A stretch of DNA of 64,000 nt, from NCBI GenBank assembly GCA_951812895.1, contig OX638333.1, positions 300,366-364,365 of the forward strand, given 5' to 3'. The notes beneath the pieces are model-generated. The model saw nothing but the letters and a program-made list of their open reading frames with translations. It searched no databases and had not been told where the DNA came from. Positions 1 through 64,000 of the stretch are shown here, in pieces. Every line of letters begins with the position of its first letter. The first letter of the stretch is position 1. Source of the stretch: an uncultured Roseovarius sp. (lineage in GTDB: Bacteria; Pseudomonadota; Alphaproteobacteria; Rhodobacterales; Rhodobacteraceae). The position numbers and the translations under genes are program-made.

Positions 1-363
1 TCGCTTTCCGCCGATCCGCCCTCGGTACTGGTCTGCCTCAGGTCCGCCAGCAAGATCGCACAAACCGTCGCCGGAAACGGCACATTCTGCGTTAACATCC
101 TGCCCGAAGATGGCTCTGATCTGGCAGTGCTGTTTGCCGGCGCGGTCGAGGATCGCTTCGCCGGGCTCGACAGCACTGATACAGAGTTCGGCCCGACCCT
201 GCCCCGCGCAACCGCCTTTGCCTGTTCGCTCAATCACCGCCACGTGCATGGCAGTCATGACATTTGCATCGGCGACGTGGTTGCAATCTCTGACGCAGGT
301 GAGAAACCCCTGACCTACATGAGCGGCGCCTTTCATATCGTACGGCCCAAGGCAGAAACCTGA
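1..363 (+). CDS. Flavin reductase family protein, C-terminal part (cut by window edge)
   Basis: The reading frame is open from base 1 and ends at a TGA, giving 120 residues with no start in the window. The visible part has features of the flavin reductase-like FMN-binding split-barrel family: an early segment of the form SADPPSVLVC, then CVNIL, and a later stretch around a His residue that ends in a strand near the C-terminus. Such proteins reduce FMN or FAD with NAD(P)H to feed a partner monooxygenase. The alpha/beta hydrolase starts 20 bases downstream on the same strand, so both may belong to one catabolic operon whose oxygenase lies to the left. The specific partner cannot be seen. Confidence 0.8.
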   Translation, partial: SLSADPPSVLVCLRSASKIAQTVAGNGTFCVNILPEDGSDLAVLFAGAVEDRFAGLDSTDTEFGPTLPRATAFACSLNHRHVHGSHDICIGDVVAISDAGEKPLTYMSGAFHIVRPKAET

Positions 364-383
364 TCAACGAAAGCTTTGGTGAC

Positions 384-1166
384 ATGACGGACGTAATAGA
401 TTGCGAATTCAGCGTCGAAGGATCCGGCCCCCCGCTGTTTCTGATCCACGGGATCGGGGCCGCCCGCAATACCTGGGCCCGCGCCCTGCCGGAACTGACT
501 GAACATTTCACCGTCATCACCTATGACCTGCGGGGCCATGGCGCCTCTCCCATGCCCGATGGTGAATTTGGCCTCGATGAACTGGTTAATGATCTTGATC
601 GCGTGCGCGAACGCACCGGATTCGAGCGCGCGCATTTTGCCGGGCATTCTCTGGGTGGCATGATCGGCCCCGCCTATGCATTGCGCTTTCCCGACCGTGT
701 ACTTTCACTGGGCCTGCTGTCCACCGCCGCATTCCGGACCGAGGATGACAGCTCCAAGGTATTTGGCGTGGTCCGCGCGATGGAGGAAAAGGGCATTCCC
801 CAAGTCCTTCCCACTCTCACCGACCGCTGGTTCACAGACTCTTTCATTGCCGAAAATGCAGACGTGGTCGAACGCCGCTTGAAACAGGTGATCGACACTG
901 ATCCCGATGTTTTCCTTAATGTTTTTCGCATCTATGCGGGCACCGAAATGGCCCCCTGGCTGCATCAGGTCACGGCCCCTTCATTGGTCCTGACCGGTGA
1001 AAACGACGGCGGCTGCAATCCCCGGCTGAACCGCCAGATCGACGCCGCCCTGCCCAATTCAGAACTTGTGATTTTGCCGGGCTATAAACATTCGCTTTTG
1101 CTCGAGGCTGGTGATCTTGTAGCGCGGCATTTGCGGGATTTCATCGCCTCCCTTCCGGCTAACTAG
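384..1166 (+). CDS. Alpha/beta hydrolase (enol-lactonase/esterase-like)
   Basis: A 260-residue protein of the alpha/beta hydrolase fold, the usual length for the family. The oxyanion motif HGIG lies near residue 22, the nucleophile elbow GHSLGG places Ser89, the acid is probably Asp208 in GENDGG, and the catalytic His is about 236 in GYKHS. The overall pattern resembles 3-oxoadipate enol-lactonases and related carboxylesterases, but the substrate cannot be read from the sequence. It has no signal peptide, so it should be cytoplasmic. It follows the flavin reductase gene by 20 bases, which supports a shared transcript and a role in ring-cleavage or related degradation (inference). Confidence 0.85.
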   Translation: MTDVIDCEFSVEGSGPPLFLIHGIGAARNTWARALPELTEHFTVITYDLRGHGASPMPDGEFGLDELVNDLDRVRERTGFERAHFAGHSLGGMIGPAYALRFPDRVLSLGLLSTAAFRTEDDSSKVFGVVRAMEEKGIPQVLPTLTDRWFTDSFIAENADVVERRLKQVIDTDPDVFLNVFRIYAGTEMAPWLHQVTAPSLVLTGENDGGCNPRLNRQIDAALPNSELVILPGYKHSLLLEAGDLVARHLRDFIASLPAN

Positions 1167-1299
1167 CACTCCCACAACCTTTTGGAGAATTGCGGCCGCG
1201 GCAGCACAACTGCCGCGAAATGGTTTCGTACAGGCCACATTCTTGCCCGTTTTATGGTTAATGAATTGTATTGATATTGACCGTTTTAGGACCAGAGAA

Positions 1300-1944
1300 A
1301 TGGAAGAAGTCGAGAATGTATATGGGGGTGAGTGGAACTCGGTTTCGTTTATGACAACGAAATCAGGCCTGACCGCCCGCGAGCAATCTGACCGTTTCAA
1401 TTTCGAAGCGATGACCGAACTGGTGCTGCGACTGGCCGGCGGTCTGATGGTTGCAGGGTCCACTTTGCTATGGCTCATCCTGCCAATGCACGCCAGCACG
1501 GAACAGATTCTATCCCACAGCGCCCTGTCGACACTGTTCGCGGCAACCGGTTTGTTCGTTTACGCCTATGGCACACGCGGTTTCCGCCGCCAGATGTCAC
1601 TGGACGCAATCAAGGGCACCCTGTCCCTGACCAAGATCAACATGAATGAAAAAGGGCGCGTCGCCCGAGACATCGACCTTGATGCGATTGAAAGCCTGTT
1701 CCTGCGCCGCCCCGCGGTGCGCAGCGCACCGGCTTCGCTCTACATCCGCGTGCATGAATCAGAAGACCCGCTTCTGGCGCTGACCGGCAACACTGAAGAG
1801 CTTGAAGTGATCCATCAGGATCTGTGCGAGATCATCCAGGCCTCCGACACGCCCTCGCCCACACCGCGCCGTCCGCGGGCGAAAAAACGTCTGACGCCCA
1901 AGCTGTTTGGTTCGGATAAGGACAAGGAAAACGTTCCAGCCTAG
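1300..1944 (+). CDS. Hypothetical two-helix membrane protein
   Basis: I do not recognise this 214-residue protein. It has an acidic N-terminus, two hydrophobic segments in the first half (around LVLRLAGGLMVAGSTLLWLI and the LSTLFAATGLFVYAYG region), then a soluble part and a basic, proline-rich C-terminal tail (PSPTPRRPRAKKR). The ATG at 1300 has an AGGA eight bases upstream. A TTG at 1243 and an ATG at 1351 are possible but less well supported. A probable intrinsic terminator follows at 1984. Membrane location is inferred from hydrophobicity only. Confidence 0.6.
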   Translation: MEEVENVYGGEWNSVSFMTTKSGLTAREQSDRFNFEAMTELVLRLAGGLMVAGSTLLWLILPMHASTEQILSHSALSTLFAATGLFVYAYGTRGFRRQMSLDAIKGTLSLTKINMNEKGRVARDIDLDAIESLFLRRPAVRSAPASLYIRVHESEDPLLALTGNTEELEVIHQDLCEIIQASDTPSPTPRRPRAKKRLTPKLFGSDKDKENVPA

Positions 1945-1983
1945 GGTGTGCGAACCGGCAAATTCCGGCAGAGAACAAATTGG

Positions 1984-2012
1984 AACTCCGGCGCATTCGT
2001 GTCGGAGTTTTT
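1984..2012 (+). terminator. Rho-independent terminator after the membrane-protein gene
   Basis: Arms AACTCCG (1984-1990) and CGGAGTT (2003-2009) form a 7-bp stem followed by TTTTT and more T-rich sequence, 40 bases after the stop codon at 1944. Confidence 0.7.
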
Positions 2013-2102
2013 AGTTTTTGAAACTAACGCTTAACCCCCTCGCCCCCGCGCAGAATCAAGACCGAAGGGCGCCGCGCGATCGCCTGACAACTTAAATTTA
2101 CG

Positions 2103-2130
2103 AAAAAAGGGGCCGCCCAAAGGCGACCCC
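2103..2130 (-). terminator. Rho-independent terminator of groESL
   Basis: Read on the minus strand, GGGGTCGCC pairs with GGCGGCCCC (one G-U pair) around a 4-base loop and is followed by six T residues. It lies 28 bases past the groEL stop codon. Confidence 0.85.
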
Positions 2131-2158
2131 AATCTTGTAGCACAGATGCGCTGCTGAC

Positions 2159-3835
<1,677 letters not shown>

Positions 3836-3881
3836 TCATTTCTGTCGAAAGGTGCGTGAAATCACGCACCGGTCACGTCAA

Positions 3882-4169
3882 TCAGGCCTGAACGCCCAGA
3901 ATGTCGCTTTCTTTCATGATCAGCAGCTCTTCGCCGTCAATCGTGATCTCGGTGCCGGACCATTTGCCGAACAGAATGCGATCACCGGCTTTAACAGCCA
4001 TTGCACTCAGTTCACCATTGTCTTTGCGCGCACCATCGCCGCAGGATACAACTTCGCCTTCGCTCGGTTTTTCCTTGGCGCTGTCTGGAATGATCAGTCC
4101 GCCTGCGGTTTTTTCTTCGCTTTCCACACGGCGTACAAGAACGCGGTCATGTAGCGGTTTAAATGCCAT
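3882..4169 (-). CDS. groES: 10-kDa co-chaperonin GroES
   Basis: A 95-residue co-chaperonin, the standard length, that caps the GroEL ring. It starts [14 protein letters not shown] and contains the mobile-loop segment around [12 protein letters not shown], then [25 protein letters not shown]. The ATG at 4169 is preferred over an upstream in-frame start at 4193 because AGAGGAG lies at the right distance before it and the family N-terminus begins there. It is the first gene of groES-groEL. The CIRCE operator lies about 55 bases upstream of the start. Confidence 0.97.
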
Positions 4170-4224
4170 TGTCTTTGGCTCCTCTAAGCTCAAAGTTACT
4201 CCCTATGGCCCCCCTCTGGGGCCG

Positions 4225-4251
4225 TTAGCACTCAACGCGTTCGAGTGCTAA
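4225..4251. promoter_or_regulatory. CIRCE element (HrcA operator)
   Basis: TTAGCACTC-N9-GAGTGCTAA is a perfect match to the CIRCE consensus. The inverted repeat extends three more paired bases on each side (4222-4254). It lies upstream of groES, where HrcA would repress groESL when cells are not heat-stressed (established for the element, inferred here). Confidence 0.95.
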
Positions 4252-4378
4252 CGGCGCATAGTTATGGCTCGATTTCCCGTGAGTCAACCAAATCGGTAAA
4301 ATTTTTTTCATCAGCGTTTGCAGCTCCCTGTTGCCAAGGCTAGGGTCTGAACAAACTGTGTCCATACAAAGGGTTCCG

Positions 4379-5365
4379 ATGCTGCGCCTACTTGCCGTAT
4401 TCCTGTTTGCTCTGCAACCCGCATTTGCATTTGCATTGTGTGGGGGCACCGATCTGATTGAAGCACTGCCAGATAATGAACACGCAGCCCTGCGTGCTGC
4501 AGCAAGATCTGAACCCTATCCAGAAGGGCTGCTCTGGCAGGCAACACGCGGTGGCACCACGTTCACATTCTTCGGCACCTACCACTTCCGACACGCCCAG
4601 ACTGATGCTCATCTGGAACGTATCAAACCTCTGATAGATGCAGCAGATGCGATCTATCTGGAAATTTCCAACGAAGACCAATCCGCTTTTGAACGCCAGA
4701 TCGCCACTGATCCGTCAATCATGTTTCTCACTACAGGCCCAACCCTGATCGACCTGCTCGGCGATCAGGAATGGCAACAGTTTTCTTCCGAAATGCAGGC
4801 TCGCGGCATCCCCTCATTCCTGGCAGCCAAGTTCAAACCTCTCTGGGCGGCGATGATGCTGGGCATCGGCCCCTGCGAAGCGCAGGAAAACGGGCTCGAC
4901 GCAAATGGCATCGATCAGCTTGTAGGTGATTATGCCGAAGCGATCGGCAATCCCAGCCGCTCGCTTGAGGATTTTGCAGAGTTATTGGAAACCCTCGACA
5001 ACGACCCAATCGAGCAACAGCTCAACATGATCCGCCTCACACTGGCATGGCCCGGTGACGCCGATGACATGACATATACAGTGCGCGAACGGTATCTGAG
5101 GCAGCAAAACGCCCTTATCTGGCTCTACGCCCGGAAGATTTCGGTCGAGTTTGGCGGCGAAACCGGTGCCGAAGATTTTGACAATTTCGAGCGTGTCCTG
5201 CTCATCAACCGCAACATCGCATGGGTCGACAAGCTGCTTCAGGAGCCAGCAGGCAAGTCCACTTTCATCGCCGCAGGCGCGGGGCACCTGCCGGGAAAAT
5301 GGGGGGTGGTTTATCTTTTAGAGAAGAAAGGGTTCACCATCACCCGCCTGCCCCTGTTTCCATGA
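4379..5365 (+). CDS. TraB/GumN family protein, secreted
   Basis: A 328-residue protein with a cleavable signal peptide (LRLLAVFLFALQPAFAFA). Two family marks are visible: GTYHFRH about 50 residues into the mature protein and GAGHLPG near the C-terminus, the pair of His-containing motifs typical of the TraB/GumN (PF01963) fold. The family is proposed to be metal-dependent protease or hydrolase-like, but the function is not settled. The ATG at 4379 is preferred over 4331 because it directly begins the signal peptide. The gene is divergent from groES and its last 26 bases overlap the end of the convergent DUF2161 gene. Confidence 0.85.
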   Translation: MLRLLAVFLFALQPAFAFALCGGTDLIEALPDNEHAALRAAARSEPYPEGLLWQATRGGTTFTFFGTYHFRHAQTDAHLERIKPLIDAADAIYLEISNEDQSAFERQIATDPSIMFLTTGPTLIDLLGDQEWQQFSSEMQARGIPSFLAAKFKPLWAAMMLGIGPCEAQENGLDANGIDQLVGDYAEAIGNPSRSLEDFAELLETLDNDPIEQQLNMIRLTLAWPGDADDMTYTVRERYLRQQNALIWLYARKISVEFGGETGAEDFDNFERVLLINRNIAWVDKLLQEPAGKSTFIAAGAGHLPGKWGVVYLLEKKGFTITRLPLFP

Positions 5366-6008
5366 CCGCCGCCTCGCCCTCTTCGCTCAACGCATAAATC
5401 CCACGCTCAACACGCCTGAACCAGCCAGAGTGATTGTCCGCCATGATCTGCGTCGCCCGGCCGACACCTGTCTCCTTTGCCACCACAGCACCTTTGGCAG
5501 ACTCAACTTCGCGCAGATACCCCGCGCACCGCATCGCATCCTGCTTATAGGCGGTCATCACCTGCCCGCGTGTGCCGCCCTGATTGGGATCGCCCTCCCG
5601 TGCTGCAAATTCTTTGAGCAACGCCGCACGTCGTGTTTTCGACTTACGCGGTTGAAACGGCCCCGGATCGGCATGTACCTGTACAAACCCATCGCGCAGC
5701 CGGACCGACAAAACACCCAGACCCAACCGCCGGCACAATCCCAGATTGCCCTTGAAAGCCCGCCAACCGGCCCGGCCCGACCAACGCGGCACCGCCACAT
5801 ACACTTCCTGTGTCATAGACTGCCGGGCAACCGCCTGTTGCAACAGCGTCAGCGAAAACCCGGTTTTCAGCTCCACCACCAACGGCTCACAATCCTCTTT
5901 GATCGCCACCAGATCTGCCGCGCCAATCTCGGCCTTCACCTCATATCCCAACGCCTCAAAATGCGCCTTCAAAGGGAGGTAAAGATCGGTTTCCGCCGGT
6001 TTTGCCAT
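5340..6008 (-). CDS. DUF2161 family protein (PD-(D/E)XK nuclease-like)
   Basis: A 222-residue protein that I assign to DUF2161. Residues around GYEVKAEIGAADLVAI and EPLVVELKTGFS carry a D-x(n)-ExK pattern typical of PD-(D/E)XK restriction-like nuclease folds. The C-terminal part (MRCAGYLRE to GWFRRVERGIYAL) looks like a small winged-helix segment. The role is unknown. The ATG at 6008 (MAKPAETDLYLPLK) is preferred over 6125, whose first 39 codons would overlap the divergent pyrophosphatase gene and lack family features. Its 3' end overlaps the TraB/GumN gene by 26 bases. Confidence 0.75.
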   Translation of the reverse strand: MAKPAETDLYLPLKAHFEALGYEVKAEIGAADLVAIKEDCEPLVVELKTGFSLTLLQQAVARQSMTQEVYVAVPRWSGRAGWRAFKGNLGLCRRLGLGVLSVRLRDGFVQVHADPGPFQPRKSKTRRAALLKEFAAREGDPNQGGTRGQVMTAYKQDAMRCAGYLREVESAKGAVVAKETGVGRATQIMADNHSGWFRRVERGIYALSEEGEAAVMETGAGG

Positions 6009-6101
6009 TGGTGCAACTTGGCCGTAGATGCGGTGCGTGACAACCCCTTCAACCCCGCCTATAACGCCCGCAAATTCCCCTGAATCACAGGACAACGCAT
6101 T

Positions 6102-7022
6102 ATGACCACCCTCGTCTTTGGCCACAAATCACCCGACACCGATTCGACCGGCTCTCCCATTCTCTGGGCCTGGTACCTTAACACTGTTCTCGGCCATTCC
6201 GCAGAACCTGCCCTTCTGGGCGAGCCGAATACCGAGGCCGCCTTTATGCTGTCCCACTGGAACCTGCCGAAACCACAGATTATCGGCGACGTTGCAGATG
6301 ATCAGGCGGTGATCATCGTTGACACCAACAATCCGGCCGAGCTGCCGGACAATATTAACAACGCCGATATTCAGGCCATCATCGACCATCATAAACTGGT
6401 TGGTGGTCTGGAAACCAAAGGCCCGATTGACATCACCGTGCGCCCGCTGGCCTGTACTGCAACCATCATGATCGACCTGATAGGCGATGCAGCGGCGCAA
6501 ATGCCGGACAACGTCAAAGGCGCCGCCCTCACCTGCATCCTCTCGGACACGCTGGAATTCCGTTCGCCCACCACCACCGATCACGACCGCGCCGTGGCGG
6601 AACGCCTCGCTGGGGATCTGGGCCTCGACATCGCCGCCTATGCCGCCGACATGTTCGCCGCAAAATCCGATGTCTCTGCCTTTTCCGATGCCGAGCTGCT
6701 GCGCATGGATTCCAAGGAATACGCCGTGGGCGACACCAAGTTTCGTGTCTCCGTGCTGGAAACCACTGCCCCCGGCATCGTGCTGGACCGCAAAGACAGC
6801 CTGATGAATTCCATGACAGCGGTTGCTGCCGAAGATGGCGTCGATCAGGTCCTGCTCTTCGTCGTGGATATCCTCAAAGAAGAGGCCACATTGCTGGTAC
6901 CCAACGATCTGGTCAAATCCGTCGCCTCCAAAAGCTTTGGCGCAGATGTGTCCAGCGATACCGTGGTCCTTCCCGGCATCATGAGCCGCAAGAAACAGAT
7001 CATCCCGAATCTGGTTGTCTGA
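6102..7022 (+). CDS. ppaC: Manganese-dependent inorganic pyrophosphatase (family II)
   Basis: A 306-residue DHH-family enzyme that hydrolyses pyrophosphate to two phosphates in the cytoplasm. Metal-ligand motifs are in order: FGHKSPDTDS at residues 6-15, VDTNNPAEL near 70, DHHKLVGG near 91, and the C-terminal substrate-binding SRKKQIIPN. The length matches the family (about 305-310). It is divergent from the DUF2161 gene, with about 93 bases between the two starts. No partner gene follows directly, and the next gene begins about 150 bases downstream. Confidence 0.95.
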   Translation: MTTLVFGHKSPDTDSTGSPILWAWYLNTVLGHSAEPALLGEPNTEAAFMLSHWNLPKPQIIGDVADDQAVIIVDTNNPAELPDNINNADIQAIIDHHKLVGGLETKGPIDITVRPLACTATIMIDLIGDAAAQMPDNVKGAALTCILSDTLEFRSPTTTDHDRAVAERLAGDLGLDIAAYAADMFAAKSDVSAFSDAELLRMDSKEYAVGDTKFRVSVLETTAPGIVLDRKDSLMNSMTAVAAEDGVDQVLLFVVDILKEEATLLVPNDLVKSVASKSFGADVSSDTVVLPGIMSRKKQIIPNLVV

Positions 7023-7175
7023 AGATATCGGCTAAATCTCGCTTTTTGGTAAATTTGAAATAGACCTTTCTGGATAAATTCGTTAACTTTTTGTTAATGA
7101 TTTTGTTACTGGACACATGTGTCCAGAGATTCAACTACAGATTTATTTTATTCTTTTTTCTAAGAAGCAAACAGT

Positions 7176-7745
7176 TTGGTAAAATTCGTTTTTCATATAG
7201 CGACCTTTGTCGGTCAGATTCTCCAAATCGCGATTTTCCTGGTCTTCGCAGCACTGGTTGTGGTGTTGTTTGTACCGACATTTCCCATTTTGTTTTTCAT
7301 GGAACTCTACTGTCTGATGGTTTCTGTGACAGTTCTGTCGATGCTTAATGGCAAGGCTTTTACGCGGCGGAGATTTGGCAGCAGATTGCTTTCCCTTTCC
7401 GGCCTCTGCCTGGTCAAAGATACGCTTCTGGCATTGCGTGATGTGATCCTGTTCATCGATGTTAAAGATAATGAACGGGCCTCCAGCTACAAAAAATATT
7501 TGGGCCGAAGTTTGGGCCTCGGAAGCGACGATTACAGCTATGGCTACGGCGGAGGGTCAGGAACCAAATTCAATTACCCCCTGAATTACGCAATCTTCGC
7601 CCCACTGACCGCGGTTTTCATTTGCGCTGGATTATTTCTGGCCACCTACTCGGCTCAAGCCAGTATCAAATATGCCTTTTGCTTCGGAATTCTAACCGTC
7701 ACGCCTGTCTTGTATTACCTGATTGTGCGGCGCCCAAGAAGCTGA
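7176..7745 (+). CDS. Hypothetical membrane protein
   Basis: I do not recognise this protein of up to 189 residues. Hydropathy suggests two hydrophobic segments at the N-terminus (residues 7-50), a soluble middle with a Tyr/Gly-rich patch (DDYSYGYGGGSG), and two hydrophobic segments near the C-terminus that end in RRPRS. An in-frame stop at 7161 bounds the frame. The best upstream start is a TTG at 7176 with a weak ribosome-binding site; the first ATG is at 7299, so the start is uncertain. The upstream DNA is AT-rich. Confidence 0.5.
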   Translation: MVKFVFHIATFVGQILQIAIFLVFAALVVVLFVPTFPILFFMELYCLMVSVTVLSMLNGKAFTRRRFGSRLLSLSGLCLVKDTLLALRDVILFIDVKDNERASSYKKYLGRSLGLGSDDYSYGYGGGSGTKFNYPLNYAIFAPLTAVFICAGLFLATYSAQASIKYAFCFGILTVTPVLYYLIVRRPRS

Positions 7746-7877
7746 TCCTGCGCAAACATCTCCCCTGAAATCTCTGCGATACCACACGCCTGCTCCAAGG
7801 TTTCGGTAATAACCTCGAAAAATAGTGTAAAATCAAATATTTCCTGTTAGCGTGCCAGAACTTCTGGGGAGGAAGAT

Positions 7878-8312
7878 ATGAAAATCCACACGATCAAAAC
7901 ATACACCACCGCCGCTGCTTTTGCCCTGCTACAGCTTCCGGTTGCGGCGCTTGCAGATGACACAGCAACCACACAGGCCATTCTTGACCACCACCTGCAA
8001 GCCTTCGGCACGGGCAACATGGAAGAGTTCCTAAGCGACTACACCGACACCTCGGTCGTCATGGTTCCCGGCGCTCAGTTTGTCGGCCCTGATCAGTTTG
8101 AGCCTGTGGTTCAGGGGCTGTTTGAAGAGTTCGGCAAAGAGGGCATGACCTTCAACATGATCGACAGCTATGTACAGGACAATGTCGCCTATATCGTCTG
8201 GTCAGCCGAAACTGCGGATAACAGCTGGGAACTGGCCACCGATACCTTTGTCATCAAAGACGGTAAAATCGCCTACCAGACATTTGCCGCCAAGGTTGTT
8301 CCGAAAGAATAG
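7878..8312 (+). CDS. Secreted SnoaL/DUF4440-like (NTF2-fold) protein
   Basis: A 144-residue protein with a signal peptide ending near ALAD, followed by an NTF2-like domain of the SnoaL/DUF4440 type: DHHLQAFGTGNMEEFLSDY, a central VMVPG segment, and FVIKDGKIAYQTF near the end. These small alpha+beta barrels can be enzymes or binding proteins and no substrate is evident. The start at 7878 has a strong GGGGAGG ribosome-binding site six bases upstream. It stands alone between the membrane-protein gene and the convergent MORN-repeat locus. Periplasmic location is inferred from the signal peptide. Confidence 0.7.
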   Translation: MKIHTIKTYTTAAAFALLQLPVAALADDTATTQAILDHHLQAFGTGNMEEFLSDYTDTSVVMVPGAQFVGPDQFEPVVQGLFEEFGKEGMTFNMIDSYVQDNVAYIVWSAETADNSWELATDTFVIKDGKIAYQTFAAKVVPKE

Positions 8313-8494
8313 TACCACACACCGTCAGACATCATCTCGGGTGACAGTGACAATCATACCGGCACCCGGCTTCTTTCTTGTCTGAAATACCCCCGCCGGA
8401 GGCTCCCGTCAGGGCAACAGGCGCGCCAATTCGAATGCAGGCCAATCAGTTCGACACTCAACAGCCACTTCAGGCAATGACGCCAAAGAACCGA

Positions 8495-9457
8495 TCACTC
8501 ACGGATCGGATGCGATGGCTCAATGACTGGATAATCGAACCTTTTCCACATGACGCATGATGGTGACGGCCGCGTTTTCCAGCTGGCCACAAATGATGGA
8601 AATGGGTGTTGATCGGCCGATTGCTTGGCATATTTTTTTGCCGCGTGTTGTGCCGGAATCAAACTGGTAAATATCCGCGGCCCGCGTTCTTTGAGATACC
8701 GAATCGCGTCGCTTTCGTGGCCTGTAACATGTTCGGTCCAATAGCGCTCGCGTTCCAGCAATTCCTCTAAATAATCGGTTTTGACCGAAATCTGGATTAC
8801 TGCGGTTTGGGCATTGGTAAAGCACCAGCACCCCTCTGTACAAATGGACTCCTGGTTTTTGTAGTAGTGTGAGTAAACATCGACCAATACACCTCTCATG
8901 AAACTGGCGGTGTATTCTGGAACTTCATGGCCCAATCGCACACGCGCCTGAATGTAGTCGGTATCGATAACCCTATAATAAGTGTGCCAGGGGGCACCGG
9001 ACGCGCCAACGGACAATCCCTTGCGCCGGCGTTCGGCAATCCATTCATCCTGCTCGGCCCAATTGCGACGATCCTGTTTTACCCGCTCCTGACAAAAGGC
9101 AAGCGAATTTGGTATGGACGGGTTCGCTCGCCGCGACGGATCGGTCAGGCAAACTGAAATCATCTGCTGATCACTGGCGGCCCGGCGCCGGGCTTCGGCC
9201 GCTCGTTTTGCCTCGCGCCGGGCCTTACGTGCCGCTCGTTCACCTTCGGACAGGCCCTGCTTTTTACCGTCTTTCCAACGGCCTTCAAAAATGTCCCCAT
9301 CGGCATAACGGATCACGCCGCGCCCATTCGCAAAATCACTGAATACACCCGCAAAAACCGTGCCGTCAGTCATGCGATGCTCCCCCGGGCCATTCGGGAT
9401 GCCGTCCACGAAATGACCCTGAAAAACCGCACCTGTTTTGTAGATATAGCGTCCCAT
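8495..9457 (-). pseudogene. MORN-repeat membrane protein, 3' fragment after a frameshift
   Basis: An open frame continuing a gene that begins at 10356. Its own ATG at 9457 (MGRYIYKTG) lies inside a MORN repeat, and in-frame coding sense extends upstream to about 9566, so this is not an independent gene. It carries repeats such as FQGHFVDGIPNGPG and FEGRWKDGKKQG, a highly basic helix (ERAARKARREAKRAAEARRR), then a C-terminal domain with a Cys-rich ICTEGCWC. A second single-base slip may occur at the T7 run 8633-8639: the alternative frame, ending at 8520, gives a more protein-like tail. Function unknown. Confidence 0.65.
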
Positions 9458-10356
9458 ACCAGAACGTTTCCCATCTGAAAATTCGCCTGCATAACGTGCG
9501 CCAGAGGCATAGTCGAAAGCTCCGAACCCGTTGAAACGTCCAGCGGTGAAATTACCGGAATACCGCCCCCGTCGGCATAGCTAAGCGTTCCGAATCCATG
9601 ATACAAATTACTCTCAAATTCACCTTCATAGACATGTCCTGTATCGAAGGTAAGTTTGCCATGCCCATGTCTCGACCGCCCCACCAATGTGCCTTTGTAA
9701 CGCCAGCCATCGCCTGATTGTGTGCCCTGGCGTGGTTCATCAGCCGGATTCACAGCTGGTTCAGGCGTTGGGCCGGGTGTGACCGGGGACTGGGCCTGCG
9801 GAACGGGTTCCGGTCGCTCAATCTGAAGCAGCGTGGCATAATCGAGCTGGTCATATTTTACCGGTGGTGCCTGCGAAACCCGTTGCGCAGCCAACGCATC
9901 AACACCCAATGCGGCCCAAATCGGCGCACCGATCGGGGTGAGGCTGAGGGTACCAACAAACAACACCCCGAACACGGCCGCAAAACCGACAATTACGCCG
10001 TAACTCGGGGCAACACCCGCTGACACAGGGGGCGGTGATGCCGGTGCCTCGGCCTTGGGTGCAGCCTTTTCCTGAGAAGAACGAAACGCTTCGGGGACAT
10101 ATCCTGGCGTGACCGCAATCCGGGCAAGTGGTGCGCCCGCCTCTGTGATCATATCGTTGATACCGACGGAAATTTCGGAAACAGTGCCCTCGGCCTGTGC
10201 CAGCACCTGGCGTGTCTGCGATGTTCCCGCCAGGACCGCATCAAAAATCGGAGTATCCTCCTGAACTTCCGCACCCGGGCGTATACGTATTCGCGTTACT
10301 TGCCACGGATGTTCTGCAACACTGGCTTCTGCCACGATCATCAAAGATTTTGTCAT
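9370..10356 (-). pseudogene. Biotinyl/lipoyl-like domain + transmembrane + MORN repeats, 5' fragment
   Basis: The start of the broken gene. Residues 1-85 resemble a biotinyl/lipoyl-like hairpin domain (RIRPGAEVQEDTPIF ... AQAEGTVSEISVGINDMI), as in periplasmic adaptor or carrier proteins, with no obvious lipoylated Lys. A Pro/Ala linker leads to one membrane helix (around VIVGFAAVFGVLFVGTL), another Pro-rich linker, then MORN repeats from WRYKGTLVG. The frame is lost at a C5 run (9566-9570): with one extra base there, the reading continues into further MORN repeats (RYSGNFTAGRFNGFG) and joins the 8495-9457 frame. The sequence after the slip, down to 9370, is off-frame. Confidence 0.7.
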
Positions 10357-10912
10357 CGTTTTACCTGATACAAAAAATGCGGATGCCTCATTGCGACCAA
10401 CCTCGAAACAATCGGGCCAGCACCATCGATACGGTCAAAATTGTAACTTTAGTTTTTTGCAGGGAACCGGAATACCGCACGCAAAGAGACTCTGTTCCCG
10501 TTGATACGCCGCACATCAGAGATGATTTCTCCCGAAACAAAAGCAGGGTTGCAACGCTCTAACTTTTTTATACACAACCGAGATTTTCAAAATAATGTTC
10601 TCTTGATGCCAGGTTGAACAATTGCGCTCATGCTTTCAAGGTTTGAGCTGAATTTTCCATTTCTGGTACAGGCCCCGGTGGTCACAAGGTGGCCGGAAAC
10701 TCTTTTGAGAGTATATTAATCCGAATTAGACTCTCCACAGCCGATTAACCAGTTGTAAAATAAGACGAAACATACGATCCGCGAAGCGCAATCAGCTTCC
10801 GGACATGTAAACCCCGTGTACATGATGAATACACTCCGCCCAATAAACACAGATTGTTGTAATTAACCCATGTACAAATGCACACAGTTTACACATTCAC
10901 GGGTTGTCAAAT
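10357..10912. other. Gene-free stretch of about 555 bases
   Basis: AT-rich DNA between the broken MORN gene and meaB. The open frame at 10197-10562 is antisense and not protein-like. I see short inverted repeats such as GTGTA-N9-TACAC (10816-10834) but nothing I can name as a promoter or RNA gene. Confidence 0.5.
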
Positions 10913-11890
10913 TTAGCCGCTGTGCAGCCTGCTCAGCAGGTCTTGGGCAGCATGGGTTGTTGTCACATCCCCCGCCGCAACCCGGTCCGCCAACCCCGCC
11001 ATTGCCGCCTTTGCCTCAGCCGTTTCCAATCGCGCCAATAGCCCTTGTTTCACTTCCTGTTCAAACCAGTACCGTGCCTGTTCGGCCCGGCGACCATCAA
11101 AAAACCCGTTCTCGCGCCGCCAGCTGGTCAGCGTCTGCATATCTTCCCATGCAACACTCAACCCATCTTCTTCCATCGCAGAAATCGTCATTGCCTTGGG
11201 AAATCCATCCGGGTCCTGCGGTCGCTTACGCAACAAACGCAGGGCACCGGAATAATCGGCGCAGGTCCGCATTGCTGCTGATTTCAGATCGCCATCCGCC
11301 TTGTTTACAAGGATAATATCAGCCATCTCCATGATCCCGCGTTTCACCCCCTGAAGCTCATCACCCCCTGCCGGGGCCAGCAGCAGAATGAAAAGGTCGG
11401 ACATTTCTGCCACAACCGTTTCCGACTGCCCAACCCCAACCGTTTCGATCAGGACCACGTCAAATCCCGCGGCCTCGCACACCGCCACAGCCTCCCGCGT
11501 GCGCCTTGCAACTCCGCCCAGATGCGTTTGGCTGGGGGATGGTCGGATAAAGGCATTGGGATCGCGTGACAGCCGCTCCATCCGCGTTTTATCCCCCAGG
11601 ATAGACCCGCCAGAGCGCACAGAACTGGGATCAACAGCCAGCACTGCCACCCGCAGACCCTGCGCCGTCAGCATCATGCCAAAGCTTTCAATAAACGTGG
11701 ATTTGCCAACCCCGGGCGTGCCCGAGAGGCCAATACGCACCGCTTGGCGCCCGGATTCTCTAAGTAATTCAATAAGATCGCCAGACATCTCACGATGATC
11801 AACCCGCGCACTTTCAATAAGTGTAATTGCCCGGGCCAACGCCCTGCGATCCCCCTTGATAATTTTCTCGCTGAGTTGTCCTATATCCAT
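10913..11890 (-). CDS. meaB: Methylmalonyl-CoA mutase-associated GTPase MeaB
   Basis: A 325-residue G3E-family GTPase (MeaB/ArgK) that protects and gates cobalamin loading of methylmalonyl-CoA or ethylmalonyl-CoA mutase. The Walker A motif GTPGVGKST is at residues 57-65. Further motifs are VLAVDPSS, the family stretch RTREAVAVCEAAGFDVVLIETVGVGQ, and the base-specificity motif NKADGD. Length and N-terminus fit the family. The mutase gene is not in this window. The gene is divergent from the DUF3108 gene, with 94 bases between the starts. Confidence 0.95.
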   Translation of the reverse strand: MDIGQLSEKIIKGDRRALARAITLIESARVDHREMSGDLIELLRESGRQAVRIGLSGTPGVGKSTFIESFGMMLTAQGLRVAVLAVDPSSVRSGGSILGDKTRMERLSRDPNAFIRPSPSQTHLGGVARRTREAVAVCEAAGFDVVLIETVGVGQSETVVAEMSDLFILLLAPAGGDELQGVKRGIMEMADIILVNKADGDLKSAAMRTCADYSGALRLLRKRPQDPDGFPKAMTISAMEEDGLSVAWEDMQTLTSWRRENGFFDGRRAEQARYWFEQEVKQGLLARLETAEAKAAMAGLADRVAAGDVTTTHAAQDLLSRLHSG

Positions 11891-11984
11891 GAACGCCGCC
11901 GGTGCTGAACGAATGTCAGAAACCTATGCCTTGGCGCATAGGGAAATGTCCAGAGATTCGGCGCTGACTTTAAGCGAGGGTGCT

Positions 11985-12686
11985 ATGCGTATTGGTTTGT
12001 TTATATTGGCTTTTGCCTTCGGTGCTGCTTCTGCACAGGCGCAGGAAAAGATGGCAGCAAAATTTGACGTGCGGCTATTGGGTGTAAAGATCGCAGAGTT
12101 CAGGCTTAATGCGACGACCAGCCAAAGCACCTACAATGCCAAGGCGACATTCGCCACGACCGGCGCCGCAGGCGCGCTGAAACGCCTGCACGCCGACGTC
12201 TCCGCCAAAGGCCGGTTGAGCGATGCAAATCCATCCCCACAAATCTATTCTGAAAGCATCGACAACGGTAAAAGGGTTACAAATCTGAAGGTTAGCTTTG
12301 CCGGTAACACACCAAAAATAATCGAGGGCGAAGCCGGTAGCAGCGTTCCCGCAGCAAATCCGAGAGGACTGCGGGGTTCTGTGGATCCGCTGACCGGCCT
12401 GTTCATCATTCTGCGAGATCAGCCTGCCGAAGATGTCTGCCGGGTCAATTCCAAGATTTTCGACGGTCACCGACTTGCCCGCATTACGCTAAACCAACGG
12501 CGAACAACGGAAAAAGGTGTCACCTGCACTGGTGAGTATCTCCGAGTTGATGGCTATTCAGATAGTGAACTTCGCCGCAAACGAACGACATTTACTGTCG
12601 ATTACGAGGCTAAGGGCACCCAGATGCGTGCCATGCGCGTCAGACTCAAAACCTCCTATGGCAAAGCAGCACTTGTTCGCCGATAA
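11985..12686 (+). CDS. DUF3108 domain protein, secreted
   Basis: A 233-residue protein with a signal peptide (MRIGLFILAFAFGAASAQAQ), then a DUF3108-type beta-rich domain beginning AAKFDVRLLGVKIAEF, including the segment SVDPLTGLFIILR and paired Cys at DVCRVN and GVTCTGEY. Function is unknown for the family; an envelope location is inferred. The ATG at 11985, with AAGCGAGGG upstream, is preferred over 11856 because it starts the signal peptide. The hrpB start codon follows the stop codon without a gap (TAAGTG), suggesting cotranscription. Confidence 0.8.
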   Translation: MRIGLFILAFAFGAASAQAQEKMAAKFDVRLLGVKIAEFRLNATTSQSTYNAKATFATTGAAGALKRLHADVSAKGRLSDANPSPQIYSESIDNGKRVTNLKVSFAGNTPKIIEGEAGSSVPAANPRGLRGSVDPLTGLFIILRDQPAEDVCRVNSKIFDGHRLARITLNQRRTTEKGVTCTGEYLRVDGYSDSELRRKRTTFTVDYEAKGTQMRAMRVRLKTSYGKAALVRR

Positions 12687-15146
12687 GTGGCTATGATCAC
12701 ACCTGACCTGCCCATTCAAGACGCCATTGCCCCATTGTTAAAGGCGCTAGCGCAAGTTGGGCGCGCGGTTCTGCAGGCCCCTCCTGGGGCAGGCAAAACC
12801 ACTGTGGTACCACTGAAAATCTTGCAGAAGGGCCTAACAGACGGACGCCTATTGATGTTGGAGCCCCGTCGCCTTGCCGCCCGTACCGCAGCAGAACGCA
12901 TGGCGCAAACGCTGGGGGAAAAGGTCGGCCAAACAGTGGGTTACCGCGTCAGAGGAGAGGCCAAAACTTCCTCGGCCACCCGTATTGAGGTCGTCACAGA
13001 AGGTATTCTAACCCGCATGATCCAATCTGATCCGGGCCTGTCGGGCATTGGCGCGGTCATCTTTGATGAATTTCACGAACGATCCCTCAACGCCGATCTG
13101 GGCCTTGCATTGTGCCTCGAAATCGCCGGCGCCTTGCGTGAAGATTTGATCCTGTTGGCGATGTCCGCAACGCTAGATGCCAGTCCTGTTGCTGCGCTGA
13201 TGGGCGATGTTCCGGTAATCACATCCGAAGGGCGTAGTTTCCCCGTTGAAATCCACCACCTTCCCCGCCCAATGCCCAAGCAAGCACGGTTTGAAAGCGC
13301 GTTGGCCAATCTGGTGGTGCAAGCTGCCTCAGAAACCGATGGCGGCATTCTGGTCTTTCTTCCGGGTGAAGGGGAAATTCGGCGTACAGAAGCTCTGCTA
13401 AAGGATCGCCTGGGCGATAATTCTGATGTCCTGCCGCTTTACGGGGCAATGGATTTTGCCAAACAAAGGGCCGTCCTTGCACCATCAGGATCCACCCGCA
13501 AAATCATACTCGCCACCTCTATTGCGGAAACTTCGCTGACTATTCCAGACATCAGCGTTGTCGTCGACGGTGGCCGGGCGCGTCGTGCAAGGTTTGACCC
13601 CGCCTCTGGCATGTCGCGACTGGTGACTGAACCAGTGTCCCGCGCGGAGGCAACACAACGCACAGGCCGCGCAGGCCGTGTAGCGAACGGGACATGCTAT
13701 CGTTTGTGGACCAAAGGGCAGGAAGGGGCTTTGGCCGCCTATCCTCCGGCGGAAATCGAAACAACGGATTTGTCAGGCCTCGTGCTCGAATTGGCACTTT
13801 GGGGGGCTGCACCCGAAGAGCTCGCCTTTCTCACCCCGCCCAATTCGGGCAGCTACGCCGAAGCGCAGGCTTTGTTGCGGATGCTGGGGGCGCTGGATGC
13901 AAATGATCGGATCACCAGCCACGGCAAAATACTTGCTGCACTGCCACTGCATCCCCGACTTGGTCACATGCTCACCATTGCAGGTCCGGATGCGGCGCCC
14001 CTTGCCGCGCTTCTGGCGGATCGCGATCCTCTTGCACGGGGCGCGGCGGTTGATTTGTCTCTTCGCCTCGCCGCCCTGCGAGACCTCAAATCATACACCT
14101 CTCACTATCCACATCCAGCCAATCGAAACGCTATTGTGCGGATCAAGGCAGAAGCATGCCGCTTGGCAAGTCATTGTAAAAAAACCCAAAATCCCGGCCT
14201 TAGCGACGCCGCGACCGCGGCGCTTGCCTATCCCGACCGGATCGGCCTGCGCCGTCCGGGCGACGCACCACGTTATGTTCTCTCAGGCGGAAAAGGCGCT
14301 GTTTTGCCTGATGGGGATGATCTTTCCGGCATTCGATTGCTTGTGGCCACCGATCTTGACGGAAATCCCCGTGAGGCGCGCATCAGGCAGGCCATTACGC
14401 TGTCTGCGGCAGAGTTGCGCAGCCTCTATTCGGATCAAATCAATTGGTATGAGATCTGCGAATGGTCCCGGCGGGACAGGCGCGTCATTGCCCGCAGACA
14501 AGAGAAGTTTGGCGCGCTTATCCTTGATGACCGGCAATGGAAAGATGCCGACCCGGCCGCACTGGCCCGTGCCATGATCGACGGGGTTCGGGATCTGGGG
14601 CTGAACTGGTCCGATGCCAGTCGCCGGTTTGCAGCACGTGCCAGGCTTTTGCACGCTGCTGATGAAACCTTTCCTGATATGAGTGATAGCGCTCTCTTGG
14701 ATACGCTCGATGACTGGTTGTTACCCCACCTTACCGGAGTGTCAGCAGCACAGCATTGGAAGGCCTTTGATATGCTTGGTGCATTGCGGGCACTGTTCAG
14801 CTGGGAACAAATGCAACAGCTAGATCAAAAGATTCCGGCACATTTCAACACTCCGCTGGGGCGGAAAATTCCGATAGACTATTCAGGCGACCACCCTGAG
14901 ATTAACCTGCGTCTTCAGGAAATGTTCGGGCAAACCAAGCATCCGGTCGTGGGCAACACACCGTTGCGCGTCACGCTTTTGTCTCCGGCTGGGCGCCCTG
15001 TTCAAACCACGCTGGATTTGCCGGGATTCTGGTCCTCATCCTATGCCGATGTGCGCAAAGATATGCGTGGACGCTACCCCAAACATCCCTGGCCCGAGGA
15101 CCCTACCGTCGCCGATCCAACGCTTCGGGCAAAAAGACGGCGCTAA
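12687..15146 (+). CDS. hrpB: ATP-dependent RNA helicase HrpB
   Basis: An 819-residue DEAH-type helicase of the HrpB family. Visible motifs are Walker A APPGAGKTT at residues 31-39, the Ib-like region TEGILTRM, DEFHERS (DExH box), the SAT motif (MSATLD), VFLPGEGEIRR, ATSIAETSLTIPD, and the family sequence QRTGRAGR. A long C-terminal HrpB-specific region follows. The precise physiological RNA target in bacteria is not established. The GTG at 12687 abuts the preceding stop; an ATG at 12693 is an equally possible start. The gene converges on the MttB-like gene, with only 2 bases between the stops. Confidence 0.93.
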   Translation: MAMITPDLPIQDAIAPLLKALAQVGRAVLQAPPGAGKTTVVPLKILQKGLTDGRLLMLEPRRLAARTAAERMAQTLGEKVGQTVGYRVRGEAKTSSATRIEVVTEGILTRMIQSDPGLSGIGAVIFDEFHERSLNADLGLALCLEIAGALREDLILLAMSATLDASPVAALMGDVPVITSEGRSFPVEIHHLPRPMPKQARFESALANLVVQAASETDGGILVFLPGEGEIRRTEALLKDRLGDNSDVLPLYGAMDFAKQRAVLAPSGSTRKIILATSIAETSLTIPDISVVVDGGRARRARFDPASGMSRLVTEPVSRAEATQRTGRAGRVANGTCYRLWTKGQEGALAAYPPAEIETTDLSGLVLELALWGAAPEELAFLTPPNSGSYAEAQALLRMLGALDANDRITSHGKILAALPLHPRLGHMLTIAGPDAAPLAALLADRDPLARGAAVDLSLRLAALRDLKSYTSHYPHPANRNAIVRIKAEACRLASHCKKTQNPGLSDAATAALAYPDRIGLRRPGDAPRYVLSGGKGAVLPDGDDLSGIRLLVATDLDGNPREARIRQAITLSAAELRSLYSDQINWYEICEWSRRDRRVIARRQEKFGALILDDRQWKDADPAALARAMIDGVRDLGLNWSDASRRFAARARLLHAADETFPDMSDSALLDTLDDWLLPHLTGVSAAQHWKAFDMLGALRALFSWEQMQQLDQKIPAHFNTPLGRKIPIDYSGDHPEINLRLQEMFGQTKHPVVGNTPLRVTLLSPAGRPVQTTLDLPGFWSSSYADVRKDMRGRYPKHPWPEDPTVADPTLRAKRRR

Positions 15147-15148
15147 GT

Positions 15149-16711
15149 TTAAAAATCTGTCGGCGCTCCGCCTTCGGTTTTGCGACGCTCGACAAACGCT
15201 GCCAGTTCCTCGCGTATCGACACCTCCATTGGCGGCGCCTCGAACCCAGAAATGATATCCTGGAACACCTGATGCGCGCGTTGGGCTGTCCAGACACCGC
15301 CAGCGGCTTCCCACGCTTCGTAGTTTCGCCAATCAGACAGAAACGGCTGATAAAAGGCGGTGGTGTAACGGTCCTGAGTGTGTTGAATTCCAAAGAAATG
15401 GCCCTGATCACCGACTTCGCGCACAGCCTCGACAGCGATTTCATCCGGGCCTGTGGCTGTAAGAACGGGATCCATATAGCGTTGAATATGCTGTAATATT
15501 TCGCAATCCATAATGAATTTTTCAGGCGAGGCAATCAAACCACCTTCGAGCCAGCCTGCCGCGTGATAGACGAGGTTCGCGCCCGATTGCACCGCCGACC
15601 AAAGGCTGTTGGAGGTTTCCCAAATCGACTGCCCGTCGGGCACATTCGCAGCGCATACCCCGCTGGCGCGCATCGGCAAATTGTAGAATCGGGCCATTTG
15701 GCCGGTCATTTGTGTGGCACGCATGTATTCAGGCGTTCCAAAGGCCGGCGCACCAGATTTCATGTCCACATTCGATGTGAATGTCCCGATGGCACAACAG
15801 GCCCCCGGGCGGATCAACTGGGCCAGAACCACCGCGACCAACCCCTCAGCCAGCGATTGAGCGACAGCACCTGACATCGTGACCGGTGCCATGGCTCCTG
15901 CCAGTGTAAAGGGCGTAACTACCAATCCCTGATTGCGACGCGCCAGACGCATCCAGCCATCCAGCATCGGATAATCATGTTTGAGCGGTGAGGTGGAATT
16001 GATGTTGGTGTACATCTTGGGGCTTGCCTCGAACTCCTCATCCGAGAAGCCCCCCGCAATGCGCACCATTTCCATCACATCCTCGACACGCTCTTTCCCC
16101 AGGCAATAGGCATGGGCAACCTTGTCGGTCAGCGTGAGCTTGTCATAGAGCACATCAAGATGGCGGATACTGGCGTGAATATCCTGCGGCTCAACAGGGT
16201 AACCGCCGACAAAATGAATGCAGTTGAAATACTGGCTGAGCTTGAGCAAATTTGCACACATCTCGCGTGTGCCGGTTACCTTGCGGCCAAGGTTCATGTC
16301 CCAGTAACTGGGAGGTGATGAAACATTGCCAAACAACAGGTTTTTCCCACCGATTGTCACGGTACGCTCGGGGTTTCGGGGGGTAATTGTCCACTGGCTT
16401 GGCGCTTTGGCGATTTGCTCCATCACGAAATCGCGCCCCATGCGGACGTTTTCTCCGTCAATGGTGCACCCACCCGAAGCGCGCAGGATTTCGATTGCTT
16501 CTTCATTCAGAAATTCGATTCCAATCTCTTCCAGAATGCGCATCGCACCATCGTGAATTGCCTCAACCCCTGCCTCATCCAGAGGCTCTGTTGGCCGGTC
16601 GATGTTTGTCAGCGGGGCCCATGGCATTTGATCAATTGCATCGGTGCCGCGACGGTCCATGTTACCAGCGCGCCCGCCGCCGCGTTTTCTGCGTTGTGTA
16701 TTTCGTGCCAT
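15149..16711 (-). CDS. Trimethylamine methyltransferase (MttB) family protein, non-pyrrolysine
   Basis: A 520-residue MttB-superfamily protein, normal length for the family. The N-terminus is basic (RNTQRRKRGGGR), followed by a TIM-barrel type sequence with GYPVEPQDIHASIRHL, PFTLAGAMAPVTMSGA and GAPAFGTPEYM. Archaeal MttB reads an internal UAG as pyrrolysine; here the frame has no in-frame TAG and ends at TAA, so it belongs to the non-Pyl group that includes glycine betaine methyltransferase MtgB. It would transfer a methyl group from a quaternary amine to a corrinoid protein. No corrinoid protein or reductive activator gene adjoins it. The substrate is unknown. Confidence 0.88.
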   Translation of the reverse strand: MARNTQRRKRGGGRAGNMDRRGTDAIDQMPWAPLTNIDRPTEPLDEAGVEAIHDGAMRILEEIGIEFLNEEAIEILRASGGCTIDGENVRMGRDFVMEQIAKAPSQWTITPRNPERTVTIGGKNLLFGNVSSPPSYWDMNLGRKVTGTREMCANLLKLSQYFNCIHFVGGYPVEPQDIHASIRHLDVLYDKLTLTDKVAHAYCLGKERVEDVMEMVRIAGGFSDEEFEASPKMYTNINSTSPLKHDYPMLDGWMRLARRNQGLVVTPFTLAGAMAPVTMSGAVAQSLAEGLVAVVLAQLIRPGACCAIGTFTSNVDMKSGAPAFGTPEYMRATQMTGQMARFYNLPMRASGVCAANVPDGQSIWETSNSLWSAVQSGANLVYHAAGWLEGGLIASPEKFIMDCEILQHIQRYMDPVLTATGPDEIAVEAVREVGDQGHFFGIQHTQDRYTTAFYQPFLSDWRNYEAWEAAGGVWTAQRAHQVFQDIISGFEAPPMEVSIREELAAFVERRKTEGGAPTDF

Positions 16712-16799
16712 GATGGACCTCCGGTCTGTGCTTACCTTATGGAACCACCCTCACCGGCAAGAGGTATGTCATTTTGCGACGTATTCTGTCGTATTTATT

Positions 16800-17705
16800 T
16801 TATCGGTATGACGGCGCCCCGGACGTGTCGCGCCCGGTGACCCAAAGATAGATCGCCAAGCTTCCAATCACGACGCCCCCGCCAAGCAACATCTGAACCG
16901 TAGGCTGCTCACCGATACCCAGCCAAACCCAGTACGGGCCAAGAACAGTTTCTAACAGCATCAACAGGCTCACATTGGCCGCTTGTGTGAAACGCGATGC
17001 ATAGGACAGCATGAATATCGATACCGGCAACAAAAATGCCCCTGAGATAACAATTGGCCAGATGCGCCCGTCTGTCATCATTTCATTACCGGTAATCGCC
17101 AACCCGGTTGACCCCGCAACAATGGCACCACAACCAATCATCAGCAAAATGGGCAAGTCGGGCCGCACACGTATCACAACAAAATTCAGCGCCAGAACAA
17201 AGGCAACAACCAGACCAAAACCTACGCCAACTATTGCTTGCAGGTTAGGCTGCGCAAAACCACCTTCATCGCCGGACACCGCAATGCCGATGCCCAAAGC
17301 AACCGCTATTATCGCACCCCATGTCGCCGGTCGCGCTCGCTCTCTCAGAATGATCCAGGCAAGCAAAGCGGCAAACACCGGCACCGTCGCGACGCCCAGT
17401 AGGACAAACGCCACAGGAGCCAGCGCGACACCAAGACAAAAACATATGGAATTAAAAAATTGGCACATGATCACGGTCAGACCTGACCCCTTAAAGACAT
17501 GGCCGATATCGCGTCGGCGATGTTGACTGAGGATCAGCCAGATGCCGATCATCACAGCTCCCATGCACAGCCCCCGCCAGGCGACCATCTGAAACCCGCC
17601 CATTCCCGAAAGTCGCATCAACAAAGCATCCGGAGATAAAACCAGAACGCCGATCGCTGCCAACATTGTTCCAGAAAGCGTCGCGTGCCTCAACACTTCA
17701 GCCAT
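16800..17705 (-). CDS. EamA/DMT family transporter
   Basis: A 301-residue membrane protein with about ten hydrophobic helices in two homologous halves, typical of EamA (drug/metabolite transporter) permeases. Examples are GTMLAAIGVLVLSPDALLM at the start and LLMLLETVLGPYWVWLGIGEQP near the end, the recurring EamA helix pattern. The substrate cannot be inferred. Its first 16 bases overlap the 3' end of the HAD hydrolase gene on the same strand, so the two are probably cotranscribed and translationally coupled. Confidence 0.88.
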   Translation of the reverse strand: MAEVLRHATLSGTMLAAIGVLVLSPDALLMRLSGMGGFQMVAWRGLCMGAVMIGIWLILSQHRRRDIGHVFKGSGLTVIMCQFFNSICFCLGVALAPVAFVLLGVATVPVFAALLAWIILRERARPATWGAIIAVALGIGIAVSGDEGGFAQPNLQAIVGVGFGLVVAFVLALNFVVIRVRPDLPILLMIGCGAIVAGSTGLAITGNEMMTDGRIWPIVISGAFLLPVSIFMLSYASRFTQAANVSLLMLLETVLGPYWVWLGIGEQPTVQMLLGGGVVIGSLAIYLWVTGRDTSGAPSYR

Positions 17706-18394
17706 TCGAGGATATGGCCAATATCGGGCAACACAGCATCGGCAAGTGGAAACAAATCTGATCGCGTCGCTGTCCCTGTAAGAACGCCGATGGTCTGCAT
17801 CCCTGCCCGCCGCCCGGCGAGCAGATCATGGTTGCTGTCACCAACCATGGCAACACGCGCAGGCTCTAGCCCCATCACACGCGCAAAAGCCAATAGAGGA
17901 TCGGGTTCTGGTTTAGCGCCATGGCCGGAATCAAACCCGGCGATAAAGTCAAAGTTGTTCTCAACCTCAGCCGACCGAAGATGTGCACGCGCACCAAATT
18001 CAGAATCATTGGTCATCACACCCAATACGATGCCCTGACCCGAAAGAGCGTTCAAAAACGGTGCCAGTGGAACAGCTGGCGACAACGAGGTTTCGGCAGC
18101 ACGGATCATCAGCAACTCTTCTAACGCGTCGACATCCCGGCCGGGCAAAGCTGATCCAACACATTCGGCAACTTCCCGGTTCGTATTCGCTATGACGGGG
18201 CTTGTGGGCAGAAATTTTTCAGACGCCAGATCGAAATGCATTGTCGCGGCAAGGCGCTCTTGGGTATCAACACAACCTTCCGACAATTCATCGATCAACG
18301 CGGCGCCCCAGCTGCTCCATGTGGCATGGAAATCAAACAAGGTTCCATCCTTGTCAAACAACAGCCCGTCAACCTTTGTCACCGGTTTGTTCAT
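17690..18394 (-). CDS. HAD-family hydrolase (phosphoglycolate phosphatase-like)
   Basis: A 234-residue haloacid dehalogenase-superfamily protein. The motif I nucleophile is in LLFDKDGTLFDF (family DxDGT with DKDGT), motif II is the VMTNDS region, motif III Lys is in KPEPDP, and motif IV is VGDSNHDLLAGRRAG. This resembles phosphoglycolate phosphatases and small sugar-phosphate phosphatases. The ATG at 18394 follows an AGAGGA site; a much longer upstream extension (to 18583) is read against the DUF3572 gene and is not protein-like. It overlaps the EamA gene by 16 bases. Confidence 0.9.
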   Translation of the reverse strand: MNKPVTKVDGLLFDKDGTLFDFHATWSSWGAALIDELSEGCVDTQERLAATMHFDLASEKFLPTSPVIANTNREVAECVGSALPGRDVDALEELLMIRAAETSLSPAVPLAPFLNALSGQGIVLGVMTNDSEFGARAHLRSAEVENNFDFIAGFDSGHGAKPEPDPLLAFARVMGLEPARVAMVGDSNHDLLAGRRAGMQTIGVLTGTATRSDLFPLADAVLPDIGHILEWLKC

Positions 18395-18404
18395 CTTTTT
18401 TCCT

Positions 18405-18686
18405 CTACGTCCAGTGCATCCCGGCGCCACCTGACAGGTGCATCTGCGCGTGTAGTGGTGCCTCATTCGGCAGGTCATAGTCAGCGCAAAACGCCAGTAT
18501 CCAAGCATCATCCATAAGCAGGAAATCCAGAACGGACCCAAGGAAATCAGGATCTTGCGCGCCAATCGCCAAATCTTCGGCATTAGCCCCGGTGGATCCC
18601 ATGAAGATCGGCAAAAGCTCTTCGTTTCCGGCCAGCCAGGCCAGGCAGTTCAGCGCAATCGTTTCGGCAGATTGTTGCGACAACAT
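18405..18686 (-). CDS. DUF3572 domain protein
   Basis: A 93-residue acidic helical protein of the DUF3572 family, recognised from SAETIALNCLAWLAGNEE and the central DPDFLGSVLDFLLMDDAWILAFC. The family is common in alphaproteobacteria and its function is unknown. It lies 10 bases upstream of the HAD gene on the same strand, so it probably leads a three-gene operon (DUF3572, HAD hydrolase, EamA transporter). It is divergent from the diguanylate cyclase gene. Confidence 0.85.
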   Translation of the reverse strand: MLSQQSAETIALNCLAWLAGNEELLPIFMGSTGANAEDLAIGAQDPDFLGSVLDFLLMDDAWILAFCADYDLPNEAPLHAQMHLSGGAGMHWT

Positions 18687-18776
18687 TGAAAGCCTTAATT
18701 TTCAGAAAGGATTTTTTAACTTCTGCACTGGATAGTTAATGCAGCAAAAAGGGCAAGTGCGAAAGGCGCGACGTCA

Positions 18777-20168
18777 ATGTCAGGGAAAATTCTGATTGCA
18801 GATGAACTTGCGACCAACAGAATTGTGCTGAAAGTAAAGCTTTCGGCGGCGTTTTACACGACAGTTCAGGCGAGCACGACCAATGAAACGGTTCAGATGG
18901 CCGCACAGGAACAGCCCGATTTGATCCTTATAAGTGCAGGTTTGCAGATCGAAAACTACACAGCGTTTGTTCAGACCCTGCACGCGGCACAACCGGGCAG
19001 GGCAGTACCCGTTGTATTCCTGATTCCGGAAGAATCTCCCAAGGTCCGGCTGGCTGCATTACAGGCGGGTGCCAATGACGTAATCTGCAAACCGCTTGAA
19101 GGTCCTCTATTTCTTGCAAAACTGCGCAACCTGATGCGGCAGAGCCAGCAGGACAGCGACCTTCGCGAACACGCAGAAACCGCAGAGGCGCTCGGACTTG
19201 CAGAAGACCCTGCTCAGTTCACCCGGCCTGCCCGGATCGCCATATTCGATTCAGACCGCACCAAAGCATGTATTTTGAAGTCTGGACTGGCTGGACTGTG
19301 TGGGCACAACATCACCGCTATGGATATCGAAACCATCGATACCCTGGCACAGACACCACATCAGATCGATGTTGTTTTGGTCTGCCTGTCCGGTTCGCCC
19401 GAAGAGGACGGGTTGAGACTGATCGCCGATCTGCGCGCCGCCCCGCAAACCCGACACGCGAGATTGATTGCAACACTGGATGAACCGTTTCAGAGACACG
19501 CCGGCACGATTCTTGATCTCGGGGCCAATGATGTCGTGCCAAATGGCGTCAACCTGCGTGAGCTGTCCCTGCGTTTGTTGATGCAGCTGCATCAGAAAAC
19601 CACAAATGACCGAATGCGCAAAAGGTTGAACAACGGATTGCAGGCAGCGGCAATTGATCCACTAACCGGCCTCTACAATCGCCGATATGCATTTTCATGT
19701 GCCAGCAAAATGATCAGAAAGGCCAGGCAAGACCGAAAAACACTCGCCGTGATGGTTGCTGACATCGATTTTTTCAAATCCGTGAATGACACTTACGGGC
19801 ATGGCGTGGGGGATATTGCGCTTTCGGTCACATCGCGCCGTTTGAAAGAGGCTTTGCAACCTGATGATCTGATCGCTCGTATCGGCGGTGAGGAATTTCT
19901 CATTATTCTTAACGACACCGACGCGATGAGCTCGCGGCGGATGGCGAGCCGTCTGTGCCATCTGATCCGAAAAAATCCGATTCCGGTGAAAGGGCTTTCA
20001 GAAACCATTAGACTAACTATCAGCATCGGTGTTTCGCTGTTCGTACCCGGACACCCTGAAACAGATGTTTCGGCGGATGCGCTGATCGGACAAGCGGACA
20101 AAGCTCTGTATCGTTCCAAATCCGGAGGCCGCGATACGGTCACCGTCACAACGAGAAGTGCCGCATAA
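18777..20168 (+). CDS. PleD-like diguanylate cyclase with degenerate receivers
   Basis: A 463-residue protein with two receiver-like domains (about 1-120 and 150-275) and a C-terminal GGDEF domain (about 300-455), the architecture of PleD. The GGEEF active-site motif is at residues 370-374, so cyclic-di-GMP synthesis is expected. In the first receiver the phospho-acceptor position carries Ser53 instead of Asp (PDLILISAG), and the second also lacks it (VVLVCLSG). The inhibitory RxxD site before GGEEF reads QPDD, so product inhibition through the canonical I-site looks lost. It converges on the CpxP-like gene with no gap between the stops. Confidence 0.92.
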   Translation: MSGKILIADELATNRIVLKVKLSAAFYTTVQASTTNETVQMAAQEQPDLILISAGLQIENYTAFVQTLHAAQPGRAVPVVFLIPEESPKVRLAALQAGANDVICKPLEGPLFLAKLRNLMRQSQQDSDLREHAETAEALGLAEDPAQFTRPARIAIFDSDRTKACILKSGLAGLCGHNITAMDIETIDTLAQTPHQIDVVLVCLSGSPEEDGLRLIADLRAAPQTRHARLIATLDEPFQRHAGTILDLGANDVVPNGVNLRELSLRLLMQLHQKTTNDRMRKRLNNGLQAAAIDPLTGLYNRRYAFSCASKMIRKARQDRKTLAVMVADIDFFKSVNDTYGHGVGDIALSVTSRRLKEALQPDDLIARIGGEEFLIILNDTDAMSSRRMASRLCHLIRKNPIPVKGLSETIRLTISIGVSLFVPGHPETDVSADALIGQADKALYRSKSGGRDTVTVTTRSAA

Positions 20169-20648
20169 TCAATGGCGTCTGTGCAGTGTCTTTTTTAAAC
20201 GGCGTGCATAGTCTTCCCGCTCTTCGAGCGACATCGCGGACAGACGGTCGATCAAGAGAGATCTACCAAGCTTAAAACGTTGCTGATACGGAGCCTGTAC
20301 CGCATCCATTCGCTCGCGCACCAGATCGGCATCAAATGGCTCTGACAACAGTGCGTCTGCCAACGCATCATAAGATTGCGAGCGCGAGACCCGACTAAGT
20401 CCGGCGTCCTCCATGGCCGCGCGCATCTGGTCACCCATCGCATGGCGATCCTCATGCGAGAGTGCGCGCACCATCGGGCCGCCTCGACCTTCCATTCCGG
20501 CAGTATGATGAGACCGCCACTTGCCGCCTGACAACAACGCACCACCAATCGCACCGATCACTAATAAATTAAGTGCGAGAGAGACCACCAAAAGCACCTT
20601 TCCCCAGTTCCCGTGCCGCTTCGTTTGTTTTTCGTTAAGATCCGCCAT
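20169..20648 (-). CDS. Periplasmic heavy-metal-sensor/CpxP-like protein
   Basis: A 159-residue protein with a short cytoplasmic N-terminus, one membrane anchor (VLLVVSLALNLLVIGAIGGALL), then a helical periplasmic domain with His-rich HHTAG and repeated Arg/Glu helices ending RLKKTLHRRH. This fits the periplasmic heavy metal sensor / Spy-CpxP-like group. The ATG at 20648 overlaps the upstream stop by one base (TGATG); a GTG at 20651 is also possible. It is the last gene of the sigma-factor operon and plausibly senses envelope stress for it (inference). Confidence 0.8.
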   Translation of the reverse strand: MADLNEKQTKRHGNWGKVLLVVSLALNLLVIGAIGGALLSGGKWRSHHTAGMEGRGGPMVRALSHEDRHAMGDQMRAAMEDAGLSRVSRSQSYDALADALLSEPFDADLVRERMDAVQAPYQQRFKLGRSLLIDRLSAMSLEEREDYARRLKKTLHRRH

Positions 20649-21028
20649 CACAAGGCCCCTTCGCTGAAGTCGAAATAGCTTTCCACTTCAAATTCGATTG
20701 CATAAACCGCCTCATCCGCCTGCATGACACCTTGCGTGGCGGCGACAAGCAATTCCGGCGCGCTAAGGCCCAACCACAGCCCTGCGACCGAAGCCGTGCT
20801 TAGACCTGCCAAAGTGGGCCAACCGCCCAATTGCCGCAAAAGCGATGCCAAAACTCCGCGGGGGGTGTCATCGACCGTATACCGAAGTTCTCCCTCAGAG
20901 GATTTTTGGGTTGAGACCGCATCTTCGACGATCCGCGCCAACAGGTCAGTTGATGGCTGCGGCGTGTTTTGCCGAGCGTCTGCAAAATACTGATCCAACG
21001 GATCGGTCTGAGTAGGTTTATCAGTCAT
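20648..21028 (-). CDS. Small membrane protein, probable anti-sigma partner
   Basis: A 126-residue protein that overlaps the ECF sigma gene by 8 bases and the CpxP-like gene by one base. It has an N-terminal soluble part (DPLDQYFADARQNTPQPSTDLLARIVEDA), one membrane segment around GWPTLAGLSTASVAGLWLGL, and an acidic C-terminal tail (EFEVESYFDFSEGAL). No zinc-binding HxxxCxxC motif is visible. Position and topology suggest an anti-sigma or accessory regulator for the adjacent sigma factor, but this is an inference. Confidence 0.65.
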   Translation of the reverse strand: MTDKPTQTDPLDQYFADARQNTPQPSTDLLARIVEDAVSTQKSSEGELRYTVDDTPRGVLASLLRQLGGWPTLAGLSTASVAGLWLGLSAPELLVAATQGVMQADEAVYAIEFEVESYFDFSEGAL

Positions 21029-21605
21029 CTGTATACCCCAAATCTTCGCGTCTTCCTTGCAAATCGGCTGTCAATGCGCGCTTCCCACGCGCGACAAGGC
21101 TTTCCACCGCTTCGACACTTACCCCCATGATCGCGGCAATCTCAGGATTGCCAAGCTCTTCGATATGACGCAGCACAACGGCCTGCCGCTGACGTTCTGG
21201 TAACCGGTTCAATGCACCCTGCAGCGCAGATGATCGTGCCTGCTCCTGCATCCCATCGACCGGACCCGATGCGCCATCTTCAGGCTCCGGTATTTCGTCC
21301 AGAGCAACACTGCGCGATCGGCGCAAGCGATCCGTACATAAGTTGGCCACGACACGATATAACCAGGTGGTGACCTGTGCCTCACCCTGCCGCCAATCCC
21401 GCGCAACGCGCCACAGGCGTAGCATCGCCTCCTGCGCGACATCTTCAGCCTCGGCCTGATTGCCAAGTATGCGGTATGCGTGGCCCATTATGCGCGGCGT
21501 CAACCGCAAAGTCAGCTCCCGCGCGGCGTCAGCATCCCCGTTGGCATACAACACCAGCAGCGTCTCGTCCGCGACTTTGGTGGAGGCATCGAATGGCATG
21601 TCCAT
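21021..21605 (-). CDS. ECF-type RNA polymerase sigma factor
   Basis: A 194-residue sigma-70 family ECF factor. Region 2 is visible as AYRILGNQAEAEDVAQEAMLRLWR and TTWLYRVVANLCTDRLRR, and region 4 as ALNRLPERQRQAVVLRHIEELGNPEIAAIMGVSVEAVESLVARGKRAL with the helix-turn-helix. The ATG at 21605 is taken; a GTG at 21617 and an ATG at 21599 also fit. The next two genes overlap or abut it and probably hold or release it. An EF-hand protein gene lies 100 bases upstream on the same strand. Its target promoters cannot be read here. Confidence 0.92.
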   Translation of the reverse strand: MDMPFDASTKVADETLLVLYANGDADAARELTLRLTPRIMGHAYRILGNQAEAEDVAQEAMLRLWRVARDWRQGEAQVTTWLYRVVANLCTDRLRRSRSVALDEIPEPEDGASGPVDGMQEQARSSALQGALNRLPERQRQAVVLRHIEELGNPEIAAIMGVSVEAVESLVARGKRALTADLQGRREDLGYTDD

Positions 21606-21705
21606 AATCCGAAGCACAAATCTCGCTCTTCGCCTTTACAATCGACCAAAGCCGGTCGAGGCCGGGAACACAAGCGCATTCCCGGCTCTGGTTTCGGACT
21701 GCCCG

Positions 21706-22185
21706 TTAGTCTTCTGCCCCGCCGTTATCGTGCTTCCATTTACCCTTATGGCCTTTGAAAGCCTCCTTCATGGCCGCAAACTCGCTGGCACTTATCGCAC
21801 CATCCTCATTCGCATCGGCGGTGGTGAAATGATCGTGGCGGCGGTTTTCGCTCATTTCGGCAAATGTCAGCGCACCATCGCCGTTCGTATCGTGGCGTTT
21901 GATCATCTTGTCCAAACGATGCTCACGGCGCAGCTTTTGCTTCTTTTGTATCCTTGTTTCCAGCTCGGCCCTGGACAGCTTGCCGTCTCCATCGCTGTCT
22001 GACTGCTCGAAACGTGCCTGCTTGTGACTTTCCATTTCGGCGCGCGTGATCTGACCATCGCCGTTGATATCCAACTCTTCAAAAGAATGCCGGGGGCCGT
22101 TATGTCCACCAGCGGCATAACCTTGCCCCGCAAGGCCGGCCAGAATGGCCATTGTCAGACCCGTCATCAGGAATGTGTGTTTCAT
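21706..22185 (-). CDS. Secreted EF-hand calcium-binding protein
   Basis: A 159-residue protein with a signal peptide (LMTGLTMAILAGLAGQGYA) and four EF-hand loops of the DxNxDG type: DINGDGQIT, DSDGDGKLS, DTNGDGALT and DANEDGAIS. Each loop ends with the expected acidic residue. It should bind calcium in the periplasm. The ATG at 22185 is chosen over 22257 because it begins the signal peptide and follows CGGAGA. It precedes the ECF sigma gene by 100 bases on the same strand, suggesting a shared stress or calcium-sensing module (inference). Confidence 0.88.
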   Translation of the reverse strand: MKHTFLMTGLTMAILAGLAGQGYAAGGHNGPRHSFEELDINGDGQITRAEMESHKQARFEQSDSDGDGKLSRAELETRIQKKQKLRREHRLDKMIKRHDTNGDGALTFAEMSENRRHDHFTTADANEDGAISASEFAAMKEAFKGHKGKWKHDNGGAED

Positions 22186-22392
22186 GATTTTCTCCGTTTG
22201 GAATACTGCACTCAAAAACGACAATCTGTGTGCCGTTCGAATGTTGATACGCTGCACCTCACCTTTTCCGTCGCCGAAATAATCAATTTCTTTGACTCAC
22301 CTTTGCGACATCGCGCCGCAAGGTGAGCGCTAAGGGTTTTATTTTCACGCCATATACCGCAAATCTTCTTTTGAAACTTCGCGAGAAACAAG

Positions 22393-22776
22393 ATGACGTC
22401 TGAAACCACAACTGAACGGCCACTCTGGCCAGCCGTGCGAAAAGGGTTTCGCCGGAAATGCCCGAATTGTGGTAACGGACCCATGATGAAAAGCTATCTC
22501 AAGGTGCGAGAAACCTGCACGGTTTGCCGCGAAGAGCTTTCACATCATCGTGCAGATGACGGCCCCGCCTATCTGACAATCCTGATAGTCGGACATATCG
22601 TGGCGCCGCTGCTCCATATCGTGTTCGTGAATTTCCGACCTGATCCGCTGGTTCTGTTTACGATTTTCGCTATTGGCTGTGTCAGCTTGTCACTATACCT
22701 TCTTCCGCGACTGAAGGGGGCGGTTGTGGCGTTTCAGTGGGCTCGGCTAATGCACGGGTTCGGGAACAAGGCCTGA
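22393..22776 (+). CDS. DUF983 family membrane protein
   Basis: A 127-residue protein of the DUF983 family. It has a CPNCGNG motif and a second CxxC (CTVC), then the conserved stretch SHHRADDGPAYLTILIVGHIV that leads into two membrane helices. The four Cys suggest a zinc ribbon at the N-terminus. Family function is unknown. It is followed after about 30 bases by a NUDIX hydrolase gene on the same strand, an arrangement I consider likely to be an operon. Confidence 0.88.
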   Translation: MTSETTTERPLWPAVRKGFRRKCPNCGNGPMMKSYLKVRETCTVCREELSHHRADDGPAYLTILIVGHIVAPLLHIVFVNFRPDPLVLFTIFAIGCVSLSLYLLPRLKGAVVAFQWARLMHGFGNKA

Positions 22777-22805
22777 CTGTCTCTTTCCATTGAAAGAGAG
22801 TGCCC

Positions 22806-23507
22806 ATGAGCGTCGATAAATCTGCTATTCGAGACGCAGCAACGATTATTGTGCTGCGGGACCGCGACAGTGATCCGCGTGTTCTTATGGGTCAACGGGG
22901 TGCAAACGCGGCGTTTATGCCAAACAAATTTGTTTTTCCCGGCGGAGCTGTTGATGTCGGTGATCATCACATCCCGCTGGCGCAATCCATGTCCGAACAA
23001 TGCTCGGGTCGCTTGCAAGAAGATTGCGCGCAGGACCTGACAAATGCGCTGCCCGTTGCCGCCATTCGCGAACTTTGGGAAGAAACCGGGCTGATCCTGG
23101 GCCAACCCGGCCAATGGTCAGGCGATGCACCTGAAGATTGGCAAACCTACGCCACAACCGGGCATGTGCCGGATGCACGGGCGCTTAATTTTGTGTTCCG
23201 CGCCATAACGCCACCGGGCCGCCCCCGCCGGTTTGATGCGCGTTTCTTTCTTGTGGATGCTGCGGAAATCAGGGGCGACTGTGATGATTTCTCAGCCGCG
23301 AGCGAAGAGCTTTCGCATCTGCAATGGGTTCCTCTCGCGCAAGCGCGGGATTACGACTTACCGTTCATTACCGAGGTCGTGCTGGCAGAAATCGAGGCGA
23401 ATATCGGCCAAATTGGCCCGCCGGCATCCGTGCCATTCTATCGCAACGACGATGAAACCAGCCTGTTTCTGCGCCTGCGAGGATACGATCCCAACGCGGA
23501 AGACTGA
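22806..23507 (+). CDS. NUDIX hydrolase
   Basis: A 233-residue NUDIX-superfamily protein. The Nudix box is visible from the FPGGAVDVGD region with a long insertion, ending in AAIRELWEETGLIL (the REUxEExGU core). Longer NUDIX proteins of this type resemble NUDT19/CoA-pyrophosphatase-like members, but the substrate is unknown. The ATG at 22806 is chosen; a GTG at 22800 is also in frame. It follows the DUF983 gene closely. Confidence 0.88.
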   Translation: MSVDKSAIRDAATIIVLRDRDSDPRVLMGQRGANAAFMPNKFVFPGGAVDVGDHHIPLAQSMSEQCSGRLQEDCAQDLTNALPVAAIRELWEETGLILGQPGQWSGDAPEDWQTYATTGHVPDARALNFVFRAITPPGRPRRFDARFFLVDAAEIRGDCDDFSAASEELSHLQWVPLAQARDYDLPFITEVVLAEIEANIGQIGPPASVPFYRNDDETSLFLRLRGYDPNAED

Positions 23508-23564
23508 GATCAGACCGTAATTCTGTTTGCCAGTGTTCACCGCCAATGGCGGCTGTGTCATGTG

Positions 23565-24557
23565 TCAGCAAACCGCTGAATCGTTCCATCTTGTATCTTC
23601 AAACACCCGACCCTGAAACCGGCCTGACAAAATATCATCACGCGCTTTATCCCATGTATCAGCCCAGATCGACGCATCGCGTAGCTCTGTTTCAGGATTG
23701 GCGCGGCTCCGGGCCACAAAACCGGGAAAGGCGGGGCGTCCTGTGGCCTGGCCTGTCGGATGATAACGCAGATCAACACTCCAGCGCAGACTGTCTGACA
23801 AGTTGGGCAGCGCCCGATGCACATTCATCTTGTGAAACAGCACGGCCCCGCCTTTCTTAACCGGCAAAGGAACCGCAGCACGGTCTTTCATAACCTTGTC
23901 GGGCACTTGCGGTTCTGAAGCGATTGCTAGGTTGGAACAATGCACCTTGGGGCCTTCGCGATGTGATCCGGGGACTGAGGCAAGACACCCGTTTTCGACC
24001 GTCGCCTCGGTAATCGCCAGCCAAACTGTTAATTGTTGAGTGTCATCAGCCTCCGGCAAAAGTGCGACAATATCCTGATGCCACGTGGTCGCCCCGACGT
24101 TCGAATGCCCCGCCAGGTCAGAATGAACAGTTCGCGCCGGTGGTTTCATGCGCATCTGCTGCACCGGGCTCGAATAGATTTCTGGGCCAATCAGGCTTTC
24201 AACCACATCAAGAATTCGGCGGTGCCGCATCAGATGAAACACCGCAGGGCCCTTATGCATATGGAAAGTGTCGGGATTGATCCCTTCGTTCAGCAAGGGC
24301 AAAGAGACGTTGAAAAACCGGTGAAGCTCGGGATACTCCGCGATGATGCGCGAATACCTGTCACCAAAGGCCAGCTGTGCATAGGGATCTGAAATTTCAC
24401 CCTCGGCGAACAGCCACTCAGCCAACCCATCCAACAGCTCTGCATATTCGGTCTCAATCTCATCCAGATCCCTCGGGTCGATCAGGCTCTCGATCGCCAA
24501 AAACCCGTTATCCTCAAACGAAGCGATCTGCTCTTTGCTCAATGCCGATGCATTCAT
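23565..24557 (-). CDS. Phytanoyl-CoA dioxygenase (PhyH) family protein
   Basis: A 330-residue Fe(II)/2-oxoglutarate-dependent dioxygenase-like protein. The HxD iron motif is HQD at residues 160-162, the distal His is about 247 (NVHRALPN), and a conserved Arg follows in SLRWSVDLRYHP. The family hydroxylates fatty acyl chains, amino acids and small amines, among others. The ATG at 24557 follows GGAGG and matches the family start better than 24698, which would overlap the dehydrogenase gene. It lies 22 bases after the dehydrogenase gene on the same strand, so the two may act in one pathway. Confidence 0.9.
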   Translation of the reverse strand: MNASALSKEQIASFEDNGFLAIESLIDPRDLDEIETEYAELLDGLAEWLFAEGEISDPYAQLAFGDRYSRIIAEYPELHRFFNVSLPLLNEGINPDTFHMHKGPAVFHLMRHRRILDVVESLIGPEIYSSPVQQMRMKPPARTVHSDLAGHSNVGATTWHQDIVALLPEADDTQQLTVWLAITEATVENGCLASVPGSHREGPKVHCSNLAIASEPQVPDKVMKDRAAVPLPVKKGGAVLFHKMNVHRALPNLSDSLRWSVDLRYHPTGQATGRPAFPGFVARSRANPETELRDASIWADTWDKARDDILSGRFQGRVFEDTRWNDSAVC

Positions 24558-24579
24558 TGTCAGTGCCTCCTTCTTTCCT

Positions 24580-25548
24580 TCAATCATAGGATTTGCGGTT
24601 CTGAACGACAACTTCTCCACCACGCGCTTCTGGTTCGTGATCTGTGAGGATGTCCGGAAACCCGGCGGCGCGCAGATCAGCACCGCAGTCATCCTCAAGC
24701 CGTTTTACCACCTGGCTTGACCAGACGCGCGGACCATAGCGGTCGAACCCATCGGCCACAGCCGCAACGCATACCGGGGATAGTTCAACCGGAACATTAT
24801 GGGACTTGGCCAAATCATCAAACAAGGTCAAATCCTTCAGCTCGTGATCCATTGTAAAGTTAATGTTGTAGCTGCCGTTCAGGATTAATTGCCCTTCGGT
24901 TTCGTGTACAAAAGAATTGCCGGAACTGACCCTGATCGCCTCGTAGGCCACAGCCAGATCGATACCTACTTTCTTGGCAACCATGAACGCCTCTCCGGTT
25001 GAAACAAGTTGTACACCAGCAAGGTAATTGGTGATCACTTTGAGAACCGACGCAGAACCGAGGCCGCCGGTATGGACAATCTGCCGCCCCATTGTTGACA
25101 GCAAAGGCAGAACTTTTTCAAAGGCCTGGCGGTCTCCGCCCGCGAAGATAGCAATGTTTCCCGTTGTGGCGCGATGACATCCGCCGGACACTGGCGTGTC
25201 CATCGCAATGCCGCCGCCAGCCTCGACCAACGCACCCAGGCGACGGACATCCAAAGCCTCGGTCGTTGACATCTCAAGCCAAATCTTGCCCTCGCTGATC
25301 CCCTCCAGAACGCCGCCATCTTCTTCCAAAACCTGAGCCGAAACCGTAGGGGATGGCAGGCAGGTGATGACGACATCACAGGCTTTGGCCAGTGCCGCAC
25401 CGCTATCGGCCCATTTGGCACCCTGCTCGATCAGGGGCTTCGCCGCACTCTCGTCGGTGTCACGAACTGTTACGTCAAACCCGTTGCGGATCAGGCTGCT
25501 GGCCAGCTTTGCGCCTACATTGCCCAATCCAATGAAACCCACCTGCAT
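24580..25548 (-). CDS. NAD(P)-dependent 3-hydroxyisobutyrate dehydrogenase-like enzyme
   Basis: A 322-residue beta-hydroxyacid dehydrogenase. The N-terminal dinucleotide motif is GFIGLGNVG, then MDTPVSGGCHRATTGNIAIFAGG in the substrate region, and the helix with the family's catalytic Lys near ASVLKVITNYL. The extended C-terminus (DILTDHEPEA to NRKSYD) is longer than average. It would oxidise a small beta-hydroxyacid. It is upstream of and close to the PhyH gene and divergent from a LysR gene, with about 120 bases between starts. The ATG at 25548 begins at MQVGFIG. Confidence 0.9.
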   Translation of the reverse strand: MQVGFIGLGNVGAKLASSLIRNGFDVTVRDTDESAAKPLIEQGAKWADSGAALAKACDVVITCLPSPTVSAQVLEEDGGVLEGISEGKIWLEMSTTEALDVRRLGALVEAGGGIAMDTPVSGGCHRATTGNIAIFAGGDRQAFEKVLPLLSTMGRQIVHTGGLGSASVLKVITNYLAGVQLVSTGEAFMVAKKVGIDLAVAYEAIRVSSGNSFVHETEGQLILNGSYNINFTMDHELKDLTLFDDLAKSHNVPVELSPVCVAAVADGFDRYGPRVWSSQVVKRLEDDCGADLRAAGFPDILTDHEPEARGGEVVVQNRKSYD

Positions 25549-25671
25549 CCTGTACCCTTTCAATGTAATTTTCCTAAATGATGTCTTGACCTATCAAATT
25601 AATCAAACGCATCCTTAACGCCGTAAGGCCCATAATAATTCGTGGCTGATTGCAAACACTCAGAGATCAAA

Positions 25672-26556
25672 ATGCCCAGAAAACTCCCCCCTTTGCTGGC
25701 TCTCGAGGCCTTTGAAGCCGCCGCGCGTTATGAAAATTTTGCCATTGCAGCCAATGAGTTAAACCTGTCTCAATCCGCGGTTAGCCACCGTGTCAGGATG
25801 CTTGAACGGTACCTTGGATACCCGCTGTTTGAACGTTTGCCGCGGGGTTTACGCCTGACCGAAGCTGCCAAGGCCTATTTGCCACCCGTACGCCGGGCAT
25901 TCGAAGATATACTGGGGGCAACAAGCGGTGTTTTCGGTCAAAGCGAAGGCGCTGTTTTGAACATCAGAGCACCTATCAGCTATACGGCTCTGTGGCTTAC
26001 CGGGATCATTGACAGATTTAGGCAGGCTTATCCGCATGTGACGGTCCACCTTACCAGCACGATCTGGGCAGACAAAACCGCAGAAGGTGAAGCGGATGTT
26101 GAATTTCGGCTGGGTTATGGCAATTGGCCGGGATATCGATCAGATTTTTTACTTCGGGATCAATTGGTTACAGTATGCAGTCCCGAAACAGCCGAACAGA
26201 TTGGACAGAAAACAAGCGCCGAAGAATTAGCCGGATGGCCATTGCTGCATGTCATGGGAACCCAGGATTACTGGGGCGTATTCTTTGAAAAACAAGGTGT
26301 TGAGCGCCCAGAAATCCGGGATGATATCCGCGTGGATTCCTCTGTTACCGCGGCAGAGCTTTGCGCAACAAGCAACCGAATTTCCCTAATGCATCAAAGG
26401 TTTGCGGATCACTATGTTGCATTGGGTCGCCTGCAACGCATCGGGCCCCAACGGATTGAAACCGATGAAGCGCTTTACATGCTGCACCCCGAAAGCGCAC
26501 AACCACAAAAGGCCGAAGCCATCTTGTTCCAGCGTTGGGTCCAGTCAATTCTATGA
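25672..26556 (+). CDS. LysR family transcriptional regulator (GcvA-like)
   Basis: A 294-residue LysR regulator. The N-terminal winged helix-turn-helix reads LEAFEAAARYENFAIAANELNLSQSAVSHRVRMLERYLGYPLFER, followed by the effector-binding domain. The ATG at 25672 gives the usual length; a GTG at 25642 adds ten residues. It faces the dehydrogenase-PhyH gene pair divergently, the usual arrangement for a LysR protein that controls its neighbours (inference). The effector is unknown. Confidence 0.92.
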   Translation: MPRKLPPLLALEAFEAAARYENFAIAANELNLSQSAVSHRVRMLERYLGYPLFERLPRGLRLTEAAKAYLPPVRRAFEDILGATSGVFGQSEGAVLNIRAPISYTALWLTGIIDRFRQAYPHVTVHLTSTIWADKTAEGEADVEFRLGYGNWPGYRSDFLLRDQLVTVCSPETAEQIGQKTSAEELAGWPLLHVMGTQDYWGVFFEKQGVERPEIRDDIRVDSSVTAAELCATSNRISLMHQRFADHYVALGRLQRIGPQRIETDEALYMLHPESAQPQKAEAILFQRWVQSIL

Positions 26557-26639
26557 CTTTCAGCCAGCATATGTTTATGCACATTGTGCTAAAACAAATG
26601 GTGTTTTTAACAAAACGAGCCTGATCCCGAATTTCCGGA

Positions 26640-27773
26640 TCAATAGCCGACAAAACCCGACATGGTGTTTCGGCTTTTAAGGCGTTCGAGATTGACGACC
26701 GTGGACAGCATCAGCCGATCCTGGCTCCAGTCTCCGCGTTTTTGGAAAGCAGAGACAGCAAGCACACAGATCAGACCGAGCATCGAGAGTGACAGCCAAA
26801 AGGATCGCGTTGTCTGGATCTGTGCCGCGCCGGATTCAGACAGCACAGAAATTCGTTGTTGCAGAACTCTGAAATTCCTCTGGCCCACACCGTGCGTGGA
26901 CAATAGCGGCACACGGGGTGTTACAAGGTTAAACGAGCTGCTGGCGTCGATGCTGCGGCGGCACACATTCAACAGGCAATCGGCGTAACCGCGTGGTGTC
27001 ACCCGCCTGCGCCGCAACAATGCTTGATCACAGGCCAATTCGCGCAGCCGTTCCAGCGAACGTTTCCACAGGCCAAAGGCCGGGTTCCAAAAGAACAGGG
27101 GCTGCAAAAGCGTCAGCATCATTTCCCATTCCACATCCCGGCGGCGCATGTGCTGTAATTCGTGGGCAAGTGCAATGCGTAACGCTTCCGGTTCGGCAAG
27201 CATTCCGGAGGGAAGAACAATATGCCGCCGTTTCAGACCACGGGTCGAAAACGGCACCGAGATGCTGTCGCTTAGCCGGATATCCAACTTGCCAAAACGT
27301 CGCCAGACATAGCTGTATCTGATAAGCTGTTTCAGCTGCAAAACACTTTGCAGGGTCTTTCCTACCGCAAACGCAAAACCGGCGGCAAACAGTCCGGCCA
27401 ATGCAATCGCCCACCAGGTCTCCAGTTGTGCCAGATGATCAACAAAACTCTGTCGTGCTGTCAGAATAGATTCAAATGTCACCGCATCCATGCTCATCCG
27501 CCCATCAAGGAACTGGGCAACGGCGATATCGGTGAGGTTCATTGTGTATGACGGATAAAGCCACGCATTCGCCTTGGTCAGCGCCAGAGCCAGCAAGGGG
27601 CACAGCGCCGCGGCCACGATCAGCCCTTCGGTCAGCCCTAACTGCAGCGAGAATTCCTGTTTAAGACGGGTTCTTCCAATCAGGGCGCGGGCGACAACAC
27701 CCACTAAAAAGGCAAACAGCAGCAGCAGGTTCGCATCGATATAAGCGTCGATCAGAGCATTAATCTGAGGCAT
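26640..27773 (-). CDS. M56 family (BlaR1-like) membrane metallopeptidase
   Basis: A 377-residue protein with several membrane helices in its N-terminal part (such as LLLLFAFLVGVVARALIG), then the zinc protease motif HELQH at residues 204-208 in ALAHELQHMRRRDVEW, and a short C-terminal region with one more hydrophobic segment. It fits M56 proteases, but lacks the long penicillin-binding sensor domain of BlaR1/MecR1. It overlaps the upstream BlaI gene by 14 bases, so the two are translationally coupled. No beta-lactamase gene is in the window. Confidence 0.88.
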   Translation of the reverse strand: MPQINALIDAYIDANLLLLFAFLVGVVARALIGRTRLKQEFSLQLGLTEGLIVAAALCPLLALALTKANAWLYPSYTMNLTDIAVAQFLDGRMSMDAVTFESILTARQSFVDHLAQLETWWAIALAGLFAAGFAFAVGKTLQSVLQLKQLIRYSYVWRRFGKLDIRLSDSISVPFSTRGLKRRHIVLPSGMLAEPEALRIALAHELQHMRRRDVEWEMMLTLLQPLFFWNPAFGLWKRSLERLRELACDQALLRRRRVTPRGYADCLLNVCRRSIDASSSFNLVTPRVPLLSTHGVGQRNFRVLQQRISVLSESGAAQIQTTRSFWLSLSMLGLICVLAVSAFQKRGDWSQDRLMLSTVVNLERLKSRNTMSGFVGY

Positions 27774-28155
27774 CCCTCAATCTCCTATCCAACAACGCCC
27801 GAATTTCCTCAAGACTTTCCTGCGACAGCCCCTCATCGTCCACCAAACGCGCCACCAGTGACGCCGGAGTGTTATCAAACAGCTTTGCCGACAGGTTTTT
27901 CAGCGAACGGGTCTGATAACTGTCTTTTGTTAGCCGGGGACGATAGATCAGTGTTTTTCCTGATTTGACGCTGGATACAAATCCTTTCTCTTCCAGAATG
28001 CGCAGGATCGTTGCAGCAGAAGTGTACGCCAATTCGCGATCTGGCGCCAGATTTGACAGGACATCACGCACGCTGCCGGTTTCCAGCTGCCAAAGTGCTG
28101 TCATGAATTCCAGCTCGACTTCGGTCAGAAGCCCATGTTCCTTTTTCTGTCGCAT
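27760..28155 (-). CDS. BlaI/MecI/CopY family transcriptional repressor
   Basis: A 131-residue winged-helix repressor. It opens KKEHGLLTEVELEFMTALWQL, contains SVRDVLSNLAPDRELAYTSAATILRILEEKGFV (the DNA-binding helix region), and ends with a dimerising helical segment. Repressors of this family are cleaved by M56 proteases such as BlaR1, and here the next gene encodes one with a 14-base overlap. The ATG at 28155 is preferred over 28197. The glycerol-transport operon ends 86 bases upstream on the same strand. Confidence 0.9.
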   Translation of the reverse strand: MRQKKEHGLLTEVELEFMTALWQLETGSVRDVLSNLAPDRELAYTSAATILRILEEKGFVSSVKSGKTLIYRPRLTKDSYQTRSLKNLSAKLFDNTPASLVARLVDDEGLSQESLEEIRALLDRRLRDASD

Positions 28156-28241
28156 ACGTACTCTTTGTCCGAATTTACCGCAAAATTTTACGAGCAATAC
28201 TCGGAAAGCTCCTTTGCATCAATCCTCGGCCTTTTTTCCCT

Positions 28242-28649
28242 TCAAACCTTCCAAAAACAGAATGTGGCCCACAACATCGCTAATCCAAGCGGGATCCATA
28301 GGGGCGTGCCAACTATGCCCAGCCACGCAAGGAAAATGTAAACCGACCCCAGAAGTGATATGAACAACCGATCACCACGTGTGGTCGTCAGCCCCAGTAT
28401 TCCGCGCCGCTCTGCCCCGCCCGGTGAGCGGATTTCAATCACCGTGATCACCGCCATCGCCGTGAATATCCCGATGAACACGACCAGTGTGGCCGGTGTC
28501 CAGGCCATCCAAAATTCAGGCCATAGCGGATCTGTCCATGAGAATCCTTTTGGTTCTGGTTCTGCGCCCACACTGCCCCAACCGCTTGCCTGAGCAGCGG
28601 ATGCAAGTGGCAGCAATACCGTCAGGATGAAAGATATGCATCTGATCAT
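28242..28649 (-). CDS. DUF2160 small integral membrane protein of the glycerol ABC operon
   Basis: A 135-residue membrane protein of DUF2160, a family found next to the GlpSTPQV-type ABC transporter. It has a signal-like N-terminus (CISFILTVLLPLASAAQASG), a conserved aromatic stretch (GFSWTDPLWPEFWMAWTPATLVVFI), and further membrane helices near the C-terminus. It follows the second permease gene by 11 bases and ends the operon. The likely role is as an accessory membrane subunit of that transporter, but no direct function is known. Confidence 0.85.
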   Translation of the reverse strand: MIRCISFILTVLLPLASAAQASGWGSVGAEPEPKGFSWTDPLWPEFWMAWTPATLVVFIGIFTAMAVITVIEIRSPGGAERRGILGLTTTRGDRLFISLLGSVYIFLAWLGIVGTPLWIPLGLAMLWATFCFWKV

Positions 28650-28660
28650 CTGTGCGCCCC

Positions 28661-29458
28661 CTACACCCGTCCAAGGGCAAAGCCCCGGGCGATATAGTTA
28701 CGGACAAAGTAGATCACGATGGCACCGGGGATAATGGTCAGTGTTCCCGCCGCCGCCAGCAGTCCCAGCTCATACCCCGCACTTGAGGCAGTTTTGGTCA
28801 TGGTGGCCGCAATCGGTTTTGCCGCAACTGCGGTCAGGGTTTTGGCCAAAAGCAGTTCGACCCATGAAAACATAAAACAGAAGAACGCCGCCACCCCGAC
28901 ACCAGCACTGATGTTGGGCAGGAATATCTTTGTGAAAAAGCGCGGGAAGGAATAGCCATCCACATAGGCCGTTTCGTCCAGTTCTTTGGGAATACCGGAC
29001 ATGAACCCCTCTAATATCCAGACCGCCAGTGGGATGTTGAACAGGCAATGTGCCAGAGCCACCGCGATATGAGTGTCAAACAGGCCCACCGCCGAATAAA
29101 GCTGAAAGAATGGCAGGGCAAATACGGCGGCCGGCGCCATGCGGTTTGTCAACAGCCAGAAAAACAGCTGCTTGTCACCCAGAAACCGGAATCGGGAGAA
29201 TGCATAGGCCGCAGGCAGTGCCACGGTGATCGAGATCACTGTATTCAGCGAGACATAAAAGATCGAATTGATATAGCCCCAGTACCATGTCGGGTCAGTA
29301 AAGATGGTTTTGTAATTCTCAGTCGTGAACGTCTGTGGGAACAGTGAAAACCCAGACAGGATTTCATTGGTGGTCTTGAACGACATCGCAATAAGCCAAT
29401 AGATCGGCAGCATCAGGAACAGGATGTACAGGATCGGTATCAGGCTGCGCTTTTTCAT
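28661..29458 (-). CDS. glpQ: Glycerol-type ABC transporter permease GlpQ
   Basis: A 265-residue carbohydrate-type ABC permease with six predicted membrane helices. The EAA-loop motif is visible as ELDETAYVDGYSFPRFFTKIFLP, which docks the ATPase. It belongs to the second-permease group of the GlpSTPQV-like systems, and its start overlaps the GlpP gene by 4 bases. The gene names follow the rhizobial glycerol transporter and rest on operon order and sequence character; the substrate itself is not proven here. Confidence 0.82.
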   Translation of the reverse strand: MKKRSLIPILYILFLMLPIYWLIAMSFKTTNEILSGFSLFPQTFTTENYKTIFTDPTWYWGYINSIFYVSLNTVISITVALPAAYAFSRFRFLGDKQLFFWLLTNRMAPAAVFALPFFQLYSAVGLFDTHIAVALAHCLFNIPLAVWILEGFMSGIPKELDETAYVDGYSFPRFFTKIFLPNISAGVGVAAFFCFMFSWVELLLAKTLTAVAAKPIAATMTKTASSAGYELGLLAAAGTLTIIPGAIVIYFVRNYIARGFALGRV

Positions 29459-30318
29459 TTGGCGTCATCCTTCGTCATCAGGGTGTAGAACACCCAGCTG
29501 ACCAGCAAAGTAATCGCGAAATAGATCAGTGACATCGCCGCCGCCGGACCCAGATCAAACTGACCCAATGCGATTTTTACCAGATCGATCGACAGCAGCG
29601 TGGTGGAATTGCCCGGTCCGCCACCGGTCAGGACAAAAGGTTCCGTGTAAATGTTAAAGCTGTCCATGAAGCGCAGCAGAATGGCGATGGTCAGAACGGT
29701 CTTCATCTTCGGCAGTTGAATATAGCGAAACACCGACCAGCCAGAGGCGCCATCAATCTTGGCCGCCTGATAATAGGCGTCAGGGATTGACACGAGCCCC
29801 GCATAGGCCAGCAGCACAACCAGAGAAGTCCAGTGCCAGACATCCATGGTGATGATTGTGATCCATGCCGCGGTCGGGTTCTGGGTCATGTCATATGGAA
29901 TGCCCAGCGTGTGGTTCATCAGGTATCCCAGCAGGCCAATATCCGGCAGGGTAAAGATGTTCCACATAGCCCCCACCACATTCCACGGGATCAGCATCGG
30001 CAGGGCCATCAGCACCAGACAAACAGGTACCCAGGGCCCCTGCCGTGGCATCGACAGGGCGATGATTATGCCTAGTGGCACCTCGATGGCAAGGATCATG
30101 CCGGTGAACAGAAACTGCCGCCCCAAAGCAGCGTGAAACCTATCAGAGCGCAGCAATTGCTCGAACCAGTCTAGGCCCTGCCAGAAAAAGATATTATCGC
30201 CAAAGGTTTCCTGAACCGAATAATTGACCACCGTCATCATCGGAACCAGCGCATTGAACGCCACAAGGATCAGAACCGGCAGAACAAAGAACCACCCCTT
30301 TTGATAGTCACGCTTCAT
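29455..30318 (-). CDS. glpP: Glycerol-type ABC transporter permease GlpP
   Basis: A 287-residue ABC permease with about six membrane helices. The EAA-like loop is PDAYYQAAKIDGASGWSVFRYIQLPKMK. It begins with a 4-base overlap with the stop of the GlpT ATPase gene and ends with a 4-base overlap with GlpQ, so the operon is translationally coupled. It forms the membrane pore with GlpQ. The glycerol assignment is by operon composition (two distinct ATPases, two permeases, DUF2160 and a long binding protein). Confidence 0.82.
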   Translation of the reverse strand: MKRDYQKGWFFVLPVLILVAFNALVPMMTVVNYSVQETFGDNIFFWQGLDWFEQLLRSDRFHAALGRQFLFTGMILAIEVPLGIIIALSMPRQGPWVPVCLVLMALPMLIPWNVVGAMWNIFTLPDIGLLGYLMNHTLGIPYDMTQNPTAAWITIITMDVWHWTSLVVLLAYAGLVSIPDAYYQAAKIDGASGWSVFRYIQLPKMKTVLTIAILLRFMDSFNIYTEPFVLTGGGPGNSTTLLSIDLVKIALGQFDLGPAAAMSLIYFAITLLVSWVFYTLMTKDDAK

Positions 30319-31388
30319 GCTGTGGCCTCCGAAACGATCCAGCCATCGCGATAGGCGCGGGTTTGGGCGGGCTCAAAGGCCAGATGAACCTCTGACCCCT
30401 GCTCTGGCGGGGTGGATTCCGTGCGCGCCTTGACAAAATGATCGCCGATCCGGACCTCGACCACGCTGTGCCTGCCAACATCGGCAACTCTGGTAACACG
30501 GGCGGACATCCCTGTATCTGCAAGGGCAACGAATTCGGGCCGAATACCAACTTCGATGGGCCCGTTGCCGCCTGTGACACGCCCCTCCAGCGGCAGGGGC
30601 TGACCATTAAACACGGCGACGCCATCCCGCGCTTCGGCGGGCAGGATGTTCATGCCCGGTGAACCGATGAAATGGCCAACAAATGTGTGCGCCGGTCGTT
30701 CAAACAGTTCAACCGGTGTGCCGGTCTGAACCACTTCACCCTCCTGCATCACCACCACCTGATCCGCAAAGGTCAGCGCCTCTGTCTGGTCATGGGTCAC
30801 ATAGATCATGGTCGCTCGGACCTTTTGGTGCAGTTCTTTGAGCTTTGACCGCAGCTGCCACTTCAAGTGAGGGTCAATCACAGTCAGCGGCTCATCAAAC
30901 ATGATGACATTGACATCATCCCGCACCAGACCCCGGCCCATGGAAATCTTTTGTTTGTTGTCAGGTGACAAATGCTGTGCCCGACTGCCCAACAGGTCGG
31001 TCACATCCAGCATCGCCGCAATTTCCAGCACACGGTTATTAATCACATCCGTCGCCACGCCGCGGTTTTTCAGCGGAAAGGCAAGGTTTTCCCATACGGT
31101 CATCGTGTCGTAGATCACCGGAAACTGAAACACCTGTGCGATGTTGCGCTGATCGGGGGGCAGGTTTGTGACGTCGTTATCGCCAAACAGAACGCGCCCC
31201 TCTGATGGCGTCAGCAACCCGGAGATTATGTTCAGCAGCGTGGACTTGCCACACCCGGACGGTCCAAGAAGCGCATAGGCACCGCCGTCTTCCCATTCCA
31301 GGTCAATTTCTTTCAGAGCATAGTCTTCCGGCCCCTCGGGGTTAAAAAAATAACTGTGGCGCAGCTGGGACAGGGACACCTTTGCCAT
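30315..31388 (-). CDS. glpT: Glycerol-type ABC transporter ATP-binding protein GlpT
   Basis: A 357-residue ABC ATPase. Walker A is GPSGCGKST at residues 42-50, Walker B is NVIMFDEP, and the C-terminal part is a TOBE-like domain. The signature loop reads LSPDNKQ instead of the canonical LSGGQ, so this ATPase is paired with a canonical one (GlpS) in an asymmetric dimer. The ATG at 31388 follows the GlpS stop by one base. An upstream extension to 31532 lies inside GlpS. Confidence 0.85.
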   Translation of the reverse strand: MAKVSLSQLRHSYFFNPEGPEDYALKEIDLEWEDGGAYALLGPSGCGKSTLLNIISGLLTPSEGRVLFGDNDVTNLPPDQRNIAQVFQFPVIYDTMTVWENLAFPLKNRGVATDVINNRVLEIAAMLDVTDLLGSRAQHLSPDNKQKISMGRGLVRDDVNVIMFDEPLTVIDPHLKWQLRSKLKELHQKVRATMIYVTHDQTEALTFADQVVVMQEGEVVQTGTPVELFERPAHTFVGHFIGSPGMNILPAEARDGVAVFNGQPLPLEGRVTGGNGPIEVGIRPEFVALADTGMSARVTRVADVGRHSVVEVRIGDHFVKARTESTPPEQGSEVHLAFEPAQTRAYRDGWIVSEATA

Positions 31389-31389
31389 A

Positions 31390-32451
31390 TCAAAACACCC
31401 TTTGCCCGGTGTCGTCGAAAAAGAAACACTCAGACGGATCCATGTAAAACGGATGCTCTTCGCCAACTTGATAGGGATGCACACCGGGCGAAAGTGAAAC
31501 CCAGTTGTCATCACCCATCTGGAAATGTGCACTTGATTCTGATCCGCTGAGTTCTGTCACCAGCACCCTGCCCTTTAACTCGACCGGGCGATCATTGTTG
31601 TGTACCGGGGAGATGTGATGCGGGCGGATGGCAATCTGGTACAGGCCATCGGCAAACTCGCGCACCGGGCCTTCCAATTCCCATTCTGTACCAGAGGCCA
31701 GCCGCGCCCGCCTGCCCACCTTGGTGATGATGGCCGCATTGATAGGCGGGTCCGAGAATATCCGGGCTGCATTCAGGTTCTTAGGGTCGCGGTAGATCTT
31801 TGCGGTGGGCCCGAACTGGCTGACCGCGCCATCGCGCATCAGGGCGGTTTTACCGCCCAGCAACAATGCCTCTTCCGGTTCAGACGTGGCATAGACCACC
31901 ACCGCACCACGTCCGGAAAACAAATCGGGCAGCTGTTCGCGCAATTCTTCGCGCAGTTTGTAATCCAGATTGGCCAATGGCTCATCCAGAAACACCGCAC
32001 GGCTTTCCTTTGCAATGGCACGGGCCAGGGCGGTGCGTTGTTGTTGCCCGCCCGAAAGCTCTTGTGGTTTGCGGTTCAGCATCGGGCGCAGCTGCAGGAT
32101 ATCTGCGGCCTCTTCGACCCGACCCTGAATTTCGCTATGCACCATGCCCGCCACGCGCAGCGGCGACGCAATGTTTTCAAACACGGTCATATGTGGGTAA
32201 TTCACAAAAAACTGGTGAACGAGCGATATGTTCCGTTTTTGCGTCGACAGGCGGGTGACATCGACACCGTCCATCAGGATCTGCCCCGACGCGGCAGGTT
32301 CCAGCCCTGCCATCAGCTTGATCAAAGAGGTCTTGCCCGCACCGGTTTCGCCCAGCAGGACATTGAACTGCCCCGGTTCAAACACCAGCGAGGTGGGTTT
32401 GATATGGGTGATCTGCCCCGAACGCCGTGTAACCTGTTGCAACTCGATCAT
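31390..32451 (-). CDS. glpS: Glycerol-type ABC transporter ATP-binding protein GlpS
   Basis: A 353-residue ABC ATPase with Walker A GETGAGKTS at residues 34-42, the canonical signature LSGGQQQR, and Walker B AVFLDEP. The C-terminal region (about 240-350) resembles TOBE/substrate-regulatory domains. It pairs with GlpT, whose stop-start spacing of one base supports translational coupling. The ATG at 32451 (MIELQQV) is preferred over 32481. A strong GC-rich hairpin separates it from the preceding binding-protein gene. Confidence 0.87.
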   Translation of the reverse strand: MIELQQVTRRSGQITHIKPTSLVFEPGQFNVLLGETGAGKTSLIKLMAGLEPAASGQILMDGVDVTRLSTQKRNISLVHQFFVNYPHMTVFENIASPLRVAGMVHSEIQGRVEEAADILQLRPMLNRKPQELSGGQQQRTALARAIAKESRAVFLDEPLANLDYKLREELREQLPDLFSGRGAVVVYATSEPEEALLLGGKTALMRDGAVSQFGPTAKIYRDPKNLNAARIFSDPPINAAIITKVGRRARLASGTEWELEGPVREFADGLYQIAIRPHHISPVHNNDRPVELKGRVLVTELSGSESSAHFQMGDDNWVSLSPGVHPYQVGEEHPFYMDPSECFFFDDTGQRVF

Positions 32452-32484
32452 GGTTTTGGATACCGCACGCCAATTTTGCATTCA

Positions 32485-32517
32485 GGCGCGACCAGAGGGT
32501 ATGCCTCTGGCCGCGCC
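32485..32517 (-). promoter_or_regulatory. Intercistronic GC-rich hairpin between binding protein and GlpS genes
   Basis: GGCGCGACCAGAGG (32485-32498) pairs with CCTCTGGCCGCGCC (32504-32517) over 14 bp with a 5-base loop and one mismatch (A-C) on the plus strand, which becomes a G-U pair on the minus strand. No T-run follows on the minus strand, so it looks like an mRNA-stabilising or partial-attenuation hairpin, not a full terminator. Confidence 0.7.
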
Positions 32518-32535
32518 CGGATTTTCAGCTTGTCG

Positions 32536-34272
32536 TTACTGGGCGTTCCAGCGTGCAACAAGTTCGTCGTAGTTGACGGTCTGGCCCTTTGGCTTTTCGT
32601 TGTCGAGCTTTGGCTTGGCACCGCCATTGGCGAACCACCATTCCGCGTCTTTCTCTTCGTTCAGACGCGGGCCGCATCCGCCATAGATGCCGGCACTTTC
32701 ATCGGCCCGCTGCATCCGGGACATAACGGTGTCCATCTCTTCGGCCAGACGGTTCATCGCCTCTTGCGGGGTAAACGCACCAGAGTTCACATCACCAATC
32801 TGTTGCCACCAGATTTGCGCCAGTTTGGGATAATCCGGAACGTTGATGCCGGTTGGTGACCATGCCACGCGGTCAGGTGAGCGGTAGAATTCCACCAAAC
32901 CACCCAGTTTCGCCGCACGTTCGGAAAAACTTTCGTGATTGACAGAACTGTCGCGGATAAAGGTCAGACCCACGTGGGATTTCTTCACATCCACCGTCTT
33001 GGACACCACGAATTGTGCATAAAGCCAGGCCGCCTTGGCGCGATCCATCGGCGTGGATTTCAGGATCGTCCAGCTGCCCACATCCTGATAGCCGACTTTC
33101 TGGCCTTCTTCCCAATAGGGACCATGCGGGCTGGGCGCCATCCGCCACAGCGGGTTGCCATCGGCGTCCACGGTGTTGTTGCCTTCTGACTGCGGCTTGA
33201 CCATGTCGGCAGTAAAGGCCGTGTACCAGAAGATCTGTTGCGCCACGTTGCCCTGAGACAGCGCTGGCAGCGATTGATAGAAATCAAAGCTTGCCGCACC
33301 CGGAGGGGCAAAATTGCGCAGCCACTCATCCCACTTGCGGATCGCATAAACCGCCGCCGGGCCATTGGCCGCGCCACCGCGGGTCACGCTGGCACCTGAT
33401 GGGTTGCATGATCCGGCTTCCATCCGGATGCCCCATTCGTCAATCGGCACGCCGTTGGGTTCGCCTTTCGATCCCGCGCCTGCCATCGACAGCCATGCAT
33501 CTGTCATCCGCCAACCCAGATCGGGCGCGCGTTTGCCGTAGTCCATGTGGCCATAGATCGCGACACCGTCGACCTCTTTCACATCTTTCGAGAAGAACTC
33601 AGCAATGTCCTCATAGGCAGACCAGTTCACAGGTACACCTAGCTCGTAGCCATACTTGGCCTTGAACGCGTCTTTGAGATCCTGCCGGTCGAACCAGTCC
33701 TTGCGGAACCAGTAAAGGTTGGCAAATTGCTGATCCGGCAACTGGTAAAGATCGCCGTCAGGGCCAGTGGTGAACTGAATACCCATGAAATCTTGCAGAT
33801 CAAGCCCCGGATTGGTCACATCCGCACCGTCACCCGCCATGAAATCGGTCAGGTTATAGGCCAGCTGCAACCGCGAATGGGTGCCGATCAGGTCGCTGTC
33901 ATTGACATAAGCATCATACAGATTGCGCCCGGTTTGCATCTGGGTCTGAACTGCCTGCACCACTTCGCCTTCGCCAAGGATCTGATGGTTCACCTTGATC
34001 CCTGTGATTTCCTCGAACGCACGGGTCAGAACCTCGGATTCGTAGGAATGGGTTGGAATACCTTCAGACAAAACATTCAGTTCCATCCCGGCATAAGGCG
34101 CCGCTGCATCGATGAACCATTTCATCTCGGCCAGCTGTTCGTCCTTTGACAGGGTGGAGGGTTGGAATTCGGAATCAATCCATTTCGTTGCGGCCGCTTC
34201 ATCTGAAAAAGCAGCACCGCTTCCCGCAATCACTGCGCAGGCAGCAACAGCGGAGTAAAGACACTTGCGCAT
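32536..34272 (-). CDS. glpV: Glycerol-type ABC transporter substrate-binding protein GlpV
   Basis: A 578-residue extracellular solute-binding protein, long like others of this group. The signal peptide is visible (CLYSAVAACAVIAGSGAAFS). It contains conserved blocks such as ELNVLSEGIPTHSYESEVL and QLPDQQFANLYWFR. It is the first gene of the operon (GlpV, GlpS, GlpT, GlpP, GlpQ, DUF2160). The ATG at 34272 follows AGGGAGG. No glycerol kinase or glycerol-3-phosphate dehydrogenase gene is in the window, so the substrate is assigned by similarity of the operon and not by catabolic neighbours. Confidence 0.82.
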   Translation of the reverse strand: MRKCLYSAVAACAVIAGSGAAFSDEAAATKWIDSEFQPSTLSKDEQLAEMKWFIDAAAPYAGMELNVLSEGIPTHSYESEVLTRAFEEITGIKVNHQILGEGEVVQAVQTQMQTGRNLYDAYVNDSDLIGTHSRLQLAYNLTDFMAGDGADVTNPGLDLQDFMGIQFTTGPDGDLYQLPDQQFANLYWFRKDWFDRQDLKDAFKAKYGYELGVPVNWSAYEDIAEFFSKDVKEVDGVAIYGHMDYGKRAPDLGWRMTDAWLSMAGAGSKGEPNGVPIDEWGIRMEAGSCNPSGASVTRGGAANGPAAVYAIRKWDEWLRNFAPPGAASFDFYQSLPALSQGNVAQQIFWYTAFTADMVKPQSEGNNTVDADGNPLWRMAPSPHGPYWEEGQKVGYQDVGSWTILKSTPMDRAKAAWLYAQFVVSKTVDVKKSHVGLTFIRDSSVNHESFSERAAKLGGLVEFYRSPDRVAWSPTGINVPDYPKLAQIWWQQIGDVNSGAFTPQEAMNRLAEEMDTVMSRMQRADESAGIYGGCGPRLNEEKDAEWWFANGGAKPKLDNEKPKGQTVNYDELVARWNAQ

Positions 34273-34410
34273 CTTAGCCTCCCTAAATTTATTTTTGCCG
34301 GTTATCTCCGGATGCATTGTATCGAAGCGCAAAACCGCGGCGCTTGTCAAACTAAATCTTTAGTAGAAATACCACCTGAAGCGAAAGGTAAGCAAATCCA
34401 ATTGCTTGTA

Positions 34411-36009
34411 TTAGCCATGATCCGTAACAAACACGCCGGTTTGGATCAACCAGGGCAAGGTTTTGGCGTCAAAACGGGTGACCTGCTCATTGATCCAACC
34501 CCGGGTCAGCTTTTCTGGCAATCCCAAGGCCGCCGCTCGTTGCGGTGTCAGTTTTGTAAGCTGAACGGCAATGTGTTCGGTACGTGCTGGCATATCGACA
34601 CAATCGGTGGCCCACGCAACCAATCCATTCATGAAACTTAGCCGCACCGCCGCCCCCAATGCCGGGGCACTGACATAGGTTTTGCCCTCTTCCATATGGC
34701 GCGCTTCCAACAAAGCCAGACTTACCCGTTCCGCAAAACGCAACTGTCCCTGCGGTTCCTGCTGAACATCGGCGTAAGGGCGCAAAATTGTCTGCAAAAC
34801 TTCACCCGCCAACAAATCATGCATCGCTGACAGCGCTTCGTCCCTGTCAAAGCCTGACAGACGAGCATCGGACAGAATTTCCGCAACGCTCATCTTACCC
34901 CCATATGCGCACTCCATCAGGACGGCAATCAAGGGCGTATCCGTGGTCAAATGACGTCGGCCGATGCTGAACGTGCCGGACATTATGATTTCGGCACCAG
35001 TGCGGGTTGGCGCAACGCGCAGGTCGTCGAACAACGTGCCCCGCTCGCTCTCCGCCACAGGTTCCCTTGCCCGGATGAACGTGTCCCACCGAAAGGATTC
35101 ATTTCGCACGAGACTCAGCCGCGCCATCTGTTCTTCCACGCTTTCTGTTTGCTCAACATGCGCGGAATGCCGTGACGATACGATGTTACGAAAATTATTC
35201 CGGTAGAGCCGCGCAGAACCCGAATAACGCAAACCCAGATCGGCGAACCCACTTGCCACATCGGCAAAATACTGTGGTTCGTAACAACCGTTGAAAAAGT
35301 CATGCACCAGGTAACGCGGGTCGCGTTTGGCCAGGTTATCGACATATGGTCCAGCTGCAGAATTTTCCCGGAAGAATGCAGTGTTGCGCTTTCGCAGAGC
35401 GACGATTTGTTTCAAGGCGTGGCGCGCCTTGTCCACCGATCCACCCTTAACACCTGCGGAAAACACATGCATCATCTTCCAGATCGGGATCAGGTGCGAT
35501 GCTCCGGGCAGCGTATTATAGCACAAGTAAACCATCCCACCCGGTTTTAGCAGTTTGTCGATCGCTGCGCGGATTTCAATGCGGATCTGCCCGCCAACCC
35601 AACTGTAAACCCCCTGCATCGCTATGAAATCAAATTGCGGCAGGTCATGATGGTCCAATTCGCTGAACGGAGCGGTGATGAAAGTCACGTTTGACAGGCC
35701 AGCCTGTTCTGCCACGGCCTGCGCTGCCCGGATGTGGTCTGGATTAAAATCAACACCATAGAACTGTGCGTGGGGATAGGCCGCAGCCAGCAGATTAATG
35801 GTAACGCCATTCCCGCACCCCAGATCGCAATAGGTAAAGGGCATGTCCGGTGACGGCATGCGAAAGCCATTCAGCCGTGCCACATAAGACAGCAGCAGAG
35901 GCGACATGTACTTGTAATAGCTCCAGGTATACGGCGTATCGAGTACGTAACCCAATTGCCCCCGGCGGACTTGGCCTTGCTTCATCAAAGTATGATTTAC
36001 ACCGCCCAT
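34411..36009 (-). CDS. SAM-dependent methyltransferase with PF10119-type regulatory region
   Basis: A 532-residue protein. The class I SAM-binding motif I is YCDLGCGNGVT at residues 60-70, followed by YGVDFNPDH and a GxY motif region (MQGVYSWVGG). The C-terminal 300 residues resemble the methyltransferase regulatory / winged-helix part seen in rickettsial protein-lysine methyltransferases (PKMT). It overlaps the 3' end of the kinase-dioxygenase fusion gene by 13 bases on the same strand, so the two are likely made together. The substrate (protein or small molecule) is unknown. Confidence 0.8.
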   Translation of the reverse strand: MGGVNHTLMKQGQVRRGQLGYVLDTPYTWSYYKYMSPLLLSYVARLNGFRMPSPDMPFTYCDLGCGNGVTINLLAAAYPHAQFYGVDFNPDHIRAAQAVAEQAGLSNVTFITAPFSELDHHDLPQFDFIAMQGVYSWVGGQIRIEIRAAIDKLLKPGGMVYLCYNTLPGASHLIPIWKMMHVFSAGVKGGSVDKARHALKQIVALRKRNTAFFRENSAAGPYVDNLAKRDPRYLVHDFFNGCYEPQYFADVASGFADLGLRYSGSARLYRNNFRNIVSSRHSAHVEQTESVEEQMARLSLVRNESFRWDTFIRAREPVAESERGTLFDDLRVAPTRTGAEIIMSGTFSIGRRHLTTDTPLIAVLMECAYGGKMSVAEILSDARLSGFDRDEALSAMHDLLAGEVLQTILRPYADVQQEPQGQLRFAERVSLALLEARHMEEGKTYVSAPALGAAVRLSFMNGLVAWATDCVDMPARTEHIAVQLTKLTPQRAAALGLPEKLTRGWINEQVTRFDAKTLPWLIQTGVFVTDHG

Positions 36010-37901
36010 TCAACAAGCTTACGGGCATCTGAAGGCAGGTTGCTCACCGTATTGTTCGAGATATCCATCGGGTCCTGTTTCTTAAAATTCTTGTGGTCAC
36101 GATACCACGGCCGTTGATAAATCAGACTGACCACGGGACGAATGTGCTCACTGTTGTTTGCCATGCCCTGATGAAAGACATTGCCATCCATCAAATAGCA
36201 AGACCCGAGATCGGCAACGGGGTCCTGCGAGGGCATATCACCAACTTCGCTGCTGCGCAGCGTCTGGCTCCGCTTGATAATTCGTGTGCCACCCGTTTCA
36301 TGGTTCAGTTGGATCAGCGGCACCATCACCGAAACAAGGAACGGCGGCAGGTCGCGCCGATCCAGTTCCTCGAACAGCGGTGGGTTGTCGCGGTGCAGCT
36401 TTTGTTCCTCAGCCCCCGGCATCGAGGCAACGGCAGTCATGCTGCCCAGGATCGCATTTCGCCCAAGCAGTTTGCGCAAGATCGGCAGCACCAGCGGTGC
36501 TGCAAAAAAGGCGGGATCGGCAAAAGCGCCGGACATTTTGGGGGTCACCATAAAGCGTTTGTCGCCCACGCGCAGCGCACCACCCTGTTCAATCGCCTCG
36601 CGGTAACGATTGCTTTGCTCTTTAAAGGCCTGTTGACAGGCCGCGATCAGGCCCCGAGGAAACACGTCGCGCAACATCAACGCACCATAGCGGTGGTAAA
36701 TCTCGGCACATTCGTCGGCGCGGCCTGAACGAAGGCGGTTCTTGCTGCGCTCATCTTCAGAAAATTCTACATAAGGAAACACATCCGGGTCATCCAGGAC
36801 CTCCTTGTCCCCCTCGGCCCGGGCCGCCGCCTTTGCCGCAAGAGTGGCCTTTTGCTCGGCAATCCCGTCTAGACGCTGGAACAACGCACCCAGATCCGCC
36901 ATCCGGCGACGGGCGTTACCGGCAATCGACTTGCGTGAAGACGTACTTGAGATCCGATGGTGGGCAAAACCACAGATGTAGTAGAACACGCCCGCCAATG
37001 CCGAGGCCGGAAGCGCTGCGCGCAGCTCTGCCCGATCATATGCGCCATCCTTTGACAAAACGTCCAAATACCGGTCAATCGCTTGTTTATCCCGGGTCGC
37101 CTGACCACGGGCAATATTGACTGCAGTCGTGGCAAAATGGATACGAAGGCACCCGGAAAACTGTGCGTGCAGAGACATGCCCGGAGGCCCCGCAACCGCA
37201 TCATCCCAATCAAAAATGCAAAAATCACCCTTGGCGCGGCGCGCAATGTTTTTCACCCGCAAATCACAATGGTTAATTGTTTGGGCAATTTGTTCAGCTG
37301 GTTCAAGAAATGCCCGGACCTGCGCGGCACGCGCCTGCAGCGTTTCGCGATAGGAGCGTACTTCTTCGGGCGGCATAAAATGAAACGGATTACCGGGCAG
37401 GTTTGACTTGTCCTCACCAGCCACCCCATCATCGAGAAGCTCCAGAAACCGGTCAAACAGCCCCTGAGGCGTCACCGCGGGCAAACCACGCAATAGTGCT
37501 GGCTCTTTGCTCGCAGCGGATTGAATAGCAGCGTATTTCGACAAAATAGCCTGTTTGTCAGTAGTACCGGGTCGTTGCGTCAACTGCTCTCCTTGGTGAT
37601 CATGGTATAGATAAAACCCCTCATCCGGGGCCGCGGCCAGCATCTTTGGCATCACGGGTTCGAACCGCTTTGACATCGCCCTTAACGCCTGCCCCGCCTC
37701 CGGCGTAGCACCGCGTACAAGTTTCAGAAAATACCGCGCACCTTTATACCGCAAACGATACACCCGAGCCCAAGGGTGGGCCGAGATCCGACGCACATCG
37801 GCACCCGGAAGGATTCCAGCCGCCCAATCAAGCGCTATAGTATCGGTGTCTTTAACTGGTGACATGGAACCACCTGTAAATGCGGATTTTTCAACGCCCA
37901 T
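35997..37901 (-). CDS. APH-type phosphotransferase fused to a PhyH-type dioxygenase
   Basis: A 634-residue fusion protein. The N-terminal half has a kinase-like fold of the aminoglycoside/choline phosphotransferase (APH) group: a Lys in YFLKLVRG, the catalytic loop NHCDLRVKN with Asp213 and Asn218, and Mg-binding FDWDD with Asp231. The C-terminal half is a PhyH-like Fe(II)/2-oxoglutarate dioxygenase: HRD at 503-505, distal His577 (VFHQG) and Arg588 eleven residues later. Both active sites look complete. The ATG at 37901 has GAGGT seven bases upstream; 37865 is an alternative. Long upstream open sequence overlaps hisB and is rejected. The pair of activities in one chain is unusual. Confidence 0.8.
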
Positions 37902-38069
37902 CTTTTGTACCTCAAATCTGCCCAACACGGCCATACCTTCCGAGTTGGCGTATTTTGCGGCACAAAGGTGACAAATTTCTTCCCCCGCGAAACGGGTCTT
38001 GGCCTGTCGGGGCGGGCCGACTATACACGCCCCGAACCAGCAATTCCCGGCCCAGCCAGCGGAGATACC

Positions 38070-38657
38070 ATGCGCAGCGCAACCATCACCCGGAAAACGG
38101 CAGAAACCGACATCAACGTTGAGATCAACCTCGACGGCACCGGTGCCTATGACAACCAGACCGGCATCGGATTTTTCGATCACATGCTGGACCAGCTGGC
38201 ACGCCATTCGCTGATCGACATGACAGTGCGCTGTTCGGGTGATCTGCATATCGACGATCACCATTCTGTCGAAGACGTGGGGATTGCCCTGGGCCAGGCC
38301 CTGACCGCCGCCCTGGGCGACAAAAAAGGCATCCGCCGCTATGGCGCCTGTCTGTTGCCGATGGATGATGCCTTGGTCCGGGCCGCGCTTGATTTGTCTG
38401 CGCGCCCCTATCTGGTGTGGAACATGGATTTGCCAACACCCAAGATCGGCACGTTCGATTGTGAACTGGTGCGCGAATTCTTTCAGGCGTTCAGCACCCA
38501 TGGTGGCATCACCCTGCATCTCGACGCCCTGCACGGGATCAACAGCCACCACATGGCCGAAGCGGCGTTCAAGGCCGTCGCCCGTGCCTTGCGCGAAGCA
38601 GTTGAAACCGACCCGCGCAAGGCCGATGCAATCCCGTCCACCAAAGGGGCTTTGTAA
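38070..38657 (+). CDS. hisB: Imidazoleglycerol-phosphate dehydratase HisB
   Basis: A 195-residue monofunctional HisB, a Mn-dependent enzyme that dehydrates imidazole glycerol phosphate in histidine biosynthesis. Metal-ligand motifs are [23 protein letters not shown] and [12 protein letters not shown]. The ATG at 38070 follows GGAG and fits the family start ([15 protein letters not shown]); a longer upstream frame is not supported. hisH follows after five bases. The gene is divergent from the kinase-dioxygenase fusion. Confidence 0.97.
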
Positions 38658-38662
38658 GCCTG

Positions 38663-39301
38663 ATGACCACGGTCATCGTCGATTATGAAAGCGGTAACCT
38701 GCATTCCGCCGAAAAAGCGTTTCAGCGGATGGCTGTTGAAACCGGAACGAGTGCTGTCTTTGTCACCTCTGATCCCGACATTGTGCGCCGCGCCGACCGA
38801 GTGGTGTTGCCGGGCGACGGGGCCTTTCCGGCCTGCCGGAAAGAGTTGTTTGATCATCGGGGATTGTTCGAAGCGATCGAAGAATCCGTGATCACCAATG
38901 GGCAACCTTTTATGGGCATCTGTATCGGGATGCAGATGATGGCCACGCGCGGGCTGGAATATTCAGAGACCCCCGGCTTCGACTGGGTTGGCGGAGAAGT
39001 AGCACCAATTGAACCCTCGGATACGGCGCTCAAAGTGCCTCATATGGGGTGGAACGATCTGGTCCTGACCGGCGCACACCCGCTTTTTGATGGGATCAGC
39101 GGCGGCGATCACGCCTATTTTGTGCATTCCTATCATTTCCGCGTCAATAATCCGGTGCATCTTCTGGCACATGTGGATTACGGCGGACAGATCACCGCGG
39201 TGGTGGGGCGCGACAACATCGTGGGCACTCAGTTCCACCCGGAAAAATCTCAGGCAACGGGTCTGCGGATGATCGCCAATTTCCTGAACTGGCGACCATA
39301 G
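38663..39301 (+). CDS. hisH: Imidazole glycerol phosphate synthase glutamine amidotransferase subunit HisH
   Basis: A 212-residue class I glutamine amidotransferase. The triad is visible: Cys87 in GICIGMQ, His192 and Glu194 in FHPEKS. It supplies ammonia to HisF. It is linked to hisB with a five-base gap. In many Rhodobacterales the next genes are hisA and hisF, but here an AraC regulator gene follows instead, so the his cluster is interrupted at this point or those genes are elsewhere. Confidence 0.97.
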   Translation: MTTVIVDYESGNLHSAEKAFQRMAVETGTSAVFVTSDPDIVRRADRVVLPGDGAFPACRKELFDHRGLFEAIEESVITNGQPFMGICIGMQMMATRGLEYSETPGFDWVGGEVAPIEPSDTALKVPHMGWNDLVLTGAHPLFDGISGGDHAYFVHSYHFRVNNPVHLLAHVDYGGQITAVVGRDNIVGTQFHPEKSQATGLRMIANFLNWRP

Positions 39302-39415
39302 AGCTCTGAACCCGCCCAGCATTTGGCCATTTGCCATCATTGGATATTGTGTCGCATCGCCGCGCGGGGGCATTGCTCGTTCGGTAACAACAGGCCATCA
39401 ATCCGAACATATGCC

Positions 39416-40171
39416 CTACCCCACAGCCATAAACTGCCTCGGCGTTTTTCCCATCACCACGCGGAACGCATGGATAAACGCGCTTGGCGTTTCAAACCCC
39501 ACATCATAGGCGGTCGCAGTGACCGATTGCCCGTTTGCCAGATACTCAAGCGCCACCATCACCCGGGTCAGGCGCCGCAGCTCCCGGAACGTCATGCCTG
39601 TCTCGGTGCGCACATGCCGGATCAGACCCCGTTCTGAATACCCCAAGCGGCGCGCCCATTGGGTCAGGGTCGCCTGATCATCCGGATGTGTCTGAAAACA
39701 CCGAGCCATCCGGGCGATACGCGGGTCATCGGGGATCGGCAGGCTAAGCGGTTCGATCATTCCCTGACTGATCTCGGACAGCAACACATCGACCAGTAGC
39801 AGGGTGATTTCGGATTGCTCCCCCTCAGCCAGCCGAACCAGAACCTCTCGCATCAGGCGGGAAACCGAAACCACGCATACCTGCGCGTGGGCCGTTGGAC
39901 AGGCCGGGCTTAGATAGGCCGTGCGCATTTCAACCGACCCAATGCACTGGATCGCATGCTGTACCTGCGCAGGCACCCACAATGCACGACCGGGGGGCAC
40001 AAACCACATCCTGTCGTGGACGGTTACGCGCATGGTACCCGAAATCGCATGCACGATTTGATGCGCTGTATGGGAATGGGCGTCGATCTGTGTCCCGGCA
40101 CCATAGCTGGACGCCAGCCCCACCACATTGGGCACATCCCGTTTTGGCATTTTTGGCGTATTAATTGTCAT
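39416..40171 (-). CDS. AraC family regulator (NimR-like) with cupin N-terminus
   Basis: A 251-residue regulator. The N-terminal cupin-like domain includes GTQIDAHSHTAHQIVHAISGTMRV and the C-terminal AraC DNA-binding domain includes two helix-turn-helix units (LTQWARRLGYSERGLIRHV and SVTATAYDVGFETPSAFIHAFRVVMGKTPRQF). This matches YeaM/NimR-type regulators, whose E. coli member controls an adjacent MFS exporter. It is divergent from the MFS gene with 67 bases between starts. The ATG at 40171 is one of several closely spaced starts (also 40150). Confidence 0.88.
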   Translation of the reverse strand: MTINTPKMPKRDVPNVVGLASSYGAGTQIDAHSHTAHQIVHAISGTMRVTVHDRMWFVPPGRALWVPAQVQHAIQCIGSVEMRTAYLSPACPTAHAQVCVVSVSRLMREVLVRLAEGEQSEITLLLVDVLLSEISQGMIEPLSLPIPDDPRIARMARCFQTHPDDQATLTQWARRLGYSERGLIRHVRTETGMTFRELRRLTRVMVALEYLANGQSVTATAYDVGFETPSAFIHAFRVVMGKTPRQFMAVG

Positions 40172-40238
40172 TATATCGACAGACTGTATTCCATATCCCT
40201 GCGATAGATCAAGGGACCGCGCAAAAGGCGAATAACAG

Positions 40239-41441
40239 ATGTCCCGTAACGAAATGCTCCAATTCATTAATGTCGCCCATTTCTTCGATCATTTCTTTCT
40301 GCTGATCTTTCCAACCGCGGCACTAGCCATTGCGCCCGCTTGGGCGATGAGCTTTGCCGATGTTCTGCTGTTCGGAACGCCGCTCTATTTCATGTTCGCA
40401 CTCGGGACGATTCCGGCCGGCTGGCTGGGTGACAGGATGGACAGGATGATGCTGATCGCTGTGTTCTATTTGGGCTGCGGCGCTTCGGCTCTCTGGATTT
40501 CACTGGCTACCGGCCCGGTTGCGATGACATTCGGGCTTGCTTCCCTTGGCCTCTTCGCGGCGATTTACCACCCTGTGGGTCTGGCTCATGTTACGCAGAT
40601 CGGGCTGCGTTCCGGTCGTGCACTGGCCATTAACGGTGTCTTTGGCAATATGGGTCTGGCCGGAGCCGCGGTAACAACCGGAATTCTGGCACAGATCTTT
40701 GGATGGCAAAGCGCATTTGCCCTGCCCGGCGCTCTGTCGGTTGCAATCGGCTTCCTGCTTCTGGTCCGCAACCGAACCCGACGCAGTCAGAACACAGCAG
40801 ATGCCTCCTGCGCTTTGGCAAATAATACGCCCCATGACAGGCGCACGCAGTGGGCCGTGTTCGCCGTGATCTGCATCGCAGCTCTTTTAGGGGGATTGGT
40901 GTTCAATCTGGTTACGATCTCACTGCCCAAGTTTCTCGAAGAACGGCTGATCTCCGGACAGGCCGATCTGGCATGGGTCGGCGCATCGGCGGGTGTCATC
41001 TTCGCCATCGCGGCCTTCGCCCAGCTCCCGGTTGGGGGATTGCTTGACCGGATCGGCGCCCGGCCGGTTATGTTGTGTTTGCTCTCCGCTGAAACTGTTT
41101 TGTTGCTGTCCGTGTCACAGGCGGACGGCTGGGCGGCATTTGCTCTGGTCCTGATGCTGGTCATTGTGATTTTTGCGGGCATTCCGGTTACGACCTGGCT
41201 GGTGGGTCACTACCTGGACCTGAACATCCGATCACGTGCAGTATCGGTCGAATATGTGCTGTCACTGGGGGTCGGATCGGCAGCGGTACCTCTGATTGCG
41301 ATTTTGCAGCACGCAGCATACGGCTTCGAGATCCAGTTCATAGGTCTGGCGATGTGCTCCGCTGCGATCTGTATCACCGCGTACTTCTTGCCAAAGACGG
41401 GGCGGTCTTTGGAGTTCGCTTCGAGCAAGCGCCCATCCTAA
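40239..41441 (+). CDS. MFS transporter
   Basis: A 400-residue major facilitator superfamily protein with about 12 membrane helices. The conserved loop after helix 2 reads GWLGDRMDRMMLI, and a repeat of it in the second half reads GLLDRIGARPVM. The N-terminus (NVAHFFDHFFLLIFPTAALAIAP) is reminiscent of fosmidomycin-resistance/NimT-like exporters. It is divergent from a NimR-like AraC gene, which supports regulated export of a small molecule, but the substrate is unknown. A terminator follows at 41527. Confidence 0.88.
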   Translation: MSRNEMLQFINVAHFFDHFFLLIFPTAALAIAPAWAMSFADVLLFGTPLYFMFALGTIPAGWLGDRMDRMMLIAVFYLGCGASALWISLATGPVAMTFGLASLGLFAAIYHPVGLAHVTQIGLRSGRALAINGVFGNMGLAGAAVTTGILAQIFGWQSAFALPGALSVAIGFLLLVRNRTRRSQNTADASCALANNTPHDRRTQWAVFAVICIAALLGGLVFNLVTISLPKFLEERLISGQADLAWVGASAGVIFAIAAFAQLPVGGLLDRIGARPVMLCLLSAETVLLLSVSQADGWAAFALVLMLVIVIFAGIPVTTWLVGHYLDLNIRSRAVSVEYVLSLGVGSAAVPLIAILQHAAYGFEIQFIGLAMCSAAICITAYFLPKTGRSLEFASSKRPS

Positions 41442-41526
41442 AGTTTACTTCGACTGGATCAGTGCCAACCTCGTTAACCAAATTACCAGCGGAAAATTGT
41501 GTATCGCCCGGTGTACGGGGGGTGCA

Positions 41527-41557
41527 CAGGGGGTGTACGGATATCACCCCCTGTTTT
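41527..41557 (+). terminator. Rho-independent terminator after the MFS gene
   Basis: CAGGGGGTG (41527-41535) pairs perfectly with CACCCCCTG (41545-41553) over 9 bp and is followed by TTTT. It lies 85 bases after the MFS stop codon. Confidence 0.85.
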
Positions 41558-41626
41558 AGGCCTCAATCGCAACCCGACTCAATTCTTAACACTCCGTTCG
41601 CAGGGGTGGGAATCTGATAGGGCATC

Positions 41627-42112
41627 TCACAATCTGGAAGAGATGATCCCAGTGTTAAAGCCGCCCATCCGCAACTCTCCGAACAGTCGCTGATACTCAA
41701 TTTTCGGACAGCGGTTCATCACCACATCAACTTCACGCGCCCGGGCAATAGCAGCGGCATCTTCATGCCAGACACCGATCTGCATCCATATGGTTTTGAG
41801 GTCCGGAAACAGCTCCAGCGCCTCTTCGACAATTGGCGGTACATGCTCTGACCGGCGGAATATATCGACCATATCAACGCTGTCCTCTATGTCCCGCAAA
41901 CTGCCAACAACCGTTGCACCAAAGGCAGTTTTGCCCGCGTGTCCGGGATTGACCGGCACCACATCAAACCCCTTCAGCGCCAGGTAACGCGCCACGTAAA
42001 AACTTGGCCGCACCGGGTTCATTGACACACCAACCACGGCAATCCGCCTGGCCCGGGTCAAAAGCTTGCGCAGATATTTGTCAGGATATCGTTCGTTCAT
42101 ACGCGCTGTCAT
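41627..42112 (-). CDS. CoA-binding domain protein (YccU-like)
   Basis: A 161-residue protein with the CoA-binding Rossmann-like fold. Visible marks are RRIAVVGVSMNPVRPSFYVARYLALKGFDVVPVNPG, and later KTIWMQIGVWHEDAAAIARAREVDVVMNRCPKIEY. The family is related to the CoA-binding part of succinyl-CoA ligases, but stands alone and its role is unclear. It starts at 42112 or 42100 with no strong ribosome-binding site for either; a palindrome TGACATGTCA overlaps the first start. Confidence 0.88.
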   Translation of the reverse strand: MTARMNERYPDKYLRKLLTRARRIAVVGVSMNPVRPSFYVARYLALKGFDVVPVNPGHAGKTAFGATVVGSLRDIEDSVDMVDIFRRSEHVPPIVEEALELFPDLKTIWMQIGVWHEDAAAIARAREVDVVMNRCPKIEYQRLFGELRMGGFNTGIISSRL

Positions 42113-42130
42113 GACATGTCACGCGCAAAG

Positions 42131-42163
42131 AAAAAAGCGCCCGGAGAAAAATTTTCCGGGCGC
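42131..42163 (-). terminator. Rho-independent terminator downstream of rlmB
   Basis: On the minus strand GCGCCCGG pairs with CCGGGCGC (42137-42144 with 42156-42163), the A-T pairs extend the stem inward, and a T6 run (42131-42136) follows. It lies between rlmB and the CoA-binding gene and would end transcripts coming from the right. Confidence 0.85.
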
Positions 42164-42337
42164 CAGTCGCGGAACGAGGGACAGTGAAGCGAAACACCGA
42201 AGTTCCGTATCGGTGCTTCCTGAACACTAGATAGGTTCGGTTTTCAGAATAAAAAGGGAATGTAATAAAGCTGTGAACGCACTGTAAAAATTTCAAACTT
42301 TAGCAGCGTATCCAACAGGCTTGAAAATCACTTAAAA

Positions 42338-43120
42338 TCAGCATCTTGCTGCATATAATGCGATCGCCGCTGCGTTGGAAACATTAAGCGATCCAAAGGC
42401 GCCGGCGAATTCAATTTTTACCAGATGATCCACACTCGCCCGGGTTTTTTCACGCAATCCCGGACCTTCTGCCCCCAGCACCAGAGCCACAGGGCGATCG
42501 CGCATCCCGTCAAGCGCCTGTTCAATCGTTATCTCCGCCTCACCAGCAAGCCCCAGAACCAAGTACCCCATATTCTGCAGCTCCTGAATCGCATCCGACA
42601 GATTGCGCACCCGCAGATATGGCTGCCGCTCTAACGCGCCGCTTGCGGTTTTGGCCAAGGCGCCGGTTTCCGGCGCAGAATAATGCCGAGGCGCAACAAC
42701 GGCAGAGGCCCCGAACACTTCGGCAGACCGCAAAATTGCGCCAACGTTATGCGGGTCTGTCACGCGATCCAGCATGACCACACGGGGCGGGTTGACCCCA
42801 TCGCCCAGGCAACAATCAGCCAGAGCACCCCAATCGAGTGACCGTACTTCTAGTGCTGCCCCCTGATGCACTGACTGCGGGTCAATTGGCGCCGGAAACT
42901 TGCGTGGATCGGCCATTTCCGGCTCGATCCCTGATTGCGAAATCGCATCGGCCAGCCGGTCAGAGGCGTTCTTTGTCACAATCAGGCGCAGCTTCTCTCG
43001 GGCTGGGTTCAACAACGCGTCGCGAACCGCGTGCAGGCCAAACAGCCAAACGGTTTCCGCCGCGGCAGTCCGTTTGGCTTGTTCCTTTTCCACAACCCAC
43101 TTGGGTTTTTTCGCGGCCAT
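42338..43120 (-). CDS. rlmB: 23S rRNA (guanosine-2'-O-)-methyltransferase RlmB / SpoU-type
   Basis: A 260-residue SPOUT-family RNA methyltransferase, which methylates the 2'-O of a guanosine in 23S rRNA. The family segments are visible: WLFGLHAVRDALLNP at the N-terminus, LDRVTDPHNVGAILRSAEVFGASAVV, LVLGAEGPGLREKT, and the knot C-terminus GSLNVSNAAAIALY. The start at 43120 (MAAKKPKWVVEKE) is preferred over the far upstream start at 43414, which would cross the tRNA-Tyr gene on the other strand. Confidence 0.93.
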   Translation of the reverse strand: MAAKKPKWVVEKEQAKRTAAAETVWLFGLHAVRDALLNPAREKLRLIVTKNASDRLADAISQSGIEPEMADPRKFPAPIDPQSVHQGAALEVRSLDWGALADCCLGDGVNPPRVVMLDRVTDPHNVGAILRSAEVFGASAVVAPRHYSAPETGALAKTASGALERQPYLRVRNLSDAIQELQNMGYLVLGLAGEAEITIEQALDGMRDRPVALVLGAEGPGLREKTRASVDHLVKIEFAGAFGSLNVSNAAAIALYAARC

Positions 43121-43247
43121 TGCACGCCTCCTGTTCTGCTGCGCGACAATGCGCGGGCGTCCTGCCTGCTGCAAGTGATTTTCACCTTGACGGGCACATG
43201 GCACGCTTCTAAATACGCCTTCACGTCCGGATGCAAGTCTGGTCAGT

Positions 43248-43331
43248 GGGCGACAGGCCGCAAGGTGTGGCAGGGGACTGTAACTCCCTCGCGGAGACGC
43301 ACGCCTGGTTCGATTCCAGGGTCGCCCACCA
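43248..43331 (+). tRNA. tRNA-Tyr (anticodon GTA)
   Basis: The acceptor stem GGGCGAC (43248-43254) pairs with GTCGCCC (43321-43327), with discriminator A and encoded CCA. The anticodon loop CTGTAAC places GTA at 43280-43282. The T-arm is CCTGG-TTCGATT-CCAGG. A long variable arm between 43290 and 43303 makes it a class II tRNA, as for Tyr. Confidence 0.93.
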
Positions 43332-43549
43332 TTTTCCCGCCGCAGCACTTCTCTGATCTTTGTGTCCCGACCGGGCTCAAACCTGTGTGTCCGGGAGTGT
43401 GGCGCCTCCCTCACCGAATAGGCCCATTATTTGACAGAAAATGTCTGAAGACCAATACTAAGGTCATCGCTCCACAGTTTGCCCAAATTACTTACGCAGA
43501 AATTGCCTTGAAAACGTACGATCAAGTATCACTAATCAAAGGATTCTTT

Positions 43550-44077
43550 ATGCCTGGCACATCAATGAAACGCTACCTCCACCCGGTTCTTTGCGCGCTG
43601 TTTACGCTTGGGTTAGCTTCTGCAGCAATGGCTCAATCTTCTCTGGCCTATGTAAATGCCGATAGATTGATTGATGAAGCCCCACAATCGCAAGCGGCCA
43701 TCGCCCGGATAGAAAGCTCGTTCGCGCAACGCAGTCAGGACATCAAGCGAGATACAGAATGGTTTCGCCAGCAAATGAATGTATTAAATGTCAACGCCAA
43801 TACAATGTCGTCATATGATTATGAAGAAAAAGCGCATGAGTTAGAAGCCTTTCAAAGACAACTTGCAGTAACAGAAAGCTATTTCAAATCAGATTACGCC
43901 GAGGCGCGACGCAGGGAATTGGCAGATATCGAAGCGACCATCAGCCGATTGATTGTCGATTATGCCAAGCGAAACAATATCGACCTTGTCGTTCAATCCG
44001 CTGTCTATGCAAGCGGCCGCGTCAATATAACCAATTCAATTCTATCGGAATTGGTTAAGCTGCATAACGGCCAATAG
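43550..44077 (+). CDS. OmpH/Skp family periplasmic chaperone-like protein
   Basis: A 175-residue protein with a signal peptide (RYLHPVLCALFTLGLASAAMAQ), then the OmpH/Skp pattern: the beta-strand segment SLAYVNADRLIDEAPQSQAA, a long charged coiled coil, and a C-terminal segment KRNNIDLVVQSAVYASGRVNITNSIL. Members bind unfolded outer-membrane proteins in the periplasm. The ATG at 43550 follows AAAGGA. The longer frame starting at 42935 runs over tRNA-Tyr and is not real. The typical bamA/lpx neighbours are absent, so this may be a paralogue away from the main locus. Confidence 0.85.
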   Translation: MPGTSMKRYLHPVLCALFTLGLASAAMAQSSLAYVNADRLIDEAPQSQAAIARIESSFAQRSQDIKRDTEWFRQQMNVLNVNANTMSSYDYEEKAHELEAFQRQLAVTESYFKSDYAEARRRELADIEATISRLIVDYAKRNNIDLVVQSAVYASGRVNITNSILSELVKLHNGQ

Positions 44078-44561
44078 GCAGGTGCAAGGATACGGCTGAT
44101 GGATCCATCGCGCAAACCTTCCCGCTCCTTGATCAGCTGAATGGAGTTTGCTTTTCCGCTGTGGAGTTCGTGAGCCCAACGTGTCTGACATCAGCGCCTA
44201 CCGGACAAATTTAGGGAATTGAGTAACGGAGCATTTCTGGTTCATCGAAGCCAATATGGAGCGAAGATGAGACAGAAATCGAACCAGAGCCTCCGTTACG
44301 ATACAGCCTCAGCTCTCCGAAAAAATCTGACGACGGACATTTGTGTTCGGCCTGTTCGCGCGAAACTCAAACCCGCTGGCCTTCCCTTTCAGCGATGCAA
44401 GCATTGCCTGCCGGGCAGTGGATGGTTTCCGCGGACCAAGCCCCCATTCTCGCAGACGGACAGTTGTCGTCCTGGACAAAGCCCGGGGCATCTTGATGTT
44501 GCGGCTGACATGTCCGCCATCACTTCATGGTCTTGCTATCTCCTTATTCTTCTCGTTCGTT
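44078..44561. other. Gene-poor stretch beside the IS relic, with an inverted repeat
   Basis: No reliable gene is seen. An imperfect inverted repeat (44223-44243 with 44281-44299) sits here. The short open frame at 44309-44491 on the minus strand has no recognisable domain, although its Arg-rich residues could be a decayed mobile-element piece. Confidence 0.4.
44223..44299. repeat. Imperfect inverted repeat near IS110 relic
   Basis: GTAACGGAGCATTTCTGGTTC (44223-44243) is repeated in inverted orientation at 44281-44299 (GAACCAG...CTCCGTTAC), matching at GTAACGGAG and CTGGTTC with two bases missing between them. The arms are separated by 37 bases. Its identity as insertion-sequence ends is unproven. 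Confidence 0.5.
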
Positions 44562-45600
44562 TCAGACTATTCGTGCCTGAAATGGCGCATTGCGCGAAAG
44601 CACAGTCCAGATGATCATCGCAGTCTTGTTTGCCATCGCAATGGCGGCAAGATTGGCAGGCTTTCGCTGCAATATGTCGGCGAACCAGGGATCAAATCGC
44701 GCAGAATTTTCTCTGATCTGTTTCATGCGGGATGTCATGCCAACGACCATGAGCCGTCGAATGTATCGGTCGCCCATCTTTGATATGCGTCCCAAGCGCT
44801 CTTTTCCGCCTGTCTATTTATTGATAGGCGTTAGTCACAGCCAGGCCGACAAATCTCTACCACTTCGGAACTGTTCTCCACTTCCGATGTTCGCCACGAT
44901 TGCAGATGCAGTGATCGGCCCAATGCCCGGTATCTTCTCAAGTAAAGCTATAGGCGGCTCGGATTTTGCTGCTCCAGCCATCTGGCGACCGTACCAGTTG
45001 ACCGGTGCATGAAGGGTCTAAAGTTGATCACTCGGGTCAACAACCACATGACACGCGGCTTGCAGCAGGCCAGGTATGCAGCAGGCCAGGTAAATGTCCC
45101 TCATGCGCGCGCTTTGTGAACGGGACTGCATGCCCTAGACCCTGAGCGAAGATAATCCCAAACTCGGCCAGCAAACCACGCAGCATGTTAATCGTTTTGG
45201 TCCTTTGCCGAACAATCAAATCCCGCGCGCGATGAATCGATAGAATAGCTTGTTGCTCAGGGGACTTGACCTCAACGAAGCGCATTGTTGGGCGGGTGAC
45301 AGCTTCGCAAATCGCCTCTGCATCTGCCGCATCGGACTTTCCGCGCTTGACCTACGGCTTCACATAAACCGGCGCGAGCAGCTTCACGACGTGGCCAAGC
45401 TTACTCAGTTCACGCGCCCAATAATGGCTGGACCCAGACGCCTCCAGGCCAATCAGGCAAGGCTCAAGTTTCTGGAAAAAGGTAACCATCTGAACGCGCC
45501 GCAAAGAGCGGTTAAATACAACCGTCCCATCTGCTGTGATCCCGTGAACCTGAAAGACGTTCTTGGCCAAATCCAGGCCGATTGTGGCAACTTGCGTTGG
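44562..45600 (-). pseudogene. IS110 family transposase, decayed
   Basis: The translated pieces on the minus strand reconstruct an IS110-type transposase of about 340 residues: TIGLDLAKNVFQVHG at the N-terminus (near 45590), then PVYVKP, a TAG stop codon at 45352-45354 where a Tyr is expected, then VKRGKSDAADAEAICEAVTRPTMRFVEVK and a run up to about 45060, a frame break, PPIALLEKIPGIGPITASAIVANIG, and GGKERLGRISKMGDRYIRRLMVVG with AAIAMANKTA near the C-terminus. The in-frame stop plus at least one frameshift show that it is dead. The IS boundaries could not be defined. Confidence 0.85.
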
Positions 45601-45823
45601 GCGGCTCCTCTCATATGCAGTTCATGACAACCGCACTATGGCGCATTGCGACGCCGGGTGATGCAAGAGCCATCCACCCAATGCCGCATAGCGGCCATTG
45701 CGTGACGAGGCTTAGGCCTAATCTAACTCAAGGTGCCCCACTCTTGGCGAATTCCCCTTATTTTATTGACTAGTTCGAACTGTCAAAAAGTTCCTCCGGG
45801 CCTACCACATAACGGCAAATTGT

Positions 45824-46228
45824 TCAGCCGGGCACGGTTCCATAATCTGCATCACTGACAGGTTCGAGCCAGTTCGCCACCTTGCCGTCCAGCGCTTCCT
45901 GAATGGCGAGATGTGTCATCATGTTGGAAGCCGTGGCCCCGTGCCAGTGTTCCTGCTCGGGCGGGATCCAGACCGTATCGCCCTCGCGGATGATTTGAGG
46001 GCTTTCACCCCGCATGCAGACGAGACCGACGCCTGCGGTTACATGCAGGGTCTGGCCCAGAGGGTGGGTGTGCCAGGCAGTGCGCGCGCCGGGCTCAAAT
46101 GTGACGTTTAAGGCCCTTACCCGGGCGGGTTCGGGTGCCTCAACAATCGGGTTTTGCCAGACACGGCCCGTAAACCAATCGGAACTTGCCAGCCGCGATG
46201 GCCGGGATCCTGCGGGAAAAATATCCAT
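45824..46228 (-). CDS. Cupin domain protein ((R)-mandelonitrile lyase-like)
   Basis: A 134-residue single-domain cupin. The metal-binding motifs are visible: GARTAWHTHPLGQTLHVTAG (first motif, H-x-H, Q, H) and IPPEQEHWHGA (second motif). This arrangement resembles small cupins of the tetrameric carboxymuconolactone-like and mandelonitrile lyase-like group. Function is not determined. The gene stands alone between the IS relic and the sensor kinase gene. Confidence 0.85.
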   Translation of the reverse strand: MDIFPAGSRPSRLASSDWFTGRVWQNPIVEAPEPARVRALNVTFEPGARTAWHTHPLGQTLHVTAGVGLVCMRGESPQIIREGDTVWIPPEQEHWHGATASNMMTHLAIQEALDGKVANWLEPVSDADYGTVPG

Positions 46229-46295
46229 GTGAGCACCTCTTTGTTTAGAATATCCAAATCACAATCAGTTACCCAAGGCGGGCCTCAGGTTCAGG

Positions 46296-47600
46296 TCAAC
46301 GGCCGATCACGATATCGGCGCGCAGACCGCCCATTGACTGGCTTTCCCCTAAGCGGAGTGTGCCCCCATGCACACGTGCAATGTCTGCGGCAATAGCAAG
46401 GCCAAGACCCACGCCTGTTCCTTTGTTCTGATTGCGCGCCGGTTCCAGCCGGGCGAATGGCTTCATCGCCTCTTCTCTCCGGTCCTCCGGAATGCCCGGC
46501 CCGTCATCTTCCACCCGAATTCGCAGCGCCTTTTCGGTTAGCAGTACTGACAGCTCTGCCCGGGTGCCATAGCGCACAGCATTGTTGATCAGGTTTTCGA
46601 CAGCGCGGCGGATGCCGCCGACACGTAAAGCAACCTCTCCGCTTCCTTCTGTCATGACCAATTTCACATCGGATTGCGCGCGCGTCGCATCCTCAACGAT
46701 CTGCCGGACCAGCGCGACCGGGTCCACAGGTTCGGCGCTGCCTTCGCGGGCGCCCCGGGCAAAATCAAGGAATTCGTTGATCAACCGCTCCATGTCCTCG
46801 ACATCCTGCGCCATTGCGGCGCTGTCTTCGTCATCCAGCATCGACAGGCCAAGTTTCAGACGGGTCAAAGGCGTGCGTAAATCATGGCTGACCCCGGACA
46901 GCATCAGTGTGCGTTGTTCGATCTGCCGCTCAATCCGGGCGCGCATGTCAAGAAAGGCGTTGCCTGCAGCGCGCACCTCTACCGCCCCCTGAGGGCGGTA
47001 TTCCACATGCCGCCCCCGGCCGAACGCCTCGGCAGCACGGGCCAGCCGGGTGATTGGGCGCAGCTGATTGCGCAGATAAAAATAGGCGATCAGCGTCATC
47101 AGAACCGCAACGACAGCCATATTCACAAACAACTGATGCGGATTAGAGGCCGATACGCGTTTGCGATCAAAGTTCAGCTCTATCGGCCCGGATCCAGTGT
47201 CAAAAAACAGCCGCACCACGTGATCATCCGGCAGCTCGACCGCCAGCAATCCGGGCAACAACCTCTTGAATTCGCGGATCATGACTATGCCGGTAAAGTC
47301 ATACCATCGGCGCAGGTTTTTTCTGGGCAACTGGTCGAAATCAACGCTTTGTGCGGAAATCTGCAATGTTGCAGACATGCGTGATGCGCTTACCTCTTCA
47401 GCGGTCATCCCACTGTCCAGAATAACGCGCACTTCGCGGCTGACCGAATTGGTCATCTGTTTAGTGACCCCTTCAAAATGCCGCTGGATAAACACCACGG
47501 TTACCACCAACATGACTGTCACAACCGGCAAAAGCAGGATCAGGATTGCGCGGCCATAAAGGCTTCCCGGCATATAAGGTTTGAGCCAACGGAAGGTCAT
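46296..47600 (-). CDS. Sensor histidine kinase (EnvZ-like), orphan
   Basis: A 434-residue membrane histidine kinase. It has two membrane helices (ILILLLPVVTVMLVVTVVFI and LFVNMAVVAVLMTLIAYFYL) around a periplasmic domain of about 120 residues, then a HAMP region and the H-box SGVSHDLRTPLTR with His239. The N box (AVENLINNAVRYG), the G1 box (DDGPGIP) and the G2 box (GTGVGLGLAIA) follow. The kinase catalytic machinery looks complete. No response-regulator gene adjoins it in the window, so the partner is elsewhere. Confidence 0.92.
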   Translation of the reverse strand: MTFRWLKPYMPGSLYGRAILILLLPVVTVMLVVTVVFIQRHFEGVTKQMTNSVSREVRVILDSGMTAEEVSASRMSATLQISAQSVDFDQLPRKNLRRWYDFTGIVMIREFKRLLPGLLAVELPDDHVVRLFFDTGSGPIELNFDRKRVSASNPHQLFVNMAVVAVLMTLIAYFYLRNQLRPITRLARAAEAFGRGRHVEYRPQGAVEVRAAGNAFLDMRARIERQIEQRTLMLSGVSHDLRTPLTRLKLGLSMLDDEDSAAMAQDVEDMERLINEFLDFARGAREGSAEPVDPVALVRQIVEDATRAQSDVKLVMTEGSGEVALRVGGIRRAVENLINNAVRYGTRAELSVLLTEKALRIRVEDDGPGIPEDRREEAMKPFARLEPARNQNKGTGVGLGLAIAADIARVHGGTLRLGESQSMGGLRADIVIGR

Positions 47601-47651
47601 GCGCTAAACCTAGCTTCGGCAGGGGCCGAGTGAAAGAGGCAAGCGTATCAG

Positions 47652-48566
47652 ATGCAGAACGAAACTATCTTTGACCCGGTGCCGGGTCTGCCAGAGGACT
47701 TGGGCGGAGGTATTCAGCGTTTTCTCGCTCCAAACCCCTCACCCATGACGTATCGCGGCACAAACACTTATCTTTTGGGCGACAGAACTGAAATTGCGGT
47801 GATTGACCCGGGTCCTGATCACTCGGGTCACCTGGATTCAATTTTGTCAGCCTTGCGCCCGGACCAGAAGATCAGCCATATCTTTGTAACCCACTCTCAC
47901 ATGGATCACTCGCCCCTGGCCCCTGTCCTTTCGGCCGCTACAGGAGCTTTGGTTTATGCATACGGGGCTTCCCGGACCGGGCGAAGTGAGATCATGGAGG
48001 AGCTGGCCCGGTCAGGCCTTGAAGAATCCGGCGAAGGCATTGATCCTGATTTCAACCCCGACATTCGGATCGGGGACCACGAAACCATCGCCGGAGATGG
48101 CTGGCAACTGACTGCGCATTGGACCCCGGGTCATTTGGGGAACCATCTGTGTTTCGAATCAGGTGGCGCAGTCTTTACCGGTGACCTGGTGATGGGCTGG
48201 GCCAGCTCATTAGTTTCCCCACCCGATGGCGATCTTACGGATTTCATGGCGTCTTGCCGCAGGCTCCTGCAGCTCGATTCCCGGGTTTTTCATTCCGGGC
48301 ACGGCGCACCGATTGTTGACCCCGCAGAGCGCCTGAACTGGTTGATTGAACATCGGCTGGGGCGCGAGCAATCGATCCTGAGGGCGCTGAAAGAGGGCGC
48401 GGCGGATGCGGAAACTCTTGCAAAGAAGATATATACTGACACACCCGCAACGCTCCTGCCCGCCGCAACCCGAAACGTTCTGGCGCATCTGATTGATCTT
48501 TATGGGAAAAGCCGCGTGAGACCACTGGGGACATTGAACCGGGATACCCGTTTTCAGCTGATATGA
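47652..48566 (+). CDS. MBL-fold metallo-hydrolase (LACTB2-like)
   Basis: A 304-residue metallo-beta-lactamase-fold protein. The zinc motif is THSHMDH at residues 80-86, with later histidines in TPGHLGNH and VFHSGHGAP. The C-terminal segment (about 230-304) resembles the DNA/RNA-binding winged-helix tail of LACTB2-type hydrolases. The substrate is unknown. It is divergent from the sensor kinase gene. tRNA-Asn follows about 80 bases downstream on the same strand. Confidence 0.9.
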   Translation: MQNETIFDPVPGLPEDLGGGIQRFLAPNPSPMTYRGTNTYLLGDRTEIAVIDPGPDHSGHLDSILSALRPDQKISHIFVTHSHMDHSPLAPVLSAATGALVYAYGASRTGRSEIMEELARSGLEESGEGIDPDFNPDIRIGDHETIAGDGWQLTAHWTPGHLGNHLCFESGGAVFTGDLVMGWASSLVSPPDGDLTDFMASCRRLLQLDSRVFHSGHGAPIVDPAERLNWLIEHRLGREQSILRALKEGAADAETLAKKIYTDTPATLLPAATRNVLAHLIDLYGKSRVRPLGTLNRDTRFQLI

Positions 48567-48647
48567 GCGGCCCTTTCGCATATCCCCAAGAATTTGTCAC
48601 AATCCCTCTGGACGCGGCCCATCCTGATTGCTATATCGCGCCCGTGT

Positions 48648-48722
48648 TCCGGCGTAGCTCAGCGGTAGAGCAGTTGACTGTTAATCAATTGGTCGTAGGT
48701 TCGATCCCTACCGCCGGAGCCA
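48648..48722 (+). tRNA. tRNA-Asn (anticodon GTT)
   Basis: Acceptor TCCGGCG (48648-48654) pairs with CGCCGGA (48712-48718), discriminator G and encoded CCA follow. The anticodon GTT is at 48680-48682. D-arm GCTCAGCGGTAGAGC and T-arm GTAGG-TTCGATC-CCTAC are canonical. It lies at the left edge of a phage-like gene patch, a common integration target. Confidence 0.95.
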
Positions 48723-49154
48723 ACAAAAACAAAGCCTTAGCGGTAATTCGCTGAGGCTTTGATCGTTCTTAGGTACACAATAGGTGCACAAATCACGTAG
48801 TTTTCCACCGATTTTCTGTGTTGGGCTATGTTCATGTTGTCTAGCAGCTCTAAAGTTGAACTAACGACGATCTCAGTTCATTTCCTATTGGCCAATCAAT
48901 CTCAAGCCTGAGCCAAACTTGTGCAAGGCATTGTTGTGATTTGGCTTGGTGGCGTTGGCAATACCGTCAAATGATAAGACTTCGAAAAGTGATACAAAGA
49001 AAGGGTCGCATCCCCACAGTCTCAACCGGTTAACAGCCGGTTCTTTATGCACGGTTCGCCTGATTGATATCGGGTTTCTGCACTCATACATTCAGATTGC
49101 AAACAATGGGGCGGCCATGTGGCCTTCCCATTGTTCTAAGACCGTCCGAACTGG
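48723..49154. other. Non-coding stretch after tRNA-Asn with several hairpins
   Basis: No clear gene. A hairpin with arms AAAGCCTTAGCG and CGCTGAGGCTTT (48731-48760) follows the tRNA but has no good T-run. AACCGG-N7-CCGGTT lies at 49024-49042. A nested hairpin AACAATGGG/CCCATTGTT with GGCC inside it (49102-49135) sits past the Dam stop. I found no duplicated tRNA end or integrase. Confidence 0.45.
48731..48760 (+). terminator. Hairpin, possible terminator after tRNA-Asn
   Basis: Twelve-base arms at 48731-48742 and 48749-48760 pair with one G-U. The downstream bases are GATCGTTCTT, only weakly T-rich, so this is a tentative call. Confidence 0.45.
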
Positions 49155-49961
49155 TCAGTTTTGTATGATCAGCTCGTTGGCACGCTTCGATGTGCTTTGG
49201 CCACACGAATAAGTGGTAAGCACCACCTGCTGCTTGAAATTCCTAAACTTGTCCCTGATCTCAGGCACGTCATTGATCGACATAATGAAGCGCCCTTTCA
49301 GGTCGGCCAATTGCTCTGCAAGTTGCTCGAACTCAGTTCGACAAAACAACCCTTTTCCGTAGTCGTTCTCGCAACCCCAATAAGGCGGATCGAGATAGAA
49401 CAAAGTGGAAGGACTATCGTAGCGACGAAGTATATCCGCGTAAGGCAATGCCTCGATGACCACACCCTGTAAGCGGTTATGAATGCGATCAATATAGCGC
49501 TCAGCTGCGGAGCTGGAAAACCGCCCAGCCTGGCCATTGGCTGATACACCGAGGGTTCTTTTTGTAATACGTCCCCCATAACAGCACCTTTGCAGATAAA
49601 AGAATCGAGCGGCGCGTTCGACATCTGTCATCACATCAACGGACGTGTGTTTCAAGCGCTCAAACTCATCGCGGCAGGTGATGTGATATTTGAGCTCAGT
49701 GATCATGGCATCATTATGCTTTCTGACAACGCGGAAAAAATTGGACACGTCCTTAATCAGATCGTTGATAGTCTCGGCCTTAGGGCGATTGGTCCGGCGA
49801 AAGAACACCCCGCCCATCCCGCAAAATGGTTCGACATAGACACGGTGAGGAATCTGGTTGATCTCCACACAAAGGCGCTTCGCCAATAGGCGTTTACCCT
49901 CAAAATAAGGGAGCGCCGGATTGATTGGTTCGACGGATGCGAATGTTGGTAGTTGGGCCAT
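49155..49961 (-). CDS. DNA adenine methyltransferase (Dam/D12-class)
   Basis: A 268-residue N6-adenine methyltransferase. The first SAM-binding motif is in LPYFEGKRLLAKRL with YVEPFCGMGGVFF, and the catalytic motif DPPYWG is at residues 191-196. Order and size fit the D12 class. It is in phage-like company and no restriction partner is visible, so it probably methylates phage or host DNA rather than being a restriction-modification pair. The ATG at 49961 (MAQLPTF) is chosen. The target sequence is unknown. Confidence 0.87.
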   Translation of the reverse strand: MAQLPTFASVEPINPALPYFEGKRLLAKRLCVEINQIPHRVYVEPFCGMGGVFFRRTNRPKAETINDLIKDVSNFFRVVRKHNDAMITELKYHITCRDEFERLKHTSVDVMTDVERAARFFYLQRCCYGGRITKRTLGVSANGQAGRFSSSAAERYIDRIHNRLQGVVIEALPYADILRRYDSPSTLFYLDPPYWGCENDYGKGLFCRTEFEQLAEQLADLKGRFIMSINDVPEIRDKFRNFKQQVVLTTYSCGQSTSKRANELIIQN

Positions 49962-50191
49962 GGTTATCTCCATCATGAAATCTGATGGGCCATGACTGAC
50001 AGCCTTCTAAGCGTCTGTAACCGTGCGGTATTTTCCGTTCCAACGCGGCTTGGGGCGCTATGTTGCCTAATGAGAATGGTAAGAAATTTTTTTAGGAGAG
50101 CATCTAACGTCAATGATGTTGCCGGTAGGACACATTTACTGTCGGCTCTAGCTCGCGAAATGTTAGATTTTTCAGCACCACTATACGTAAG

Positions 50192-50731
50192 TCAACCGAA
50201 ATTGACCTTTCCGTCTGGTCTTATCAGCCACCAGCGCGGATTGAGCCTAGGCATGACGTTTGCTTTGGTTCGGTTCGCACCGATAACTGAAATACCAAGT
50301 GCAACCGCCTCGAACATCGGTACAAAATGTGGCTCACCTTCCCAAATCTCAGGTTTGGCAGGCGCTCGGTCAGACAGAGACATGAAGCGCTTGGCGAGGC
50401 TGGCGGCTTCTTCGTATTTGTTGGCGTGGGATTGCACTCAATACACAATCTTGACCGTGCAGGGAAAACGACGGGCCAGCGAAGGCAAATACCGCAAGGC
50501 ATTTCTTTGCCGAGGGCCTTTGCGTTGGGCCGATTGCAAGCTTTCAAACACAACGACATCGGGGCTGTATTTGTCCATCCAATCGTGCAGCTTGGCTTTC
50601 ATGCCGTCATACGGGCCTTGTGCGGCGGTTTTCGAAACCCGGCTGGCGATCAGGTCGTTTCCGGCAAACAATGCCATACCAAGGCCTGTAGAGCGCACCG
50701 AGATCGCCAGCGTATTTTTTCTAGACGGCAT
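50192..50731 (-). pseudogene. RuvC-like Holliday-junction/phage resolvase, interrupted by an in-frame TGA
   Basis: Two parts in one frame, 50731-50441 and 50437-50192, are separated only by a TGA at 50438-50440. Together they make a domain of about 178 residues that looks like a RuvC/RNase H-type fold: first strand TLAISVRSTGLGMALF, a later VVVFESLQSAQRKGPRQRN, then VKIVY just before the stop, and helices (NKYEEAASLAKRFM) and FEAVALGIS in the second part. The second part begins with GTG directly after the TGA and lacks a ribosome-binding site. A nonsense mutation is the simplest reading. It overlaps the XRE gene by 11 bases. Confidence 0.65.
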
Positions 50732-51074
50732 CGCCTGTGTCAGAAGTTGACCCGCCGAGCCGTTCTCGCAGGTCTCTGATACTCACCCCGCGCAATGTGT
50801 TCGGATCAACGGGCCCGACACATTGCGAGAATATCAGGGCTTGGGGAGCGACATTGGCCGTAATCTCATCAAAGAGATCAGCAAACAGATAATCAAATCG
50901 TCGGTTGTATATGGCTGCCAGCGTCACGGCCAGCTGGATACTTGGGGTCCGCTGGCCGCTTTCCACCTTGGATAATACGGTCTGCGAAACTCCGGCTAAA
51001 TGGGATACATCTTTTTGTGAGAGCCCCGAGGTCTCGCGTGCCTTGACCAAAGGCAGGGCAATTGAATGTTGCAT
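50721..51074 (-). CDS. XRE family transcriptional regulator (phage-like)
   Basis: A 117-residue protein with a classic helix-turn-helix: PLVKARETSGLSQKDVSHLAGVSQTVLSKVESGQRTPSIQLAVTLAAIY. The C-terminal 50 residues hold no recognised domain (SIRDLRERLGGST). The ATG at 51074 is preferred over a TTG at 51104. It is upstream of the RuvC-like gene on the same strand with an 11-base overlap, so it may control this patch. A repressor-like role is inferred from the neighbours. Confidence 0.8.
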   Translation of the reverse strand: MQHSIALPLVKARETSGLSQKDVSHLAGVSQTVLSKVESGQRTPSIQLAVTLAAIYNRRFDYLFADLFDEITANVAPQALIFSQCVGPVDPNTLRGVSIRDLRERLGGSTSDTGDAV

Positions 51075-51104
51075 ATGATGTTTGATCTTAGTGATTGAGA
51101 CCAA

Positions 51105-51718
51105 CAGCCTAATGAATAGGCGATAAAGAAATACTTGGCAAAAGTTTCCGAATTCGAAATCGGAGAAATTCTAGCAAACGAGCATCTTAAGGCTATTTCG
51201 CAGAAGTGCACTGATCAGCAACCGTTCCAAATCATCTTCATCTTTGTTTGAATTGCTGAACCCCGCGCGGATCAAAGCGCGGGGTTCTACAAGAGGAGCA
51301 AGCAAGTGCGTGTTAGCCTCACGCGCTTTTTCCGCGTTCAGATTAGCAAATGGAAATTTGGAAGAAAATCAGAGTTGTTACGTGCCGAAAAGATGCTCGT
51401 ATTTGCGCTAGAAACTGCCGAAACGGACATACATCAATTGGTCAGTCCAAGGCAGCAATGCAGGACTTTGCCGCCGTTGCTCTTTCGGGTGTTTGCTGAT
51501 GCAGCATCGCATCGCGCTTGCGGCATGCCTGTCGCCGCGTCGCAGCTGACCTCGCCAATGCGGTCATTCAATCCGGCTCCATGGGATCAAATTCGAACAG
51601 CACTTTCGCTGCGCGGTGCCAGAACTATCGAGACGCGGGACAAACCCGATATTCTCTCAGCGAAAGAATACGTCTGCTTTGCAACACGTGCAGATACAGA
51701 ATTAATGTCGCCATTAAC
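51105..51718. other. Gene-poor stretch between XRE gene and phnM
   Basis: Apart from a perfect hairpin at 51258-51287 (GAACCCCGCGC with an 8-base loop and GCGCGGGGTTC), I see no supported gene. A plus-strand frame starting at a GTG at 51306 has a GAGGAG site but no recognisable domain and runs into phnM, so it is not called. Confidence 0.5.
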
Positions 51719-52861
51719 TCAGCAAACGCGACGGCCGTTGCTCCAGGTTTCTTGTAAAACCGGCGTACCGTTTAGCCTGCGTACGCGCACAAAGTCAGCA
51801 CGTTTACCGATACTTAATGCTCCCCTGTCGATAAGGTCAGTCATTTGGGCCGGAGTATCGGTAACCGTAGCTATGCCCTTGGGCAAATTATCCCAAAGGT
51901 CCCCCAGCATCACCGCCGCTGAAAGGAGCGACGCGGGAATGTAGTCTGATGACACGATATCCAAGAGATCACGGTCAGCCAGCTGTGAGGCGGCAACGTT
52001 TCCGGAATGCGATCCGCCCCTGACCAGGTTTGGCGCACCCATTATTGTAGCGATTCCGTGATCCTTGTTGGCTTCGGCAGCTTCTTCGGTCGTCGGAAAC
52101 TCCGAAAGGCGTACACCGTATTGCGCGGACAGCCGCACGTGCTCTTCGGTTGTGTCATCATGGCTGGCCAGGACGGCCCCCAATCGTCCGGCTGCGGCGA
52201 CAGCGGCGGCTTCATGGGTTGCACCAAGCCTTTCTTTGATCTCGTGTTTCTCAGAGACATGGCGCTCGAACTCCAGATCGTTCATTCCAAATTTGCCACA
52301 AACGTAATCCTTGAGTTTGGAGAGGTCGCGAAACTGACGCTGCCCGGGCGTGTGATCCATCAGGCTAAGGATGCCAACACGGTCATCCCGGCCAAATTCG
52401 TCCAACTCCTCCAACAAAGTTTCAGAACAGATTTCGGCCCGAAGGTGCAGAAAATGACTGATCCGCAGGGCATCGGCTTTGCGCATCTCCAACACTTCTC
52501 GGGCCAGTTTTCGGGCGTATTTCCGGTATTCCAATTGCGCGTTCGACACCACTGACCCGACACGCATAGCGTTAAACACCGTCGTAATGCCAACCGAAGC
52601 AAGCTCCGCATCATGGGCGAGGATGGCCGAGTTATGGGGCCAGTCCACTTTAGGGCGCGGAGTAATATGCCGTTCAAGATTATCTGTATGCAATTCGATC
52701 AGGCCGGGTATCAGGTAGTCATTTTCAAGATTGATGGCGCCCGCCACTTGCGACGGGCCACCGTCAATGGCGGTGATAACGCCATCTTCAATTACCAGGC
52801 TGCCATGTAACACCTCATCCGGCAAAATCAGCCTTGCGTTGCAGAAAACCGTTTGTGTCAT
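51719..52861 (-). CDS. phnM: Alpha-D-ribose 1-methylphosphonate 5-triphosphate diphosphatase PhnM
   Basis: A 380-residue amidohydrolase-superfamily enzyme that removes pyrophosphate from the C-P lyase intermediate. The family pattern is visible: DYLIPGLIELHTDNLERH with metal-binding His, SILSLMDHTPGQRQF, LASHDDTTEEHV, and GAPNLVRGGSHSGNVAA. It is the last gene of the phnG-to-phnM operon and overlaps phnN by 4 bases. Confidence 0.95.
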   Translation of the reverse strand: MTQTVFCNARLILPDEVLHGSLVIEDGVITAIDGGPSQVAGAINLENDYLIPGLIELHTDNLERHITPRPKVDWPHNSAILAHDAELASVGITTVFNAMRVGSVVSNAQLEYRKYARKLAREVLEMRKADALRISHFLHLRAEICSETLLEELDEFGRDDRVGILSLMDHTPGQRQFRDLSKLKDYVCGKFGMNDLEFERHVSEKHEIKERLGATHEAAAVAAAGRLGAVLASHDDTTEEHVRLSAQYGVRLSEFPTTEEAAEANKDHGIATIMGAPNLVRGGSHSGNVAASQLADRDLLDIVSSDYIPASLLSAAVMLGDLWDNLPKGIATVTDTPAQMTDLIDRGALSIGKRADFVRVRRLNGTPVLQETWSNGRRVC

Positions 52862-53457
52862 GGCAATTCCTCAGACAGTTTTGACTGCTTTAAACTGGTC
52901 ATGTCATGAATTTGTGACAGTGCGGCTAACAACTGGCTTACGGCCTCTTCGAGCGTTTCGTCGTTCTGAACAACCTGATGGGCAATTCCCTCAGGCAGGG
53001 CAAATTGCCCACGAGACAGCCGGTCGCGGATCTGCTTTTCACTCTCTCTTCCACGCGCGGCAAGCCGCTGGGCCAGCGTATCTGGCCGTGCAGATACAAG
53101 AATGACGCACAAATCCGGGTAACTGGCCAGTATGCCGGGCAATGCCGCGCGTGAACCATTGAAGATAAACGTGCGCCCGTCTTTCAGATATGCGCTTTCG
53201 GCTGTTGAAATCCCGTAGGACATTCCGTGTGCCTGCCAATGAAACAGGAAAGCATCGGACCGCCTGCGTGCCTCAAATTCTTCCGGACTGACGCCTTCAA
53301 AATCCTCGCCACCCATGGAAGCAGGGCGTGTAATGACACGCCGGGCGCGATGGATATCGGGGCGGGCATTACATACAGCGTTGATCAATGTGTCCTTTCC
53401 AACGCCCGAAGGCCCCACGACACAAACCAGCTGGCCCACGGCACCTGCCGCAGTCAT
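52858..53457 (-). CDS. phnN: Ribose 1,5-bisphosphate phosphokinase PhnN
   Basis: A 199-residue kinase that makes PRPP from ribose 1,5-bisphosphate. Walker A is GPSGVGKDT near residue 14, and the following ITRPASMGGEDFEGVSPEEFE stretch fits the guanylate-kinase-like fold. It overlaps phnL and phnM by 4 bases each. In most reports phnN lies after phnM; here the order is phnL-phnN-phnM. Confidence 0.93.
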   Translation of the reverse strand: MTAAGAVGQLVCVVGPSGVGKDTLINAVCNARPDIHRARRVITRPASMGGEDFEGVSPEEFEARRRSDAFLFHWQAHGMSYGISTAESAYLKDGRTFIFNGSRAALPGILASYPDLCVILVSARPDTLAQRLAARGRESEKQIRDRLSRGQFALPEGIAHQVVQNDETLEEAVSQLLAALSQIHDMTSLKQSKLSEELP

Positions 53458-54134
53458 CCTGCCACCGGAGTGAAACGGGTCACATCAATTTCACGATCGC
53501 AAAGCCGGGTGCGGGCGTCTTCGTCATGGAAGATACCCAAGATCGCCACCCCGCGCATTTTGGCTTCTTCGATCAGGGACATGACTACGTCGCGGTTGGT
53601 TGCATCCAGGCTCGCCGTGGGTTCATCCAGCAACAGTACTGGGTAGTCATGCGCAAATCCGCGGGCAATGTTCACCCGCTGTTGTTCTCCACCCGAGAAC
53701 GTTGTGGGGGACAGGGTCCACAGACGTTCGGGGATGTTGAGCCTTGTCAACAATTCGCGGGCACGGGCCTGAGCGGCTTCGACCTCTTGGCCGAGTGTGG
53801 TCAACGGTTCTGCCACCACATCCAGCGTGGATACGCGTGGGACGACGCGCAGGAACTGGCTGACATAGCCCATCACCTCGCGTCGGAGCGCAAGGATGTC
53901 ATGCGGGCGCGCCGTAACCACGTCTGTGCCACCGATCCATATACGCCCGCTGTCGCTGAGGTAGTTACCATAGATCATCCGCATCAGGGTGGATTTCCCG
54001 GCACCCGATGCGCCGGTCAGTGCCACGCATTCACCGGGTTTGACGGTTAGCTCAGCATCGCGCATCACCGGGATCACCGCAGCACCCTGATTGTGCAAAG
54101 TGAAGGATTTCGAGAGGCTTTCGACCTGGATCAT
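53454..54134 (-). CDS. phnL: Phosphonate C-P lyase complex ATP-binding protein PhnL
   Basis: A 226-residue ABC-type protein with Walker A GASGAGKST, the signature TFSGGEQQRVNIARG and Walker B VLLLDEP. PhnL is a subunit of the C-P lyase complex and is needed for activity. It overlaps phnN by 4 bases and follows phnK by three bases, in the coupled phn operon. Confidence 0.95.
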   Translation of the reverse strand: MIQVESLSKSFTLHNQGAAVIPVMRDAELTVKPGECVALTGASGAGKSTLMRMIYGNYLSDSGRIWIGGTDVVTARPHDILALRREVMGYVSQFLRVVPRVSTLDVVAEPLTTLGQEVEAAQARARELLTRLNIPERLWTLSPTTFSGGEQQRVNIARGFAHDYPVLLLDEPTASLDATNRDVVMSLIEEAKMRGVAILGIFHDEDARTRLCDREIDVTRFTPVAG

Positions 54135-54137
54135 ATT

Positions 54138-54908
54138 TCACACCTGAAGAACGGAAGAGACAAGAAGCTGCGTATAGGCGTGCTGCGGGTCGTCGAGCAC
54201 CTGATCGGTAAGGCCGCTTTCGACAACATGACCACCCTTCATCACCATCAGACGATCCGCCAACAAGCGGACGACGGCCAGATCGTGCGTTACAATGATC
54301 GCTGAAAGCCCCATCTGCCTGACCAACCCACGCAGCAGATCCAGCAGCCTGGCCTGTACACTGACATCAAGGCCGCCCGTGGGTTCGTCCATAAAGATCA
54401 ACCGAGGCGCAGTGACCAGATTTCGGGCGATCTGTAGCCGCTGTTGCATACCGCCGGAAAAGGATGATGGCCGGTCATCCATGCGATCTTCGGCGATCTC
54501 GACACGGTCGAGCCACTCACCTGCGGTCTGCCTGATTTGCCCGTAGTGGCGCGCACCGATTGACATCAGACGTTCGCCCACATTGCCGCCGGCACTGACG
54601 CCCATGCGCAACCCATCGCGCGGGTTTTGATGGACAAAAGCCCAATCGGTGCGGGCCAGCATGCGTCGTTCCGGCTCGCTCATCGTCAGGGTGTTGCGCA
54701 TTCCGTCGTGACGGGTGGCGAACAGCACTTCGCCGTGATCGGGTGCCAGGTGCCCTGCCAGGCAGTTCAGAAGGGTCGATTTGCCCGAACCGGATTCGCC
54801 GACGATGCCCATAACCTCGCCTTCGTACAGGTCAAAGTTGACATCCTTGCAGCCAATCCTTGCACCATAGCGTTTCTCTATACCGTTGACGGACAGCAGG
54901 GGGATCAT
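54138..54908 (-). CDS. phnK: Phosphonate C-P lyase complex ATP-binding protein PhnK
   Basis: A 256-residue ABC-type protein with Walker A GESGSGKST, signature SFSGGMQQRLQIARN and Walker B LIFMDEP. It resembles oligopeptide-type ATPases and works in the C-P lyase complex. Its start overlaps phnJ by 4 bases. Confidence 0.95.
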   Translation of the reverse strand: MIPLLSVNGIEKRYGARIGCKDVNFDLYEGEVMGIVGESGSGKSTLLNCLAGHLAPDHGEVLFATRHDGMRNTLTMSEPERRMLARTDWAFVHQNPRDGLRMGVSAGGNVGERLMSIGARHYGQIRQTAGEWLDRVEIAEDRMDDRPSSFSGGMQQRLQIARNLVTAPRLIFMDEPTGGLDVSVQARLLDLLRGLVRQMGLSAIIVTHDLAVVRLLADRLMVMKGGHVVESGLTDQVLDDPQHAYTQLLVSSVLQV

Positions 54909-55753
54909 CGCCTCGCCTCCGAATGGGACTGTCTGGATCGGCAGAAATCGGTATCCGAGCAGACAAACATACGCCCACCTTCGTCATCGGTGATCACCTC
55001 GTCGAGATAACTTTCTTCAGTACCGCACAGGACGCAGGGATGATCGGCCTTGGCCGGGTCGAACGGGTGGTCGTCAAAATCAAGACTGGCCACAGACGTG
55101 TGCGGCGGTATTGCGTAAATGCGTTGCTCACGCCCCGCGCCGAACAACTGAATGGCGTCCATTTCCAGTTTGGGGTTGTCGAACTTGGGGATTGGCGAAG
55201 GGTCCATCACATACCGCCCTTCGACCCGCACCGGATAGGCATAAGAGGTGGCGATCTGTCCGTGGCGAGTGATGTCTTCATACAGCTTCACATGCATCAG
55301 CCCGTATTCCTGCAAACTGTGCATCTTGCGGGTCTCGCTTTCGCGTGGCTCAAGGAAACGCAGGGGTTCTGGAATGGGCACCTGATAGACCAGGATCTGA
55401 TCCTCGCGCAGGGGCTCCTCGGGGATGCGATGGCGGGTTTGGATCACACTGGCCTCGCTCGTGCGTTCGGTGACGGCCACGCCCGCCGTTTTCTGAAAGA
55501 ACCGCCGGATCGAAACAGCGTTGGTGGTATCATCAGCCCCCTGATCGATCACCTTGAATGTATCATCCGGGGTCAGCACTGCAGCGGATACCTGTACCCC
55601 TCCCGTGCCCCAGCCATAGGGCATAGGCATCTCGCGGCTGGCAAATGGCACCTGATAGCCCGGGATGGCCACGCCTTTCAGAATGGCACGGCGGATCATC
55701 CGCTTGGTCTGCTCATCGAGATAGGCAAAGTTATACTGAGCGTCGTTTGTCAT
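54905..55753 (-). CDS. phnJ: Carbon-phosphorus lyase core subunit PhnJ (radical SAM)
   Basis: A 282-residue PhnJ, the radical-SAM subunit that breaks the C-P bond of the ribose 1-phosphonate intermediate. The cluster Cys are visible: HPCVLCGTEES then CSDTDFC, four Cys in the conserved region. The N-terminal half is typical (NFAYLDEQTKRMIRRAILKGVAIPGYQVPFASREMPMPYGWGTGGVQ). A gap of 279 bases separates it from phnI, and an oppositely oriented small frame lies in it. Confidence 0.96.
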   Translation of the reverse strand: MTNDAQYNFAYLDEQTKRMIRRAILKGVAIPGYQVPFASREMPMPYGWGTGGVQVSAAVLTPDDTFKVIDQGADDTTNAVSIRRFFQKTAGVAVTERTSEASVIQTRHRIPEEPLREDQILVYQVPIPEPLRFLEPRESETRKMHSLQEYGLMHVKLYEDITRHGQIATSYAYPVRVEGRYVMDPSPIPKFDNPKLEMDAIQLFGAGREQRIYAIPPHTSVASLDFDDHPFDPAKADHPCVLCGTEESYLDEVITDDEGGRMFVCSDTDFCRSRQSHSEARR

Positions 55754-55817
55754 AGAGCTGTCTCACTAATATGCAAATTGGCCTCAACATTTCGTTGTTT
55801 GAATATAGGGGTGTGAA

Positions 55818-56000
55818 ATGGGTGCGTTTCTTCTGAGCTGCGCAATAGGATTCGGGCTGCTCATTCTTTTTTGCTTGGCCGTTGATGCGCTCGCAGTGTT
55901 GCTGCGGCCATTGTTGATCAAATGGCTGCCAGATGATTGCTGCGGGCCAGATGGTTGGTTTATTGACACCACCAATCGCTGCGGTGTGTTCGACCGCTAA
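55818..56000 (+). CDS. Candidate small membrane protein inserted between phnI and phnJ
   Basis: A 60-residue frame on the plus strand inside the minus-strand phn operon. The N-terminal half is strongly hydrophobic (ALLSCAIGFGLL-like, residues 3-35), followed by a soluble tail with three Cys (DDCCGPDGWFIDTTNRCG). A GGGGTG-like site lies upstream. It is not a known phn gene, and nothing else fills this 279-base gap. I cannot exclude chance; the reading is hypothetical. Confidence 0.4.
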   Translation: MGAFLLSCAIGFGLLILFCLAVDALAVLLRPLLIKWLPDDCCGPDGWFIDTTNRCGVFDR

Positions 56001-56032
56001 GCGCTTCAATGATCTATCAAATGCGCGCAGTA

Positions 56033-57121
56033 TCATTCTGCGGCCTCCTGATGCTGTGCGCTCTGTGCCTCGGCCCGGATGCAGCGGATCAGCTCAAGTT
56101 CTGACTGGAAATCCACGTAATGTGGCAGCTTGATATGTTCCAGAAACCCGGTCGCCTGGACGTTGTCCGCATGGCTCAGCACAAATTCCTCGTCCTGCGC
56201 GGGCGCGGCTTCGAAATCTTCCCCCAACTCGGCCCATCTGAGTGCGCGGTCCACCAGTGCGACGGACAGAGCCTTGCGTTCAGACTGACCGAAGATCAGC
56301 CCGTAGCCCCGGGTGAATTGCGGCGGCTCGGTCTTGGAACCGGTGAACTGATTGACGGTTTCGCATTCGGTCAGGGTGATCTCGCCGATCTCAATTGCAA
56401 AGCCCAGTTCGGGGATCTCCATCTCAACTGAAACGGCCCCGATGCGCAGCTCTCCGACAAAGGCATGGTTGCGCGCGTATCCACGTTGGGTGGAATAGGC
56501 CATACCAAGAAGAAACCCCTCATCGCCGCGGGCCAGCGCCTGCTGCCGTAAGCTGCGCGTGGCGGGGAATTCCAGCGGCTCGCGCGTCAAGTCGGGCGGT
56601 GGCGCATCATCCGGGGTCTCCTGCTGAATCAGACCGTCACGGTTCAGGAACCCGGTCACATGCGGTACCGGGTCATCCGATGCAGGTGCGCTCGCAGTTG
56701 CATCGACTTCGCCTTCGGCAGCCAGTTTGAAATCCAGCAGGCGATGCGTGTAGTCGAACGTGGGGCCCAGAATTTGCCCCCCGGGCACATCCTTGAACGT
56801 GGCTGAGATACGTCGATCACAGCGCATCGCGGCGGTATCAACCGGCTGGCTGGCGCCAAAGCGTGGCAAAGTGGTGCGATAGGCGCGGATCAGGAAAATC
56901 GCCTCGATCAGATCACCGCGCGACTGCTTGATTGCCAGTGCCGCCAGATCAGGATCGTACAGCGAACCCTCAGCCATGACCCGGTTGACCGCAAGGGAAA
57001 GCTGTTCGCGGATCTGCGCGACCGAAAGCTCGGTGACACTCTGATCCCCCCGGCGTTCTTCGGCCAGCCAGGCGTGGGCGTTATCAATGGCGCGTTCGCC
57101 GCCTTTCACTGCAACATACAT
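56033..57121 (-). CDS. phnI: Carbon-phosphorus lyase core subunit PhnI
   Basis: A 362-residue PhnI, which displaces adenine of ATP by the phosphonate to form the ribose 1-phosphonate triphosphate with PhnG, PhnH and PhnL. Family stretches are MYVAVKGGERAIDNAHAWL and LIEAIFLIRAYRTTLPRFG, with the later LPHYVDFQSELELIR. Its start overlaps the phnH stop by one base (TGATG). Confidence 0.95.
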   Translation of the reverse strand: MYVAVKGGERAIDNAHAWLAEERRGDQSVTELSVAQIREQLSLAVNRVMAEGSLYDPDLAALAIKQSRGDLIEAIFLIRAYRTTLPRFGASQPVDTAAMRCDRRISATFKDVPGGQILGPTFDYTHRLLDFKLAAEGEVDATASAPASDDPVPHVTGFLNRDGLIQQETPDDAPPPDLTREPLEFPATRSLRQQALARGDEGFLLGMAYSTQRGYARNHAFVGELRIGAVSVEMEIPELGFAIEIGEITLTECETVNQFTGSKTEPPQFTRGYGLIFGQSERKALSVALVDRALRWAELGEDFEAAPAQDEEFVLSHADNVQATGFLEHIKLPHYVDFQSELELIRCIRAEAQSAQHQEAAE

Positions 57122-57693
57122 CAGGCGGCCTCCACTTTGGTGGACCTGGGCAAGGCGGCAATCCTGTCCCGGGCGGTGAAGTAGAAATCCAAACCTTGCG
57201 GATAGAGGGCGGCGTTCTGCTGAAATGCATCCGTCTCGGGCAGGGACAGATGTGTCACTTCGCGAATGCCAGGGCCCGAGAGTACCGTCCCTTCCGGTGC
57301 AAGGTTGTCCTGTTCGACAATCAGCGTCGCCGAGCGGTCAGGATATTCAGGCGTACCCATTGAAAAATCAAAGATCGGGTGCAGATCTGGCCAGCGCCCC
57401 AGGGCAAACTGCGCTTCTGACTTTGAGGTGGTGACAGGTGCGCCGGTGTGGAACGCGATCCAGTTTCGAATCATCGGATTGTCAATTGAGGCACCCAGCC
57501 AGACCGGTGTTTGCGCATCACACAGCGTGAGCAGTAAGGTTCCCGCCGCAACAGACAAAGGGGGTGGCGGCACAGCACCCCTCAAGGTCCCGATCCGTCC
57601 CGGCCGCGCCATCACATCAAGACAAGCGCGAAACGCAAATGCGGCATCGCGTGCTTCATCGGCAAAGCCACCGCCCAGTGTATTCGGTGTCAT
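57121..57693 (-). CDS. phnH: Carbon-phosphorus lyase core subunit PhnH
   Basis: A 190-residue PhnH subunit. The family start reads GFADEARDAAFAFRACLDVMARPGRIG, and the C-terminal segment has GPGIREVTHLSL. PhnH is part of the core complex with PhnG, PhnI and PhnJ. Overlap of 4 bases with phnG, and one base with phnI. Confidence 0.95.
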   Translation of the reverse strand: MTPNTLGGGFADEARDAAFAFRACLDVMARPGRIGTLRGAVPPPPLSVAAGTLLLTLCDAQTPVWLGASIDNPMIRNWIAFHTGAPVTTSKSEAQFALGRWPDLHPIFDFSMGTPEYPDRSATLIVEQDNLAPEGTVLSGPGIREVTHLSLPETDAFQQNAALYPQGLDFYFTARDRIAALPRSTKVEAA

Positions 57694-58133
57694 GCGTCCT
57701 CTCCGCGTACAAGTGTGAAGAAATCAACCTTGGTTGCCGCCGCCTTGCCTGCGCGGCTGGTGCGGCGGCTAACCTCTTCGGCCTGCAAGGGCGTAAGAAG
57801 CTTATCTTGTAAAACCGCTGCATTAGCAGACTGCAAAATTGCGTCTGCAAGGGCTGCAATCTCGGCCTTGGATTTGTCCCGGCCCTGGACATAGGCGTGT
57901 CCAACCGAGCCGCAATCAGTCAGGCGCAAGGCACAGCGCGTCACCGTCATCTCACCCAGATTGAACGCGGCCCCCGTGCCGCCCGTGCGCCCGCGCAGCA
58001 TTACACCGCCCACTTCAGGTGCGCGGAGCCACGAAAACGCCGGGGTCATTCCGGTCTCGGCCCACAGTGCCTTCAACCGATCTTCGGGTGCCCGGGCCAA
58101 AAGTCCCATCCAGGTTTGTCTTTCTTTCGTCAT
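57690..58133 (-). CDS. phnG: Carbon-phosphorus lyase core subunit PhnG
   Basis: A 147-residue PhnG subunit, the first gene of the lyase operon (phnG, H, I, J, K, L, N, M). Marks are RQTWMGLLARAP, GRTGGTGAAFNLGEMTVTRCALR, and GHAYVQGRDKSKAE. It lies divergently to phnF with about 114 bases between the starts; the three TAGACA half-sites begin right at its start codon, so PhnF probably represses it. Confidence 0.95.
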   Translation of the reverse strand: MTKERQTWMGLLARAPEDRLKALWAETGMTPAFSWLRAPEVGGVMLRGRTGGTGAAFNLGEMTVTRCALRLTDCGSVGHAYVQGRDKSKAEIAALADAILQSANAAVLQDKLLTPLQAEEVSRRTSRAGKAAATKVDFFTLVRGEDA

Positions 58134-58178
58134 TTAGACACCTTTTCGAGTTGTCTAATTTTCTATACAACTAGACAA
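58134..58178. promoter_or_regulatory. Candidate PhnF operator: three TAGACA half-sites in the phnG-phnF gap
   Basis: TTAGACA (58134-58140), TTGTCTAA (58151-58158) and TAGACAA (58172-58178) form alternating inverted half-sites in the 114-base gap. Spacings are 17 and 20 bases between like positions. The pattern suits a GntR-type dimer binding more than once. The last half-site is followed by AT-rich sequence. The assignment to PhnF is by position. Confidence 0.6.
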
Positions 58179-58247
58179 ATATATGTCAGTCTGACGCGAG
58201 TCTCACAAGTCGAGTTTTGTGAATTATTGGTGACAAACGAGGTAGAC

Positions 58248-58961
58248 ATGTCCCGGATCCCAGTCTGGAAAACCATCGCCCGGCAGATGACAGATGAGAT
58301 CGCGTCCGGGCACTATGCGCCCGGAGACAAGTTGCCAACCGAGGCATCGCTTTCGGCGCGGTTCGGCGTCAACCGGCACACGGTGCGCCGGGCTCTGGCT
58401 TCGTTGAACGAGGCCGGCCTTTCCTATTCACGAAGAGGGGCCGGGGTGTTCGTCGCAACCGCGCCTACTGACTATGCAATCGGCCGTCGTGTGCGGTTCC
58501 ATCAGAATCTGGCCGCCGCTGGTAAGCTCCCGAATACCTCCACCTTGCGGCTTGAAACGCGGTCAGCGGATACGCGCGAAGCCGAGGCACTCAACCTTGT
58601 ACCCGGCTCTAAGGTCGTTGTGTATGAACGACTGTCCAGTGCCGATAATGCGCCTATCGCCCTGTCCCGGTCGGTTTTCCCGGCGGAGCGGTTTCCTGGT
58701 CTGTTGGACAAACTAAAGAAAATCGGATCAGTGACTGCTGCACTCAATGATGAAGGGCTGGATGATTATCTGCGTGCGTCAACCCGGTTGACTGCAAAAT
58801 CCGCAACTGCGGTGCAAGCCCTGCATTTGCGTATCGTCCAGGGGAGCCCCATCCTGCGGACCGTCAGCCTGAATACCGATAAAGCGGGACAACCCATCGA
58901 ATACGGTCACACCTGGTTTGCCGGTGATCGTGTCACTCTGACCGTATCGCATGATGAATAG
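58248..58961 (+). CDS. phnF: Phosphonate utilisation GntR-family regulator PhnF
   Basis: A 237-residue GntR/HutC-type repressor. The winged helix-turn-helix is ARQMTDEIASGHYAPGDKLPTEASLSARFGVNRHTVRRALASLNEAGL and the C-terminal UTRA ligand domain follows. The ATG at 58248 has GAGG seven bases upstream; a longer frame from 57897 is not supported. It is divergent from phnG. Its 3' end overlaps the convergent hexapeptide transferase gene by 55 bases. The likely operators lie just upstream (see the 58134-58178 entry). Confidence 0.93.
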   Translation: MSRIPVWKTIARQMTDEIASGHYAPGDKLPTEASLSARFGVNRHTVRRALASLNEAGLSYSRRGAGVFVATAPTDYAIGRRVRFHQNLAAAGKLPNTSTLRLETRSADTREAEALNLVPGSKVVVYERLSSADNAPIALSRSVFPAERFPGLLDKLKKIGSVTAALNDEGLDDYLRASTRLTAKSATAVQALHLRIVQGSPILRTVSLNTDKAGQPIEYGHTWFAGDRVTLTVSHDE

Positions 58962-59584
58962 GGCTTGGTCTCTTCGTATTTTTCGAGAAAAGCGGACGCG
59001 CTCAAAGATCGAAAATCGTCAAGCGCCTTGCGTATCACATTGTGCGGCCAGTCCCACCAGGCCAACGCAATCAACCGCTCGGCAATATTGGGCGGCTGGC
59101 GTTCGCGCATGGTGCGGGCGGGGATGCCTGCGACAATGGTGTAGGGCGCGACATCCCGGGTCACCACTGACCCTGTTGCAACAACAGCGCCGTCATGCAC
59201 TGTCACCTCAGGGCGGATCACAGCGTTGTGGCCGATCCACGTATCGTTGCCCAGAGTGCATCGGCGCGAGGCGCGATGTGCAAAGAATCCCTCATCGTGC
59301 TCTGCATCTTCCCAGTAGTCTGCAGGCCGATACATGAAGTGATGTAGCGACGCCCGGTCAAGCGGATGATCCGAGGGGCCGATACGTGCATGACTGGCGA
59401 TGTTACTGAACTTCGCGATGCTGGCATTGGCGATATCGGCGCAGCGGTCGGTATAGCTGTAATCGCCGATATCGGAATTCAGCACGCGACTTCCCGGTCC
59501 AATGGAAACAAAACGCCCGAAGCGACTGTCGGCGATGTCACATCCAGCCCCGATTCGGGGATCGCGTGGGCTCAGCGTGCCCAT
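58907..59584 (-). CDS. Phosphonate-associated hexapeptide-repeat transferase
   Basis: A 225-residue left-handed beta-helix (hexapeptide repeat) protein. Repeat patterns are visible as DSRFGRFVSIGPGSRV and later NDTWIGHNAVIRPEVTVHDGAVVATGSVVTRDVAPYTIVAGIPARTMR. This is the hexapeptide-repeat group found in phosphonate operons, similar to acyltransferases such as the xenobiotic acetyltransferases. The substrate is unknown. Its start overlaps the phnE2 stop by 13 bases, and its stop overlaps phnF by 55 bases. Confidence 0.87.
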   Translation of the reverse strand: MGTLSPRDPRIGAGCDIADSRFGRFVSIGPGSRVLNSDIGDYSYTDRCADIANASIAKFSNIASHARIGPSDHPLDRASLHHFMYRPADYWEDAEHDEGFFAHRASRRCTLGNDTWIGHNAVIRPEVTVHDGAVVATGSVVTRDVAPYTIVAGIPARTMRERQPPNIAERLIALAWWDWPHNVIRKALDDFRSLSASAFLEKYEETKPYSSCDTVRVTRSPANQV

Positions 59585-60972
59585 GGGGCGTTCTCAAGAT
59601 AGCGCTTCAGGCCTGCCCCGGCGAAACGTGACTTGCCGCGTTTTGTTGGTTCCCCTCCGGCGATCAGGCGTCGCCGCAGGATACCTGACAGCCAATCCAT
59701 AATCATGACCATCAGGATCACCAGGATAATGTAATAGGTGACCTCTTCCCAGTCTTTCTGGGTGATCATCGCCTGCGTCAGCAGCAACCCGATCCCGCCA
59801 CCGGTGATCGCGCCGATGATGGTGGCCGAACGAGTGTTGGATTCCAGATAGTAGAGGATCTGACTCAGCAAGACCGGCGTAATCTGTGGGATCACACCGA
59901 AACGGTAACGCTGAACAGGCTTGGCACCGGTTGATTGCACGCCTTCGATCTGTTTCTTGTCAACATTCTCAAGCGCTTCCGAGAACATCTTGCCAAACGT
60001 TCCGGAATCGGTCAGCAGGATCGCCAGTGCGCCGGTCAGCGGCCCCGGACCAAAAGCGCGGGCCAGAACAATCGTCCAGATCAGCGCGTCGACACCGCGT
60101 AAGAAGTCAAACACCCGGCGAAAGGCAAAGCGTACACTGCGCAGCGGGGTGAAATTCCGCGCGGCCAGAAACCCCATCGGAAGTGCAACGATTGCCGCGC
60201 CCAGCGTGCCCAGGAATGCCATCAGAATGGTTTCGAAAATGGCCCAGAACACCTCGCCATGGCGCCACATCGCATTGTTGATAAAGTCTTCCCACATGGC
60301 TGACAGGTTTGATTGACCTGGTTCCAGCTGATCCGAAGAAACTGCGAGCCCCACGATATCCGTGAAGGATCGTCCGTGAAACGGGCTATCCAAAGTGAAG
60401 AAGAACAACTCCCATCCCGCAAAGTAACGCAAGACTTCTGTGCGATTGCGGGTGATGGTCAAACGACCTTCATCTGTGGTGATTGTCACCCGGTTTTTTG
60501 AGGCGTTGATCCAGTCAGGCAGCGGGCCATCGGGAAACGTGGTGGCCACCCCGCTACGCCCTGGATTGGCGGTGATCAGGCCATAGCCGGGAATGTCATA
60601 GTGGATTTCTTCGTCCGCGTACTTGACCACATGGCCATTGCCCAAGTCGATCACCGTGTCTTCGCCCAGCGAAACCCAATCGGGCGCTGTGCCTTCCGGA
60701 TAAGTACCTTTTCGTTCGCCCTCGATCGCAACCGTTACCGTGCCTGAACGGTTGTCCCGGCTCACGTGGGTTTTGTAACTATAGCTGTCGGCGACCAGCG
60801 TCCTAGCATTGTCCAAGCTCGCGCGGCTTGTCAGCCCAAGCACGTCAAAGGCAAAGAATATATAAAGCAAATAAGCCAACGCCAGTGTCGGCAACCCAAA
60901 TGCAAACAGCCGTTTACGGGAGAAGAGCTGTTCTGCGGCAAGTTTCTGAGCTTGAACTGTAGCAGTCGTCAT
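59572..60972 (-). CDS. phnE: Phosphonate ABC transporter permease PhnE2 (long form)
   Basis: A 466-residue permease, much longer than the usual 260-290 because of a periplasmic-type insertion of about 170 residues between the first membrane helix and the next one. The C-terminal half has the standard phosphonate permease core with the EAA-like loop around SEALENVDKKQIEGVQSTGAKPVQRYRFGVIPQ. Overlaps: 4 bases with phnE1 and 13 bases with the hexapeptide gene. Confidence 0.9.
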   Translation of the reverse strand: MTTATVQAQKLAAEQLFSRKRLFAFGLPTLALAYLLYIFFAFDVLGLTSRASLDNARTLVADSYSYKTHVSRDNRSGTVTVAIEGERKGTYPEGTAPDWVSLGEDTVIDLGNGHVVKYADEEIHYDIPGYGLITANPGRSGVATTFPDGPLPDWINASKNRVTITTDEGRLTITRNRTEVLRYFAGWELFFFTLDSPFHGRSFTDIVGLAVSSDQLEPGQSNLSAMWEDFINNAMWRHGEVFWAIFETILMAFLGTLGAAIVALPMGFLAARNFTPLRSVRFAFRRVFDFLRGVDALIWTIVLARAFGPGPLTGALAILLTDSGTFGKMFSEALENVDKKQIEGVQSTGAKPVQRYRFGVIPQITPVLLSQILYYLESNTRSATIIGAITGGGIGLLLTQAMITQKDWEEVTYYIILVILMVMIMDWLSGILRRRLIAGGEPTKRGKSRFAGAGLKRYLENAPWAR

Positions 60973-61835
60973 TGAGCCCGCCCCTCGGTTAGCTTGTGGC
61001 GCAGTGCCGAAGATGCCTGGTCAACGGCGACAATCGTCAGGAAAAGAAGTGTGAAGATGGCAGCGGCCTCATCATATTTACCTTGCCCCCAGCTCATCGC
61101 ATTTTTCAGCTCGTAGCCAATGCCGCCCGCCCCGACAAAGCCCAGAATGGCCGAAGCACGGATATTGATCTCAAACCGCAGCAGCGCATAACTCAGGTAA
61201 TTCGGGCTGACCTGTGGGATAACCCCCAGCACCATACGCTGGCTCCAGCTGGCGCCGACCGACGCCAGGCCCTCGACCGGTTTCAGATCGGCATTCTCAT
61301 TGACCTCAGAAAACAGCTTACCCAATGCGCCAGCGGTATGAAACGCAATCGCAATCATCGCCGGAACGGGCCCGCCACCCAGCACGAAGATCAGCACCAG
61401 GGCAATGACGATTTCGGGCACCGCGCGCATGATATCCATCACCCGCCGGAACACCGGAATCAGACGCGGCCAGCGTGCCAGTCCACGCGTGCTCAACAAC
61501 GACAGAACAATGGCAATTAATGCACCGGCTAAGGTTGCGGCCCCGGCAATGTTAACCGTCTCCAAAAGCGCTGGCGCAAAGTGGATTAGGTGCCCGGGCA
61601 ACAAGGCCAGTTTTTCGGCGGCTTCAGACAGAACTTCAGCAGGAAAGTCGAATACCCGGTGCAGGCCGTCCCAGAAACCACCGGCGTTGCGCTGATCGGC
61701 CAAGTCGAACCCGCCGACCATAAGAGCAACGAAAAGCAAAAGCAGAATGCCGCCATACATCCGCTTGCGCCGCGTCTGGGCCAGATAGTCGACCCGTATC
61801 TGCGAGATGCCGTTTGGGCTCGCGCTTTCACTCAT
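60969..61835 (-). CDS. phnE: Phosphonate ABC transporter permease PhnE1
   Basis: A 288-residue permease with the phosphonate-type core. The EAA-loop region is SEVNENADLKPVEGLASVGASWSQRMVLGVIPQVSPNYL. Paired with PhnE2, it would form the membrane pore of the PhnCDE transporter. A GC-rich hairpin lies in the 66-base gap between phnD and this gene. Confidence 0.93.
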   Translation of the reverse strand: MSESASPNGISQIRVDYLAQTRRKRMYGGILLLLFVALMVGGFDLADQRNAGGFWDGLHRVFDFPAEVLSEAAEKLALLPGHLIHFAPALLETVNIAGAATLAGALIAIVLSLLSTRGLARWPRLIPVFRRVMDIMRAVPEIVIALVLIFVLGGGPVPAMIAIAFHTAGALGKLFSEVNENADLKPVEGLASVGASWSQRMVLGVIPQVSPNYLSYALLRFEINIRASAILGFVGAGGIGYELKNAMSWGQGKYDEAAAIFTLLFLTIVAVDQASSALRHKLTEGRAQ

Positions 61836-61858
61836 CTCTGCCCCCGCTCATAATAATA

Positions 61859-61884
61859 CGGACCCCCGGTGCGCCGGAGGCCCG
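61859..61884. promoter_or_regulatory. Intercistronic hairpin after phnD
   Basis: CGGACCCCCGG (61859-61869) pairs with CCGGAGGCCCG (61874-61884) over 11 bp, and two positions are G-U pairs on the minus strand. The loop is four bases. It lies directly after the binding-protein gene in the phnC-phnD-phnE transcript. Confidence 0.6.
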
Positions 61885-61901
61885 CGTTTTTGGTGCTGAA
61901 A

Positions 61902-62810
61902 TTAGTTTGACTTCAATTTCCGTGCTTCGATGATCACTTCGTAAGCGTCATGGGTGATCGGCATGAAGCCTTTGGCGTCGCCCTGCAACACGCCGTAGGC
62001 GCAATCGGGATCCATTGATTTAAGCGATGCCAGGAGACCAGTCATTTTGACTTTCACGTCCGAGGGCAGTTCCGAACGCACAACAAACGGTCCTTCGGGG
62101 ATCGGCTTGGACTGCCAGATCTGCACCAGGTCATTCATATCGATCAGTCCGGCATCGACGGCTTTGCGCAGGGCACCGGAGTTGTAGCCGTCTTCCCATT
62201 CACCCAGACCATCCGCCCAGGTCACGCCGCCATGCACGTCGCCATTGTTCACGGCCACGATTGTTTGCTCATGGCCGCCTGTGAACTTCACTTCTTCAAA
62301 GTAATCGCCTGAGGTCATGGTCGAACCGGTTGCTTCAGGGATTTCGATGGAGGGGATCAGGAAACCCGATGTAGAGTTGGGATCACCAAAGCCGAAAACT
62401 TTGCCCTTCATGTCTTCCAGCGAAGTGATGCCGCTGTCCTTGCGCGCAAAGCCAACTGAGTAATAGCCAAACCCGCCATCATTGTTGACCTTGACCAGGA
62501 TTGGCTCGACCGCGTCGGGATCGCTCAGATAAGTCTTTGCATAGCCGGAGGCACCCAGCCAGGCCATATCGATCGTGCCACCCAGAAGTCCCTGGATCAC
62601 GCCGTTGTAATCGGCAGGTGCGAACAGTTTGGTTTCAACACCCAGTAGATCTTCGGTCATGGTACGCAGGCATTCATTGCTGTTCAGACGGTCCTGAGCG
62701 TTCTCGCCGCCCAGAATTCCGATGCGGAACTCAGTGATCTTGCCGTCTTCGGCGACAACCGGAGCCGACAGAAAGGTAGTTGCCAGCATGGCAGCAATCA
62801 GTTTTTTCAT
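61902..62810 (-). CDS. phnD: Phosphonate ABC transporter substrate-binding protein PhnD
   Basis: A 302-residue PhnD-type binding protein with a signal peptide (LIAAMLATTFLSAPVVA). Conserved stretches: FRIGILGGENAQDRL, MTEDLLGVETKLFAPADYNGVIQGLLGGTIDMAWLGASGYA, and ANDFGDPNSTSGFLIP-like segments. It delivers phosphonates to PhnCE. The ATG at 62810 follows AGGAGA. Confidence 0.95.
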   Translation of the reverse strand: MKKLIAAMLATTFLSAPVVAEDGKITEFRIGILGGENAQDRLNSNECLRTMTEDLLGVETKLFAPADYNGVIQGLLGGTIDMAWLGASGYAKTYLSDPDAVEPILVKVNNDGGFGYYSVGFARKDSGITSLEDMKGKVFGFGDPNSTSGFLIPSIEIPEATGSTMTSGDYFEEVKFTGGHEQTIVAVNNGDVHGGVTWADGLGEWEDGYNSGALRKAVDAGLIDMNDLVQIWQSKPIPEGPFVVRSELPSDVKVKMTGLLASLKSMDPDCAYGVLQGDAKGFMPITHDAYEVIIEARKLKSN

Positions 62811-62861
62811 TTTAGTTCTCCTGTGGTTAAGCCCCGTCATTGGTATCATTGGAGCATGGTC

Positions 62862-62884
62862 CCTCAGGCCGGGACGGCCTGAGG
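62862..62884. promoter_or_regulatory. Hairpin spanning the phnC stop codon
   Basis: CCTCAGGCC (62862-62870) pairs perfectly with GGCCTGAGG (62876-62884) with a five-base loop. The phnC stop codon lies inside the left arm. It may affect the phnC-phnD mRNA. Confidence 0.45.
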
Positions 62885-63664
62885 CAACGGATGGTGAATT
62901 TCAGTTGATGTTGTGGCTTCACTAAAGCTCGCATCGGCGCCGTAGATATCGCGGGCCACCGATGTGGTCAGTTGCTCCGGTGTCCCGTCAAACACGATCC
63001 TGCCTGCGCGCATCCCGATCACACGGTCGCAATAACGTCGCGCGGTATCGAGCGTGTGCAGGTTGGCAATGACCATACGCCCGTCTTCTTCATGGATACG
63101 ACGTAGTGTCTCCATGACCACCTGCGCATTCATCGGATCAAGGCTGGCAATCGGCTCGTCGGCCAAAATGATCCTTGGGTCCTGCATCAACGCCCGGGCA
63201 ATCGCGACCCGTTGTTGCTGGCCACCCGACAAGGCCTCGGCCCGTTTGGAGGCATTTTCCGCAATGCCAAGGCGGTCCAGAATATCGATCGCCAGGTGAA
63301 TGTCGTTATTCGGATACAGATTGAACAAGGTCGCCAAAGTGGATCGGCGGTTCAACGTGCCGTGCAGAACGTTTGAAACCACATCCATACGTGGAACAAG
63401 ATTGAACTGCTGAAAGATCATTGCGCATTGCGACTGCCAGGCGCGTTTGTCTGACCCGCGCAGCGAGAGAATGTCCTGCCCCTCGAAGATGACACGACCT
63501 TCGGTCGCATCAGTCATCCTGTTCAAGATGCGCAAAAGGGTGGATTTTCCCGCTCCAGAGCGACCGATGATGCCGATCATGGCTGGTGTTCTAACTTCGA
63601 AACTGGCCGCGTCGACAGCCGTATTGCTGCCGAAGCTCTTCGATAAATTGTCGATGTGCAGCAT
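62864..63664 (-). CDS. phnC: Phosphonate ABC transporter ATP-binding protein PhnC
   Basis: A 266-residue ABC ATPase with Walker [10 protein letters not shown], signature [15 protein letters not shown] and Walker B IILADEP. It opens with [17 protein letters not shown]. It is the first gene of the phnC-D-E1-E2 operon. The start has GGGGGAAG upstream. Confidence 0.95.
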
Positions 63665-64000
63665 GAACTTCCCCCGAAGACTTGCCGCCGCAATAAGAGG
63701 GTCATGAATCAGCTAGATGAATAATATTTTACTTTTATGTGACAATTGAAATTATTTCGTCAGGACTTCTCTGGCAGATAGTGAGAAAAACTGATCGCCA
63801 AGTCACCCCAATCAGGAATTGGACGCAGTGGCTCACAAACTTCCAGGCAGTAACCGCAAAGCACAAATGCGGAACTTTAGACCAAACGCCACTGCTGACT
63901 GGAAGGTTCGGACGTATCGGTGACCTCATAGCGAGCGAACGCTAAAGGTCGATTTGCGTGCGTAATGTGGCTGTTCATAACCAGCGCAGCATTTGTGAGT
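63665..64000. other. Upstream region of phnC, no gene called
   Basis: An AT-rich segment around 63720-63760 and then ordinary sequence to the window edge. A minus-strand stretch resembling half a Pho-box lacks the tandem repeat I would require. The short frames here are not protein-like. Confidence 0.45.

What the first reader, a model, noticed from the sequence alone, without database searches (positions are those of the whole stretch)
34411..37901. APH-type kinase fused to a PhyH-type dioxygenase, overlapping a methyltransferase
Seen in the sequence: one 634-residue protein carries both a complete APH-type catalytic loop (NHCDLRVKN, then FDWDD) and a complete 2-oxoglutarate oxygenase set (HRD at 503-505, His577, Arg588). 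Its stop overlaps the start of a SAM methyltransferase with a PKMT-like C-terminal region by 13 bases. Established: APH-fold kinases include hydroxylysine kinase, and PhyH enzymes hydroxylate small substrates. Inference: the fusion could hydroxylate a substrate and then phosphorylate the new hydroxyl group, with the methyltransferase acting on the same target. I know no described two-step enzyme of this make-up.
Basis: partly seen in the sequence, partly recalled or inferred. Interest (0 to 1): 0.78.

Follow-up and report, generated by a model that had tools for sequence, protein, structure and literature searches.

The report
Fused hydroxylase–kinase with lysine methyltransferase partner
A bacterium carries one protein that joins a hydroxylating enzyme to a phosphate-adding enzyme, and the five genomes found to have it all place a protein-methylating-type enzyme right beside it; together they probably decorate a protein or peptide in steps, which has not been tested.

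Summary
One frame (35997-37901, minus) encodes an APH-type kinase joined to a PhyH-type 2-oxoglutarate oxygenase. [quoted passage not shown] It is no assembly join: the same fusion plus methyltransferase occurs in four other genomes (three named Alphaproteobacteria, one unnamed relative of Ahrensia), at 31-50% identity per half, with all ten catalytic positions checked kept. The unit is rare, and 28 same-genus genomes lack it beside hisB. One Rhodospirillaceae genome has the two enzymes as adjacent separate genes, its kinase ending in a PqqD domain; another member of the oxygenase clade lies in a lasso-peptide-like cluster. This points to a peptide or protein substrate. I infer a two-gene modification unit: hydroxylate, phosphorylate, methylate. 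The substrate is unproved: no third gene is shared by the five loci, the link to RTX/adhesin genes is weak, and the window's methyltransferase has Gln where PKMTs have an AdoMet-binding His. The boldest reading is a bacterial route to phospho-hydroxy-trimethyllysine, known from diatom silaffins. Four text searches listed no paper on this fusion. New variant of known kinds; interest 0.6.

The parts
35997..37901 (-). APH-PhyH fusion gene, 634 aa (622 aa if it starts at 37865)
   Evidence: recurs in L083, L084, L085, L098
37179..37769 (-). APH-type kinase domain (Pfam match, residues 45-241): K60, H211, D213, N218, D231, D233 invariant in 5 of 5 fusions
   Evidence: predicted APH fold
36135..36698 (-). 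PhyH-type 2-oxoglutarate oxygenase domain (Pfam match, residues 402-589): H503, D505, H577, R588 invariant in 5 of 5 fusions
   Evidence: predicted fold nearest KanJ
34411..36009 (-). OM-PKMT-family methyltransferase gene, 532 aa, overlapping the fusion by 13 bases
   Evidence: fusion-linked copies are one side of a branch, support 94/98
35518..35835 (-). AdoMet-binding core of the methyltransferase (Pfam Methyltransf_31 match, residues 59-164)
35071..35319 (-). MethyTransf_Reg domain (residues 231-313)
35614..35616 (-). Codon for Gln132, at the place of the AdoMet-binding His of PKMTs; His in the other four fusion-linked copies

Best explanation
A conserved two-gene unit that modifies a protein or peptide. 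The PhyH half hydroxylates a side chain (Fe(II), 2-oxoglutarate, O2). The APH half phosphorylates a hydroxyl, most simply the one just made, from ATP or GTP. The OM-PKMT-family enzyme, whose gene overlaps or abuts the fusion gene, methylates lysines of the same target, perhaps a secreted or surface protein. Shown: the fusion, its company with the methyltransferase in five genomes, the catalytic residues, the split two-gene form with a PqqD domain, and the predicted folds. Inferred: the substrate class, the order of steps, and that all three activities meet on one target.
For: The same fusion and methyltransferase side by side in 5 of 5 fusion loci. Ten catalytic positions invariant in 5 of 5. 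Split form in L087/G1040: PhyH gene followed by an APH kinase with a C-terminal PqqD domain, plus a separate PqqD gene. A member of the same PhyH clade (91/93) lies in a lasso-peptide-like cluster with PqqD and an Asn-synthase/lasso-cyclase-like gene. The methyltransferase is of the family whose characterised members methylate surface proteins: OmpB, and AtaA by KmtA (PMC11784438, abstract and section 6). An RTX protein lies beside the fusion in L098 and an adhesin-like protein in L085.
Against: No third gene is shared by the five loci and no shared short frame was found among 118, so no target is named. The window, L083 and L084 show no RTX frame. RTX frames near fusion-free methyltransferases, 7 of 24 distinct loci, do not clearly exceed 0 of 12 comparison loci (Fisher p 0.07; genome loci alone 3 of 19, p 0.26). 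The L098 RTX gene is set off by a terminator-like stem (one found, 0.5 expected). The own genome has no real gene with GKx triplets by the pattern used. The fusions carry no PqqD match. Solved relatives of both halves are mostly small-molecule enzymes. The window methyltransferase has Gln132 for the AdoMet-binding His.
Confidence: 0.42

Rival explanations
1. Small-molecule tailoring: the fusion hydroxylates and phosphorylates a metabolite (amino acid, choline-like amine, aminocyclitol or phosphonate), and the methyltransferase methylates the same compound.
For: PhyH half closest in sequence profile and fold to KanJ, which acts on kanamycin B. The kinase fold lists methylthioribose, macrolide and choline/ethanolamine kinases first. 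In L083 the unit follows genuine TmpA and TmpB, which break down trimethylaminoethylphosphonate. In the window it lies beside a solute-uptake ABC transporter.
Against: The methyltransferase belongs to a protein-lysine-methylating family. PqqD on the split kinase. TmpA is not found in G1048 and G1049, two other fusion genomes. No transport or catabolic gene is shared by all five loci.
Confidence: 0.33
2. Joined but not serial: both halves modify the same target class, but different residues or different steps, and the fusion only fixes their ratio.
For: The low pTM (0.54) of the full model gives no firm arrangement of the two active sites. The linker is poorly conserved, 23-31% identity. The same pair works as two proteins in L087.
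Against: Fusion and adjacency of a hydroxylase with a kinase are most simply explained by one making the other's substrate (inference).
Confidence: 0.15
3. A decaying or idle accessory unit in this genome.
For: Rare in the samples searched; not within about 1.5 kb upstream of hisB in the 28 same-genus genomes that have hisB; Gln132 in the methyltransferase.
Against: Open frames with all ten fusion positions kept; 41% identity of the methyltransferase to the L098 copy over 515 columns.
Confidence: 0.05

Closest known systems
OM-PKMT family (Rickettsia PKMT1/PKMT2; KmtA of Acinetobacter sp. Tol 5)
   Same: Profile match over model positions 24-318; MethyTransf_Reg domain
   Different: C-terminal part not aligned; Gln132 for the AdoMet-binding His in the window copy; coupled to a hydroxylase-kinase, of which the KmtA paper has no mention by the terms searched
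PhyH-family oxygenases (KanJ, AndA and others)
   Same: HxD...H...R set; Pfam PhyH; nearest fold KanJ
   Different: Fused to a kinase; own clade apart from the sugar-transporter-linked PhyH proteins in the tree
APH-fold kinases, incl. choline kinase and hydroxylysine kinase (the latter recalled)
   Same: HxDxxxxN and D(W)D motifs; Pfam APH; predicted fold
   Different: Substrate unknown; no strong match to a named subfamily; hydroxylysine kinase itself was not compared
RiPP peptide kinases (LxmK of class V lanthipeptides, TvaE)
   Same: APH-like kinases linked to peptide modification (family names); the split relative has PqqD
   Different: LxmK match only 12.9 bits, cut-off 315, over the catalytic-loop region; no precursor peptide found
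Diatom silaffin modification (phospho-hydroxy-trimethyllysine)
   Same: The chemistry would need the same three activities (PMC4557024, passages)
   Different: A eukaryotic system; no sequence link was tested

Membership tests
OM-PKMT family | AdoMet-binding and dimerisation region similar to RpPKMT1/RtPKMT2 | tested here: met
   E 1.6e-38 to PKMT2, model positions 24-318
OM-PKMT family | Asp and His that bind AdoMet (Asp74/His118 of RtPKMT2) | tested here: inconclusive
   Asp kept (D87); His is Gln132 in the window, His in L083, L084, L085 and L098
OM-PKMT family | Methylates lysines of an outer-membrane protein | not testable with these tools
   needs mass spectrometry
PhyH oxygenases | HxD...H iron triad and 2-oxoglutarate-binding Arg | tested here: met
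   H503, D505, H577, R588 in 5 of 5; Pfam above cut-off
APH kinase superfamily | Lys in N-lobe, HxDxxxxN loop, metal-binding Asp | tested here: met
   K60, H211, D213, N218, D231 in 5 of 5; Pfam above cut-off
APH kinase superfamily: hydroxylysine kinase | Acts on hydroxylysine | not tested
   no hydroxylysine kinase sequence was compared
Class V lanthipeptide kinase LxmK | NCBIfam model score above cut-off | tested here: not met
   12.9 bits, cut-off 315
RiPP cluster | PqqD/RRE and a precursor peptide gene beside the modifying enzymes | tested here: not met
   No shared short frame among 118 at the five loci; PqqD seen only with the split form and with L094

The most novel reading that the evidence does not exclude
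The unit makes O-phospho-hydroxy-(tri)methyllysine on a bacterial surface protein or peptide: the OM-PKMT-like enzyme methylates lysine, the PhyH half hydroxylates it, and the APH half phosphorylates the new hydroxyl. That would be a bacterial set, in two genes, for the zwitterionic residue known from diatom silaffins. Lysine- and glycine-rich stretches in the adhesin-like and RTX proteins beside two of the five fusions (L085, L098) are compatible with this.
Probability: 0.12. Interest if true: 0.87.

Novelty: new variant of a known kind. Interest (0 to 1): 0.6.

Why it matters
If the two halves work in series, this is a single-chain hydroxylate-then-phosphorylate enzyme coupled to a protein lysine methyltransferase. 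It would extend the few known cases of bacterial surface-protein lysine methylation (PMC11784438 calls its own the second) to a compound modification, in a small, testable two-gene system. If the residue is phospho-hydroxy-trimethyllysine, it would offer model enzymes for a silaffin modification; the review consulted names a silaffin kinase, but the words methyltransferase and hydroxylase do not occur in its main text.

Tried and rejected
Assembly join or frameshift: rejected. Phage or plasmid cargo: no match in phages; in plasmids 11 records, none covering 80% of the query, all 11 in the PhyH half; none in viral contigs by three scans. TmpAB as the obligate partner: rejected; TmpA is found in G000, G1047 and G1051 but not in G1048, G1049 or G1050 (3 of 6). 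A GKx-repeat substrate in the own genome: the one pattern match lies in a frame antisense to a 409-aa frame. A common lysine motif in RTX relatives of the other fusion genomes: none seen by eye in the proteins printed. A PqqD-like part in the methyltransferase: hhalign probability 1.0%. A shared precursor peptide: no cross-locus match among 118 short frames. Foreign base composition: G+C of the unit is like its surroundings. The first genome-contig scan, with the single protein, found no relative among 19 pattern matches, so such scans miss members and all counts of occurrence are lower bounds.

Rows dropped: L052 (same plasmid as L060) and a second methyltransferase in L056 (9569-11167) were left out of the tree; L085's methyltransferase was trimmed by 40 residues there.

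Full report
What is there. The methyltransferase at 34411-36009 overlaps it by 13 bases. The genome is one contig of 4.54 Mb with one copy. Upstream, divergent, is hisB followed by hisH. Downstream, same strand, is an ABC transporter: solute-binding protein, an ATPase best matched by UgpC below its cut-off, a UgpA-like permease (also below cut-off) and a DUF2160 protein, probably the glycerol-type Glp system (name recalled). The start at 37865 (622 aa) fits the homologues better than that at 37901.

How rare it is. A single-sequence search found the full-length fusion only in the window's own genome in three samples, each of which includes or was listed with that genome: 60 genomes of genus and class (9 of 60 matched at E 1e-3, the other eight in the PhyH half only), 390 of the order (3 of 390 at 1e-10, the other two in the PhyH half) and 398 of the phylum (4 of 398 at 1e-10, the other three in the PhyH half). 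The sets overlap. The kinase part alone in 289 genomes of the class gave 5 genomes at E 1e-3: the own one, one strong (G1040, 2.8e-22) and three weak, near 1e-3.

The key relatives. An alignment of the two PhyH sequences then found 5 relatives among 185 pattern matches in the species-representative collection: three fusions, each with the methyltransferase directly downstream (L083 Paracoccaceae MAG, L084 Ahrensia sp. R2A130, L085 Pseudorhodobacter MAG), the split pair L087, and a lone PhyH in a gammaproteobacterial MAG (L086; no kinase match in its stretch). A profile of the fusions found a fifth fusion plus methyltransferase in the set of 121 genomes around Ahrensia (2 of 121 matched, the other being Ahrensia itself), with the same 13-base overlap as the window (L098); and in 121 around the Pseudorhodobacter MAG only that MAG and a lone PhyH, G1086. 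The gene spacing differs: 4-base overlap in L083, 6-base gap in L084, start unsure in L085.

Conservation. Over the five fusions K60, H211, D213, N218, D231, D233, H503, D505, H577 and R588 are invariant, while identity to the window is 31-37% in the kinase half, 23-31% in the linker and 42-50% in the oxygenase half. In a tree of 29 methyltransferases (5 fusion-linked, 24 not) the five are one side of a branch (94/98; 93% of 200 bootstrap trees), a fork below the program's star threshold, with some long branches, L085 among them. In a tree of 18 PhyH proteins, the five fusions, the split pair, L086, L012 and the lasso-cluster member L094 share one side of a branch (91/93), but the fusions are not a clade within it (two changes needed; one origin in 8% of bootstrap trees). 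So one fusion event is not shown from that tree.

Surroundings. In a comparison of frames of 70 aa or more, only the fusion and the methyltransferase are shared by all five loci; ABC-type ATPases recur in three of them. L098 is cut short by a 6.65 kb contig. L083: TmpA and TmpB upstream (E 7e-161 and 2.9e-98 to the solved enzymes). L085: an adhesin-like protein with tandem repeats and a Hint domain, divergent, beginning with five GKx triplets. L098: an RTX protein just upstream on the same strand (Pfam 25.2 bits, cut-off 23) with lysines in a Gly/Ser-rich stretch; a terminator-like stem lies between it and the fusion (1 found, 0.5 expected by chance). For methyltransferases without the fusion, 7 of 24 distinct loci (8 of 25 counting one plasmid twice) have an RTX-like frame, against 0 of 12 comparison loci; Fisher p 0.07, and for genome loci alone 3 of 19, p 0.26. 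The comparison loci were not matched, and the five plasmid loci were picked by me from 39 records before their neighbours were seen. The strict RTX motif found none in the four fetched fusion loci or the window. A pattern for three GKx triplets has one match in the own genome, in a frame antisense to a 409-aa frame, which speaks against a GKx substrate there.

Folds. The full model (mean pLDDT 76.7, pTM 0.54) matches KanJ best (E 4.2e-13). The kinase part alone (pLDDT 88.7, pTM 0.87) matches methylthioribose, macrolide and choline/ethanolamine kinases first, with TvaE and LxmK also in the 50 listed. TM-scores in that list are about 0.40-0.67 with high rmsd, so the substrate cannot be read from the fold. 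The low pTM of the full model gives no firm arrangement of the halves.

The methyltransferase. Model positions 24-318 align with Rickettsia PKMT2. Characterised members of this family methylate lysines of surface proteins (OmpB; AtaA by KmtA; PMC11784438, abstract and section 6 read). The AdoMet-binding His named there (His118 of RtPKMT2, chain position 119 by my count) is Gln132 in the window and His in L083, L084, L085 and L098. This may lower activity.

Locus history. Of 29 other genomes of the genus searched, 28 have hisB; in these hisH is kept, and neither the fusion, the methyltransferase, the solute-binding gene nor the next ATPase gene matches within the roughly 1.5 kb fetched upstream. 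Base composition is ordinary. Whether the unit arrived here or survived here was not tested.

Mechanism. The best-supported reading is a peptide- or protein-modifying unit: PhyH hydroxylates, APH phosphorylates, the OM-PKMT-like enzyme methylates. The substrate class rests on three indirect lines: PqqD on the split kinase, the lasso-like cluster around a clade member (L094), and the methyltransferase family. Against it stand the kinship to small-molecule enzymes, the TmpAB neighbours in one genome, and the lack of a fixed target gene. I give it 0.42 and the small-molecule rival 0.33.

The bold reading. [quoted passage not shown] The three activities here would suffice for that residue. No sequence link to diatoms was tested; probability 0.12.

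Literature. Searches of the open-access library for PhyH with phosphotransferase, fusion and hydroxylysine (2 papers), PhyH with APH, fused or bifunctional (31, 10 listed), PqqD with PhyH, kinase and RiPP (27, 12 listed) and phospho-hydroxylysine terms (19, 15 listed) listed no paper whose title or abstract start describes this fusion. Only the listings were seen for these; subscription journals and preprints are not held.

Noticed in passing
L094 1307-11011 (G1086:C45): A lasso-peptide-like cluster in an unnamed relative of the Pseudorhodobacter MAG: Asn-synthase/lasso-cyclase-like gene, PqqD, PhyH, a methyltransferase, Asp/Asn hydroxylase-like gene, HprK-like kinase, glycosyltransferase-like gene, sulfotransferase and GMC oxidoreductase. 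No precursor peptide was sought.
   Followed up: partly
window 35614-35616: Gln132 of the methyltransferase stands where the four other fusion-linked copies and Rickettsia PKMTs have an AdoMet-binding His.
   Followed up: partly
L085 3676-5691 and 10051-13815: Adhesin-like protein beginning with five GKx triplets and ending in a Hint domain; and a 1254-aa frame with no Pfam or NCBIfam match near the same fusion.
   Followed up: partly
L098 5270-6652: RTX protein (cut by the contig end) with lysines in a Gly/Ser-rich stretch, directly upstream of a fusion, with a terminator-like stem between.
   Followed up: partly
L083 7035-8770: TmpA and TmpB (choline-phosphonate breakdown) lie directly upstream of the fusion in the Paracoccaceae MAG; a TmpA (67% identical) is elsewhere in the window's genome.
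   Followed up: partly
L065, L066, L067: A different PhyH group sits beside sugar ABC transporters and LacI regulators in Caballeronia, Azospirillum and Skermanella plasmids, suggesting a sugar-linked oxygenase family.
   Followed up: no
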